From positions 1 to 39,021 of the forward strand of contig CAILQK010000404.1 in NCBI GenBank assembly GCA_903836265.1: a DNA stretch of 39,021 nt, written 5' to 3'. The notes beneath the pieces were generated by a model. That model was given only the letters and a program-made list of their open reading frames with translations, ran no database searches and was not told where the DNA came from. Positions 1-39,021 of this stretch are shown here, one piece after another; the first letter of the stretch is position 1; each line of letters begins with the position of its first letter. A program made the position numbers and the translations under genes. Source of the DNA: an uncultured Bacteroidota bacterium (GTDB taxonomy: Bacteria; Bacteroidota; Bacteroidia; Chitinophagales; Saprospiraceae).

Positions 1-1232
1 GCAAAATCGGCGAACCAGCTCTTCCAGGAGAATGATTTTACAAACAAATCATCAAGTACTATCAGTTTTCCGTTTTTCAGGTCAAAATTATAGCCAATCC
101 CCTGCGTTTCGCTCGATCTGGTGTCGGAAAAAGTGAGGTAGCCGGACAGCAGGTTGTCGGTCCAGCAGGCGATTTCGGGCCATGCGCTGGCCCGCTGCAC
201 GTTTCGCGTTTCGGGGGTTTGTTTCAGTTGCCTGGACTCGAAGCCGGATTTGCACTTTTCCAGCCATTCTTTTACCTGTTCGTCGAGCCAGGTATTGCAC
301 GGCTCACAGACGGTGTGCGGGTGCAGCACATCGAAGGATGCGTTAAAATCGGCGTATTCATAGCAACCCATTTGGAAGTGATCCTTCAGGATGAATTTGA
401 ACTCCCGATTTTCCCCGCTTCCCGTCCACCTGCATATCGTTCCCTGCCCGGGTCTGAACTCCCCTGAAATGATGGCGACGAGCCTGTCGGCATCGCCCAG
501 CGCGTCCAGTTCATAGGTTCCGTCGGGTTTGATTTCACCCTTCAGGCGGTATGTTTCTCCATCTGATTCAATCCACATAAATCCGTCGAGAATACCGCCC
601 TGTGCCCTGACGAGCACCATATCACAGCGGGCGTTGTTATATCGGGTGATGTAGCGACTGCTCCACTTGTTGTCGCTGCAGTTGACCGGCGCCGACAGCG
701 GAATTTCTTCGGCATCTATTTTTCCGCCCAGGCTTTTATCGGAATTGTTCCAGTCTGCATTGAGCGATTTACCCTGAATTCGTCCGGAAAGATAGCCTGT
801 TACCCGCTGGTTTTCGCTGCGTTCCTCCAGTTTGAAACCGGATGTATCCATTTTTCCTTCCAGGCGGATACGCGTGTTGCTCTGCGGATAAACAAGGAAT
901 CCCCTGCAAATTTTACCATCATATCCCAGCGATACTTCCACAATGGCTGCGTCGTCGAAGCGACCCTTGTATGTTTTCTGCCACTTGACCGTATTCTTGT
1001 CGAACAACTTGAGTACATTGCTGTCGCGCGGGGGTGCGGGTGCCGGACTTTTTACCGGGGTTGCGGCCGGTTTCGTGGGCGTTTTGCCGGCCGGTGTGGC
1101 TGGCTTGTTTGATGCAGCCGGAGGTTTTGCCGGCGGGGGAGCCGGTTTTTGCGACAGGCTCGAGGCAATATTAACGGTTAAAAAAAACGCTGTTACCAGC
1201 AGCCATCGGTTATTGGTGTGTATCATCATCAT
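1..1232 (-). CDS. Secreted protein with DUF3298/RsiV-like C-terminal region (3' end outside window)
   Basis: I read this frame directly; the ORF track omits it because no stop codon lies in the window. About 410 codons are open from the ATG at 1232 to the window edge. The N-terminus is a signal peptide (WLLVTAFFLTVNIASS), followed by an Ala/Pro/Lys-rich linker (residues ~27-60) and a region rich in beta-strand-like segments. The last ~70 visible residues (YLTFSDTRSS, YNFDLKNGKLIVLDDLF) resemble the DUF3298 domain found in RsiV-type and other envelope proteins. The start overlaps the prmC stop by ATGA, so translation is probably coupled; three tandem ATGs (1232, 1229, 1226) leave the exact start open. 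It is the last visible gene of the murB-prmC operon. Its function is unknown; a periplasmic location is inferred from the signal peptide. Confidence 0.75.
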   Translation of the reverse strand, partial: MMMIHTNNRWLLVTAFFLTVNIASSLSQKPAPPPAKPPAASNKPATPAGKTPTKPAATPVKSPAPAPPRDSNVLKLFDKNTVKWQKTYKGRFDDAAIVEVSLGYDGKICRGFLVYPQSNTRIRLEGKMDTSGFKLEERSENQRVTGYLSGRIQGKSLNADWNNSDKSLGGKIDAEEIPLSAPVNCSDNKWSSRYITRYNNARCDMVLVRAQGGILDGFMWIESDGETYRLKGEIKPDGTYELDALGDADRLVAIISGEFRPGQGTICRWTGSGENREFKFILKDHFQMGCYEYADFNASFDVLHPHTVCEPCNTWLDEQVKEWLEKCKSGFESRQLKQTPETRNVQRASAWPEIACWTDNLLSGYLTFSDTRSSETQGIGYNFDLKNGKLIVLDDLFVKSFSWKSWFADF

Positions 1233-2089
1233 AAACTGGTTTTCGTGGCCCTGACCATCCGGTCAGCGCCGCAGATATCCTTCCTGCATTCAACCTCTGT
1301 GAAACCGGCCGACCGGAGCATACCGGCCACTTCACCGGCGTTGAACTCGTTGCACTCGAAGTAGAGTCTGCCACCGGGTTTCAGTTTTTCGATACTCGAG
1401 TCAGCTATCTCCCGGTAGAAGATGAGCGGGTCCTCATCAGTAACAAAAAGCGCTAGGTGCGGTTCATGGTTGACTACATGATCCGGCACAAGCGGACGCT
1501 CGGCTGCCGGTATATAGGGAGGATTGCTGATAACGATATCAAGGGCGGGTAAATTTTGCCAGTCCTGCTTTTTAAGGGCATCTCCCTGAAAAAAATGTGT
1601 ATTGCCGCCCGTCAGCGCATCCGAGTTGCGTTGCGCTACAGCAAGTGCTTCAGGACTTGCTTCCATACCGTAAATTGTCCAGTACGGTCTTTTTTTTCCT
1701 ATTGTCACGGCGATACAGCCGCTGCCGAGACCGACATCCAGGAGATGTATATCCTTTTGGTCAGCTGTTTCCTCCAGTACCCACGCAACCAGTTCTTCTG
1801 TTTCCTGGCGGGGAATCAGGGTAGCTGTTGAGACGCTGAACTTCAGTCCGAAAAAATCTGCCTCTCCGAGTACATACTGAACCGGTTCTCCGCACAGCAG
1901 GCGGTGACGGATACCGAGGTACCGGTTGTACTCTTCTTCATCGGGTTCGCGGTCTGCATTTCCTTTGAGGTGAAAAGCGTCCTCGGCAACAATACGGGCA
2001 ATGGAGGAGGCTTCGCCCTCCCCGTAAACGGATTTCAGGGTGTCTGCGAGATCGGAGAGCAGTTGCCGGATGGTGATATTGTACTCCAT
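1229..2089 (-). CDS. prmC: Peptide chain release factor N5-glutamine methyltransferase PrmC (HemK)
   Basis: The gene encodes a 286-residue SAM-dependent methyltransferase, the usual PrmC length. It methylates the glutamine of the GGQ motif in release factors RF1/RF2 and so supports translation termination in the cytoplasm. Visible signatures are the N-terminal helical domain, the PRQETEELV segment (93-101), the SAM-binding motif LDVGLGSGCIA (117-127; the family more often has D-x-G-T-GSG) and the catalytic NPPYIP motif (189-194) that positions the glutamine amide. It starts 8 bp after the ribonuclease stop and its own stop overlaps the next start by ATGA, so it lies inside a tightly packed minus-strand operon. 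The assignment is secure by motif. Confidence 0.95.
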   Translation of the reverse strand: MEYNITIRQLLSDLADTLKSVYGEGEASSIARIVAEDAFHLKGNADREPDEEEYNRYLGIRHRLLCGEPVQYVLGEADFFGLKFSVSTATLIPRQETEELVAWVLEETADQKDIHLLDVGLGSGCIAVTIGKKRPYWTIYGMEASPEALAVAQRNSDALTGGNTHFFQGDALKKQDWQNLPALDIVISNPPYIPAAERPLVPDHVVNHEPHLALFVTDEDPLIFYREIADSSIEKLKPGGRLYFECNEFNAGEVAGMLRSAGFTEVECRKDICGADRMVRATKTSL

Positions 2090-2097
2090 TATATGCT

Positions 2098-2553
2098 CTA
2101 TCGCCTGTCAATGAACAGGAAAGTCTTGTAATGGTCAGCGGTGTACCAGGCACTTCGGTCGGAGCCGGTGACCAGTCGTTCAGGCCCGCGGTTTTGTCCT
2201 TTTACCTTCGGATGTACATCCCATTCTGAATAGCGTATCCGGTCGCCACCGGGAGTTTTGACGGGCAGTCGTTTTTCCCTGTTCTGAAATTCCCTGCCAC
2301 CTGCGTAACCATCGGGAGCTGTTCCGTTGGAGCGCACATACCGGAGAACTTCCAGGACATAGGACGGAGCCGTCTGCTGTTGACCGGCAGATGATTGACC
2401 TGTTCCCGGGTTGGTTTGTTCGGTTGAGGCTCCCTGTACAGGCGCAGGCGTGCGTTGTTGGCATTTCCTGACAAACCAGACAGCTCCAAAGAGCAGGACA
2501 AGGATGAGTATGCGTGCCAGAATTCGTTTTCCGGCTCCGGGTTTTGTTGTCAT
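2098..2553 (-). CDS. Membrane-anchored barnase-type guanyl-preferring ribonuclease
   Basis: The 151-residue product has an N-terminal transmembrane/uncleaved signal segment (ILARILILVLLFGAVWFV, 11-28), a Gln/Thr/Pro-rich linker to about residue 65 and a C-terminal microbial RNase (N1/barnase) domain. Aligning by eye with barnase, all catalytic positions appear present: Glu110 (YSEWDV), Arg122 and Arg126 (NRGPERLV) and His141 (TADHYKTF), plus the FQNREKRLP loop. Barnase-type enzymes cleave RNA after guanosine outside the cytoplasm; here the domain is predicted to face the periplasm. The ORF track begins at a TTG (2559) directly after the upstream stop; the ATG at 2553 is preferred. No barstar-like inhibitor gene is visible in the window. 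The gene sits 8 bp before prmC in the operon. Confidence 0.85.
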   Translation of the reverse strand: MTTKPGAGKRILARILILVLLFGAVWFVRKCQQRTPAPVQGASTEQTNPGTGQSSAGQQQTAPSYVLEVLRYVRSNGTAPDGYAGGREFQNREKRLPVKTPGGDRIRYSEWDVHPKVKGQNRGPERLVTGSDRSAWYTADHYKTFLFIDRR

Positions 2554-2559
2554 GACCAA

Positions 2560-3039
2560 TTAATCCAGATTTTTGATGGATGGAGCGAGAAACAACAGCA
2601 ACAGCGAGAAAAAGACCAGGTAGCAAACCAGGGCAACAATGAGGTAGATGCCAAAAGCCCTGAAACTGTTGCGCATATTGCGCCAGGAACTGTCGAAAGA
2701 AGTCTGATCAGCCGCTTGTATTCCGCGACGAAGACGGATGGCAAAAAGCAGCTGATGAATATAGACAAACGCGAGTCCGGCAGCTGCCACGAGAAAAAGG
2801 GACAGTATTCCGGTCTCCGATTCACTCATGGTATCCAGCACAGTATTGTCACCGTAAGCGAAACGCATCACATTGACGATTTCTTTGATCCGGGTACCTC
2901 CTGCCAGCAGCAGACAAGCCTGCAGCAGTCCGGCTGCCGAGAGAAATATGGCCCAGCCTGAAATACTTTTCCAGCTGGCAATAAGTCGGGGCGTAACAAC
3001 AGCTCCCCTGTTTTGCCCGTAATCGTCCGGTACCGACAT
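2560..3039 (-). CDS. DUF5362-like membrane protein, copy 2
   Basis: The 159-residue protein has four hydrophobic stretches (SGWAIFLSAAGLLQACLLLAG; a segment around LSLFLVAAAGLAFVYIHQLLF; a C-terminal block IYLIVALVCYLVFFSLLLLFL). Between the last two lies a cytoplasmic-looking stretch, LRRGIQAADQTSFDSSWRNM. The layout, two hydrophobic blocks followed by an amphipathic helix of alternating residues and a final hydrophobic block, matches the small DUF5362 family of Bacteroidota. It appears paralogous to the next gene upstream (3079-3459). Its TAA stop is immediately followed by the candidate TTG/ATG starts of the ribonuclease gene. The function is unknown. Confidence 0.7.
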   Translation of the reverse strand: MSVPDDYGQNRGAVVTPRLIASWKSISGWAIFLSAAGLLQACLLLAGGTRIKEIVNVMRFAYGDNTVLDTMSESETGILSLFLVAAAGLAFVYIHQLLFAIRLRRGIQAADQTSFDSSWRNMRNSFRAFGIYLIVALVCYLVFFSLLLLFLAPSIKNLD

Positions 3040-3078
3040 ATTCCTGATGATTGAATGGTTAACTTTTACCGGATTTAA

Positions 3079-3459
3079 CTAGCTCAGGATCATTGCAAGG
3101 AACACAAGCGAGAAGTACAGAACCGTCATGACACCTGAATAAACATAAAACCGGTTCAGATTGGAAAAAGCGCTTTCCAGACCGGCAATATCATCGTTGT
3201 TCAGGGCTTTTTTCATGCCGGAACAGAACCGCACCAGCCAATATCCCGGCAAAAAAAGCAGGGAGATGAATACCAGTCCGGTCAGTGAGGCAGAAGCCAT
3301 TGAATCAAGCAGAAAAAGCAGCGTGAAGAGCCCGGTTATTCCTGCAAAAATGAAAAGCAATACAGCAAAAAACAGCGCCCAGCGACTGGTTTCACGCCAG
3401 TTTCTGCGCGTCTGTTCCGCTATTTTCAGGGGCTGTTCGTTTGGTTGAAAATCTGTCAT
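3079..3459 (-). CDS. DUF5362-like membrane protein, copy 1
   Basis: The 126-residue protein has an N-terminal cytoplasmic stretch, a first hydrophobic block (ALFFAVLLFIFAGITGLFTLLFLL), a second (LTGLVFISLLFLPGYWLV), the segment MKKALNNDDIAGLESAFSNL and a final hydrophobic helix (VMTVLYFSLVFLAMIL). The order of elements and the motif NWRETSRWALFF, compared with SWKSISGWAIFL in the neighbour, indicate that the two genes are diverged tandem duplicates. The gene starts 11 bp after murB and is separated by 39 bp from its paralogue, inside the same operon. It resembles DUF5362; no biochemical role can be read from the sequence. Confidence 0.75.
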   Translation of the reverse strand: MTDFQPNEQPLKIAEQTRRNWRETSRWALFFAVLLFIFAGITGLFTLLFLLDSMASASLTGLVFISLLFLPGYWLVRFCSGMKKALNNDDIAGLESAFSNLNRFYVYSGVMTVLYFSLVFLAMILS

Positions 3460-3470
3460 GATCGATGATT

Positions 3471-4487
3471 TCAGACGATATTTACTTCTCTTTCAAGTGC
3501 AATTCCGAATTTCTGTTGTACTGACTGGATAATCTGGTCGGACAGGTTTTTGACTTCCTGTCCTGTTGCTCCGCCGTAATTGACGAGCACCAGTGCCTGA
3601 CGGGCGTAACTGCCGGTATTACCCACTTTTTTGCCTTTCCAGCCACATTGCTCGATGAGCCAACCCGCCGGTATCTTTACCCGGTTGTCGGGCAGCGGGT
3701 AGGAAGGAACCTCGGGGTGAGACTGGCGTATCTTCAGTAAAACAGCCAGATCCGTTTCAGGGTTTTTGAAAAACGAGCCGCAATTACCGATTTCTGCCGG
3801 ATCAGGCAGCTTGGACCGGCGAATCTGGCACACTGCCCGACTGACATCGGCAATACCCGGATGATCAATACCCATGGTGACGAGCGTCCTGCTGATATCT
3901 CCGTAAGAAAGATTGAGTTTATGTCGGGGTCTGGTTAGTGAAACACGCACGGATACAATAATATATTTACCCTTCAGCTCCCGTTTGAAAACACTGTCGC
4001 GGTAACCGAACCCGCATTCCTTCAGGCTGAATGTCCTGATACGTCCGGTGGTGGTTTCCATCGCCTTCAGACTGACGAATACATCCTTGAGTTCCACGCC
4101 GTAGGCGCCAATATTCTGGACTGGCGCTGCTCCGACCGTACCCGGAATCAGGCTCATATTTTCAAGTCCGCCGAGGTTGTTTTCTACTGCCCAGGTGACG
4201 AGGGTGTGCCATTGTACGCCGCCGCCCACATCAATCCAGGCTCTTTTTGTGAAATTTCTTTCCAGCTTGATGTAGCTGATATCATTTTTGATGACCAGTC
4301 CCGCGACATCCCGGGTAAACAGCAAATTGCTGCCGCCTCCGATTACCAGCACAGGATGGATGCCTGACTGCAGGGCCTCCCGCATTTCAGCCTCCGAATG
4401 GACAGTTGTGAAATGAGCTGCCCTGACGTCAATGCCAAAGGTATTGTACGGGAGAAGCGAGACGTTATTTTGTATATTGACGGGCAT
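3471..4487 (-). CDS. murB: UDP-N-acetylenolpyruvoylglucosamine reductase MurB (type I)
   Basis: The 338-residue cytoplasmic flavoprotein catalyses the NADPH-dependent reduction that forms UDP-N-acetylmuramate, the second committed step of peptidoglycan precursor synthesis. FAD-binding motifs are clear: NTFGIDVRA (15-23), VIGGGSNLLFT (48-58) and IPGTVGAAPVQNIGAYGVE (114-132). The catalytic set expected from E. coli MurB is present: Arg163 in GYRDSVFK, Ser238 in GSFFKNP and a C-terminal Glu (Glu334, LEREVNIV). The length and the YRDSVFK loop fit the type I enzyme. Its ATG overlaps the stop of the upstream gene by one base (TAATG), suggesting coupled translation. Confidence 0.97.
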   Translation of the reverse strand: MPVNIQNNVSLLPYNTFGIDVRAAHFTTVHSEAEMREALQSGIHPVLVIGGGSNLLFTRDVAGLVIKNDISYIKLERNFTKRAWIDVGGGVQWHTLVTWAVENNLGGLENMSLIPGTVGAAPVQNIGAYGVELKDVFVSLKAMETTTGRIRTFSLKECGFGYRDSVFKRELKGKYIIVSVRVSLTRPRHKLNLSYGDISRTLVTMGIDHPGIADVSRAVCQIRRSKLPDPAEIGNCGSFFKNPETDLAVLLKIRQSHPEVPSYPLPDNRVKIPAGWLIEQCGWKGKKVGNTGSYARQALVLVNYGGATGQEVKNLSDQIIQSVQQKFGIALEREVNIV

Positions 4488-5638
4488 TATTCGAAGCAGC
4501 GCGACAGTTGCCGCAGCAGGTGAACAAACTGAATGTCATACTCTTCATATCCGCTTTCCCAGGTAATACGCACCTTGTCGAGATCAGAGCGGCGGATTTT
4601 TTTCCAGAGTGCATCTCCAATGGGATATTTGCCTCTGAATGTATATGACTGATTTTCATAATTTATAATTCCTTCATCATTAATACTATTGTATAATTCA
4701 AAAGAAGTTCCGTCCATGAACCAGAGTGTTGCGGGAGCGTCTTTGGGAAGTTTTCCGAACGATTTGCGCGGGTTGGGGTCAATTACGGTAAAGGTGAGCA
4801 GCAGTGTGGCTCGCGGGCCGATAGCCGACAGGGCAGCTTCACAGCGCACGTTTGGGCGGTCCTGGAGAAAACTCTTCAGAGGAGCAGGAGCATGGCGGAA
4901 CCACTCTGCCGGTGCTGTGCGGCGGTAAGGGGCGCCTGACAGCTCGTCGCGGGAGTTTTCCTCGAAATTACAGGGTACAGGGGGTGGATTGAGCATAACA
5001 TCGGCCCCGGGATTGTATTTTGCCACAGTCACCGCCACTGGAGTGGGGGTGGCCGGTTTTTCTGGTGGGGCTACTGTTACCGGAGCAGGCTCTGCCTGTT
5101 TTTCGGGTACTGTTTTCTTCTTTTCCGGTTTGACTGGCCGGGCGAGGGTCACTTTTGTTTCTTCTCCGGAGGGGCTGGTGAGTAATATGAGTTCATTCAC
5201 CGATTTCCAGAGTGCAGGCAGCATTTTTCGTTGTGCCGCCACGTCAAGAGCAGCACACTCGATGGCCTGATCCATCGTTTTTCCGGCATTTTTCAGTTGG
5301 CGGGCCAATTCTTTTTCCTTCAATTTCCACTCTTTCAGGCGGTTGCCGAGCGAGTCGAGTACAGACTTGTCGGCTGTTGAATCAGTCTTGATACGTACAA
5401 TCAGCGAGTCAAGGGCTTCCCGTTCCGAGACAACAGTTTGCAGACGCCCCTGGCCGGTGAGTTTCAGCGCTTCTGCCCGGGAGCCCAGCTGCTGTGTCCA
5501 GGCTACTACCCTGGCATTGTCGAGACTGTCCACCGGGGGCAGCGAATCGAGCCGTGTCTGGGCGTTCAGCGGCGATACTGCGCTGGTCATGACAGCATAC
5601 ATAATCAGGGATATGACCGGTAAATGATTTTTTTTCAT
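4487..5638 (-). CDS. Secreted coiled-coil protein of unknown function, first gene of the murB operon
   Basis: The 383-residue protein starts with a signal peptide (residues 1-26, ending SPLNAQ). A charged helical region follows, likely coiled coil (about 50-125, with repeated Leu/Asp/Lys such as LGNRLKEWKLKEKELARQL). Next is a Pro/Ala/Lys-rich linker (about 165-215) and a C-terminal globular region (about 270-383) with mixed strands and helices (TLWFMDGTSFELYNSIND). I do not recognise the family. A periplasmic location is inferred from the signal peptide, and the spacer composition suggests a tether reaching through the cell wall. The gene lies directly downstream of a TACTTTTG promoter box and its stop overlaps murB. 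Operon position hints at an envelope role but does not establish one. Confidence 0.8.
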   Translation of the reverse strand: MKKNHLPVISLIMYAVMTSAVSPLNAQTRLDSLPPVDSLDNARVVAWTQQLGSRAEALKLTGQGRLQTVVSEREALDSLIVRIKTDSTADKSVLDSLGNRLKEWKLKEKELARQLKNAGKTMDQAIECAALDVAAQRKMLPALWKSVNELILLTSPSGEETKVTLARPVKPEKKKTVPEKQAEPAPVTVAPPEKPATPTPVAVTVAKYNPGADVMLNPPPVPCNFEENSRDELSGAPYRRTAPAEWFRHAPAPLKSFLQDRPNVRCEAALSAIGPRATLLLTFTVIDPNPRKSFGKLPKDAPATLWFMDGTSFELYNSINDEGIINYENQSYTFRGKYPIGDALWKKIRRSDLDKVRITWESGYEEYDIQFVHLLRQLSRCFE

Positions 5639-5669
5639 TGCAGAACATTGAACAGGGTTAATATGTTCG

Positions 5670-5720
5670 TTTGAGATACAACCCCTACTTTCGCGGCAAA
5701 AGTAAGCCTATGTGGCCAAA
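5670..5720. promoter_or_regulatory. Symmetric divergent promoter region with overlapping -7 boxes
   Basis: The 110-bp gap between the murB operon (minus) and the prolyl oligopeptidase gene (plus) contains TACTTTCGCGGCAAAAGTA (5686-5704). On the plus strand this reads TACTTTCG (5686-5693, one mismatch to TAnnTTTG). On the minus strand it reads TACTTTTG (5704-5697, perfect). The two boxes are arms of one imperfect palindrome centred on 5695. TTTG at 5670-5673 and CAAA at 5717-5720 lie exactly symmetrically around the same centre. The spacing of 12 bp is shorter than the ~19-21 bp usual for a Bacteroidota -33 element, so the TTTG/CAAA pair may be an operator rather than -33 boxes. Confidence 0.55.
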
Positions 5721-5748
5721 CAGACATTAACCAATTTATCTTGAACAC

Positions 5749-7893
5749 ATGAAACTGAACCATTTCCTGATTTTTTTGAACGGGGTGCTGCTTCTGGGGG
5801 CCTGTCACACCCAGCAGAAAGCGACCGAGTCCCCGTCAGCAAACACAAAAAAAATAACAGTGAAGTACCCTGCAACGAGAAAAGACGACACAGTCACCGA
5901 CGATTACTTCCGGCGAAAAATAAGTGATCCATACCGCTGGCTCGAGGACGACCAGAGTGCCGAAACGAAGGCATGGGTGGTGGAACAGAATAAAGTTACC
6001 AATTCCTATCTGTCGCAGATACCCGACCGGGAAAAGTTCAAAAAGAGACTTTCAACGCTGTTTAATTACGAGCGTTACACACCTCCGTTTAAAGAGGGAG
6101 GCAAGTATTACTATTTCAAGAACGACGGACTGCAAAACCAGAGTATTCTTTACTCCCAGGAAAAACTCGACGGGCCGGCAACGCCTGTTCTGGATCCAAA
6201 CAAATTCAGTGCTGACGGCACGACTTCGCTTGGAGAGATGGACTTCTCCAGGGATGGTCGCTACCTGGCCTATTCCACATCAAAAGGTGGATCTGACTGG
6301 AGAACTATTGTGGTCAAGGATATGAAAACGGGAGAGATGCTACCCGATGTGATTGAATGGGTCAAGTTCAGCGGCATTTCGTGGAAGGGCAATGGCTTTT
6401 ACTACACCCGCTACCCGGAACCCCGCAAGGGCGATGAACTGAAGGCTGCCAACAAATTCGGCGCGGTTTACTACCACGCACTGGGTACCCCGCAATCGGC
6501 TGATCTGCTGGTTTACGACGACAAATCCAGTCCGGACCGTTCATTTGGCGGTGCAACAACTGAAGACGAGCGGTTTCTGATCATCAACGGCTGGGAGAGT
6601 ACCAGCGGCAACATGCTGGCAGTGAAAGATCTGAGCATGCGTTCGGATGTTTTTGTAACGATTGCCGGAAGTTTTGACAAGGATTTCAGTGTAGTGGACA
6701 ATATTGGCGACCAGTTGCTGATCCTGACCAATCACAATGCTCCCAACCAGCGTCTTATCCTGGTTGACCCTGCCAAACCGGCTGAGAAAGACTGGAAAAC
6801 ACTGATTGCTGAAGATGAAAACGACGTACTGCAGTCGGTGTCCGTCTGTGGCGGCAAGATACTGTGTACTTACCTGCACAATGCGGCCAGCAGTCTGCGC
6901 GCCTTCGAACTGAATGGCAAACTGATCCGGGAGGTGGCTTTGCCTGAAATTGGCTCCGTGAGTGGAGTGAGTGGGAAATCAGGCGATTCGCAGGCATTTT
7001 TCTCCTTCACCTCGTTTCTGCGCCCTTCCACGGTGTATTCACTGGACATGAATACGCTGAATATAACCGTGTTCAAAGCACCTGCACTTGATTTCAATCC
7101 GGAGCTTTACACTACTGAGCAGGTGTGGTATAACAGCAAGGACGGTACCCGGGTACCCATGTTCATCACACACCGCAGGGATATGCGGCTGGATGGCAGC
7201 AATCCTACCCTGCTTTACGGATATGGCGGTTTCAATATTTCCCTGACACCATCGTTCAGTGCCTCGCGGGCGGCCCTGCTGGAGAATAACGGAGTGTATG
7301 CGGTAGCCAACATACGCGGTGGTGGCGAGTTTGGTGAAAAATGGCATCGGGCGGGTACAAAATGCCAGAAGCAGAATGTCTTTGATGATTTTATCAGTGC
7401 AGCTGAATTTCTGATTGCACAGAAATACACCTCCTCCTCAAGACTGGCAATTCAGGGTGGTTCGAATGGCGGACTGCTCGTGGGCGCCTGCATGACTCAG
7501 CGCCCGGATCTGTACCGCGTCTGCTTCCCGCAGGTGGGCGTACTGGATATGCTCCGTTATCACCAGTTTACCATTGGTTATGCCTGGGCTACCGACTACG
7601 GTCGCAGCGACGTGCCGGAGGAGTTCAATTGCCTGATCAAATATTCACCGCTGCACAATGTGAAAGAAGTATCATACCCGGCTACCATGGTAACCACTGC
7701 TGATCACGACGACCGCGTGGTGCCGGCACACTCGTTCAAGTTCGCAGCAACGCTGCAGGAAAAGCATCAGGGCTCAAATCCGGTGTTAATCCGTATTGAG
7801 ACCAGCGCTGGCCACGGAGCAGGCAAGCCCACCGCAAAGATCATTGAGGAGGCTTCCGACATACTGGCATTTATGTTTTACAATATGAAATAA
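5749..7893 (+). CDS. Prolyl oligopeptidase family (S9A) lipoprotein
   Basis: The 714-residue serine peptidase hydrolyses short peptides after proline in characterised S9A relatives. The signal sequence ends in a lipobox (LLLGAC), so it is probably anchored to a membrane facing the periplasm or surface. The N-terminal part carries the typical DPYRWLEDD motif, followed by the seven-bladed propeller region to about residue 440. The C-terminal alpha/beta-hydrolase part has the catalytic triad: Ser572 in GGSNGGLL, Asp654 in DHDDRVVP and His689 in GHGAGKP. The length matches the family. It converges with the queD-family gene, with only 13 bp between the stops. Confidence 0.93.
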   Translation: MKLNHFLIFLNGVLLLGACHTQQKATESPSANTKKITVKYPATRKDDTVTDDYFRRKISDPYRWLEDDQSAETKAWVVEQNKVTNSYLSQIPDREKFKKRLSTLFNYERYTPPFKEGGKYYYFKNDGLQNQSILYSQEKLDGPATPVLDPNKFSADGTTSLGEMDFSRDGRYLAYSTSKGGSDWRTIVVKDMKTGEMLPDVIEWVKFSGISWKGNGFYYTRYPEPRKGDELKAANKFGAVYYHALGTPQSADLLVYDDKSSPDRSFGGATTEDERFLIINGWESTSGNMLAVKDLSMRSDVFVTIAGSFDKDFSVVDNIGDQLLILTNHNAPNQRLILVDPAKPAEKDWKTLIAEDENDVLQSVSVCGGKILCTYLHNAASSLRAFELNGKLIREVALPEIGSVSGVSGKSGDSQAFFSFTSFLRPSTVYSLDMNTLNITVFKAPALDFNPELYTTEQVWYNSKDGTRVPMFITHRRDMRLDGSNPTLLYGYGGFNISLTPSFSASRAALLENNGVYAVANIRGGGEFGEKWHRAGTKCQKQNVFDDFISAAEFLIAQKYTSSSRLAIQGGSNGGLLVGACMTQRPDLYRVCFPQVGVLDMLRYHQFTIGYAWATDYGRSDVPEEFNCLIKYSPLHNVKEVSYPATMVTTADHDDRVVPAHSFKFAATLQEKHQGSNPVLIRIETSAGHGAGKPTAKIIEEASDILAFMFYNMK

Positions 7894-7906
7894 CGAAACC
7901 CCGGAG

Positions 7907-8359
7907 TCAGTTATCCTCCTTCCGCCACTCTGCGTAGGAAGTGGGGGTTTCGCGGAGTTCCACACCGACCAGTTCCAGGTCACCTGTAAAATAGGGTCTG
8001 ATTTTCTCGAGAAACATAAGCATCAGATTTTCGCAGGTGGGCTGGAACGGTACGGTGAACACCTTTTCGAACTCGGTAGTCAGCAGTTCGTTTTTGACAT
8101 AGGGCGCACTGTCGTTCAGCACCAGCGCATGGTCATACACACTGATGATTTCCTCCATTACCACCTTTTTCAGATTTCCAAAATCCATCACCATACCAAG
8201 TTTAACGTCATTGTCGTCGGTAATCGGATAACCCTTGATGGTTACCCGCAGATGATAGGTATGTCCGTGGATATTCCTGCAGGGGCCATCATAACCGTAC
8301 AGAGCGTGGGCCATTTCAAAGTTGAACTGTTTGGATACGCGGACTTTTTGCTGGAGCAT
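7907..8359 (-). CDS. queD: 6-carboxytetrahydropterin synthase / 6-pyruvoyltetrahydropterin synthase family protein
   Basis: The 150-residue enzyme belongs to the QueD/PTPS family, which converts 7,8-dihydroneopterin triphosphate into 6-carboxytetrahydropterin (queuosine route) or 6-pyruvoyltetrahydropterin. Zn ligands are visible as His18 (EMAHAL) and His31/His33 (IHGHTYH). Catalytic candidates are Cys27 (GPCRNIHGH), Asp76-His77 (YDHALVLN) and Glu137 (LRETPTS). All key residues appear intact. No other queuosine gene is in the window, so the QueD role is the most likely but not proven. A perfect Bacteroidota -7 box (TACCTTTG) lies about 55 bp upstream of its ATG. Confidence 0.88.
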   Translation of the reverse strand: MLQQKVRVSKQFNFEMAHALYGYDGPCRNIHGHTYHLRVTIKGYPITDDNDVKLGMVMDFGNLKKVVMEEIISVYDHALVLNDSAPYVKNELLTTEFEKVFTVPFQPTCENLMLMFLEKIRPYFTGDLELVGVELRETPTSYAEWRKEDN

Positions 8360-8412
8360 TTTCAGTAATATTTAGACCGGAACGACCTTGATGATGTTTA
8401 CGGAGGAAAGTG

Positions 8413-8420
8413 CAAAGGTA
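8413..8420 (-). promoter_or_regulatory. Predicted -7 promoter box for the queD-family gene
   Basis: On the minus strand this reads TACCTTTG, a perfect match to the Bacteroidota -7 consensus TAnnTTTG, about 55 bp ahead of the ATG at 8359. No convincing -33 element is visible. Confidence 0.55.
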
Positions 8421-8464
8421 CGACCGAAAGGCAGTTTTGTCCATTTTATCTCCATTTTCGTGTA

Positions 8465-8472
8465 TAATTTTG
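8465..8472 (+). promoter_or_regulatory. Predicted -7 promoter box for the HDAC-family gene
   Basis: TAATTTTG matches TAnnTTTG exactly and lies 19 bp before the TTG start at 8492. Transcription would begin around 8479, leaving a leader of only about a dozen bases. This, together with an in-frame stop at 8465-8467, supports the TTG as the true start. No clear -33 box is seen. Confidence 0.55.
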
Positions 8473-8491
8473 CGGTTCAAATTCGTTTAAG

Positions 8492-9394
8492 TTGCTCAGA
8501 GTCTCCTTCTCACCTGTTTATCGCTACGAACTGCCGGAGGGCCACCGCTTCCCCATGATGAAATACGAGCTGCTGGCCGAGCAGCTGATCTGGGAGGGTA
8601 CCCTGCGTGAATCGGAGATGTTTCATCCCGACCTGCTGCTGGAGGAGACTGCGCTGCTCACGCATACGCGCGGGTGGTGGGAAAAAATGAACCGCGTTGA
8701 GCTCACACCCTCCGAGATCAGAGCGATTGGATTCCCGATCAACGAGCGCTTTGTGATCAGGGGCAGGCATATCTCTCAGGGAACCCTGCAGTGTGCTCTG
8801 TTTGCGCTTGAACACGGTTGCGCCCTCAATATCGCCGGGGGAACACACCATGCCTTTGCCGACCGGGGTGAGGGATTTTGCTGCTTCAACGATCAGGCGG
8901 TGGCGGCCAGCTATCTGCTCGATCGCGGACTGGCCTCGAAAATTCTGATTGTTGATCTGGACGTGCACCAGGGGAACGGCACAGCCAGCATATTTGAACA
9001 TGAAACGCGGGTATTTACCTTTTCCATGCACGGCGAAAAAAATTACCCGCTCAGAAAAGAACGCTCTGATCTCGATATTGGTCTCCCGGACGGTATCAGC
9101 GACAACGCCTATCTGAACATCCTGCGTGAAAACCTGCCGCGGATTGCCGAACAGTTTCAGCCTGATTTCGTGTTTTACCAGAGCGGAGTGGACATACTCG
9201 AGACCGACAAGCTGGGCCGGCTGGCGGTCTCGCGCGCCGGCTGCCGCACACGCGACGAGATCGTTTTCAGTTTCTGCAGAAGGAACCGGCTGCCGGTGGT
9301 GACCAGTATGGGCGGCGGATATTCACCGCGAATTGCCGATATTGTGGAGGCGCATGCCAACACATTCCGCGTTGCTGCGGAGTTGTTTGGGTGA
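8492..9394 (+). CDS. Histone deacetylase-family (acetylpolyamine/acetoin-type) Zn hydrolase
   Basis: The 300-residue protein belongs to the arginase/deacetylase superfamily. Bacterial members deacetylate acetylated lysines, polyamines or other small amides, and the substrate here cannot be told from sequence. Motifs in order are the N-terminal FSPVYRYELPEGHRFP, the His dyad in GGTHHAF (His119-His120), metal ligands in DLDVHQGNGT (Asp157, His159), a later Asp within SGVDILETDKLG and the glycine loop MGGGYS. The start must be TTG 8492: the N-terminal family motif begins immediately, the next in-frame ATG is at residue 22, and a stop codon lies 27 bp upstream. The gene stands alone between a divergent queD-family gene and a 420-bp gap. 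Confidence 0.9.
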   Translation: MLRVSFSPVYRYELPEGHRFPMMKYELLAEQLIWEGTLRESEMFHPDLLLEETALLTHTRGWWEKMNRVELTPSEIRAIGFPINERFVIRGRHISQGTLQCALFALEHGCALNIAGGTHHAFADRGEGFCCFNDQAVAASYLLDRGLASKILIVDLDVHQGNGTASIFEHETRVFTFSMHGEKNYPLRKERSDLDIGLPDGISDNAYLNILRENLPRIAEQFQPDFVFYQSGVDILETDKLGRLAVSRAGCRTRDEIVFSFCRRNRLPVVTSMGGGYSPRIADIVEAHANTFRVAAELFG

Positions 9395-9498
9395 CCTGGG
9401 GGGGGCTGGTACAGGTTTTTTTGTGTGGGTGTATTATAGTTTACAGCCACCTTTCACATACCCACCCTCTCTGCACGCAGGAGGAGCATTCCCCTCGC

Positions 9499-9537
9499 CC
9501 GCGGAGGCACATGCGTCAACAGGCTGTACCTCCGCGG
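9499..9537. repeat. GC-rich inverted repeat, 9-bp perfect arms
   Basis: CCGCGGAGG (9499-9507) pairs perfectly with CCTCCGCGG (9529-9537) across a 21-base loop. No T-tract follows on either strand, so it is not a classical intrinsic terminator. It may be a transcript hairpin at the end of the HDAC-family mRNA or a protein-binding dyad. Confidence 0.6.
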
Positions 9538-9748
9538 CAGTTCCTGTATCAAAATAATTCGGCCGTGCTTCCATGGGTCAATACTAAAAAATTCCATTTC
9601 ATAAAACTTTAAATGCAGACTAAAATTTTTAATTTATCTGTTAATATAAAATTAATCAAATAAACAGCCAGTTAAAACCACGTTTTTCATCTGTTATTTT
9701 GGATTTTATTTTTTTGATGATCTCCGTCATTTATTTTGTTGAAAAATA

Positions 9749-9782
9749 TTTTGAAAAAAAATTCAGCAACCTCCTACTTTGG
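9749..9782 (+). promoter_or_regulatory. Predicted promoter of the kor operon
   Basis: TTTTG (9749-9753), 21 bp spacer, then TACTTTGG (9775-9782). The spacing fits the Bacteroidota -33/-7 architecture; the -7 box has one mismatch to TAnnTTTG. The preceding A/T-rich stretch could act as an UP-like element. The GTG start lies 34 bp downstream of the box. Confidence 0.5.
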
Positions 9783-9816
9783 CTGCCCAATCTTATGATT
9801 CAAAGCCAAGCAAGTC

Positions 9817-11610
9817 GTGAACCCTACAGACATTCAAAATCCAGAGTATTTCCACAAGGTCGTGGATTGCCAGTATGCGTGCCCTGCGCATACCCCCGTT
9901 CCCGAGTATATACGCCTGATTGCTGCCGAACGCTATTCTGAGGCCTATATGATCAACTGGGAATCCAATGTGTTCCCGGGTGTCTTGGGTCGCACCTGCG
10001 ATCGCCCCTGCGAACCCGCGTGCAGGCGCGGGCGCGTGGAGGAGCAGCCAGTCGCTATCTGCCGACTGAAACGGGTGGCTGCCGATTACAAGGGCGATGT
10101 ACAGACCATGATGCCTCAGGGGCCCTTCAAGCCAAACGGTAAAAAAGTGGCGCTCATCGGAGGTGGCCCTGCTTCACTCACTGTTGCACGCGACCTCGCA
10201 CCGCTCGGTTATGAAATTCACCTGTTCGACGAGCAACCGGCCGGCGGAGGCATGATGCGCAGCCAGATTCCATCTTTCCGTCTTCCTGAAAGCGTACTCG
10301 ATGAAGAGGTGGGCTATGTGCTCAACCTCGGCATTCATACACAGTTCAACAAATATGTGTCGAGCCTGCGGGAAGTACTGGGTATGGGCTATGATGCTAT
10401 ATTTGTCGGTACAGGCGCCCCGCGAGGCCGGGATCTGAACGACCTGCCAGGCCGACAGGAAGCAGGTGCCAACGTGCAGATAGGCATCGAATTCCTGGCC
10501 AACGTGGCTTTCAGTCACCTCGATAAAATAGGCAGGAAGGTGCTGGTGCTCGGTGGCGGAAATACCGCCATGGACTGCTGCCGTACCGCACGGCGCCTGG
10601 GCGGAACCGATGTGAAAGTGGTGGTGCGCAGTCCGAAGAGCGAGATGAAGGCATCTCCCTGGGAAATTGAAGACGCACTGCACGAAGATATTCCGATTTA
10701 CGAAAATCATGTGCCCAAAGCGTTTGTCACTGAAAATGGCAAATTGGTGGCAATGACCTTCGAAAAAGTAAAGGCTGTATATGGCGAAGACGGGAAAAGA
10801 AGCCTCGTACCCACCGGTGAACCGGAGGTGCGCTTCGAGTGCGATGATGTGCTCATCGCTGTCGGACAGGAAAATGCTTTCCCCTGGATAGAACGCGACC
10901 TCGGCCTCGAATTCGACCGGTGGGAACTGCCCAGGCTGAACAAGGATACTCTACAGTCAACACTGCCTCACGTCTTTTTCGGTGGTGATGCCGCGCTGGG
11001 CCCCAAAAATGTTATCACAGCCGTTGCACAGGGCCATACAGCAGCCGTTTCCATTGACCTGTTCCTCGAAGGAAAGGACGTGGAAAACGAACGCCCCTCT
11101 CCCATGACCAACCTGATACATCAGAAAATGGGTATCCACGAGTGGATGTACGACAGCACGGTGGCCAACGACAAACGTTTCAAAGTACCTCATGCCGATA
11201 AATCGCAGGCACTTAATGACAGGCTCCTCGAAGTGGAACTCGGCTTCGACCCTGCTACCGCCTACAAGGAGGCCGAGCGCTGCCTCAACTGTGATGTACA
11301 AACAGTATTTACCACCTCCCGCTGTATCGAATGCGATGCCTGTGTGGATATTTGTCCGACCGCCTGCATCACTTTCACCGAAAATGGCGAGGAGGATGAC
11401 CTGCGAACACGCCTGAGCGCACCTGCCAGTGTGCTGTCGCAGGACCTTTATGTATCCACCGACCTCCCCACAAAAAGGGTTATGATCAAGGACGAAAACG
11501 TGTGCCTCCACTGCGGACTCTGCGCCGAACGATGCCCGACATCAGCCTGGGATATGCAGAAATACCTGTATAACACCGCAAAGGCCGGCAACATGCAATA
11601 CACCAGATAA
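9817..11610 (+). CDS. GltD-like FAD/NAD(P)-dependent oxidoreductase with C-terminal 2x[4Fe-4S] domain, partner of KorAB
   Basis: The 597-residue flavoprotein is related to the glutamate synthase small subunit and NfnB-type proteins. An N-terminal cysteine domain (Cys18, Cys22, Cys61, Cys65, Cys69; e.g. GRTCDRPCEPAC) would bind Fe-S. A FAD dinucleotide fold begins at ALIGGGPASLTVARDLA (~112) and an NAD(P) fold at VLVLGGGNTAMDCC (~243). The C-terminus adds two ferredoxin motifs, CIECDACVDICP and CLHCGLCAERCP. The context with KorA and KorB suggests it passes electrons between ferredoxin or the oxidoreductase and NAD(P)(H). The start is GTG at 9817; an ATG at 9795 is out of frame. GltD itself is unlikely because no gltB is adjacent and the extra ferredoxin domain is present. 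Confidence 0.85.
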   Translation: MNPTDIQNPEYFHKVVDCQYACPAHTPVPEYIRLIAAERYSEAYMINWESNVFPGVLGRTCDRPCEPACRRGRVEEQPVAICRLKRVAADYKGDVQTMMPQGPFKPNGKKVALIGGGPASLTVARDLAPLGYEIHLFDEQPAGGGMMRSQIPSFRLPESVLDEEVGYVLNLGIHTQFNKYVSSLREVLGMGYDAIFVGTGAPRGRDLNDLPGRQEAGANVQIGIEFLANVAFSHLDKIGRKVLVLGGGNTAMDCCRTARRLGGTDVKVVVRSPKSEMKASPWEIEDALHEDIPIYENHVPKAFVTENGKLVAMTFEKVKAVYGEDGKRSLVPTGEPEVRFECDDVLIAVGQENAFPWIERDLGLEFDRWELPRLNKDTLQSTLPHVFFGGDAALGPKNVITAVAQGHTAAVSIDLFLEGKDVENERPSPMTNLIHQKMGIHEWMYDSTVANDKRFKVPHADKSQALNDRLLEVELGFDPATAYKEAERCLNCDVQTVFTTSRCIECDACVDICPTACITFTENGEEDDLRTRLSAPASVLSQDLYVSTDLPTKRVMIKDENVCLHCGLCAERCPTSAWDMQKYLYNTAKAGNMQYTR

Positions 11611-11655
11611 CCAGTTATACCCGCCTGAAACTCTTCAAGTAAATATTGCACAACC

Positions 11656-13512
11656 GTGTTAAACGATTTTGTCATTCGATTCGCCAATGTGAACGGTACC
11701 GGCTCTGCCAGTGCCAACACCATATTTGCCAAATCCGTCTTCCGGATGGGCATCCCCGTTACACCAAAAAATATCTTTCCATCCAATATTCAGGGACTAC
11801 CCACCTGGTATGAGGTGCGAGTAAACGAAAAAGGCTATCTCGGCCGTCGCGACGGTATTGATATTATGGTTTGCCTGAATCCGCAAAGTATGGCCAAAGA
11901 TATCGCCAACGTGAGATCCGGAGGCTACTTCATGTACGACAGCAGCAAGGATCTGCATCGCGAACTCACACGCGATGATGTTCACTACCTGCCAATACCC
12001 ATGATGCAGATGTGTATGGACAAGTTCGCCGACCCCCGACAAAGGCAACTGCTGAAAAACATGGTATACATAGGTGCACTCGCCGCGCTGCTCGAAATTG
12101 AAGTGCCCGTTATTCACCAGATTATAGTAGAACAGTTCAAGGGAAAGGAAAAACTTGTAACAGCCAACTACGAGGCGCTTCAGATGGGTATTGATTACGC
12201 AAAAGCCCATTTCAATCCATGCCCGCTTCCCGACGTGCAGGTACAGCGCCGCGACAAGGTGGGCGACTGGATTCTGATGGACGGTAACAGCGCCTGCGGC
12301 CTCGGCGCCGTTTACGGTGGCGCAACGGTACTGGCATGGTACCCGATCACACCTTCCACATCCCTGGCAGACGCATTCGGAAAGTATGCAAAAAAAATGC
12401 GGATCGACCCCGAAACCGGTAAAAATAACTACGCCATTGTACAGGCGGAAGATGAACTGGCCGCGATAGGGATGGTTATAGGCGCCAACTGGAACGGCGC
12501 ACGCTCGTTTACCGCCACCAGCGGACCGGGTATTTCGCTCATGAGCGAATTTCTGGGCCTGGCCTATTTCGCAGAAATACCCACTGTACTCGTGGATGTA
12601 CAACGCGGAGGCCCCAGTACAGGTATGCCCACACGCACGCAACAGTCGGATCTCATTTCTACAGCGTACGCCTCTCACGGCGATACCAAACATATCATGC
12701 TGATGCCCAGTACCCCGGCAGAATGCTTCGAAATGACCGCCGACGCGTTTGATCTTGCAGAACAGCTGCAGACTCCGGTAATGGTCATGACCGATCTCGA
12801 TCTCGGAATGAACGACAATATGTCGCCACCACTTAAATGGGACGACAAGCGTGAATATAACCGGGGAAAGGTGCTCGATGCGGAAGCACTCGAAAAGCTG
12901 GAACGCTTCGGAAGGTACCTCGACGTGGACGGCGATGGCATCACTTATCGCACCATACCCGGTACACACCCCACCAAAGGGTCCTTTTTTACCCGCGGAA
13001 CTTCCCGCGACGAATATGCCGCCTATACGGAGGAAGGCCCGGCTTATGTGCGAAATATGGAGCGCCTCGCGAGAAAATGGGAATCAGCCAAAAATTATGT
13101 GCCCGGCCCCGAAGTCTATCAGCAGGAGAAAAAAAGTGAGTTCGGAATGCTGTTCTTCGGAACAACCACCTGGTCGGCACTGGAAGCCAGGGATATGCTG
13201 GAGGCTGAAGGTATTACGCTCGATGCCATGCGCGTGAAAAGTTTCCCCTTCAATGATGAAGTCAGGAACTTCGTGGATTCGCACGATCGGGTGTTTGTGA
13301 TCGAACAAAACCGCGACGCCCAGTTGAAAACACTGCTCGTAAATGAAATCGGTATTGATCCTGGTCAACTCATCCCGGTGCTGAATTTCGACGGTTTCCC
13401 CATCACGGCAGATTTGATCAAACAGAAAATATTCAAAAATCTGGTGGGTAAACTGAAAACGCCATACAAGGCAGTTCATGTTGCTCCCGGCGACTCTCAG
13501 GTAGAAGAATAA
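11656..13512 (+). CDS. korA: 2-oxoacid:ferredoxin oxidoreductase, fused gamma-alpha subunit (KorA-type)
   Basis: The 618-residue subunit contains an N-terminal gamma domain (about 1-185; IRFANVNGTGSASANTIF) fused to the alpha domain, which carries YPITPS (229-234) and the long conserved stretch around QAEDELAAIGMVIGANW and SGPGISLMSE. Together with KorB it oxidatively decarboxylates a 2-oxoacid, most likely 2-oxoglutarate, to the CoA thioester while reducing ferredoxin. The fused gamma-alpha organisation is typical of the two-subunit enzymes of aerobes and facultative bacteria. It starts with GTG at 11656, 45 bp after the flavoprotein gene. Its TAA stop overlaps the ATG of the GH32 gene, so the usual korA-korB adjacency is broken by two sugar-use genes. 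2-oxoglutarate rather than pyruvate is inferred from family resemblance only. Confidence 0.92.
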   Translation: MLNDFVIRFANVNGTGSASANTIFAKSVFRMGIPVTPKNIFPSNIQGLPTWYEVRVNEKGYLGRRDGIDIMVCLNPQSMAKDIANVRSGGYFMYDSSKDLHRELTRDDVHYLPIPMMQMCMDKFADPRQRQLLKNMVYIGALAALLEIEVPVIHQIIVEQFKGKEKLVTANYEALQMGIDYAKAHFNPCPLPDVQVQRRDKVGDWILMDGNSACGLGAVYGGATVLAWYPITPSTSLADAFGKYAKKMRIDPETGKNNYAIVQAEDELAAIGMVIGANWNGARSFTATSGPGISLMSEFLGLAYFAEIPTVLVDVQRGGPSTGMPTRTQQSDLISTAYASHGDTKHIMLMPSTPAECFEMTADAFDLAEQLQTPVMVMTDLDLGMNDNMSPPLKWDDKREYNRGKVLDAEALEKLERFGRYLDVDGDGITYRTIPGTHPTKGSFFTRGTSRDEYAAYTEEGPAYVRNMERLARKWESAKNYVPGPEVYQQEKKSEFGMLFFGTTTWSALEARDMLEAEGITLDAMRVKSFPFNDEVRNFVDSHDRVFVIEQNRDAQLKTLLVNEIGIDPGQLIPVLNFDGFPITADLIKQKIFKNLVGKLKTPYKAVHVAPGDSQVEE

Positions 13513-15092
13513 TGATGACAAACAGGATAATAACGTTCTTGCTGACAGGTTCTCTGCTCGCAGCAGCCGGTTGCACACCTGCCCGCACTTCAGGCGGACA
13601 GGGTGCCGAAGGTTATTATCGCGAACAGCATCGCCCGCAATACCATTTCACCCCGCCGTCAGGCTGGATGAATGATCCGAATGGTCTGGTTTACTACAAG
13701 GGGGAGTATCATCTGTTCTATCAGCACAACCCGGCGTCAACCGTCTGGGGGCCCATGCACTGGGGTCATGCCGTCAGCAGGGATCTCGTGCACTGGGAAC
13801 ACCTGCCAATCGCACTGTATCCCGACTCACTGGGATATATTTTCTCAGGCAGTATCGTGATTGACGAAAACAACACCACCGGATTTGCTCCTCCCGGCTG
13901 CGGTGAAAAGGCGCTGGTGGCTGTTTATACCTGCCACAATATGGAATACGAACGGGCAGGCCGTCAGGACCGCGAGTCGCAGGCCATTGCTTACAGCCTG
14001 GATCGTGGCCGTACCTGGACCAAATATGCCGGGAATCCGGTACTCCCTAACAAGGGTGATGTAGATTTCCGCGACCCGAAAGTAACCTGGCACGAGCCCA
14101 CCAAAAAATGGATAATGCCCCTCGCAGTGGGTGATTATCTTGAAATTTTTGTTTCAAAAGACCTGAAAAAGTGGGAATACGCCAGCACTTTCGGCAAAAA
14201 TGATGGCGCGCACGGTGGTGTCTGGGAATGCCCCGATCTGTTCCCCCTGCGCACACGCGAGGGTGTCGAAAAATGGGTGCTTATTCAGAATATGGGCCGT
14301 GGAGCTGTGAACGGAGGTTCCGGCACACAATACTTTATCGGCAGTTTCGACGGAAGGACTTTCAAAAATGACAACCCGCCGGAGAAGGCTCTCTGGCTTG
14401 ATTATGGCGCCGACAATTACGCGGGAGTCACCTATTTCAATGCCCCGGATCAGCGCAGAATCCTCATCGGATGGATGTCGAACTGGTTCGATTACGCCCA
14501 GTCCACCCCCACCAGCACCTGGCGAAGTTCCATGACTGTTCCGCGCGATTTGTGGCTGGAAAACACGCCGGAAGGCTTCAGGCTCTTTCAGAAGCCTTCT
14601 CCCGAATTACAGTCGCTGGTAAAAAAATCCGGCAAAATCGGGAAACAGGTAATAGGCAGGGATGGCTGGAAAATGCGTGTTCCGGTACTGCATGAGCTGG
14701 ATCTGTATTTTGACATGAAATCCTGCAGCGCAACTGCCTGGGGGTACAAACTGAAAAACAGTCGCGGCGAACAGGTAGTCATCACCCTGGATGTACGGGG
14801 AAAAATCGTTACCGTTGACCGTTCAGGTTCAGGCAAAACCTCCTTCTCCGCTGAATTCCCCAAAAAACACAGCGCCCCGGTATCATTCGCTGATATCTTT
14901 CACATGCGTGCATACGCGGACGCATCGTCGCTCGAGCTGTTTCTGGCGGATGGAGCCGCCTGTATTTCCGAAATTTTCTTTCCGAATGAAGACTTTAGTG
15001 AAGCTGAATTTTTTGCGGAAGGCGGAAGCATTACCTTGTTGCCGATATCATCCGTGAACAAACTGAAATCTGTCTGGAATAAACAAAAATGA
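13512..15092 (+). CDS. GH32 fructan beta-fructosidase/levanase-type lipoprotein
   Basis: The 526-residue glycoside hydrolase family 32 enzyme releases fructose from levan, inulin or sucrose. A lipoprotein signal (LTGSLLAAAGC, Cys21) places it on a membrane outside the cytoplasm. The five-bladed propeller carries all GH32 signatures: nucleophile Asp55 in WMNDPNG, the RDP motif (187-189) and acid/base Glu239 in WECPD. A C-terminal beta-sandwich follows (about 380-520). Its ATG overlaps the korA stop (TAATG) and its stop overlaps the transporter ATG (ATGA), so expression is tied to the kor operon. The exact substrate cannot be read from sequence. Confidence 0.93.
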   Translation: MMTNRIITFLLTGSLLAAAGCTPARTSGGQGAEGYYREQHRPQYHFTPPSGWMNDPNGLVYYKGEYHLFYQHNPASTVWGPMHWGHAVSRDLVHWEHLPIALYPDSLGYIFSGSIVIDENNTTGFAPPGCGEKALVAVYTCHNMEYERAGRQDRESQAIAYSLDRGRTWTKYAGNPVLPNKGDVDFRDPKVTWHEPTKKWIMPLAVGDYLEIFVSKDLKKWEYASTFGKNDGAHGGVWECPDLFPLRTREGVEKWVLIQNMGRGAVNGGSGTQYFIGSFDGRTFKNDNPPEKALWLDYGADNYAGVTYFNAPDQRRILIGWMSNWFDYAQSTPTSTWRSSMTVPRDLWLENTPEGFRLFQKPSPELQSLVKKSGKIGKQVIGRDGWKMRVPVLHELDLYFDMKSCSATAWGYKLKNSRGEQVVITLDVRGKIVTVDRSGSGKTSFSAEFPKKHSAPVSFADIFHMRAYADASSLELFLADGAACISEIFFPNEDFSEAEFFAEGGSITLLPISSVNKLKSVWNKQK

Positions 15093-16408
15093 ACAAGAAA
15101 CTCGTACTTTGGTCAATTACCGTCGGTTTGGGCGGTTTTCTCTTCGGTCTTGACACGGCCGTTATCTCGGGCGCCGAGCAGGATATTCAGCGTCTGTGGA
15201 ACCTCGACAGCTGGCAACACGGACTGGCCGTTGCCATGGCACTTTATGGAACTGTCATAGGTGCTGCATTTGGCGGTGTACCTGCAGATAAATACGGAAG
15301 GAAACCCACCCTGCTCTGGATTGGTATCCTGTTCTTCGTATCAGCACTCGGCACAGCATTAGTGAACGATGTGTACAGTTTCATGCTGTTCCGCTTTTTG
15401 GGCGGACTGAGTATCGGGGCCTCCTCGGTAGTGGCGCCGGTGTATATTTCAGAAATTGCTCCACCCAAATACCGGGGCCGCATGGTCATTTCCTTTCAGG
15501 TAAATATCGTGGTGGGTATCCTGCTGGCCTATGTTTCCAATTACCTGCTGGAAGGCGTTGGTGGCGATAACGACTGGCGCTGGATGCTCGGTGTGGTAGC
15601 GCTACCCGCACTGGCTTTTTCGGTGATGATGATGACAACCCCCGAGACACCACGCTGGCTCCTGCTTACCAAAGGCGATGAGGCCGCTGCCCGAAGGGTG
15701 CTTTCCATCACCAATGAAGAAGGAGTGGACGCCGCAGTTGAAGATATCCGACAGTCGGCAGCAGGTGAAAACGGACTAAAACGCGAGCGATTGTTCTCAG
15801 GAAAATACAACTTCCCGGTGTTGCTCGCCTTCCTGTTTGCCGCCTTCAACCAGTTGTCAGGTATCAATGCGGTGATATATTTCGCACCCCGTATTTTTGA
15901 AATGACTGGACTGGGCAAGGAAACTGCTCTGCTCTCAACAGCCGGCATCGGCATTATAAACCTGATTTTCACGATTGGAGGCTGGTGGCTTATTGACCGG
16001 TTCGGACGCCGTGTGCTCATGTATATAGGCTCTGCAGGCTATATCATCTCGCTGGCACTCACCGGGATGGCCTTCTACAACGAAGCGTATGCCCTGGTTC
16101 CGTTGTACATTTTTGCCTTTATTGCCTCGCATGCTATCGGCCAGGGAGCAGTAATCTGGGTTTTCATATCCGAGATTTTTCCCAACGCCGTACGCGCTTC
16201 GGGTATGGCCCTCGGCAGCCTGACTCACTGGGTGCTGGCGGCCATCATCACCAATGTATTTCCTCATTTCGCTGCCACATACGGCGGCGGACCCATATTC
16301 CTGTTTTTCAGCGCCATGATGGTTTTCCAGTTGCTCTATGTATGGAGAATGATGCCGGAAACCAAAGGCGTTTCACTGGAAGAACTGCAAAAAAGACTGA
16401 CTAAATGA
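15089..16408 (+). CDS. MFS sugar porter (sugar:H+ symporter family)
   Basis: The 439-residue, 12-TM inner-membrane transporter belongs to the sugar porter subfamily of the major facilitator superfamily. Signatures are GFLFGLDTAVISGAEQ in TM1, DKYGRKPTLLW after TM2, the PETPRWLL motif before the central loop, QLSGINAVIYFAPRIFE in TM7, DRFGRRVL after TM8 and the C-terminal PETKGVSLEEL. Its partner, a GH32 enzyme encoded immediately upstream and overlapping by ATGA, makes fructose (or glucose) the most likely cargo. Its stop overlaps the korB ATG, again by ATGA. The transport direction and coupling ion are inferred from the family. Confidence 0.92.
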   Translation: MNKKLVLWSITVGLGGFLFGLDTAVISGAEQDIQRLWNLDSWQHGLAVAMALYGTVIGAAFGGVPADKYGRKPTLLWIGILFFVSALGTALVNDVYSFMLFRFLGGLSIGASSVVAPVYISEIAPPKYRGRMVISFQVNIVVGILLAYVSNYLLEGVGGDNDWRWMLGVVALPALAFSVMMMTTPETPRWLLLTKGDEAAARRVLSITNEEGVDAAVEDIRQSAAGENGLKRERLFSGKYNFPVLLAFLFAAFNQLSGINAVIYFAPRIFEMTGLGKETALLSTAGIGIINLIFTIGGWWLIDRFGRRVLMYIGSAGYIISLALTGMAFYNEAYALVPLYIFAFIASHAIGQGAVIWVFISEIFPNAVRASGMALGSLTHWVLAAIITNVFPHFAATYGGGPIFLFFSAMMVFQLLYVWRMMPETKGVSLEELQKRLTK

Positions 16409-17457
16409 CCTTCGTTCGCCCTGCTTTCCGACATCCCGATGCGCCTGTGAACAGGCTCGGCTACACACGCAAATTTTACGAGGGCGCGCTCTCAACCCTG
16501 TGCGCCGGTTGCGGCCACGACTCTGTCAGCGGCGCAATCATACAATCGTGCTTTGAAATGGCCGTGGAACCCCACAAGGTAGCCAAGCTGTCAGGTATCG
16601 GTTGCTCCTCCAAAACGCCAACGTACTTCCTGGCCAACTCGCATGGTTTCAACTCGGTACACGGGCGCATGCCCTCGGTTGCCACCGGAGCCTATATGGC
16701 CAACCGCGACCTGATGTATATAGGCGTGTCCGGAGATGGTGACTCCGCCTCCATCGGTATGGGCCAGTTTGTACACGCCATCCGCAGAAACCTGAATATC
16801 ACCTATATTATCATGAATAACGGGTGCTATGGACTGACCAAAGGCCAGGATTCGGCCACGGCCGACTTCGGCTCCGTCAACAAATCGGGCTCTGCCAATA
16901 TGTTCCACGCTATTGATATGTGCGGACTGGCACTGGAACTGGGCGCGACATTCGTGGCGCGCAGTTTCTCGGGCGACAAGCAGCAGCTGATCCCGCTGAT
17001 CAAGGCCGCCATGTCGCACCCCGGTTTTGCCCTGATTGACGTGGTTTCTCCCTGCGTAACGTTCAATAACAATCCGGGATCAACCAAGTCTTACGACTAC
17101 ACCCGCGAACATATCGAAGCTACCGGCGCCGTTGATTTCGTTCCTTTCATGAATGAAATAACCACCGAATATGCAGAGGGAGACACCGTAGAGGTAGCAC
17201 TGCATGACGGCTCTACTATCCACCTGAACAAACTCTCGCCTGATTTTGATCCGTGCGACCGCCATTCGGCAGTCTCAAGGCTTTACAGGGCAAAAGCAGA
17301 AGGTGATATCCTGACAGGACTGATTTATATCGACACCGAAAGCAAGGATTTGCACTACCTCCTGAACACGGCAGATCAGCCGCTGAATCAGCTGGGCAAG
17401 GACAAACTTTGTCCGGGATCATCCGCACTCGACAAGATCAACGCCGGTTTGCGCTGA
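16405..17457 (+). CDS. korB: 2-oxoacid:ferredoxin oxidoreductase, beta subunit (KorB-type)
   Basis: The 350-residue TPP-binding subunit partners KorA. Visible features are the Fe-S cysteines Cys33 and Cys36 (LCAGCGHDS), Cys67 (GIGCSSKT) and a later Cys in SPCVTFNNN. The TPP/Mg motif begins at GDGDSASIGMG (110-120) with the matching Asn in NNGCYGLTKGQ, and there is HGRMPSVATG. All expected cofactor residues are present. The gene follows the MFS transporter with an ATGA overlap instead of following korA directly. Two SDR-family genes follow at 20-bp and 30-bp spacing. Confidence 0.93.
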   Translation: MTFVRPAFRHPDAPVNRLGYTRKFYEGALSTLCAGCGHDSVSGAIIQSCFEMAVEPHKVAKLSGIGCSSKTPTYFLANSHGFNSVHGRMPSVATGAYMANRDLMYIGVSGDGDSASIGMGQFVHAIRRNLNITYIIMNNGCYGLTKGQDSATADFGSVNKSGSANMFHAIDMCGLALELGATFVARSFSGDKQQLIPLIKAAMSHPGFALIDVVSPCVTFNNNPGSTKSYDYTREHIEATGAVDFVPFMNEITTEYAEGDTVEVALHDGSTIHLNKLSPDFDPCDRHSAVSRLYRAKAEGDILTGLIYIDTESKDLHYLLNTADQPLNQLGKDKLCPGSSALDKINAGLR

Positions 17458-17477
17458 TTTTCGTGAACTGACAGCTT

Positions 17478-18464
17478 GTGAAGAAAGTACTCGTAACCGG
17501 GCCTGATGGTCTGCTTGGAAGTCATATTGTCAGGGTACTGCTCGGGGCGGGGTATGAAGTCAGGGCGCTGATCGTTGCCGACACCCGGTCAAACACACTG
17601 GACGGGTTACCGATAGAACGCGTTTGCGGCAATATTCTCGATACTGACAGTTTGAGAGCTGCCATGACAGACTGCGATGCTGTTATACATGCCGCTGCGA
17701 ACACACAGATATGGCCAACCCGGTCTGAAAACACCTGGCGCGTGAATTTCATCGGCACGAAAAATGTGGTTGATGTGGCTCTGTCGCTGGGTATCAGCAG
17801 AATGGTGTATATCAGTACCGCCAGTGCATTTCGCGCCGGTACGCGGGAGGAACCCGGCACCGAAACAGGCACCTATGATGGAAGCCGATTCGGACTGGAT
17901 TACATCGAGTCGAAGTACGCCGCCCAGAGAGAGGTACTGAAAGCCGTCAGAGAGCGCGATTTGCCGGCGGTAGTGATCAACCCTGCTTTCATGTTCGGCG
18001 AATATGACTCATTGCCCAGTTCCGGCCAGATGATTATCGCCATTTCCAGGGGCAAGGTGCCCGGATATACCTCTGGAGGCAAAAATATTGTTTACGCGGG
18101 CGATGTCGCGCACGCCTGCGTGAGCGCGCTGCACAGGGGGCGCGAAGGCGAATGCTACATCGCAGGAAACAAAAATATGAGCTACCGTGAACTGACCACA
18201 GCCATCGCTCAGGTAGTGGGCAGAAAACCTCCCTTTCTTTATATCCCCGACTTTGTCATACTGGGTTTCGGATATCTCGTTACCGGACTGGCGCGCCTGT
18301 TCGGCTTCAAACCGGGGTTCAGTCACGCTACTGCACGGGCATCCTGCAGCAAACAATACTATTCATCTGATAAAGCAGTCAGAGAACTTGACATGCCACA
18401 AACTCCGGTTGAAACGGCCATTCGGGCAGAATTCGACTGGCTGAAAGCCAACAACTATTGCTGA
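17478..18464 (+). CDS. NAD(P)-dependent epimerase/dehydratase family protein (extended SDR)
   Basis: The 328-residue extended short-chain dehydrogenase has a Rossmann start VTGPDGLLGSHIVRVLL, the DAVIHAAANTQ strand and the catalytic YxxxK motif (YIESK) with an upstream Ser/Thr cluster (YISTAS). The overall pattern resembles dihydroflavonol-4-reductase-like or 3-beta-HSD-like enzymes that reduce aldehydes, ketones or sterol/lipid groups; the substrate is unknown. The GTG at 17478 lies 20 bp after korB and gives the correct Rossmann N-terminus. No ATG is available before the glycine motif. Position in the operon does not define its role. Confidence 0.85.
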   Translation: MKKVLVTGPDGLLGSHIVRVLLGAGYEVRALIVADTRSNTLDGLPIERVCGNILDTDSLRAAMTDCDAVIHAAANTQIWPTRSENTWRVNFIGTKNVVDVALSLGISRMVYISTASAFRAGTREEPGTETGTYDGSRFGLDYIESKYAAQREVLKAVRERDLPAVVINPAFMFGEYDSLPSSGQMIIAISRGKVPGYTSGGKNIVYAGDVAHACVSALHRGREGECYIAGNKNMSYRELTTAIAQVVGRKPPFLYIPDFVILGFGYLVTGLARLFGFKPGFSHATARASCSKQYYSSDKAVRELDMPQTPVETAIRAEFDWLKANNYC

Positions 18465-18494
18465 TTTGATGTTTACCCTGACAAAAAGTACAAC

Positions 18495-19307
18495 ATGAGC
18501 TTTTTCAACAACAAGGTAGTAATCGTAACGGGCTCCAGTTCGGGAATAGGAAAATCGCTGGCATTCAAACTGGGTGAACAGGGGGCGAAAGTGGTGATCA
18601 ACAGCCGGGGAGGCGAGAAACTGGAACAGGTGGCTGCTGAAATGTCGGGCAAAGGATTTGATGTGCTCGCTGTCCCTGCCAACGTCGGAAAACTCGATGA
18701 ATGTCGGCAACTCGTGGAAACCACCCTGAAGCATTACGGCCGCATTGATGTGCTCATCAACAACGCCGGCGCCAATATGCACGGCCGGGTGGAAGATACC
18801 GATCCGGAGGTGCTGCACCTGCCCCTGGAAATCAACTACCTCAGTGCACTGTACATGACAAAGTTCTGTCTCCCTGCACTGAAGGAAAGTAAAGGCGGAG
18901 TCATGTTTGTTTCGAGCCTGGCCGGAATCCACGGACTACCGATTAACGCGGTGTACAGTTCGGCCAAAATGGGCCTCAGGGCACTCGCTGAATGCCTGAA
19001 AGCAGAACTGACAGGTACAGGCGTGTACGTGGGTATAGCTTACGTCGGTATTACAGAAAACGAACAGGGGAAAACCATATACAACGGCAGGGGTGAAAAG
19101 TTCGTCAGACCCGATTTCAAAATGCTCGGTATGCAGTCAATAGCAGACGTAGCTGATGACATTCTCTGGATGATACGCACCAGGCGTTTCAAACATGTGT
19201 TCACCTTCCCGGGAAAGCTGCAGGCATTCCTGAACAGCTTCGCTCCCGGACTGGTACAATATCTGCTGACAAAGGCTTATCTGCGCCGCTACAACAACGG
19301 CTGGTAA
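18495..19307 (+). CDS. Short-chain dehydrogenase/reductase (classical SDR)
   Basis: The 270-residue classical SDR has the cofactor motif TGSSSGIGKSL, NNAG, the active-site Ser in FVSSLAGIHG and the YSSAK catalytic Tyr-Lys. The C-terminal half has a hydrophobic tail (AFLNSFAPGLVQYLLTKAYL) that could contact a membrane, as in SDRs acting on lipid or sphingoid substrates, but this is only suggestive. It is the last gene of the plus-strand operon. Its TAA abuts the TGA of the oppositely oriented MlaD gene with no bases between, so any terminator must lie within coding sequence. Confidence 0.87.
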   Translation: MSFFNNKVVIVTGSSSGIGKSLAFKLGEQGAKVVINSRGGEKLEQVAAEMSGKGFDVLAVPANVGKLDECRQLVETTLKHYGRIDVLINNAGANMHGRVEDTDPEVLHLPLEINYLSALYMTKFCLPALKESKGGVMFVSSLAGIHGLPINAVYSSAKMGLRALAECLKAELTGTGVYVGIAYVGITENEQGKTIYNGRGEKFVRPDFKMLGMQSIADVADDILWMIRTRRFKHVFTFPGKLQAFLNSFAPGLVQYLLTKAYLRRYNNGW

Positions 19308-20423
19308 TCACTGCCTTGCTTTTTTGCTGTACTCCTTCTCCAGACTGTCAACCAGTATCTGATAGGCAGGGTCGTCAATCGGATTGGCATACCTGGCTGG
19401 TTTGTTTTTACCCAGCAACTTCACCCGGACATTCGTATAACGCTCGGGATGCATCCGCAGATCCTGGAGCAGCAGGTGCAGGTGCCTGGTAGTGCTCACA
19501 ATGTTGTTGTACAGATCTTCCTGTGTAAGTGCCTTCCCGACAGAGCCTTCACCGCGCAGCAGGCGCCCGGCCAGCGAATCTACCCTTCCGATGGCGTGCG
19601 TGGATGAGGTGAGGGTCGTACGGAGCGTATTCAGGGAAAGTGTCACCGAATCCAGCGCACCGGATGCCTTGATGGCCGTCTTGTCTATACCGGCTGCTTT
19701 AAGCTGCCGGGTAACATCAGCCAGATTTGCCAGTGCGTCGCTGATGTTTCGGTCGTTGGCCTTCACCGTGGAGCTGATGGATGCCAGATTATCGGCCATA
19801 ATACCAATACTCCTTTTGTTGAGACGCAGGATCTCGTCCAGCTCGGCTGTTACGCGCTCCAGATTCTTGAGCGAATTGTCAAGCGCGTCAACAGTGCCTG
19901 CAATACCTCCGGGATTGATTTTGGCAAGCGAGTCAATATTAATATCGAGGCCGGCCTTTATTCTGGCTGTGTAGGCATCAATTTGCGTCGGATCACCGAT
20001 CACTGATTCAAGGAAATTTTTGGCAGCACCCTGCAGGAAGTCGCCGTCTTCGGCACAATTGCCTTCGCAGGGGTGATCCACCACAATTTCGATAGCCTTG
20101 CCACCCATGAGCGACAAACCAACAATAGTAGCGACAGCATCTTTGGGGATATCCACCCCGCTTTCGATGGAAAGTTGTACAATAATTGACTTGTAGGTTT
20201 CGGGATCAACATATAATTTTTTTACCATACCGACCTGCAGACCCTTGATAAATACAGGGCTGGAGGGTCGAAGCTGGTCAACATTGGCGTACCTTACGAA
20301 GAAAGTCTGAGATGGCGTGAGGATATTCCTTCCCTTGAGGAATTGAAATCCCCAGAATCCGAACGCCACAGCGGCTATAGCCAGCAAGGCTACTCTTGTT
20401 TCATTACTGATTTTCAGTTTCAT
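19308..20423 (-). CDS. MlaD/MCE-domain lipid transport protein
   Basis: The 371-residue protein has an N-terminal transmembrane anchor (LLAIAAVAFGFWGFQFLKG) and a single MCE domain (about 35-115; VFIKGLQVGMVKKLYVDP and a hydrophobic loop, GLSLMGGKAIEI). A long helical periplasmic tail (about 150-330) carries repeated Asn/Leu/Asp heptad-like segments. MCE proteins form hexameric rings or tubes that shuttle phospholipids across the periplasm. A small Cys-containing insert (HPCEGNCAEDG) sits at the end of the MCE domain. It lies 25 bp downstream of the amidase gene and next to lptD, an outer-membrane biogenesis neighbourhood I recall as common in Bacteroidota. Mla-type ATPase and permease genes are not in the window. 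Confidence 0.88.
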   Translation of the reverse strand: MKLKISNETRVALLAIAAVAFGFWGFQFLKGRNILTPSQTFFVRYANVDQLRPSSPVFIKGLQVGMVKKLYVDPETYKSIIVQLSIESGVDIPKDAVATIVGLSLMGGKAIEIVVDHPCEGNCAEDGDFLQGAAKNFLESVIGDPTQIDAYTARIKAGLDINIDSLAKINPGGIAGTVDALDNSLKNLERVTAELDEILRLNKRSIGIMADNLASISSTVKANDRNISDALANLADVTRQLKAAGIDKTAIKASGALDSVTLSLNTLRTTLTSSTHAIGRVDSLAGRLLRGEGSVGKALTQEDLYNNIVSTTRHLHLLLQDLRMHPERYTNVRVKLLGKNKPARYANPIDDPAYQILVDSLEKEYSKKARQ

Positions 20424-20448
20424 AAATCCGATTGCATTCCGGTGATAC

Positions 20449-21687
20449 TCATTTGCGAGCGATGGCGGCTGTTTTAAAGCCCAGATTTTTTATTTCAGGC
20501 AAGGCTTCCTCTGCTTCCTCCCGCGATTTGAAATGGCCGGTAAAGTAGTAATATTTGCCGTCTTTGAACTCCTCTTTTACACTTCCGAACTGTGCGAGCC
20601 TGCCGGAACTGATATCCAGCTTTTTCGGCCAGGAAATGAGTTGTATGCGATATCCTCCGGGGGATTCCGGAGCCTGATTGACTGGCGGATCCGATTTTTT
20701 TACGGCCACCGGCGCAGGTGCAGGTTTGAGCGCCTGTTTGGACTGAGGTTTGGCAGCAGGTCCCTGAGCCGTTTTGGGCTTCTTCTCCACCACAGAACTG
20801 ACGCCATCCTCCATGTGCAGTTTATAGGCCTTGACTGCCCTGAAAATGGCGGTGGCCATCTTCTCACGACCCTCTTCAGAGGCCAGGAATGCTTCCTCCG
20901 TTTTATTGGTCAGGTAGCCGGCTTCCACCAGCACAGAGGGCATGGCCGTTTCACGGAGAACCAGAAAACCGGCCTGCCTGACGCCCATATCCTGTCTTTC
21001 GGCATCCAGGACTGCATACTGCTGTACATACTGGGCCATCAGAATGCTCTGTTCGAGGTACGCGCTCTGCCAGAAACTGCTGATAATATGCGCTTCCGGA
21101 CTGTCAGGATTGTAGTCACCGTATTTTTTCTGGTAATTCTCCTCGTAATAAATGGAGGCGTTTTCACGCTTGGCCACTTCCAGGTTGTCCTGCATGCGGT
21201 GCAGACCGAGAACATACGTTTCGGCGCCATTAATAGAGGCACTTCCCACCGAATTGCAGTGAACACTGATGAAGAGATCAGCCTTGTTACGGTTGGCAAT
21301 GGCGGCACGCTCGTCCAACTCTACAAAAACATCCGTCTTGCGGGTGTAAATGACATTGATATCAGGGAAATGCTCTTCAATCATGGCCCCGAGAAGGAGC
21401 ACTATGGCCAGCGTATTTTCTTTTTCCCGCATGGTGGCACCAATGCATCCAGGATCCTTACCTCCATGACCGGCATCCAGCACAATTGTCCTGATGCGAT
21501 AAGATGGTGCGTACGAATGTGGCTCGCGAATAACTTCGGCGCCCAAAGTTTCTATACTTTTGCAGCCGGTCTGGCTATGCCGACGTACCGGAACAGCGTT
21601 CTCATTGGCGAACAAGAAGTTAAAATTAAGCAAAAGAAGCCACGCAATGACAGGCATGAGCGTTCGTAGTGCGTAGTTTGACCTCAT
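20449..21687 (-). CDS. N-acetylmuramoyl-L-alanine amidase (Amidase_3) with C-terminal SPOR domain
   Basis: The 412-residue secreted hydrolase cleaves the amide between MurNAc and the stem peptide of peptidoglycan. After a signal peptide (WLLLLNFNFLFA) the Amidase_3 domain shows Zn ligands His74 (LDAGHGGKDPG), Glu88 (MREKEN) and His143 (FISVHCNS), and a catalytic Glu in VLVEAGYLTN. A Lys/Pro/Ala-rich linker leads to a C-terminal SPOR-like region (YRIQLISWPKK onward) that should bind denuded septal glycan. The ORF track extends to 21990, but the extra 101 residues lack signal-peptide character and overlap lptD. The ATG at 21687 is chosen because a good signal peptide follows. Confidence 0.9.
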   Translation of the reverse strand: MRSNYALRTLMPVIAWLLLLNFNFLFANENAVPVRRHSQTGCKSIETLGAEVIREPHSYAPSYRIRTIVLDAGHGGKDPGCIGATMREKENTLAIVLLLGAMIEEHFPDINVIYTRKTDVFVELDERAAIANRNKADLFISVHCNSVGSASINGAETYVLGLHRMQDNLEVAKRENASIYYEENYQKKYGDYNPDSPEAHIISSFWQSAYLEQSILMAQYVQQYAVLDAERQDMGVRQAGFLVLRETAMPSVLVEAGYLTNKTEEAFLASEEGREKMATAIFRAVKAYKLHMEDGVSSVVEKKPKTAQGPAAKPQSKQALKPAPAPVAVKKSDPPVNQAPESPGGYRIQLISWPKKLDISSGRLAQFGSVKEEFKDGKYYYFTGHFKSREEAEEALPEIKNLGFKTAAIARK

Positions 21688-21698
21688 ATTTTGGTTTT

Positions 21699-24440
21699 GT
21701 GCGAAAATCACCCTGCAAATATCGGCTATTTTTCCAAATTGTCTGCTGTTTAATAGCAACAGATGCCATGGCCCAGGTCCCCGACTCAATCGTCGCGGCG
21801 CCCGGTGTTCCAACAGGCAGAGACACCATTTCTCCACGCGACTCTGCTGTTGTTGACCTTTCAGACGTTCGTTTAAGCAACCAGGGTATAGACTCGGAAG
21901 TGGAAACCTATTCGCGCGATTCCATGTGGTTTGATATCGTGAAAAGGCAACTCCACCTGTACGGCAATGCTTCGGTGAAATACACCTCACTGAAAATCAA
22001 TGCCGGATACATCATGGTTGACTACGGAAAGAACGAAATTCTCGCCGAACAATTGCGCGACACCTCCGGTCAACTGGCCGGATTGCCCGAATTTGACGAC
22101 GGAGAGCAGAAATTCACAGCCACGAAGCTCCGCTACAATTTCAAAAGTAAAAAGGGGATCATCTACGAAGCCCGCACCCAACAGGAAGATATGTATGTAC
22201 TTGGCGCAAAGGCCAAGTTTGTGGGCTCCCCCGACGACAACAGTCAGGATACCACCCGGCAATCAGGGAATACCATCTATAACGAAGATGCTGTGCTGAC
22301 CACCTGTAACGATCCGCACCCGCACTTCGGTATTCACACCAAAAAACTGAAGGTCATCCCGAACAAACTGGTGGTCACGGGCATGTCAAATCTCGAACTG
22401 GCAGGCATCCCTACCCCGCTCATCATTCCTTTCGGCTTTTTCCCCATGACCAAAACCCGAAAGGCCGGTCTGCTGATCCCCAAGGATTTCCAGGGGCGTC
22501 GCGCCGAGGGACTGGGAATCAATGATATAGGATGGTATCAGCCTATCAGCGAGCATGCCGACGCTACCCTGCTCTTCAGGGCATTTACCAGCGGAACCGT
22601 CGGAGTAACCGGCAACCTGAAATACAATTACCGGTATAAATATGCCGGAGACATCAGGCTGACCTTCAACAACCGGGTTACGGAAGACAAAATGGCCAAA
22701 AAGGTGTCGGCGAAGTCCTTTGGCATACAGATTTCACACAATCAGGATCCCAAGGCCCACCCCACCAGAAAATTCGGTGGCTCGGTCAATATCCAGACCA
22801 ATCGCGATCAGAACCGGAACCAGAACGATTTCCAGAGCGTTTATCAGAATACACTCACTTCCAATATGACCTTCTCCAAAACTTTTCCGGGAAGGCCATT
22901 CAACTTCACCGCGGCACTGCGCCACTCGCAGAATACCCAGACGCGGCAGATGGATATTTCGTTTCCGAGTATGAACTTTACCGTACAGCGGATTTATCCT
23001 TTCAAGCGGAAGGTACTGGTCGGTAAAGAACACTGGTACGAAAAGATATCACTGACCTATTCCTCCAAATTCGACAACAGCTTCCGGACGGTTGATACCC
23101 TGCTTTTCACCAGCCAGACGCTGCAAAATGCCCGCATCGGGATGCAGCACAGTGTCAATTCCGACTACCAGTTCAAGTTGTTCAAATATATCAATGTGGC
23201 ACCCAGTATCCGCTATGAAGAGAACTGGTACCCGTATACCATCCGGAAAGAACTCGATCCCACGCAGATTACCGAAGTGATTGATACCACTTTTGACAGT
23301 GACGGGAATGTACTGGCCATTGATCTCAACGACGAGAAGTCAAAATACGGAAAGGTGACAAACACCCGCGACTGGGGATTCAACAGTTACCGCAAATATG
23401 ATATGGGCATTTCAGCCAATACGGTGCTGTTTTTGACCAAACAGTTCAAGGATGGCTGGTTTCGCGGTATTCGCCATAAAATGACCCCCTCCGCAAGTAT
23501 CGGATTCGGTCCCGATCAGACGAAATTGCAGGATCTGTATTTCAAAACGTACTACACCGATCTGCGGCCACTGTACAGCGACACACTGCGATACGGAATC
23601 TTCGACGAGGCATTGTACGGGAAACCCGATCCGTTCAGCCGACGAAACGTAGCGCTCTCATACAGTATCACCAACGTACTGGAATTCAAGCACTTTTCTG
23701 CCAAAAGAGACACTGTGCTCAAGCGACGCATTTTTGACAACCTGTCATTTTCGGGCTCTTACAGCCTCACCGCCGATTCGCTGCGCTGGAGTACCGTGAG
23801 TCCGGGCGGACTGTTCCGTCTGTTCAAAGGTATCAGCAACCTGACCTGGAACGTAACTTTTGATCCGTACATTGCCAACGAACGGGGCACACGCATCAAC
23901 AGACTGGCACTGCAGGAAACCGGCAAACTGGCGCGGGTGACCAATCTGGGCCTGGCACTGAATACCGGTTTTACGGTGAAACAGATACGGGATCTGATAG
24001 AAGGCAAGGAAGTAAACACCAGCGGGCCGGCTCCTGTCGTCAACAAACGAAATTCAGTGGCCAATACCGATGACCTGCTGAGCCTGTTCGACAATTTCAG
24101 GGTAAGTCACCGCATTTCAGTGGCGCGCCAGCTTATACCCACCGGCTACGGCACTTCACGCGATACCCTGGTCATTGGCACCAACAATATCAGTGTAGCA
24201 GGCAGCATACAGCTCAACAGCAAATGGTCGCTCGACCTGGGCAATATCAGCTATGATTTCCCCTCCAGACGACTGGTTTATCCCGATATAGGCTTTACGC
24301 GCGACCTGCACTGCTGGTCGCTCAGCTTCCGCTGGCAACCCGACCGCGGCACCTACTCCTTCTTCATCGGGGTGAAACCCGGCACCCTGGAATTCCTGAA
24401 AGTACCGTACCGGAAGGACTTTTTTGATACAGGGTTTTGA
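21699..24440 (+). CDS. lptD: LptD-family LPS assembly outer-membrane protein, Bacteroidota type
   Basis: The protein of about 913 residues is predicted to insert lipopolysaccharide into the outer leaflet. A signal peptide ends AMAQ. An OstA/LptA-like N-terminal region follows (DIVKRQLHLYGNASVKY, LKINAGYIMVDYGKNEILAE, KLRYNFKSKKGIIYEAR), with the typical CNDPHPHFGIHTKK and PTPLIIPFGFFPM motifs, then a long beta-barrel region of alternating aromatic and polar residues to the C-terminal FDTGF. The track starts at GTG 21669; GTG 21699 gives a tidier signal peptide and avoids overlap with the amidase start, but both are possible. Divergent amidase and lptD starts are 11 bp apart, so their promoters must overlap each other's coding sequence. 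Confidence 0.88.
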   Translation: MRKSPCKYRLFFQIVCCLIATDAMAQVPDSIVAAPGVPTGRDTISPRDSAVVDLSDVRLSNQGIDSEVETYSRDSMWFDIVKRQLHLYGNASVKYTSLKINAGYIMVDYGKNEILAEQLRDTSGQLAGLPEFDDGEQKFTATKLRYNFKSKKGIIYEARTQQEDMYVLGAKAKFVGSPDDNSQDTTRQSGNTIYNEDAVLTTCNDPHPHFGIHTKKLKVIPNKLVVTGMSNLELAGIPTPLIIPFGFFPMTKTRKAGLLIPKDFQGRRAEGLGINDIGWYQPISEHADATLLFRAFTSGTVGVTGNLKYNYRYKYAGDIRLTFNNRVTEDKMAKKVSAKSFGIQISHNQDPKAHPTRKFGGSVNIQTNRDQNRNQNDFQSVYQNTLTSNMTFSKTFPGRPFNFTAALRHSQNTQTRQMDISFPSMNFTVQRIYPFKRKVLVGKEHWYEKISLTYSSKFDNSFRTVDTLLFTSQTLQNARIGMQHSVNSDYQFKLFKYINVAPSIRYEENWYPYTIRKELDPTQITEVIDTTFDSDGNVLAIDLNDEKSKYGKVTNTRDWGFNSYRKYDMGISANTVLFLTKQFKDGWFRGIRHKMTPSASIGFGPDQTKLQDLYFKTYYTDLRPLYSDTLRYGIFDEALYGKPDPFSRRNVALSYSITNVLEFKHFSAKRDTVLKRRIFDNLSFSGSYSLTADSLRWSTVSPGGLFRLFKGISNLTWNVTFDPYIANERGTRINRLALQETGKLARVTNLGLALNTGFTVKQIRDLIEGKEVNTSGPAPVVNKRNSVANTDDLLSLFDNFRVSHRISVARQLIPTGYGTSRDTLVIGTNNISVAGSIQLNSKWSLDLGNISYDFPSRRLVYPDIGFTRDLHCWSLSFRWQPDRGTYSFFIGVKPGTLEFLKVPYRKDFFDTGF

Positions 24441-24573
24441 TGTCGCGGTTTCGGGGAAGGCCATCACTCTGTTGAGCGAAGAAAAAGACTTCACGACCGG
24501 AATTGTGGAATGTGAAACCCGGCAAGTAAAAATCTTCCCGGACAAGGCCAGCCAAAACGAAAAAGCAGTCTAA
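24424..24573 (+). CDS. Possible small ORF overlapping the lptD 3' end (49 aa)
   Basis: This short frame is absent from the ORF track. TTG 24424 opens a 49-codon frame (e.g. FDVAVSGKAITLLSEEKDF) ending at TAA 24571-24573. It overlaps the last codons of lptD in another frame and the last bases of the convergent GWxTD gene. Its amino-acid composition looks protein-like rather than shadow-like, and it fills almost the whole 129-bp gap. I do not recognise a family. It could be a chance frame or a remnant of a gene. Confidence 0.25.
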   Translation: MIQGFDVAVSGKAITLLSEEKDFTTGIVECETRQVKIFPDKASQNEKAV

Positions 24574-26027
24574 AAATCCTCAAAAAATGCCCGGGCGTTG
24601 CGACCGTTGTTGCGCTGTACATTCTTGGCATCCCCGTAGTTGTCATCGGAATACTCCGTCGGATTGCGGCGGTACAGCTCTCGCTCCCATTTCGGATTAC
24701 TGATTTCTCCCCGCGCAGTTGAATGCAGCAGGATGAAATCGTCGCCTGCAAGCGACGGGTTGTAAAACAGAAACTTCACATTGGTCTGATTGGTTGACGG
24801 GAACTTGTAATACACCCATATCTCATACGGGGGTGCACCGGGTTCGTCCTCTACATGAACGATATCGCTGGCCTGACCAAAGCGCATGAACATACGCCCG
24901 CGATCAGTTTCAAACCCGTACCTGAATCCACTCCTGAATTTCACATTTGCGGCATCTGCCACAGCTATATACTCTCGGTATGCGAGTTCCGGATTGTTAG
25001 GATCGCGCTCCGCAAAATGACGGAATATGTAAAAACGCATTTGTTTTTCATCCCCGCTTTTCAGGATGTTGATGATCGCCTGCGATCTGTCGCCAGTCAT
25101 CAGCACAGAGATGGCGCGCATACAGTAAACCAGCTGATCCTTGTCCAGTTTCTGCACAAACTGTTTTTCCACTACCTCGTCGGATAACTGAATGTCCGAC
25201 AGATCAAGGAACGGGTTACTTCGCTGAAAAGTCAGTGTACGGCTGGTTAGCAGCTCGCTGCCATCCTTTCTGAGTTCGACGGTAAGTGAGTAATTGCCGC
25301 TTTCCATCTTGCTGATATCCATCTGAACCAGCAGGGCATCAATGGCAGAGGGCGCTTTTTCCTGACTTCCGGCGGCTACCAGATTTTTCTGACCATTGCC
25401 CAGTTCCTTCTCGATGACGTATCTCACCGTATATTTACCGCCTGAAACACTTTTGTCGGACTGATATACTTCGGCATAAAAAGCCAGTCGGGTAGCATCC
25501 TTGTCGTAAAAGGCAAAAGGCAGCGGCTCCAGGTGATAACCGTTTTTGGTGAAAGGCCCGTCTGTGTTGTCGGCTCTGAAACTGCGCAGCAACTGCACCT
25601 CCGAGAGTGTAATCCTGTTCTCAAACTGCACTGTCAGCGGACTTGAAAACCGGTCGGTGTTGGTCGCGTCATTCACGTCGGTCACCACCACATCGAGGGT
25701 ATATTGCCCCGGCGACAGGGCCAGTCTCTTCACATCGAGCAGTGATTCGGGGAAAGTAACCCTGGGACTGTTGAGTATATATTTCTCATAATTGACAATT
25801 TGATCGCCGTTTATGACCAAAATCAGCACCTCCGCGGCAGCTTCCAGCTGCGTACTGTCTATATGCCTGTACATAATTGATCCGGCCGCTATTTCAAGAT
25901 TTACCTCAAGATAGGGCTGTCCATCAGGAGTTTTGAAAACAGCGAAAGACACGCCCGCGTCGAGCGCATGCGCGAGGAACGGAAAAACAAGTACAAGTGC
26001 TGAAGTGAGGAATGGGCGAACCGTCAT
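24570..26027 (-). CDS. GWxTD domain-containing protein
   Basis: The 485-residue secreted protein has a signal peptide (FLTSALVLVFPFLAHA), a long beta-rich middle and the C-terminal GWxTD-type domain, here with the variant GFETDRGRMFMRFG (371-384) followed by YEIWVYYKFP. GWxTD proteins are widespread in Bacteroidota and related phyla and have no established biochemical role. The track begins at 26225, but the ATG at 26027 is preferred. It yields a canonical signal peptide and lies 25 bp after the stop of the channel gene, while the extra 66 residues overlap that gene. It is probably the last gene of the glmM-channel operon. Confidence 0.87.
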   Translation of the reverse strand: MTVRPFLTSALVLVFPFLAHALDAGVSFAVFKTPDGQPYLEVNLEIAAGSIMYRHIDSTQLEAAAEVLILVINGDQIVNYEKYILNSPRVTFPESLLDVKRLALSPGQYTLDVVVTDVNDATNTDRFSSPLTVQFENRITLSEVQLLRSFRADNTDGPFTKNGYHLEPLPFAFYDKDATRLAFYAEVYQSDKSVSGGKYTVRYVIEKELGNGQKNLVAAGSQEKAPSAIDALLVQMDISKMESGNYSLTVELRKDGSELLTSRTLTFQRSNPFLDLSDIQLSDEVVEKQFVQKLDKDQLVYCMRAISVLMTGDRSQAIINILKSGDEKQMRFYIFRHFAERDPNNPELAYREYIAVADAANVKFRSGFRYGFETDRGRMFMRFGQASDIVHVEDEPGAPPYEIWVYYKFPSTNQTNVKFLFYNPSLAGDDFILLHSTARGEISNPKWERELYRRNPTEYSDDNYGDAKNVQRNNGRNARAFFEDF

Positions 26028-26052
26028 GATGGATAAGGTCAAAATGAAGATT

Positions 26053-28200
26053 TTACTGAACCAGATAAAGCAGGGCCATGAATAAACCGAGCAGGAGAAT
26101 CGGCAGCCAGACCCAGAGTTTGAAGCGTCTTCCGGCTGCTGATGAGGCACTTTTACTGCCGGGCTGCTTCCTGGATTTGCTGTATGAAACTGAAACGAAC
26201 AGAAAACAGAAAAAGTTGACAGCAAGGGTAAATACCAGAAAAATATAGGCCAGATTCAGGGAATCGGTAGCCGGAGAAATTTGCACCAGATTGATGGAGT
26301 AGGCAACCGTGGCAAGGAAAGATGTGATGATCAGCTCTCCTGCCTCCTCATAACTGGCTTTATGGTAAAACAGCATGAAAAGCGGCAGCGCACTGAACAT
26401 CATGAATGGCAGGATAATCAGGATAATAGCGCCCCAGGGCTGCCGGCTCACACCGAGGTGAACATTGAGACTTTTGTAGGTTTCCAGGTATTTGGCCCTG
26501 TCATTCGGATCAAAGGTAACTTTGTCGAGTGAGGCGAGTGCGTTGGATAACTGGTTGTCAACCGTAACAAAGTACTCCTCTGAATCCCAGTCGTTGAACT
26601 GGAAATCCTCGATCTTGTCGTTTATCTGCAGGCGGCTGTAGTCGAAACTGATACGCAGTTTGTCGCTCGAGCTGAGGGCCACAATCGGAATCACGAGTTC
26701 GTGGCGATCGAACGGAAATTCAAATGACTTGAAATTACCCTGAAATTTGCCGCTGATCCGGTAAATCCTGACGCGATAGTTGTCCATTTTCTCCTCCGCT
26801 ATCATGTACCGGTTGGCCTCCTCCGAACTGATATTGCTGAAATCAACATATCCTTCCTTCATGATATACTGTGAGTCGGCGATTACCCAGTACAGCAGGT
26901 TGCAGTCGAATGTATTCTTCCGGACATCAATATCGTTGATATCAATGACATCAATACCAACGCGCAGGTTCGGAATAACCTTGCCTTCGGTATTCATCTG
27001 TGAGGGGCAACTTCGGGTTTTACCCTTGTCAACCTGTTCAAAACTGGGCGCTTTCTTCAGGATAAGCCAGTTGTCAAACGAATAAAGTTCGTTTTCTATA
27101 TTTATTTTCCGATTTTTCAGTCCCTTGAAATAATACAGGATACTGTCCCTGGCATGTTTGTCATCCTGCAGCGCGGCCCGGAAGATATTTATCGCGGCGA
27201 AGCACCGGTGAAGCTGGTTGTCAGCTTCGGTTATCTTGTCCCTGTCAACAGTTTTGAAAGGCTTTGGATATCTGAGGGCAATTTCCTTTTTGTCGTTGTA
27301 AACACTGGCCGGCAATGCCTCATCTTCTGCCACAAGCCGGATGAACTTGTGGCCGCTTCTGAGCGTTACTTGCTCCAGCTGAGCATCGCTCATACTGGTG
27401 GAGATACCAACAAAAACCTTGTTTCTGACTGCTGGATTGTTGTCGAGATACCGGATAATTTCATCACCGAAACCACCGTGGGTATTGAGAAGGAATACCC
27501 GGTGCCTGTTGCCGGCGAAGAGCCTGTCCAGCTGCTGCTGCATACTTTTTACCGTATCTCCGGGCAGATCGCGGTTTTCGATATAAGACTTCTGCCAGAG
27601 GCAAACAGAATCACAGCTGATTCCGTTACTGCGCATACTTTCCAGGAATCGCTCGTGGAGCAGATAGTCACATTCGGTGATGAAGCCCACCGACTTTTCC
27701 TTTTCTATCTCGCTGATATACTGCACCAGGTAGTTGGGCTGTGGATCGTTGGGCTGCAGGAAGATGGCATTGCCCCCGAAATTTTCCCTGTTCTGATCGG
27801 CACTCAGGGAGATCACCGGAATTTTGTCGCGAATGATGCTGCTGGCCTCCCTGATATACTTCCCCCAGGTATTGTCAATCACCAGTACTATATTGGTATC
27901 GGATGCAATTTCTCTGTAAATGGCCGGTATCGTATCCGGTTTGTAATCGCACTGAAATGCTTTCAGCCTGTATTCAAAGAGATTCTCCTGCCGGTTGATG
28001 CGCTCCAGATAGGTATTGAGTGCCACCAGATAAAGCGAGTCGGCATATCCGTTCACACTGTCTTTGGCGGTATTGAGATAGTTGAAACCCACATAGGCAA
28101 TATATTTTGCGGGGCGTACCGATCCGGAATTGCTGCAACGCTGGAGAAGCAGCAACAGCATGAGGGATAAAAACAGTATCTGAATGAGTTTTTTTATCAT
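26053..28200 (-). CDS. Periplasmic-binding-protein / pentameric ligand-gated ion channel fusion
   Basis: The 715-residue protein has a signal segment (residues 5-20). Residues ~31-385 follow the type-1 periplasmic binding fold pattern (SIIRDKIPVISLSA, then VGFITECDYLLHERFLESM). Residues ~410-580 resemble a Cys-loop receptor extracellular domain with the Pro-loop FPFD (495-498) and no Cys pair, as in other bacterial channels. Four membrane helices follow: M1 ~590-611 with the conserved Pro (IILPFMMF), M2 ~617-638 (YEEAGELIITSFLATVAYS), M3 ~649-672 and M4 ~693-713. By recalled sequence M2-M3 aligns closely with GLIC (YEANVTLVVSTLIAHIAFN). It should assemble as an inner-membrane pentamer gated by a periplasmic ligand. 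The Glu at the inner mouth suggests cation selectivity. The ATG overlaps the upstream stop (ATGA). Confidence 0.85.
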   Translation of the reverse strand: MIKKLIQILFLSLMLLLLLQRCSNSGSVRPAKYIAYVGFNYLNTAKDSVNGYADSLYLVALNTYLERINRQENLFEYRLKAFQCDYKPDTIPAIYREIASDTNIVLVIDNTWGKYIREASSIIRDKIPVISLSADQNRENFGGNAIFLQPNDPQPNYLVQYISEIEKEKSVGFITECDYLLHERFLESMRSNGISCDSVCLWQKSYIENRDLPGDTVKSMQQQLDRLFAGNRHRVFLLNTHGGFGDEIIRYLDNNPAVRNKVFVGISTSMSDAQLEQVTLRSGHKFIRLVAEDEALPASVYNDKKEIALRYPKPFKTVDRDKITEADNQLHRCFAAINIFRAALQDDKHARDSILYYFKGLKNRKINIENELYSFDNWLILKKAPSFEQVDKGKTRSCPSQMNTEGKVIPNLRVGIDVIDINDIDVRKNTFDCNLLYWVIADSQYIMKEGYVDFSNISSEEANRYMIAEEKMDNYRVRIYRISGKFQGNFKSFEFPFDRHELVIPIVALSSSDKLRISFDYSRLQINDKIEDFQFNDWDSEEYFVTVDNQLSNALASLDKVTFDPNDRAKYLETYKSLNVHLGVSRQPWGAIILIILPFMMFSALPLFMLFYHKASYEEAGELIITSFLATVAYSINLVQISPATDSLNLAYIFLVFTLAVNFFCFLFVSVSYSKSRKQPGSKSASSAAGRRFKLWVWLPILLLGLFMALLYLVQ

Positions 28201-29699
28201 AATTTTCTGATGGTAAGTTTATCGTTCAATATTCCATAACGGGAAAGAGCCTTTTCGTAGTCAGTCGCAGCCTTGATAACCACTGACTCTGTGGGCCTTA
28301 CTCCGTCGAACCACACAATATAGCCTTTGGCCCCCTTTTTCACACAGCTTTGCGGGCCATAATTGGTAACTGCCACCCATTTCCTCAGGAAATAGGCCCT
28401 GCTTTGCGCTTCGGCTTCCGTCTTGTAAACACCTTCCTGGATTATCCATCCCGGTCCGTCCAGTGATTTGCATGGATCTTCGGGATGTCCGGGGGCTTCA
28501 ACCGGCGGCACAGGATCGGGCTGTACAGGCACGCTGTCTGTCTTTTCAGGCGGTTTTATTTCAGGCCTTTCTGTTTTTACAGGTTCAGGCATTTCAGTTT
28601 CTTTTTCTGCGACCTTGCTCTCCCTGGAGGGTTTTGAAGGATCCTCGTCCACAAGATAGGAGTGATTTTCTTTCGGAAGACGGCTGTATCCGGCGAGTCG
28701 GGTTACTTCATCCACCTCGTGATGTGTCACCGTCCAGAAAACGGCAATACAGGACAAGAGGGAAAGGAGTGCGATCAGCTTCTGGTTCGCATAGGCTTTG
28801 GCAAACCTCCTGTGGGGAATTTCTCCGGGCAAAGAGTTTTTCATGTTGCCGGCCATTCTTCGGGGTAAGAGAGTGAAAAAACCTGCAACGGCGCGACCTG
28901 TCTTCCGAAAAAAATCGTCCAGCGGATCCCTTTTGCCGGTGCTGTTCTCTCTTGCTGCCCTGAACGTTTCGGATGCCTGTTTGTACAAGTCAGAGCGGGT
29001 TATCCAGTGCGTTATTTTTCTGTCCTTTCCAAAGGCGCCGAGCCGTGAGGGGTCGCATATTTTCCTGACTGTGCCATCCGGCGCCACGATGGCGAGGCCA
29101 ACGCCTCCTGATATGCACTGTTCACGCAGTTCAACATAATACGGATCGAGAACTGAGGGGAAAACATCATCCGCCAGCACAATCCACTGTTCGTCGGCTG
29201 CATATTGAGCAAACTGTTCAATGGCATAGATACTTCTGTACTTACGCCACTTGTTCATGGTTATGTACCAGCTGAAGAAGCCGGGAATGAAGGAACCGAA
29301 CAGGATACCCACATTTCCGGCTGCTGAAAGCTGCAACATCCACGGCAGATTTGTTTCAAAAAGGGCAACTATAGCTATGGCAGCACAGAGCATACCGAAA
29401 GCAAATGCATCCCAAAGAAAGTAGTCGGTGTTTAACTGGTACTTCACCTCTCCGATCTTGTCGAGGGAGGTGGCCTCGTAAGTGCATACGAAAGGTGTAC
29501 CGTCGGGCTTCACAAAAGTGATACGCCCGTCGGCAATCCAGCCGTCTGTACTGGTATTGTCGAGGCTTGCCACTATGGCAGATGCATCGGGCTGATACCT
29601 GTTTTTGTAAAAATTCTTTAAGAAAGGGACAAAAAGGCGCTTGACCTCATCTTCAGAGAGGCCAAAACTGACAGGTACGTAGGCGTATTTTCCTTTCAT
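28197..29699 (-). CDS. Three-TM membrane protein with predicted cytoplasmic domain and SPOR-like periplasmic C-terminus; partner of the channel
   Basis: I do not recognise the family of this 500-residue protein. Visible layout: a soluble N-terminal region (1-95), two adjacent membrane helices (~98-114 and ~127-147), a basic-flanked region predicted cytoplasmic (148-305, containing AIEQFAQYAADEQWIVLADD and YYVELREQC), a third membrane helix (LIALLSLLSCIAVFWTV, ~308-324), a Pro/Glu/Lys-rich linker (345-405) and a C-terminal compact region (415-500; GWIIQEGVYKTEAEAQSRAY) that resembles a SPOR domain. The topology puts the C-terminus in the periplasm near peptidoglycan. The gene sits 12 bp after glmM and its TGA overlaps the channel ATG, so the two products are probably made together. 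A nuclease-like fold for the middle region is conceivable but unsupported. Confidence 0.8.
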   Translation of the reverse strand: MKGKYAYVPVSFGLSEDEVKRLFVPFLKNFYKNRYQPDASAIVASLDNTSTDGWIADGRITFVKPDGTPFVCTYEATSLDKIGEVKYQLNTDYFLWDAFAFGMLCAAIAIVALFETNLPWMLQLSAAGNVGILFGSFIPGFFSWYITMNKWRKYRSIYAIEQFAQYAADEQWIVLADDVFPSVLDPYYVELREQCISGGVGLAIVAPDGTVRKICDPSRLGAFGKDRKITHWITRSDLYKQASETFRAARENSTGKRDPLDDFFRKTGRAVAGFFTLLPRRMAGNMKNSLPGEIPHRRFAKAYANQKLIALLSLLSCIAVFWTVTHHEVDEVTRLAGYSRLPKENHSYLVDEDPSKPSRESKVAEKETEMPEPVKTERPEIKPPEKTDSVPVQPDPVPPVEAPGHPEDPCKSLDGPGWIIQEGVYKTEAEAQSRAYFLRKWVAVTNYGPQSCVKKGAKGYIVWFDGVRPTESVVIKAATDYEKALSRYGILNDKLTIRKL

Positions 29700-29711
29700 T
29701 ATCCGGCAAGA

Positions 29712-31088
29712 TCACCGGATTTCTCCTATATCGGCGATGATCTTTCTCGCAAGGTTGGCCGCAATGACCGCAGAGTGGCTTTCGGAGTATATGCGTATGA
29801 TCGGTTCTGTATTGGAAGGGCGCAGATGCACCCATCCGTCTTCGAAATCAATTTTGAGCCCGTCTTCGGTATTGAGCTGCTCGCGCTGATACTTCTGTTT
29901 GAGGGTATTGAATATCCTGTCGAGATCAATATCCGGAGAGCGGTCAATTTTGGTTTTGGACATATGATAGTCCGGATAGGTTTTTCTGAGTGTTGACAGT
30001 TGCTTGCCTGAGTGGGCCAGATGACTCAGGAACAGCGCAATACCAATGAGCGCATCGCGGCCGTAGTGCAGGTCGGGCATGATAACTCCACCGTTTCCTT
30101 CACCTCCGATAACTGCGTTCACGGACTTCATTTTTTCCACCACATTCACCTCTCCTACCGCAGAAGTATAACAGGCACCGTTATGTTTGACTGTAACGTC
30201 GCGCAGCGCGCGCGTGCTGCTCAGATTGGATACGGTATTCCCGGGTCGTTTTGACAGCACATAATCGGCCACCGCCACCAGCGTATATTCTTCACCGAAC
30301 AATTCACCGTCTTCACACATAAACACCAGCCTGTCCACATCGGGGTCCACAGCGATACCGAGATGAGCTTTCTGCAGTTTTACTTCTGTGGAGAGCTGGC
30401 CGAGATGCTCCTTGAGCGGCTCCGGGTTGTGGGCAAAGTGGCCGTTTACCTCTCCATTGAGCAGGATATACTGACAGCCAAGTGCCTCCAGCAACGGCGG
30501 CACCGACAGCGCTCCGGTCGAGTTGATGGCATCCACCACTATTTTGAAGTTTTTGCTTCGGACAGCCTCGATATCAACCAGGGGATGTGCCAGAATTTTG
30601 ACGATATGCGTTTCTATATATGTGTCAATATACCTGTAGGTACCCAGTTTGTCCACCGGAGCGTATTCCACACTTTTGTCCGCAACGATTCCGAGCACCT
30701 CTTCCCCGTTGCGGGAACTGATGAACTCGCCCTTGTGGTTCAGCAATTTCAGGGCATTCCATTCGCGGGGGTTATGGCTTGCGGTGAGAATGATACCACC
30801 GCCTGCACCTTCCATCGGTACAGCAATCTCTACTGTCGGTGTTGTGCTCAACCCAAGGTCTGTCACGCTGATGCCCATGCTGCGCAGGGTATTGATTACA
30901 AGGGCACCGACTATTTCACCTGATATACGGCCGTCTCTCCCCACTACAATGTGATGAATGCCGGTATTGTTGATAACCCATTGCCCGAATGCAGCAGTAC
31001 ATTCCACAATATCCTGCGGAGTGAGGTTGTCGCCCGGGCGACCACCAATGGTACCGCGAAAGCCTGAAATTGATTTTATAAGTGCCAA
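29712..31088 (-). CDS. glmM: Phosphoglucosamine mutase / phosphohexomutase (GlmM-type)
   Basis: The 458-residue alpha-D-phosphohexomutase probably interconverts glucosamine-6-phosphate and glucosamine-1-phosphate for UDP-GlcNAc synthesis. Motifs: the catalytic phosphoserine loop TASHNP (Ser104), the Mg-binding DPDVDR (248-253), the sugar-binding GEGNGG (329-334; a form shared with phosphomannomutase/phosphoglucomutase relatives, so specificity is not certain) and the phosphate loop RPSNTEP near the C-terminus. The start is TTG: no ATG precedes the conserved N-terminus SISGFRGTIGG, and a perfect -7 box lies 77 bp upstream. It heads the operon that continues into the three-TM protein and the channel. 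Confidence 0.88.
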   Translation of the reverse strand: MALIKSISGFRGTIGGRPGDNLTPQDIVECTAAFGQWVINNTGIHHIVVGRDGRISGEIVGALVINTLRSMGISVTDLGLSTTPTVEIAVPMEGAGGGIILTASHNPREWNALKLLNHKGEFISSRNGEEVLGIVADKSVEYAPVDKLGTYRYIDTYIETHIVKILAHPLVDIEAVRSKNFKIVVDAINSTGALSVPPLLEALGCQYILLNGEVNGHFAHNPEPLKEHLGQLSTEVKLQKAHLGIAVDPDVDRLVFMCEDGELFGEEYTLVAVADYVLSKRPGNTVSNLSSTRALRDVTVKHNGACYTSAVGEVNVVEKMKSVNAVIGGEGNGGVIMPDLHYGRDALIGIALFLSHLAHSGKQLSTLRKTYPDYHMSKTKIDRSPDIDLDRIFNTLKQKYQREQLNTEDGLKIDFEDGWVHLRPSNTEPIIRIYSESHSAVIAANLARKIIADIGEIR

Positions 31089-31164
31089 GTCTTGTGGAAT
31101 TATGATTGTGTGAAAACAACTGTTGCTGCTGTATCCCCGGATTATATTGCATACAGAACAGATG

Positions 31165-31172
31165 CAAAGATA
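31165..31172 (-). promoter_or_regulatory. Predicted -7 promoter box of the glmM-channel operon
   Basis: The minus strand reads TATCTTTG, an exact TAnnTTTG, 76 bp upstream of the TTG start at 31088. No clear -33 element is visible; the upstream DNA is A/T-rich. Confidence 0.5.
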
Positions 31173-31238
31173 ATATGTAAATTATTTGTTCATAAAATAA
31201 TCATCAACTTTGTGAGCACAGGTTTGAATCCACCCGGA

Positions 31239-31550
31239 TTACATCATGTAAAATACTTCTTTCAGAGGCACTGAAACAGGCGAGTTATCCGGATGGGTTT
31301 CCATGATATCGGCCATGAAAGCCCACCATTGCTGCATGACGGGCTTGTACGGCAGTTCATCCATTTTTCCGGGATCATCAATCCGGAGTACCCCGAAAAG
31401 GGAGTTTGTTTCGCTGTCGAGAAAAATGGAATAGTCGGATATGCCGGCCTCCCCTAGCATTTCAGACAACTCCGGCCATATTTCGTCATGCCGGCGGCGA
31501 TATTCTTCCTCGCAGCCGGCATGGAGTTTCATTTTAAAGGCAATTCGCAT
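31239..31550 (-). CDS. rhaM: L-rhamnose mutarotase
   Basis: The 103-residue enzyme interconverts the alpha and beta anomers of L-rhamnose in the cytoplasm. Family features are the start MRIAFKMKL, the [11 protein letters not shown] helix with the catalytic His, and [19 protein letters not shown] near the C-terminus. The track extends to 31643 inside the upstream gene; the ATG at 31550 gives the standard family length and lies 4 bp after the rhamnosidase stop. Pairing with GH78 makes physiological sense, since the glycosidase releases rhamnose. The kinase, isomerase and aldolase for rhamnose are not in the window. Confidence 0.92.
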
Positions 31551-31554
31551 ATTG

Positions 31555-34281
31555 TCATTTTTTCCATTCCGATTCAAAGCTGTAAACACCCGATCCGACA
31601 CGAACCATGACATAACCGGAAGCGGCACCTGATACTGTAACACCTGTTGCCTCTTTGAGCGAGCTCCCGTTTTCTTTCACGCTTTCCGGATTTGTAGTCG
31701 GGATATATATGGTGGCGGAGGTATTGGCAGGTATTTCTGTGCGGAATGACAACTTTCCGTTCTTTATTTTCCAGCTGCTGGCCGCACGGCCGTAGGGTGT
31801 CTGCAGCACAGCTTCTGCATGGCTGAAACCTCCGCCCGGATATGGCTTGATCCTGATTGACTTGTAACCCGGAGCTGCTGCATCTGTGTCAAGACCGGCC
31901 ATTATGCGGTACATCCAGTCGCCGATAGCACCATAGGCATAATGGTTGAAAGAGTTCATACCGGCCGACTGGAAATCGCCGTTGGGCTTGATACCGTCCC
32001 AGCGCTCCCAGATTGTGGTGGCGCCTTTGGTGACAGGATACAGCCAGGAGGGATAGGCCTTCTGGTTCAGCAGTTCATAAGCCAGATCATTATAACCAAA
32101 GCGGGTCAGGACGTGGCAGAGGTGTGGTGTTCCGAGGAATCCGGTAGTCAGGTGAGTGCCATAGCTTTTTATGTTTTCAGCCAGTTTCTGCGCAATACCG
32201 GGGCGCTGGTATTCGGGCAGCATGTCGAACTGGAGTGCCAGCACATAAGCTGTCTGGGTGGGTGAGGCTATCCTTCCATTGGGCGTTACATACTCGTTCA
32301 TAAAGGCAAATTTGATTCCCTCGAGCAGTTTCCTGTATTCGTCCGCCTCACTGTTTTTGCCCAGTACAGCTGCTGCATTAATGAGTAACTGGGTCGAATG
32401 AGCGTAAAAACATTGTGCGATCAGGTATTTGTCGGTCACGGCCGAGCGGCCATCGTTGTCATCTTCCGGCCGATAAAACAGCCAGTCGCCAAAATGAAAC
32501 CCTGTATTCCAGAGGTTATTGACACTCTTGCTGCGCATGTACTCCACCCATGCCTTCATGGAGGGGTACTGATCTTCAAGTATTCTTTTGTCGCCGTAAG
32601 CCAGCCATGCATTCCAGGGGATGATATTGGAGACGTCTGCCCAGCCAGTGGAAGCAGAAGCGCCGGCGCCCAGTACATTGGGCACAACAAAAGGTACAGA
32701 ACCGTCCGGATTCTGGTCGGCCGCCACATCTTTCAGCCATTTGGTGAAAAAGTTGTGTACGTCGAAATTGAACATGGCAGTGCGGCTGAACGCCTGTGCA
32801 TCGCCCGTCCAGCCAAGCCGTTCATCGCGCTGGGGGCAATCGGTGGGCACATCGAGGAAGTTGCCACGTTGCCCCCACTGAATATTGTGCTGCAGCTGAT
32901 TGACCAGCGAATCGGAGCAGGTGAAGGTACCGGCAGGCTTCATATCGGAATAAAGAGCCACAGCGGATATATCGCCGGGTGTCAGTATTCCGGGGTATCC
33001 GTCAATTTTCACATAACGGAAACCGTGGAAAGTAAAGTGAGGCTCGAAGTGTTCGCCCGCCTGACCGCTCAGTATCCACCGGTCGGTACATTGTGCACCG
33101 CGCAGGTTTTCGATATAGAAGTTGCCATTTTTGTCGAGCACCTCGGCAAATTGCAGTTTGATTGTGTCACCCTTTTTGCCGGAAGCAGTGAGCATGGCCC
33201 AGCCCACCAGATTTTGTCCGAAGTCGGCAACCAGCTCACCGGCAGGTGTTCTGAAAATTTTTGGATTGGAGAACACCTCGTGCTTTTTGATGTACTCATT
33301 GGCGGTGGCAACAAGCTTGTCTTTTCCATCAGGCACCACTTTAACAGGTTTCCAGTTTCTGTCGTCGAAACCGGGTTTGTCCCATCCGGGAATTTCCATG
33401 CCGGAATTGTACGTTTCACCGTGATAGACTTCCGAACTTCTGACCGGGCCATCCGTGGTGTATTTCCAGCCGCTGTCGGTGGAAATGGTTGCAGTGCTGC
33501 CATCTGCAAACTCCAGAACGAGCATACATAGGAGCGAAACATCCTTGCCGTAAAAATTGCGCTGACCGGAGAACCCGATATTACCACGCCACCAGCCACT
33601 GCCGAGTGTGACTGCCAACGCATTTTTATCTGCGTTCAGAAGCGATGTCACATCAAATGCCTGGTACTGCAGCCGCTTCTGATAGGCAGTCCAGCCGGGA
33701 GTGAGGAAGGCATCCCCTACCCTCTTCCCGTTGATTTTTGCCTCATAAAGGCCATGAGCGGTAATATACAGCATCGCACTTCGCACCTGCCGGGTCAAAC
33801 CGAACTCCCTTCTGAACATGGGACTCGGCTGAGTGGAGTCTTCAGGATCAGAAACTGTAATCCATCCGGCCTTCCAGTCTGACTCACCGAGTAAACCCAT
33901 CCGCCAGAAGGCCGGTTCCGACCAGTCTGATACGTTGCCACGGTTATCCCAGACACGTACCTGCCACCAGTATTTCCGGCCCGACTGCAGCTCTTTTCCA
34001 GCATATTCTACCCACTGCGATGCACTGGAAGTGACTTTTCCGGAGGTCCAGTACAACTTGTTGGCATAAAGATTATCGGAGCTTTCAGCAACTTTTATTT
34101 CACAGGCTTCCTGTAATATACCCCTGTCCTCACTCAGAATCTTCCAGCCGAAGCGGGGCTTCACGTCAACGCTCAGTGGCTGGGTCAGATTCTCTACGCG
34201 GGTATCAGTTACGCGCACCTGTGCGTGAAGAAAACCCGTACATATAACAAGAGCGACTGACAGGAATGTTTTGAATTGCAT
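31555..34281 (-). CDS. GH78 alpha-L-rhamnosidase, secreted
   Basis: The 908-residue enzyme with a signal peptide ([17 protein letters not shown]) removes terminal alpha-L-rhamnose from plant glycosides, pectic side chains or bacterial glycans. An N-terminal Ig/fibronectin-like domain (about 25-130; [18 protein letters not shown]) is followed by the rhamnosidase N-terminal lectin-like domain ([20 protein letters not shown]). The (alpha/alpha)6 barrel carries the diagnostic [15 protein letters not shown] acid motif and the later [10 protein letters not shown], and a C-terminal beta-sandwich follows. The length is normal for GH78. It heads a two-gene unit with rhaM. Confidence 0.94.
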
Positions 34282-34390
34282 GGGATAATCAGATAAAAAG
34301 TGAAAAATGGAACAAAAATGTATTCATTTCCGGGGTAACCCGTGCAGCCGGAAGCATAACCTGCCTGCCATTTGCTTTGACCATGAAAAC

Positions 34391-34405
34391 AATTGCGGCG
34401 CAATT
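34391..34405. promoter_or_regulatory. 15-bp palindrome, possible operator
   Basis: AATTGCGGCGCAATT is a perfect dyad around a central G, about 110 bp upstream of the rhamnosidase ATG. The role as an operator is a guess based on symmetry and position. Confidence 0.35.
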
Positions 34406-34521
34406 TGAGGAATTATCAGGGAATAATAAAACCGTTACTGTTCGAAAAATTCAGGAACGCCTGATAATACCCCGAACAGGCACTCAATACGGGTGTAAAT
34501 GAAATAATCATCAACTTGAAA

Positions 34522-34529
34522 TACATTTG
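34522..34529 (+). promoter_or_regulatory. Predicted -7 promoter box for the DUF7009-like gene
   Basis: TACATTTG matches TAnnTTTG exactly, 82 bp upstream of the ATG at 34612. It is preceded by ATCATCAACTTGA, nearly the same sequence that precedes the -7 box of the response-regulator gene at 38678. Confidence 0.5.
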
Positions 34530-34611
34530 TACCCACAACAAAACCTGTACCGGTATGTATCATCCCGTACAAAAACTCGTTCTCGAAAGGATTAACTGAA
34601 AATAATCTGTC

Positions 34612-34980
34612 ATGAAACTTCGCCTCGACGAACGCTCCGCACGCCTTCGCCTCAACAAAAGTGATATCGAAGCACTGAAAAATCAGGGCTTTGTCAAAAA
34701 TACAGTTTCACTCCCCGGCGGATACCTGGAATACTCCATTGAGTCAAGAACAGATGTAGAAAAAGTTGAATGTATGCTGACGGGGCCAGCTTTTCTGGTA
34801 CTTTTGCCGGCCGTTCTGTCTGAACAGTGGGTACAATCCGATGAGGTGGGTGTTTATGCTGCTGTCCCGGTAGGTAATGACGGAAAAGTGGTGGAAATCG
34901 TACTTGAAAAGGACTTTCCGTGCCGGCACGGCGACCCCGGAGAGCAATCCGGCAGGTTCAACGATTTGGCCAACCAATAA
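34612..34980 (+). CDS. DUF7009-like conserved protein
   Basis: The 122-residue cytoplasmic protein (no signal peptide or TM) begins MKLRLDERSARLRLNKSDIE. It has a central hydrophobic strand region (FLVLLPAVLSEQW) and ends with VEIVLEKDFPCRHGD. The layout of an N-terminal R/L-rich helix, a VGVY segment and a C-terminal EKDF-x-C motif agrees with a small uncharacterised Bacteroidota family that I believe is DUF7009. The function is unknown. It precedes the OmpA-like gene on the same strand by 87 bp. Confidence 0.75.
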   Translation: MKLRLDERSARLRLNKSDIEALKNQGFVKNTVSLPGGYLEYSIESRTDVEKVECMLTGPAFLVLLPAVLSEQWVQSDEVGVYAAVPVGNDGKVVEIVLEKDFPCRHGDPGEQSGRFNDLANQ

Positions 34981-35067
34981 TAAATACAGTATTTTTTTCG
35001 ATTTTTATCCAAATCGCAGTGATTGGCACTTGTTTTGCAAGAAAGGCTGAAACACAGTTTAATATCA

Positions 35068-36804
35068 ATGATGAAGCTCTGGTTCCCCCCACTGATAGCG
35101 CTCATGTTGCTGTCAGCCCCTTTAATCTCTCAAAACCAAACTTTTAAAAACGCTATTCACGCCAAACTTAATGTTGTTGACTACGGGCTTCCCGCAGGCA
35201 ACGACTTTAAAATGGGTCAGAATTTCGAACTGGCATATCTGAGGAACATAGCCAAAGGTATCAACATCGGAATCCCGCTGAAGCTGGGACTGGCCACGCT
35301 GCCCGGTGAAACCAATCACTCCACTATCATGAGCCTGGATTTCACCCTCCGGCTCGAAAACATGAAAGACGGAGCCAGAACTGCTCCGTTCCTCTTCGCA
35401 GGCGCGGGCCTCGCACGCGAGAGCGCCGATGTCAGCGATTTCCAGATTCCTTTCGGAGCCGGCCTGCATATCAGGGTTTCCAGGCACGCTTTCGTCAAAA
35501 TCCAGGGTGAATACCGCAAATCTTTCACAGAAAACAGAGACAACTTTCAGGCAGGTATCGGGTTTGTTTACATGCTGCACACCGGCGAAGACAACCAGTC
35601 AAAACCCGACCCCGTACAACCCTCCGGCGACAAGGATCGCGATGGCGTAACGGATGACCTCGACAAGTGCCCCGACGAACCCGGACCCGCAGCTGCACTC
35701 GGTTGCCCGGATCAGGATAATGACGGTATTGCCGATGCAGAAGATGTGTGCCCCGATGAAAAAGGCTCTGCCTCAACAGCCGGGTGCCCCGATTACGACC
35801 AGGATGGTATCGCCGACGGAGACGACCCCTGTCCCACCGAGGCCGGACCGCTCAACGGATGCCCCGACTCCGACTACGACGGCGTGCCCGACAAAGATGA
35901 CAAATGCCCCACAGAGGCCGGCTCCGCTACCTATAACGGATGCCCGCAACCAAAAGACAGCGACGGAGACGGGTATAACGACGATGAAGACCTGTGCCCC
36001 GACCAGAAGGGCCCGCTGAAGGGGTGCCCCGATGCCGATTTCGACGGATATGCCGACAAGGATGACCCATGCCCGAATCTCGCCGGCACCAACAGGGGCT
36101 GCCCCGATACTGACCTCGACGGAATACCCGATAACGAGGACAAATGCCCTGATCAGGCCGGAAAAGCCAATGGATGCCCCGATACTGATCAGGACGGTGT
36201 GGCCGACAGGGAAGACAGATGCCCCGACAAGCCCGGCAGCGCCGGCAATAACGGATGCCCCGATGCTCCGGTGTCAGCCGACAAGGATAATGACGGTGTA
36301 CCCGACGCAGCCGATCCCTGCCCGGACAAGGCCGGCCAGTTCGGCGGTTGCCCCGACTCCGATGGCGACCTGCTGGCCGATAACCTCGACAAATGCCCGG
36401 GTGACCCGGGGCCAACCGGTAATTCCGGATGCCCGGAAGTGAAAAAAGAGGTGAAAGAACGACTCGCATATGCAGCTCAGGCTATTCAGTTCGAAACTGG
36501 AAAAGCTGTTCTTAAATCCGAATCATACGCAATACTCGATGAAATCGTCCTGATCATGCGCGATAACGCCGCCTACACCTTGTCCATAAGCGGACATACC
36601 GATGATATCGGGGGCGAAGAAACCAACCTGAAACTGTCGCAGGACCGTGCCAAAGCATGCTATGACTACCTCATTTTCAGGGGAATCAAAACTGAACGAC
36701 TCCGGTACGCAGGCTTCGGGGAGGCACGCCCGATAGCCGATAATAATACCAATGAAGGCCGCGAACTGAACAGAAGGGTAGATTTTGAACTGTTTCTGGA
36801 GTAA
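35068..36804 (+). CDS. OmpA-family outer-membrane protein with thrombospondin type-3 repeats
   Basis: The protein of about 578 residues has a signal peptide (LIALMLLSAPLISQ) and an N-terminal region resembling an outer-membrane barrel (~30-180). Ten calcium-binding TSP3 repeats of the form DxDxDGxxDxxDxCP (188-456) follow, then a C-terminal OmpA peptidoglycan-binding domain (~470-578; ISGHTDDIGGEETNLKLSQDRA and the end NRRVDFELF). It links the outer membrane to the cell wall, with the repeats acting as a rigid Ca2+-stabilised spacer. The track start (TTG 35023) is too early; the tandem ATGs at 35068/35071 precede the signal peptide. Confidence 0.92.
   Translation: MMKLWFPPLIALMLLSAPLISQNQTFKNAIHAKLNVVDYGLPAGNDFKMGQNFELAYLRNIAKGINIGIPLKLGLATLPGETNHSTIMSLDFTLRLENMKDGARTAPFLFAGAGLARESADVSDFQIPFGAGLHIRVSRHAFVKIQGEYRKSFTENRDNFQAGIGFVYMLHTGEDNQSKPDPVQPSGDKDRDGVTDDLDKCPDEPGPAAALGCPDQDNDGIADAEDVCPDEKGSASTAGCPDYDQDGIADGDDPCPTEAGPLNGCPDSDYDGVPDKDDKCPTEAGSATYNGCPQPKDSDGDGYNDDEDLCPDQKGPLKGCPDADFDGYADKDDPCPNLAGTNRGCPDTDLDGIPDNEDKCPDQAGKANGCPDTDQDGVADREDRCPDKPGSAGNNGCPDAPVSADKDNDGVPDAADPCPDKAGQFGGCPDSDGDLLADNLDKCPGDPGPTGNSGCPEVKKEVKERLAYAAQAIQFETGKAVLKSESYAILDEIVLIMRDNAAYTLSISGHTDDIGGEETNLKLSQDRAKACYDYLIFRGIKTERLRYAGFGEARPIADNNTNEGRELNRRVDFELFLE
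35629..36435 (+). repeat. Coding tandem repeat array: ten TSP3 units
   Basis: Ten diverged units of about 25-30 codons each encode D-x-D-x-D-G-x-x-D-x-x-D-x-C-P followed by a Gly/Pro-rich link ending GCP. Acidic side chains are spaced as Ca2+ ligands and each unit carries two Cys. The DNA is only partly repetitive, so this is an old protein-level repeat and not a recent expansion. Confidence 0.9.
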
Positions 36805-36806
36805 AA

Positions 36807-36846
36807 CCAAAAAAATACCCCGCCAAAAGTGTACCTCTTGACGGGG
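36807..36846 (-). terminator. Intrinsic terminator of the CBS-Usp operon
   Basis: On the minus strand CCCCGTCAAGAG and CTTTTGGCGGGG form an imperfect hairpin (36846-36818) with a five-base loop, followed by TATTTTTTTGG. It lies about 50 bp beyond the stop of the universal stress gene at 36895. On the plus strand the A-tract precedes the hairpin, so it would not serve the OmpA gene well. Confidence 0.75.
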
Positions 36847-36894
36847 CCGAACAAAAACCTCTGTACTTTGTCTTTTTGCGGGGATGGGGTCACT

Positions 36895-38103
36895 TTAGCC
36901 CTGATCGTCGTCGGAATGAATCACGAGCACAGGCAAATCAGAGGTTAACAGAGCGGAGTTCGTCACGCTTTTATGCAGGATATTCTCCCAGAATTTCCTG
37001 TGATGCGTGACGAACACCATCAGGTCTATGCGGTGATAGAAGGCATATTCGTACAAAGCTCCGGTAATATCTTCGCTCACCATCTTGTTGAAAATGAATG
37101 GCCGGTCGGCAGTGGAAGCACCATACTCTGCCTCAAAAACCTTCCTCTGGCGCTCAAGGCCCTCCTCGCCTCCCGCACCCACGTGCACAAAATGAATCTG
37201 CCCGTCGAAACGACGCGCAAATGAAACCGCCTGCTGTACCGATAAACTATTGAGCGAATCGAAGTCGCTGGCATACAGCAGATTGGTGAATCCGCGGAAC
37301 TCGGCCTCCCTTGGGATAAACAACACCGGGCAATGGGCACTCTTCGACACCTCGGCACTCACCGAGCCGAAAAATCTCTTTCCCAGATTGCCGCTGCCGG
37401 TAGTACCCATGATGATCAGATCCACCTCCCTGGAATACGATTCGAGCGCCACGTCGGGTGCACCGTATATCACTCTGGATACAACAGGCCTGGTATATAA
37501 AGTATCCATTGGTACCCCGGCATACTTTTCAGGCGGAATGTAAGAAACCCCCAGCTCTCCGAGCGACTCCGCGATGAAGGCATCCAGTTCGGTCTTCATG
37601 GTCGCCTGGTAACCCGAAAGGAAACCCGAAGCTGATGGTTTTGAGCCCTCGAAAATACTGTCCATGGCATATACCACCTCCAGCTGCGCTCCCAGATAAT
37701 CGGCTATGTGCCAGCCAAAACGAAGCGCATTGGCAGAAACAGGACTGATATCAACGGGAACGCCGATACGGCGAAGTCTGAACAGTTTGCTCCTGTGCAA
37801 ATTTCTGTTGGCAATGAGATCGGCAATCTGCTCAACGCTCGGAACAATTCCTTCAGCGTACAATACGCCCTCCACCATCAGCGCAGGAAGCGAACTGACA
37901 CCGCTTGATACTACCTGTGCCGGCTCGGTAACCTCAACAACCTTGCCATCAATAGCGGCAGCCTCAAGTGCAAGCATAACCCTGGCGCGCAGCAACTGTG
38001 CGGCTGTATCATGCGCACCAAAGAGCTTGATATGCGTTTTGCCGCATCCCTGACATTCACCCGTGCATTCACGGGCAACTGATATGGTGTTCAAGGCTTT
38101 CAT
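36895..38103 (-). CDS. Tandem universal stress protein with N-terminal thioredoxin-like domain
   Basis: The 402-residue cytoplasmic protein joins three parts. Residues 1-100 resemble a small thioredoxin fold (strand THIKLFGA, cis-Pro-like SSLPALMVEG), but the usual CxxC after the first strand is absent; instead CTGECQGC (13-20) precedes it. Residues ~105-265 form a Usp domain with a perfect ATP-binding G-2x-G-9x-G-S motif (Gly233, Gly236, Gly246, Ser247). Residues ~270-402 form a second, degenerate Usp domain lacking that motif. ATG 38103 is preferred over 38130, which overlaps the upstream gene; it lies 4 bp after the CBS stop. The CBS partner suggests a redox or energy stress function. Confidence 0.85.
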   Translation of the reverse strand: MKALNTISVARECTGECQGCGKTHIKLFGAHDTAAQLLRARVMLALEAAAIDGKVVEVTEPAQVVSSGVSSLPALMVEGVLYAEGIVPSVEQIADLIANRNLHRSKLFRLRRIGVPVDISPVSANALRFGWHIADYLGAQLEVVYAMDSIFEGSKPSASGFLSGYQATMKTELDAFIAESLGELGVSYIPPEKYAGVPMDTLYTRPVVSRVIYGAPDVALESYSREVDLIIMGTTGSGNLGKRFFGSVSAEVSKSAHCPVLFIPREAEFRGFTNLLYASDFDSLNSLSVQQAVSFARRFDGQIHFVHVGAGGEEGLERQRKVFEAEYGASTADRPFIFNKMVSEDITGALYEYAFYHRIDLMVFVTHHRKFWENILHKSVTNSALLTSDLPVLVIHSDDDQG

Positions 38104-38107
38104 AACA

Positions 38108-38569
38108 TTATTCGTTGTTCTGGTACACAAGGCTCGGATCAGAAGGAATCTGATGCGAGAGAGCTTTCATGATGTCAAAAGGCGTGATGATGCCAACCAG
38201 CTCTCCATCCTCCACCACCGGGAGCGCATGGAAACGATTCACCATAAACACCTCAAGTGCAACATTCACCCGGTCGTCAGGAGCCACCTTGCCCAGTCGC
38301 TTTGTCATGATCTCTCTGGCAGCAGTCTGAGCCAGACGCTGATCATCGTCGGCCTGACCAGCCGAGCAACAGGAAATACCACCCATAAAATGCTCAAAAT
38401 CGGTCTTGCTGATCAGACCCACTATCTCGCGGAAATGGACAACCGGCAAATGGTGAAAGTTGTGCGTGGCAAATATCTCCTTCACACGCACGAGCGTATC
38501 CTCCGGGGTTACTGTCACAAGGTTTCTGTGGTCGGTCATGAGGCTGGAAACAGGAGCAAAGATGTTCAT
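38108..38569 (-). CDS. CBS-domain pair protein
   Basis: The 153-residue protein is almost entirely one Bateman module: CBS1 (VSSLMTDHRNLVTVTPEDTL ... HHLPVV ... VGLISKTDFEHF) and CBS2 (IMTKRLGKVAPDDRV ... HALPVV ... VGIITPFDIMKAL). Such modules bind adenine nucleotides (AMP/ATP) and report energy state. A Cys-Cys pair (GGISCCSAGQ) lies in the linker. The track starts at TTG 38590; ATG 38569 is preferred. It is followed 4 bp later by the Usp gene, so the two are probably co-translated. Confidence 0.9.
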   Translation of the reverse strand: MNIFAPVSSLMTDHRNLVTVTPEDTLVRVKEIFATHNFHHLPVVHFREIVGLISKTDFEHFMGGISCCSAGQADDDQRLAQTAAREIMTKRLGKVAPDDRVNVALEVFMVNRFHALPVVEDGELVGIITPFDIMKALSHQIPSDPSLVYQNNE

Positions 38570-38677
38570 AGCAGAAAGAGGTTTGTTCAAAAATCAATTG
38601 TGATGCAAAGGTGCAGTATGTTCCCTTTTTTCACGGTGACCCAGGTTATTACAACGTATGATTATCATCAATTTGAC

Positions 38678-38685
38678 TACATTTG
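38678..38685 (+). promoter_or_regulatory. Predicted -7 promoter box of the response-regulator gene
   Basis: TACATTTG, exact TAnnTTTG, 22 bp ahead of the ATG at 38708, which leaves a short leader. Preceded by ATCATCAATTTGA, a sequence shared with the promoter at 34522. Confidence 0.55.
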
Positions 38686-38707
38686 TCCCGAAAATTCCAC
38701 CCTTTCG

Positions 38708-39021
38708 ATGAAAAAAATACTTGTTATTGAAGACAATCAGGATGTCCGCGAAAATCTCGCCGAAATTCTGTCGCTGAGCGGCTACGAAGCCATAACTGCC
38801 GAAAACGGCAAAATTGGCGTAGAAAAAGCCCAGAAAGAAGACCCCGATCTCATACTGTGCGATATCATGATGCCGGAACTGGATGGTTATGGCGTGCTGC
38901 ATATCCTGAGCCGACAGCAAAAAACCGCCGATATTCCATTCGTGTTCCTCACAGCTAAAGCCGAAAAGGAAGACTTCAGAAAGGGTATGTCGCTCGGCGC
39001 CGACGACTATATCGTGAAACC
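38708..39021 (+). CDS. Response regulator, receiver domain (3' end outside window)
   Basis: The track misses this gene because it runs off the window; I read 104 codons from ATG 38708. The receiver domain shows acidic residues Glu8-Asp9 (LVIEDNQDV), the phosphorylation site Asp52 (LILCDIMMPELDGY), Thr82 (FLTAKAEK) and Lys104 (YIVKP). All phospho-acceptor residues are present. The output domain lies outside the window, so the regulator class (LytTR, OmpR-type, stand-alone, or other) is unknown. It is divergent from the CBS-Usp pair. Confidence 0.93.
   Translation, partial: MKKILVIEDNQDVRENLAEILSLSGYEAITAENGKIGVEKAQKEDPDLILCDIMMPELDGYGVLHILSRQQKTADIPFVFLTAKAEKEDFRKGMSLGADDYIVK

Follow-up and report, generated by a model that had tools for sequence, protein, structure and literature searches.

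A conserved pair of facing -7 boxes as a probable bidirectional promoter between a murB operon and a prolyl oligopeptidase gene in a genus of Saprospiraceae

The window analyzed here is a stretch of 39,021 nucleotides of DNA from an uncultured member of the Saprospiraceae (Bacteroidota), in which an intergenic region of 110 bp (5639-5748) separates two divergently oriented genes. On the minus strand is a 383-codon gene (4487-5638), which encodes a secreted protein of 383 aa that has no match in Pfam or NCBIfam. This gene heads an operon with murB (3471-4487, minus strand), which encodes UDP-N-acetylmuramate dehydrogenase (NF000755, above the cut-off), and the two genes overlap by 1 nt. On the plus strand is a gene for a prolyl oligopeptidase (S9) with a lipoprotein-like N-terminus (5749-7893; PF02897, PF00326). 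The murB-prmC gene run also includes a minus-strand gene (2098-2559) for a protein with an N-terminal membrane segment and a microbial-type ribonuclease domain (PF00545, barnase-like).

Of 42 genomes of the genus, which belongs to the family Saprospiraceae, 40 encode a homologue of the 383-aa protein. The aligned homologues within the genus are 31-44% identical to the window copy, a weak conservation indicating that the genus loci are far apart in evolutionary terms. This protein family co-occurs genus-wide with murB and the S9 peptidase, has homologues in ~90% of the sampled Saprospiraceae genomes, and is best conserved in its C-terminal 170 residues. The 383-aa gene and the peptidase gene are divergent in every genus locus in which both are visible (38/38), and in 15 of 28 loci retrieved from elsewhere in the family, outside the genus.

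The intergenic region contains a 19-bp dyad, TACTTTCG-CGG-CAAAAGTA (5686-5704, centered on 5695), exactly where the first-pass annotation had placed an imperfect palindrome of this length. Its arms (5686-5694 and 5696-5704) are separated by 1 nt and are 89% complementary (8 of 9 positions), leaving one mismatched position. Each arm carries a sequence that resembles the Bacteroidota -7 element, for which the consensus in Flavobacterium johnsoniae is TAHHTTTG (PMC6847099): (i) the plus box, TACTTTCG (5686-5693, plus strand), is the predicted promoter element of the prolyl oligopeptidase gene, and fits the consensus at 5 of 6 fixed positions, its single departure being a C at position 7 (TTCG); and (ii) the minus box, TACTTTTG (5704-5697, minus strand), has the full consensus and is the predicted promoter element of the 383-aa gene and murB. 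The two boxes had originally been described as overlapping. They face each other across a gap of 3 bp (5694-5696) that holds the center of symmetry at 5695, and share no position; the overlap concerns the stretch predicted to melt and the footprints of the polymerase, not the boxes themselves.

The distances from the ends of the boxes to the two start codons, 55 and 58 bp, are within the range in which -7-like boxes are mainly found in a relative from the same genus (genome G006). In stretches of that genome, for which the genome-level statistics were obtained with a simple, home-made gene caller, -7-like boxes lie mostly 0-60 bp upstream of start codons, and among the -7-like octamers found there ahead of genes TACTTTTG is the most frequent (45 sense vs. 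20 antisense occurrences). An apparent AACAACCA motif upstream of the G006 genes was rejected, as it is largely simple repeat DNA.

In dinucleotide-shuffled versions of the intergenic region, the score of the dyad was never reached at a gap of 2-6 bp (0 of 4000), nor when all gaps from -2 to 40 were allowed (0 of 2000). The 4.33-Mb genome to which the window belongs has a single match to the strict pattern TACTTTYG-N0-12-CRAAAGTA and none to its reversed control. A weak terminator-like match overlies the dyad on the minus strand, which would speak for a chance palindrome or an RNA hairpin; on the other hand, the predicted RNA fold is no better than that of shuffled sequences (z 0.04), and a search against Rfam gave no match. 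An RNA element or terminator was rejected on these grounds. An E. coli-type sigma-70 promoter was likewise rejected, none being found within 5400-6000. The shuffles, together with the conservation of the dyad across the genus, leave a chance palindrome or a hairpin without function with a negligible probability, and the functionless chance palindrome is refuted by that conservation.

Conservation was assessed in 39 genus loci, which were oriented on the peptidase start codon and the upstream DNA of which was scanned with a -7 position weight matrix (PWM). In 27 of the 39 loci, the two boxes of the best facing pair are 2-6 bp apart. At this spacing 21 of 39 loci score at least 20, as compared with a shuffle rate of 0.0004 per region (0.04%), and the seven other gap bins combined supply one locus with such a score. 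Conservation of the palindrome among relatives, which had been proposed as a check, is borne out by the 22 of 39 loci that have two facing TAHHTTYG boxes at a gap of 2, 3, 5, or 6 bp; it is not borne out by the 14 loci that have only a degenerate version and the 3 that have none. On the peptidase tree, a gap of 3 bp occurs in lineages from the base of the genus onward, whereas a gap of 2 bp is found in one clade only and gaps of 5-6 bp in another, from which it follows that the arrangement has a long history in the genus and that the gap has changed only a few times. The mirror arrangement survives in most of the genus although the DNA around it is no longer recognizably similar. Selection has maintained both boxes, facing each other, throughout the genus, with the spacing drifting slightly. 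Facing boxes were not found in the 15 loci from other genera that have the same gene order, and the divergent order of the genes is therefore probably older than the mirror promoter.

The substitutions within the boxes were resolved position by position, using parsimony change counts over 26 genus loci. In the plus box there are no changes at T1, A2, T5, and T6, in contrast to 4 and 3 changes at the two n positions; position 7 has 5 changes (T/C/A) and G8 has 2, the G being absent in two loci. The flanking columns have 4-11 changes each, with an average of ~7 per column. The minus box displays a similar pattern, though it served as the anchor for choosing the loci and its invariance is partly by construction. 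A G is never found at the n positions of the boxes, in agreement with the TAHHTTTG of F. johnsoniae. Changes at the n positions, in combination with a drifting gap, make both boxes look like working -7 elements rather than parts of an operator with fixed spacing. The original proposal of two divergent, mutually overlapping promoters of the -7 type is supported in that both boxes are deeply conserved and change in the manner that such elements would.

The two boxes are not equally well preserved. In most loci the minus box is better kept than the plus box, and in most loci with a gap of 3 bp position 7 of the plus box is a C. Together with the full consensus of the minus box, this would suit a reading in which only the promoter on the murB side is real and the plus box is its conserved initial transcribed region. 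An initial transcribed sequence is unlikely to give no changes at T1, A2, T5, and T6 against 7 at the n positions, and the plus box has the full consensus in L023 and L032, where the gap is 5 and 6 bp. A single promoter facing murB is accordingly considered very unlikely. In two further loci, L015 and L028, the plus box upstream of the peptidase gene is TATTTTGC and TAATTTGC, respectively, shorter by one base. These plus boxes resemble the TAnnTTGY motif (SM5) of Flavobacterium psychrophilum, which has been assigned to an alternative sigma factor, and the sigma factor acting at this promoter may possibly have changed in the two loci.

As an inverted repeat midway between divergent genes, the dyad resembles the operators of dimeric regulators in such intergenic regions. 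A dimeric transcription factor could bind it, the resemblance to -7 elements then being incidental or partial. The complementarity of 8 of the 9 arm positions is consistent with such a reading, as are a few other near-identical dyads in relatives. In operators of this kind the half-sites would be expected to keep a fixed spacing across orthologous sites, whereas the half-site gap here is 2, 3, 5, or 6 bp within the genus, the n positions change independently in each box, and on either strand the substitutions conform to the -7 consensus. Moreover, the window's own genome has no second strict copy (one site in 4.33 Mb), and the facing pairs found elsewhere flank unrelated genes. No regulator was found among the neighboring genes examined, although a local regulator need not be linked. 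The earlier suggestion that a dimeric regulator reads the dyad is thus disfavored, because the half-site gap drifts from 2 to 6 bp, and it appears highly unlikely.

Considering the consensus, placement and conservation of the boxes, the site is very probably a bidirectional promoter for the housekeeping sigma-A of the Bacteroidota type, with its two -7 boxes facing across 3 bp. RNA polymerase bound in the plus orientation would produce the prolyl oligopeptidase mRNA, and polymerase bound in the minus orientation would produce the murB-side mRNA, which also encodes the 383-aa protein. In F. johnsoniae, 4-5 nt separate the -7 element from the transcription start (PMC6847099), and in F. psychrophilum the box is at -12 to -5 (PMC9723704). 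By analogy, transcription of the prolyl oligopeptidase gene would start at 5698-5699 (plus strand), giving a leader of ~50 nt, and that of the murB-side operon at 5691-5692 (minus strand), giving a leader of ~54 nt; we infer both the use of sigma-A and these start positions from the related bacteria. Each start would be inside or beside the opposite -7 box, so that both orientations would melt the same stretch of ~15 bp. From this geometry we infer that one polymerase at a time would occupy the site. At ordinary activity, the two transcripts would probably be independent products of alternating binding events, rather than the outputs of a switch.

When compared with known sigma-A promoters of Bacteroidota (TTTG/TAnnTTTG in Bacteroides fragilis; TAHHTTTG in F. 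johnsoniae), the two boxes fit the -7 element, including the n positions that are never G, and have the usual placement upstream of start codons. Unlike the usual promoters, they are interlocked head-on, the window has no -33 element at the usual distance, and the plus box has TTCG. The last of these speaks against the promoter reading, as the plus box has a C where F. johnsoniae has a nearly invariant T. With regard to the -33 element, the first-pass annotation had pointed to a TTTG (5670-5673, plus strand) and a CAAA (5717-5720; TTTG on the minus strand) equidistant from the center of the palindrome. Their placement is as described, each being 12 bp from its box and the pair symmetric about 5695. 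A role as -33 elements is not supported: a spacer of 12 is the wrong distance, and the symmetric pair is found in no relative. Among the relatives, a TTTG at spacer 12 is absent on the plus side, and on the minus side L005, the nearest relative, is the only one to have it. A TTTG at spacer 18-19 accompanies the minus promoter in L011, L026, L033, L143, and L156, but not in the window, where a TTTG at the usual -33 distance is absent on both sides and spacer 12 is the only one seen. The missing element weighs little against a promoter, because the -33 element of F. johnsoniae is weak and poorly defined (PMC6847099) and a survey of TTTG/TTG spacing in G006 revealed no clearly preferred distance.

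Warman et al. reportedly described bidirectional promoters in E. coli and other prokaryotes in 2021 (Nat Microbiol). In the E. coli class, a near-palindromic TATAAT is read on both strands, with starts that are mostly 18 bp apart and commonly also 10 or 23 bp apart. At such promoters in E. coli and Salmonella, a short core with pseudo-symmetry directs transcription both ways, and prokaryotic bidirectional promoters are defined by divergent starts 7-25 bp apart (Middlemiss et al. 2023, PMC10268837; Warman et al. 2026, PMC12825309). The present locus has such a pseudo-symmetric core, in the form of a conserved 19-bp imperfect palindrome with one -7 element per strand. Like the E. coli promoters, it would have its starts beside or inside the shared core and accept one polymerase orientation at a time, and the E. 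coli promoters too are found preferentially between divergent chromosomal genes. In contrast, TAnnTTTG is not self-complementary; instead of one -10 element shared by both strands there are two separate boxes, 3 bp apart in the window and facing across 2-6 bp in the genus, and the start separation predicted from the box positions is only ~6-8 bp. Since the box is not self-complementary, the site would be a variant of the Warman/Grainger class and not a plain member of it. A literature search returned no example of a bidirectional or overlapping divergent promoter in Bacteroidota, a result that is not proof of absence, as subscription papers were mostly outside its coverage. Bidirectional promoters have been described for the symmetric TATAAT, and the locus provides an evolutionarily supported case with a non-symmetric core element.

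The facing boxes could in principle form a coupled switch, in which occupancy in one orientation represses the other, the murB operon and the peptidase gene are expressed reciprocally, and the overlap is conserved for that purpose. The geometry makes simultaneous occupancy physically unlikely, the facing arrangement has been retained over deep divergence, and in E. coli strong activation in one direction can repress the other (PMC12825309). However, the five E. coli bidirectional promoters studied were not active enough at the basal level for polymerases to compete; one direction was repressed only when the other was strongly activated (PMC12825309). Neither a regulator gene nor a shared operator was found at the locus. 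Furthermore, two boxes that are both needed and already face each other would stay conserved without any coupling, and for this reason conservation alone is no proof of selection for coupling. Given the low basal activity in E. coli, the default would be two independent transcripts from one site, and a switch should not be assumed; we consider it unlikely. It is doubtful, too, that such sites make up a Bacteroidota-specific class, in which two non-symmetric -7 boxes would share one bubble and be selected for tying together the expression, or the expression noise, of a cell-wall operon and a surface peptidase. The natural spacing variants (2, 3, 5, and 6 bp) make polymerase competition directly testable by reporter assay.

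Facing boxes were also sought away from this locus. They are rare: of the 144 divergent intergenic regions in 1.6 Mb of G006, a single one has such a pair at a gap of 0-8 bp. With no general enrichment in that genome, the idea that divergent promoters commonly have facing boxes was rejected. Across the 42 genus genomes, the pattern TACTTTYG-N2-6-CRAAANTA is found at 83 distinct sites, 19 of which are at this locus, as compared with 24 hits for the reversed control. Order-wide, the excess over the control is weak when a single repeat family is left out of the count. Another genome of the order (G155; L237, L254-L258) contains ~12 perfect palindromes of the form TACTTTTG-N4-CAAAAGTA, mostly TACTTTTGGCTTCAAAAGTA. 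These represent a dispersed repeat family and not promoters of the present kind, because the copies that were read have near-identical flanks followed by TAATGAAATAATG-type repeats. Several other facing pairs in the genus separate divergent genes unrelated to the present ones. In two members, for instance, the same facing-box dyad has a thiolase gene on one side and an ABC transporter gene on the other (L154, position 3008; L159, position 2992).

Follow-up and report, generated by a model that had tools for sequence, protein, structure and literature searches.

Sequence profiles support the reading of a single open reading frame from an uncultured member of the Saprospiraceae (Bacteroidota) as a fusion of a type-1 periplasmic binding protein (PBP-I) domain with a pentameric ligand-gated ion channel (pLGIC). 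The gene is complete, stop codon included, and occupies positions 26053–28200 on the minus strand of the 39,021 nt stretch of DNA that was analyzed (hereafter the window); from its ATG start it encodes 715 amino acids, exactly as originally predicted. All features of the window positioned below lie on this strand. The chain comprises a signal segment, a type-1 PBP domain, a pLGIC beta-sandwich and the transmembrane helices M1–M4, an architecture that is conserved in the orthologs and supported, for each half independently, by sequence profiles that were checked against negative controls, low-confidence fold searches being in agreement. With a probability of roughly 0.6, the protein would be an inner-membrane ligand-gated cation channel with a built-in periplasmic sensor.

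Comparison with an 84%-identical relative (L001) yielded dN/dS values of 0.077 for the PBP half and 0.031 for the channel half; both halves are therefore under strong purifying selection, and the gene is a real one. Full-length orthologs were found in 21 of the 42 genomes of the genus and fragments in three more. In the samples of the order and the phylum, no other fused protein was detected and only stand-alone pLGICs or short fragments were present. Among the genomes sampled, the fused protein is thus restricted to one genus, a point absent from the original prediction. A search of viral contigs revealed no relative of the fusion protein, and its full-length sequence found no match on plasmids. 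The plasmid pLGIC matches examined (Azospirillum, Streptomyces) showed no PBP fusion, and the annotated ones were short ORFs labelled as hypothetical proteins. Promoter and terminator scans gave counts not above those of shuffled sequences. Besides Cys22 (see below), the orthologs share invariant cysteines at residues 84 and 333 of the PBP half and at residue 433 of the sandwich.

The ligand-binding beta-sandwich of the channel half covers residues ~412–585 (26446–26967), as indicated by profile homology and a low-confidence strand pattern, and is followed by the invariant pre-M1 Arg586. Within it, the FPFD motif at residues 495–498 (26707–26718) aligns with the Pro-loop of GLIC, the proton-gated channel of Gloeobacter, and all four of its residues (F495, P496, F497, and D498) are invariant. 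Together with P496 and R586, the M1 proline P598 and P643 of the M2-M3 loop constitute the pLGIC hallmarks that are invariant in the orthologs. Residues 586–715 (26056–26445) form the channel domain, identified by hydropathy and by the match to GLIC, with four hydropathy peaks at residues 592–610, 623–641, 653–671, and 696–714. The similarity to GLIC reached E = 0.0041 for the single sequence and 3e-5 for the ortholog profile. The Pro-loop, the four membrane helices and the resemblance to GLIC (for M1–M3, by eye) had all been proposed from the sequence and are borne out by these analyses.

Individual proteins are too divergent for the curated family models to name the channel half: in Pfam and NCBIfam scans of single proteins and orthologs it remained unassigned, and neither the fusion protein nor its orthologs matched PF02931 or PF02932 in the Pfam scans. 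Two of three stand-alone pLGICs scanned did match Neur_chan_LBD (E ≤2e-4), one of them over the cut-off. The window protein matched Peripla_BP_6 with E = 4.9e-4 as a single sequence, under the curated cut-off, as did 6 of 19 orthologs (best 1.6e-5, likewise under the cut-off). Of the two family assignments that had been anticipated, that of the PBP half was thus recovered below cut-off and that of the channel half was not. Such weak single-sequence scores, and the lack of any but insignificant chance matches when the PBP profile was run against PDB sequences, could be taken to mean that neither half belongs with the family assigned to it (PBP or pLGIC). Profile-profile comparisons (hhalign) speak against this: the channel profile scored 97.8% over 248 columns against 33 stand-alone pLGICs of Bacteroidota, and the PBP profile 93.4% over 276 columns against binding proteins of the class, while crossed profiles gave 0.1% and column-shuffled profiles at most 1.2%. 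A chance similarity, to which only a negligible probability was assigned, is considered refuted by these scores and controls. The PBP profile further scored 94.6% against a template headed by Escherichia coli LivJ, with a match spanning both lobes, in line with the PBP fold originally proposed. At the level of sequence, the ortholog profiles settle the identity of both halves despite the Pfam scores below cut-off. Long Peripla_BP_6 proteins of the class were also considered as donors of the PBP domain and rejected (0.9% profile match).

Structure prediction, based on two sequences only, yielded models of poor quality in both cases (pLDDT 42 and 40). The low-confidence channel model shows strands followed by helices; the sandwich itself is assigned by profile homology. 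In fold searches with these low-confidence models, ranks 1–24 for the channel half were all pLGICs and acetylcholine-binding proteins. The PBP half retrieved mostly NMDA, kainate, AMPA, and GABA-B receptor entries and leucine-binding proteins (Foldseek), together with the glycosyltransferase LmbT (ranks 5 and 19) and SghR (rank 36). These searches count as agreement with the domain identities, not as proof of them.

The M2 pore helix was located at residues 618–640 (26281–26349) by alignment with M2 of GLIC and by conservation, and the primed numbering used here was assigned in the present analysis from that alignment. The pore-lining positions read E618 (-2'), E619 (-1'), E622 (2'), T626 (6'), L629 (9'), A633 (13'), and I636 (16'); all are invariant except E618, which is present in 20 of 22 aligned rows. 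Glutamates at -1' and 2', below a leucine gate at 9', predict a cation channel; these acidic pore rings had been missed in the original prediction. GLIC shares the sandwich and four helices, the Pro-loop, the M1 proline, and the hydrophobic gate with A13' and I16'. It lacks an N-terminal domain, however, and is only ~13% identical in the fold alignment, and the present channel differs from it by the leucine at 9' and the additional glutamates at -1' and 2'. A receptor-like protein that does not conduct and uses the channel fold as a membrane platform only would be compatible with the fact that no function of a PBP-fused pLGIC was found in the open-access literature; yet the M2 residues that line the pore are invariant across the 22 aligned rows and dN/dS over the channel half is 0.031, which renders this reading highly improbable.

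The PBP domain covers residues ~32–395 (27016–28107; approximate boundaries) and is classed as Peripla_BP_6 or LivJ-like by the profiles and by Foldseek of the low-confidence model. It is connected to the sandwich by a linker of residues ~396–411 (26968–27015), whose limits correspond to the gap between the two matched domains. The fusion gene is the sole Peripla_BP_6 match in its own genome. LivJ, LivK, and other Peripla_BP_6 proteins have the two-lobed type-1 fold in common with the PBP half; unlike LivJ and LivK, the fusion protein is not a soluble subunit of an ABC transporter, and most amino-acid contacts are replaced. The contacts of LivJ, which we take to be S79, T102, D121, Y202, and E226, were mapped onto the PBP domain through a profile alignment of 14% identity, with positions picked by the analyst. 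In this mapping, S79, T102, Y202, and E226 align with G113, D135, H241, and S267, and only D121 is kept, as D152. G113, D135, D152, and H241 are invariant in the orthologs and S267 is not. Blocks aligned with the LivJ pocket show a conservation of 0.86 compared with 0.67 for random blocks of the PBP domain (p = 0.0009). Since the pocket positions are more conserved than these random blocks, the binding site was probably kept, with a changed specificity. What this site binds is probably no plain branched-chain amino acid, because most of the LivJ contacts are replaced in a pocket that is polar and highly conserved.

In the proposed mechanism, five copies of the fusion protein would assemble, and in every subunit a small periplasmic solute would cause the two-lobed PBP domain to close. 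This movement could be transmitted via the linker of ~15 residues to the beta-sandwich and from there to the Pro-loop and the M2-M3 loop, whereupon the pore gated at Leu 9' would open. The glutamate rings at -1' and 2' would favor cations, perhaps divalent ones. The appearance of the solute would thus open the channel, leading to membrane depolarization or to the entry of a cation signal.

The PBP domain could instead modulate the channel or serve for its assembly, a role held by the N-terminal domain in AMPA and kainate receptors; as in GLIC or ELIC, an agonist or protons would then act on the pLGIC sandwich. This tentative alternative is in keeping with the kainate- and NMDA-receptor N-terminal domains among the best fold matches of the low-confidence PBP model, with the higher mean conservation of the sandwich (0.83, compared with 0.67 for the PBP domain) and with the occurrence, in the same genus, of stand-alone pLGICs that lack a PBP domain. 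A pure scaffold, however, would have no need of pocket positions whose conservation far exceeds that of the remaining PBP domain (p = 0.0009). The comparison with ionotropic glutamate receptors, already drawn in the original prediction, is a fair one, as these likewise carry a PBP-type-1-like N-terminal domain on a channel and glutamate-receptor entries appeared in the fold search. Their pore is unrelated and their subunit number different, so that the likeness is one of analogy and not of membership.

The signal segment, present as claimed, comprises residues 1–22 (28135–28200) and ends at Cys22. This cysteine is invariant in 22 of 22 aligned rows, while residues 1–21 average a column conservation of only 52%. 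Because the cysteine is invariant in an otherwise variable segment, it suggests an N-terminal lipid anchor and a candidate signal for signal peptidase II (lipoprotein signal), a feature that had been missed before. The stand-alone pLGICs of the order have no cysteine at a constant position behind their signal. The residue preceding Cys22 is usually alanine, serine or threonine in the orthologs; the window protein and its nearest relative have an arginine there, which is unusual and poor for signal peptidase II and weakens the lipoprotein reading for the window protein. For the proposed sensor channel, a lipid on the N-terminal cysteine, which is probably attached, would tether the sensor to a membrane. 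The stretch between Cys22 and the PBP domain is only ~10 residues long. Were the PBP domain stacked atop the sandwich, a lipid at Cys22 would therefore scarcely extend as far as the inner membrane. It is conceivable, if improbable, that the lipid sits in the outer membrane and M1–M4 in the inner membrane, with the sensor domains stretched between them, and that the channel reads envelope spacing or tension in addition to a solute.

Analysis of the genomic context revealed a variable set of neighbors. In the window, the upstream gene P0002 (28197–29699; 500 amino acids) overlaps the start of the channel gene by ATGA, and translational coupling of the two is therefore likely. P0002 had no Pfam match even at E-values up to 1, and it adjoins the channel gene in only 3 of 21 loci, that of the window included. 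A GWxTD-domain gene (24570–26027; PF20094, ATG start inferred) begins 25 nt past the channel stop, with E = 5.2e-6 and a score 0.1 bit under the cut-off; 11 of 21 loci have such a gene near the channel gene and on its strand, and in nine it is the next gene downstream. Further upstream in the window and on the same strand, positions 31239–34281 encode what we take from the translations to be an alpha-L-rhamnosidase and a rhamnose mutarotase, and the upstream genes presumably also include GlmM, again as read from the translations. At 6 of 21 loci (L041, L042, L049, L050, also L038 and L051), a gene for an S15 hydrolase (X-Pro dipeptidyl-peptidase type) adjoins the channel gene or lies in its vicinity; at four of these it immediately precedes the channel gene in the same orientation. 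A POT peptide-transporter gene is located ~2.4 kb downstream at four loci (L038, L050, L051, and L054). These arrangements would fit a protein that senses peptides or amino acids freed by the neighboring peptidase, alongside peptide uptake. This explanation is nevertheless unlikely: no such genes are located beside the channel gene of the window or at most loci, where the upstream genes differ; S15-type enzymes include ester hydrolases and acylases; and synteny shared within a genus does not constitute independent evidence. None of the neighboring genes (P0002, GWxTD, S15, and POT) fixes the ligand.

The stand-alone pLGICs of the genus and the order (L010–L013 and L056–L085) are homologous to the channel half and are encoded by ORFs of ~310–380 amino acids, which possess neither a PBP domain nor the fixed cysteine after the signal. 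In an unrooted tree of the channel half, a single, very long branch with full support separates fused from stand-alone proteins. Most genomes of the genus, including most of those with a fused channel, contain one or two stand-alone pLGICs; in the genome of the window, only the fused channel was seen. Within the genus, two stand-alone kinds occur, ~64% and 28% identical to L010, resulting in up to three channel types per bacterium. Mutual exclusion of fused and stand-alone channels within the genus was considered and dropped, as most carriers have both.

Bacterial pLGICs have served as structural models for nicotinic, GABA-A, and glycine receptors. In the present protein, a channel of the nicotinic-receptor type carries a PBP domain whose relatives include amino-acid-binding proteins and the outer domain of glutamate receptors of the brain. 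Being conserved and having a pocket that looks intact, this PBP-pLGIC lends itself to testing the role of fused sensor domains, and such a test would show whether an N-terminal domain like that of glutamate receptors can drive a nicotinic-type pore.

The large N-terminal domain invites comparison with DeCLIC of Desulfofustis, whose N-terminal domain makes up about half of the mass and which is described as the only pLGIC with a partly characterized N-terminal domain (PMC12664993). DeCLIC ranked ninth in the fold search with the low-confidence channel-half model. The parallel drawn in the original prediction is a loose one, holding for the presence of a large N-terminal domain on a pLGIC but not for its kind: the NTD1 and NTD2 lobes of DeCLIC are likened to other regulatory and calcium-binding domains, with PBP-related domains appearing only as a parallel from AMPA and NMDA receptors (PMC12664993), whereas the N-terminal half of the present protein matches type-1 PBPs. 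Jaiteh et al. left terminal domains out of account and noted that associations of this kind had been observed at the genome level only (PMC4795631). A search of the open-access literature found no laboratory test of any PBP-fused pLGIC, and later work may exist.

That surveys had noted binding-protein fusions is correct: PBP-I domains fused N-terminally to the channel module were described in Magnetospirillum magnetotacticum and Bradyrhizobium japonicum (Tasneem et al., 2005; PMC549065). These ART-LGIC fusions have the same order of parts as the protein described here, namely signal, PBP-I domain, pLGIC ligand-binding domain, and four-helix channel. They are alphaproteobacterial, however, whereas the present fusion stems from Bacteroidota, and the likeness is one of architecture. 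Because such fusions were already described, the novelty is limited to a divergent, probably lipid-anchored Bacteroidota variant; the word "lipoprotein" does not occur in the text of Tasneem et al. (PMC549065). A role in chemotaxis was proposed for the PBP-I-fused channels (Tasneem et al., 2005; PMC549065). On a plasmid of Azospirillum sp. B510 (L119:2779–6786), a stand-alone pLGIC gene is immediately followed by genes annotated as chemotaxis protein CheW and as an MCP four-helix-bundle protein, a gene order in line with this idea.
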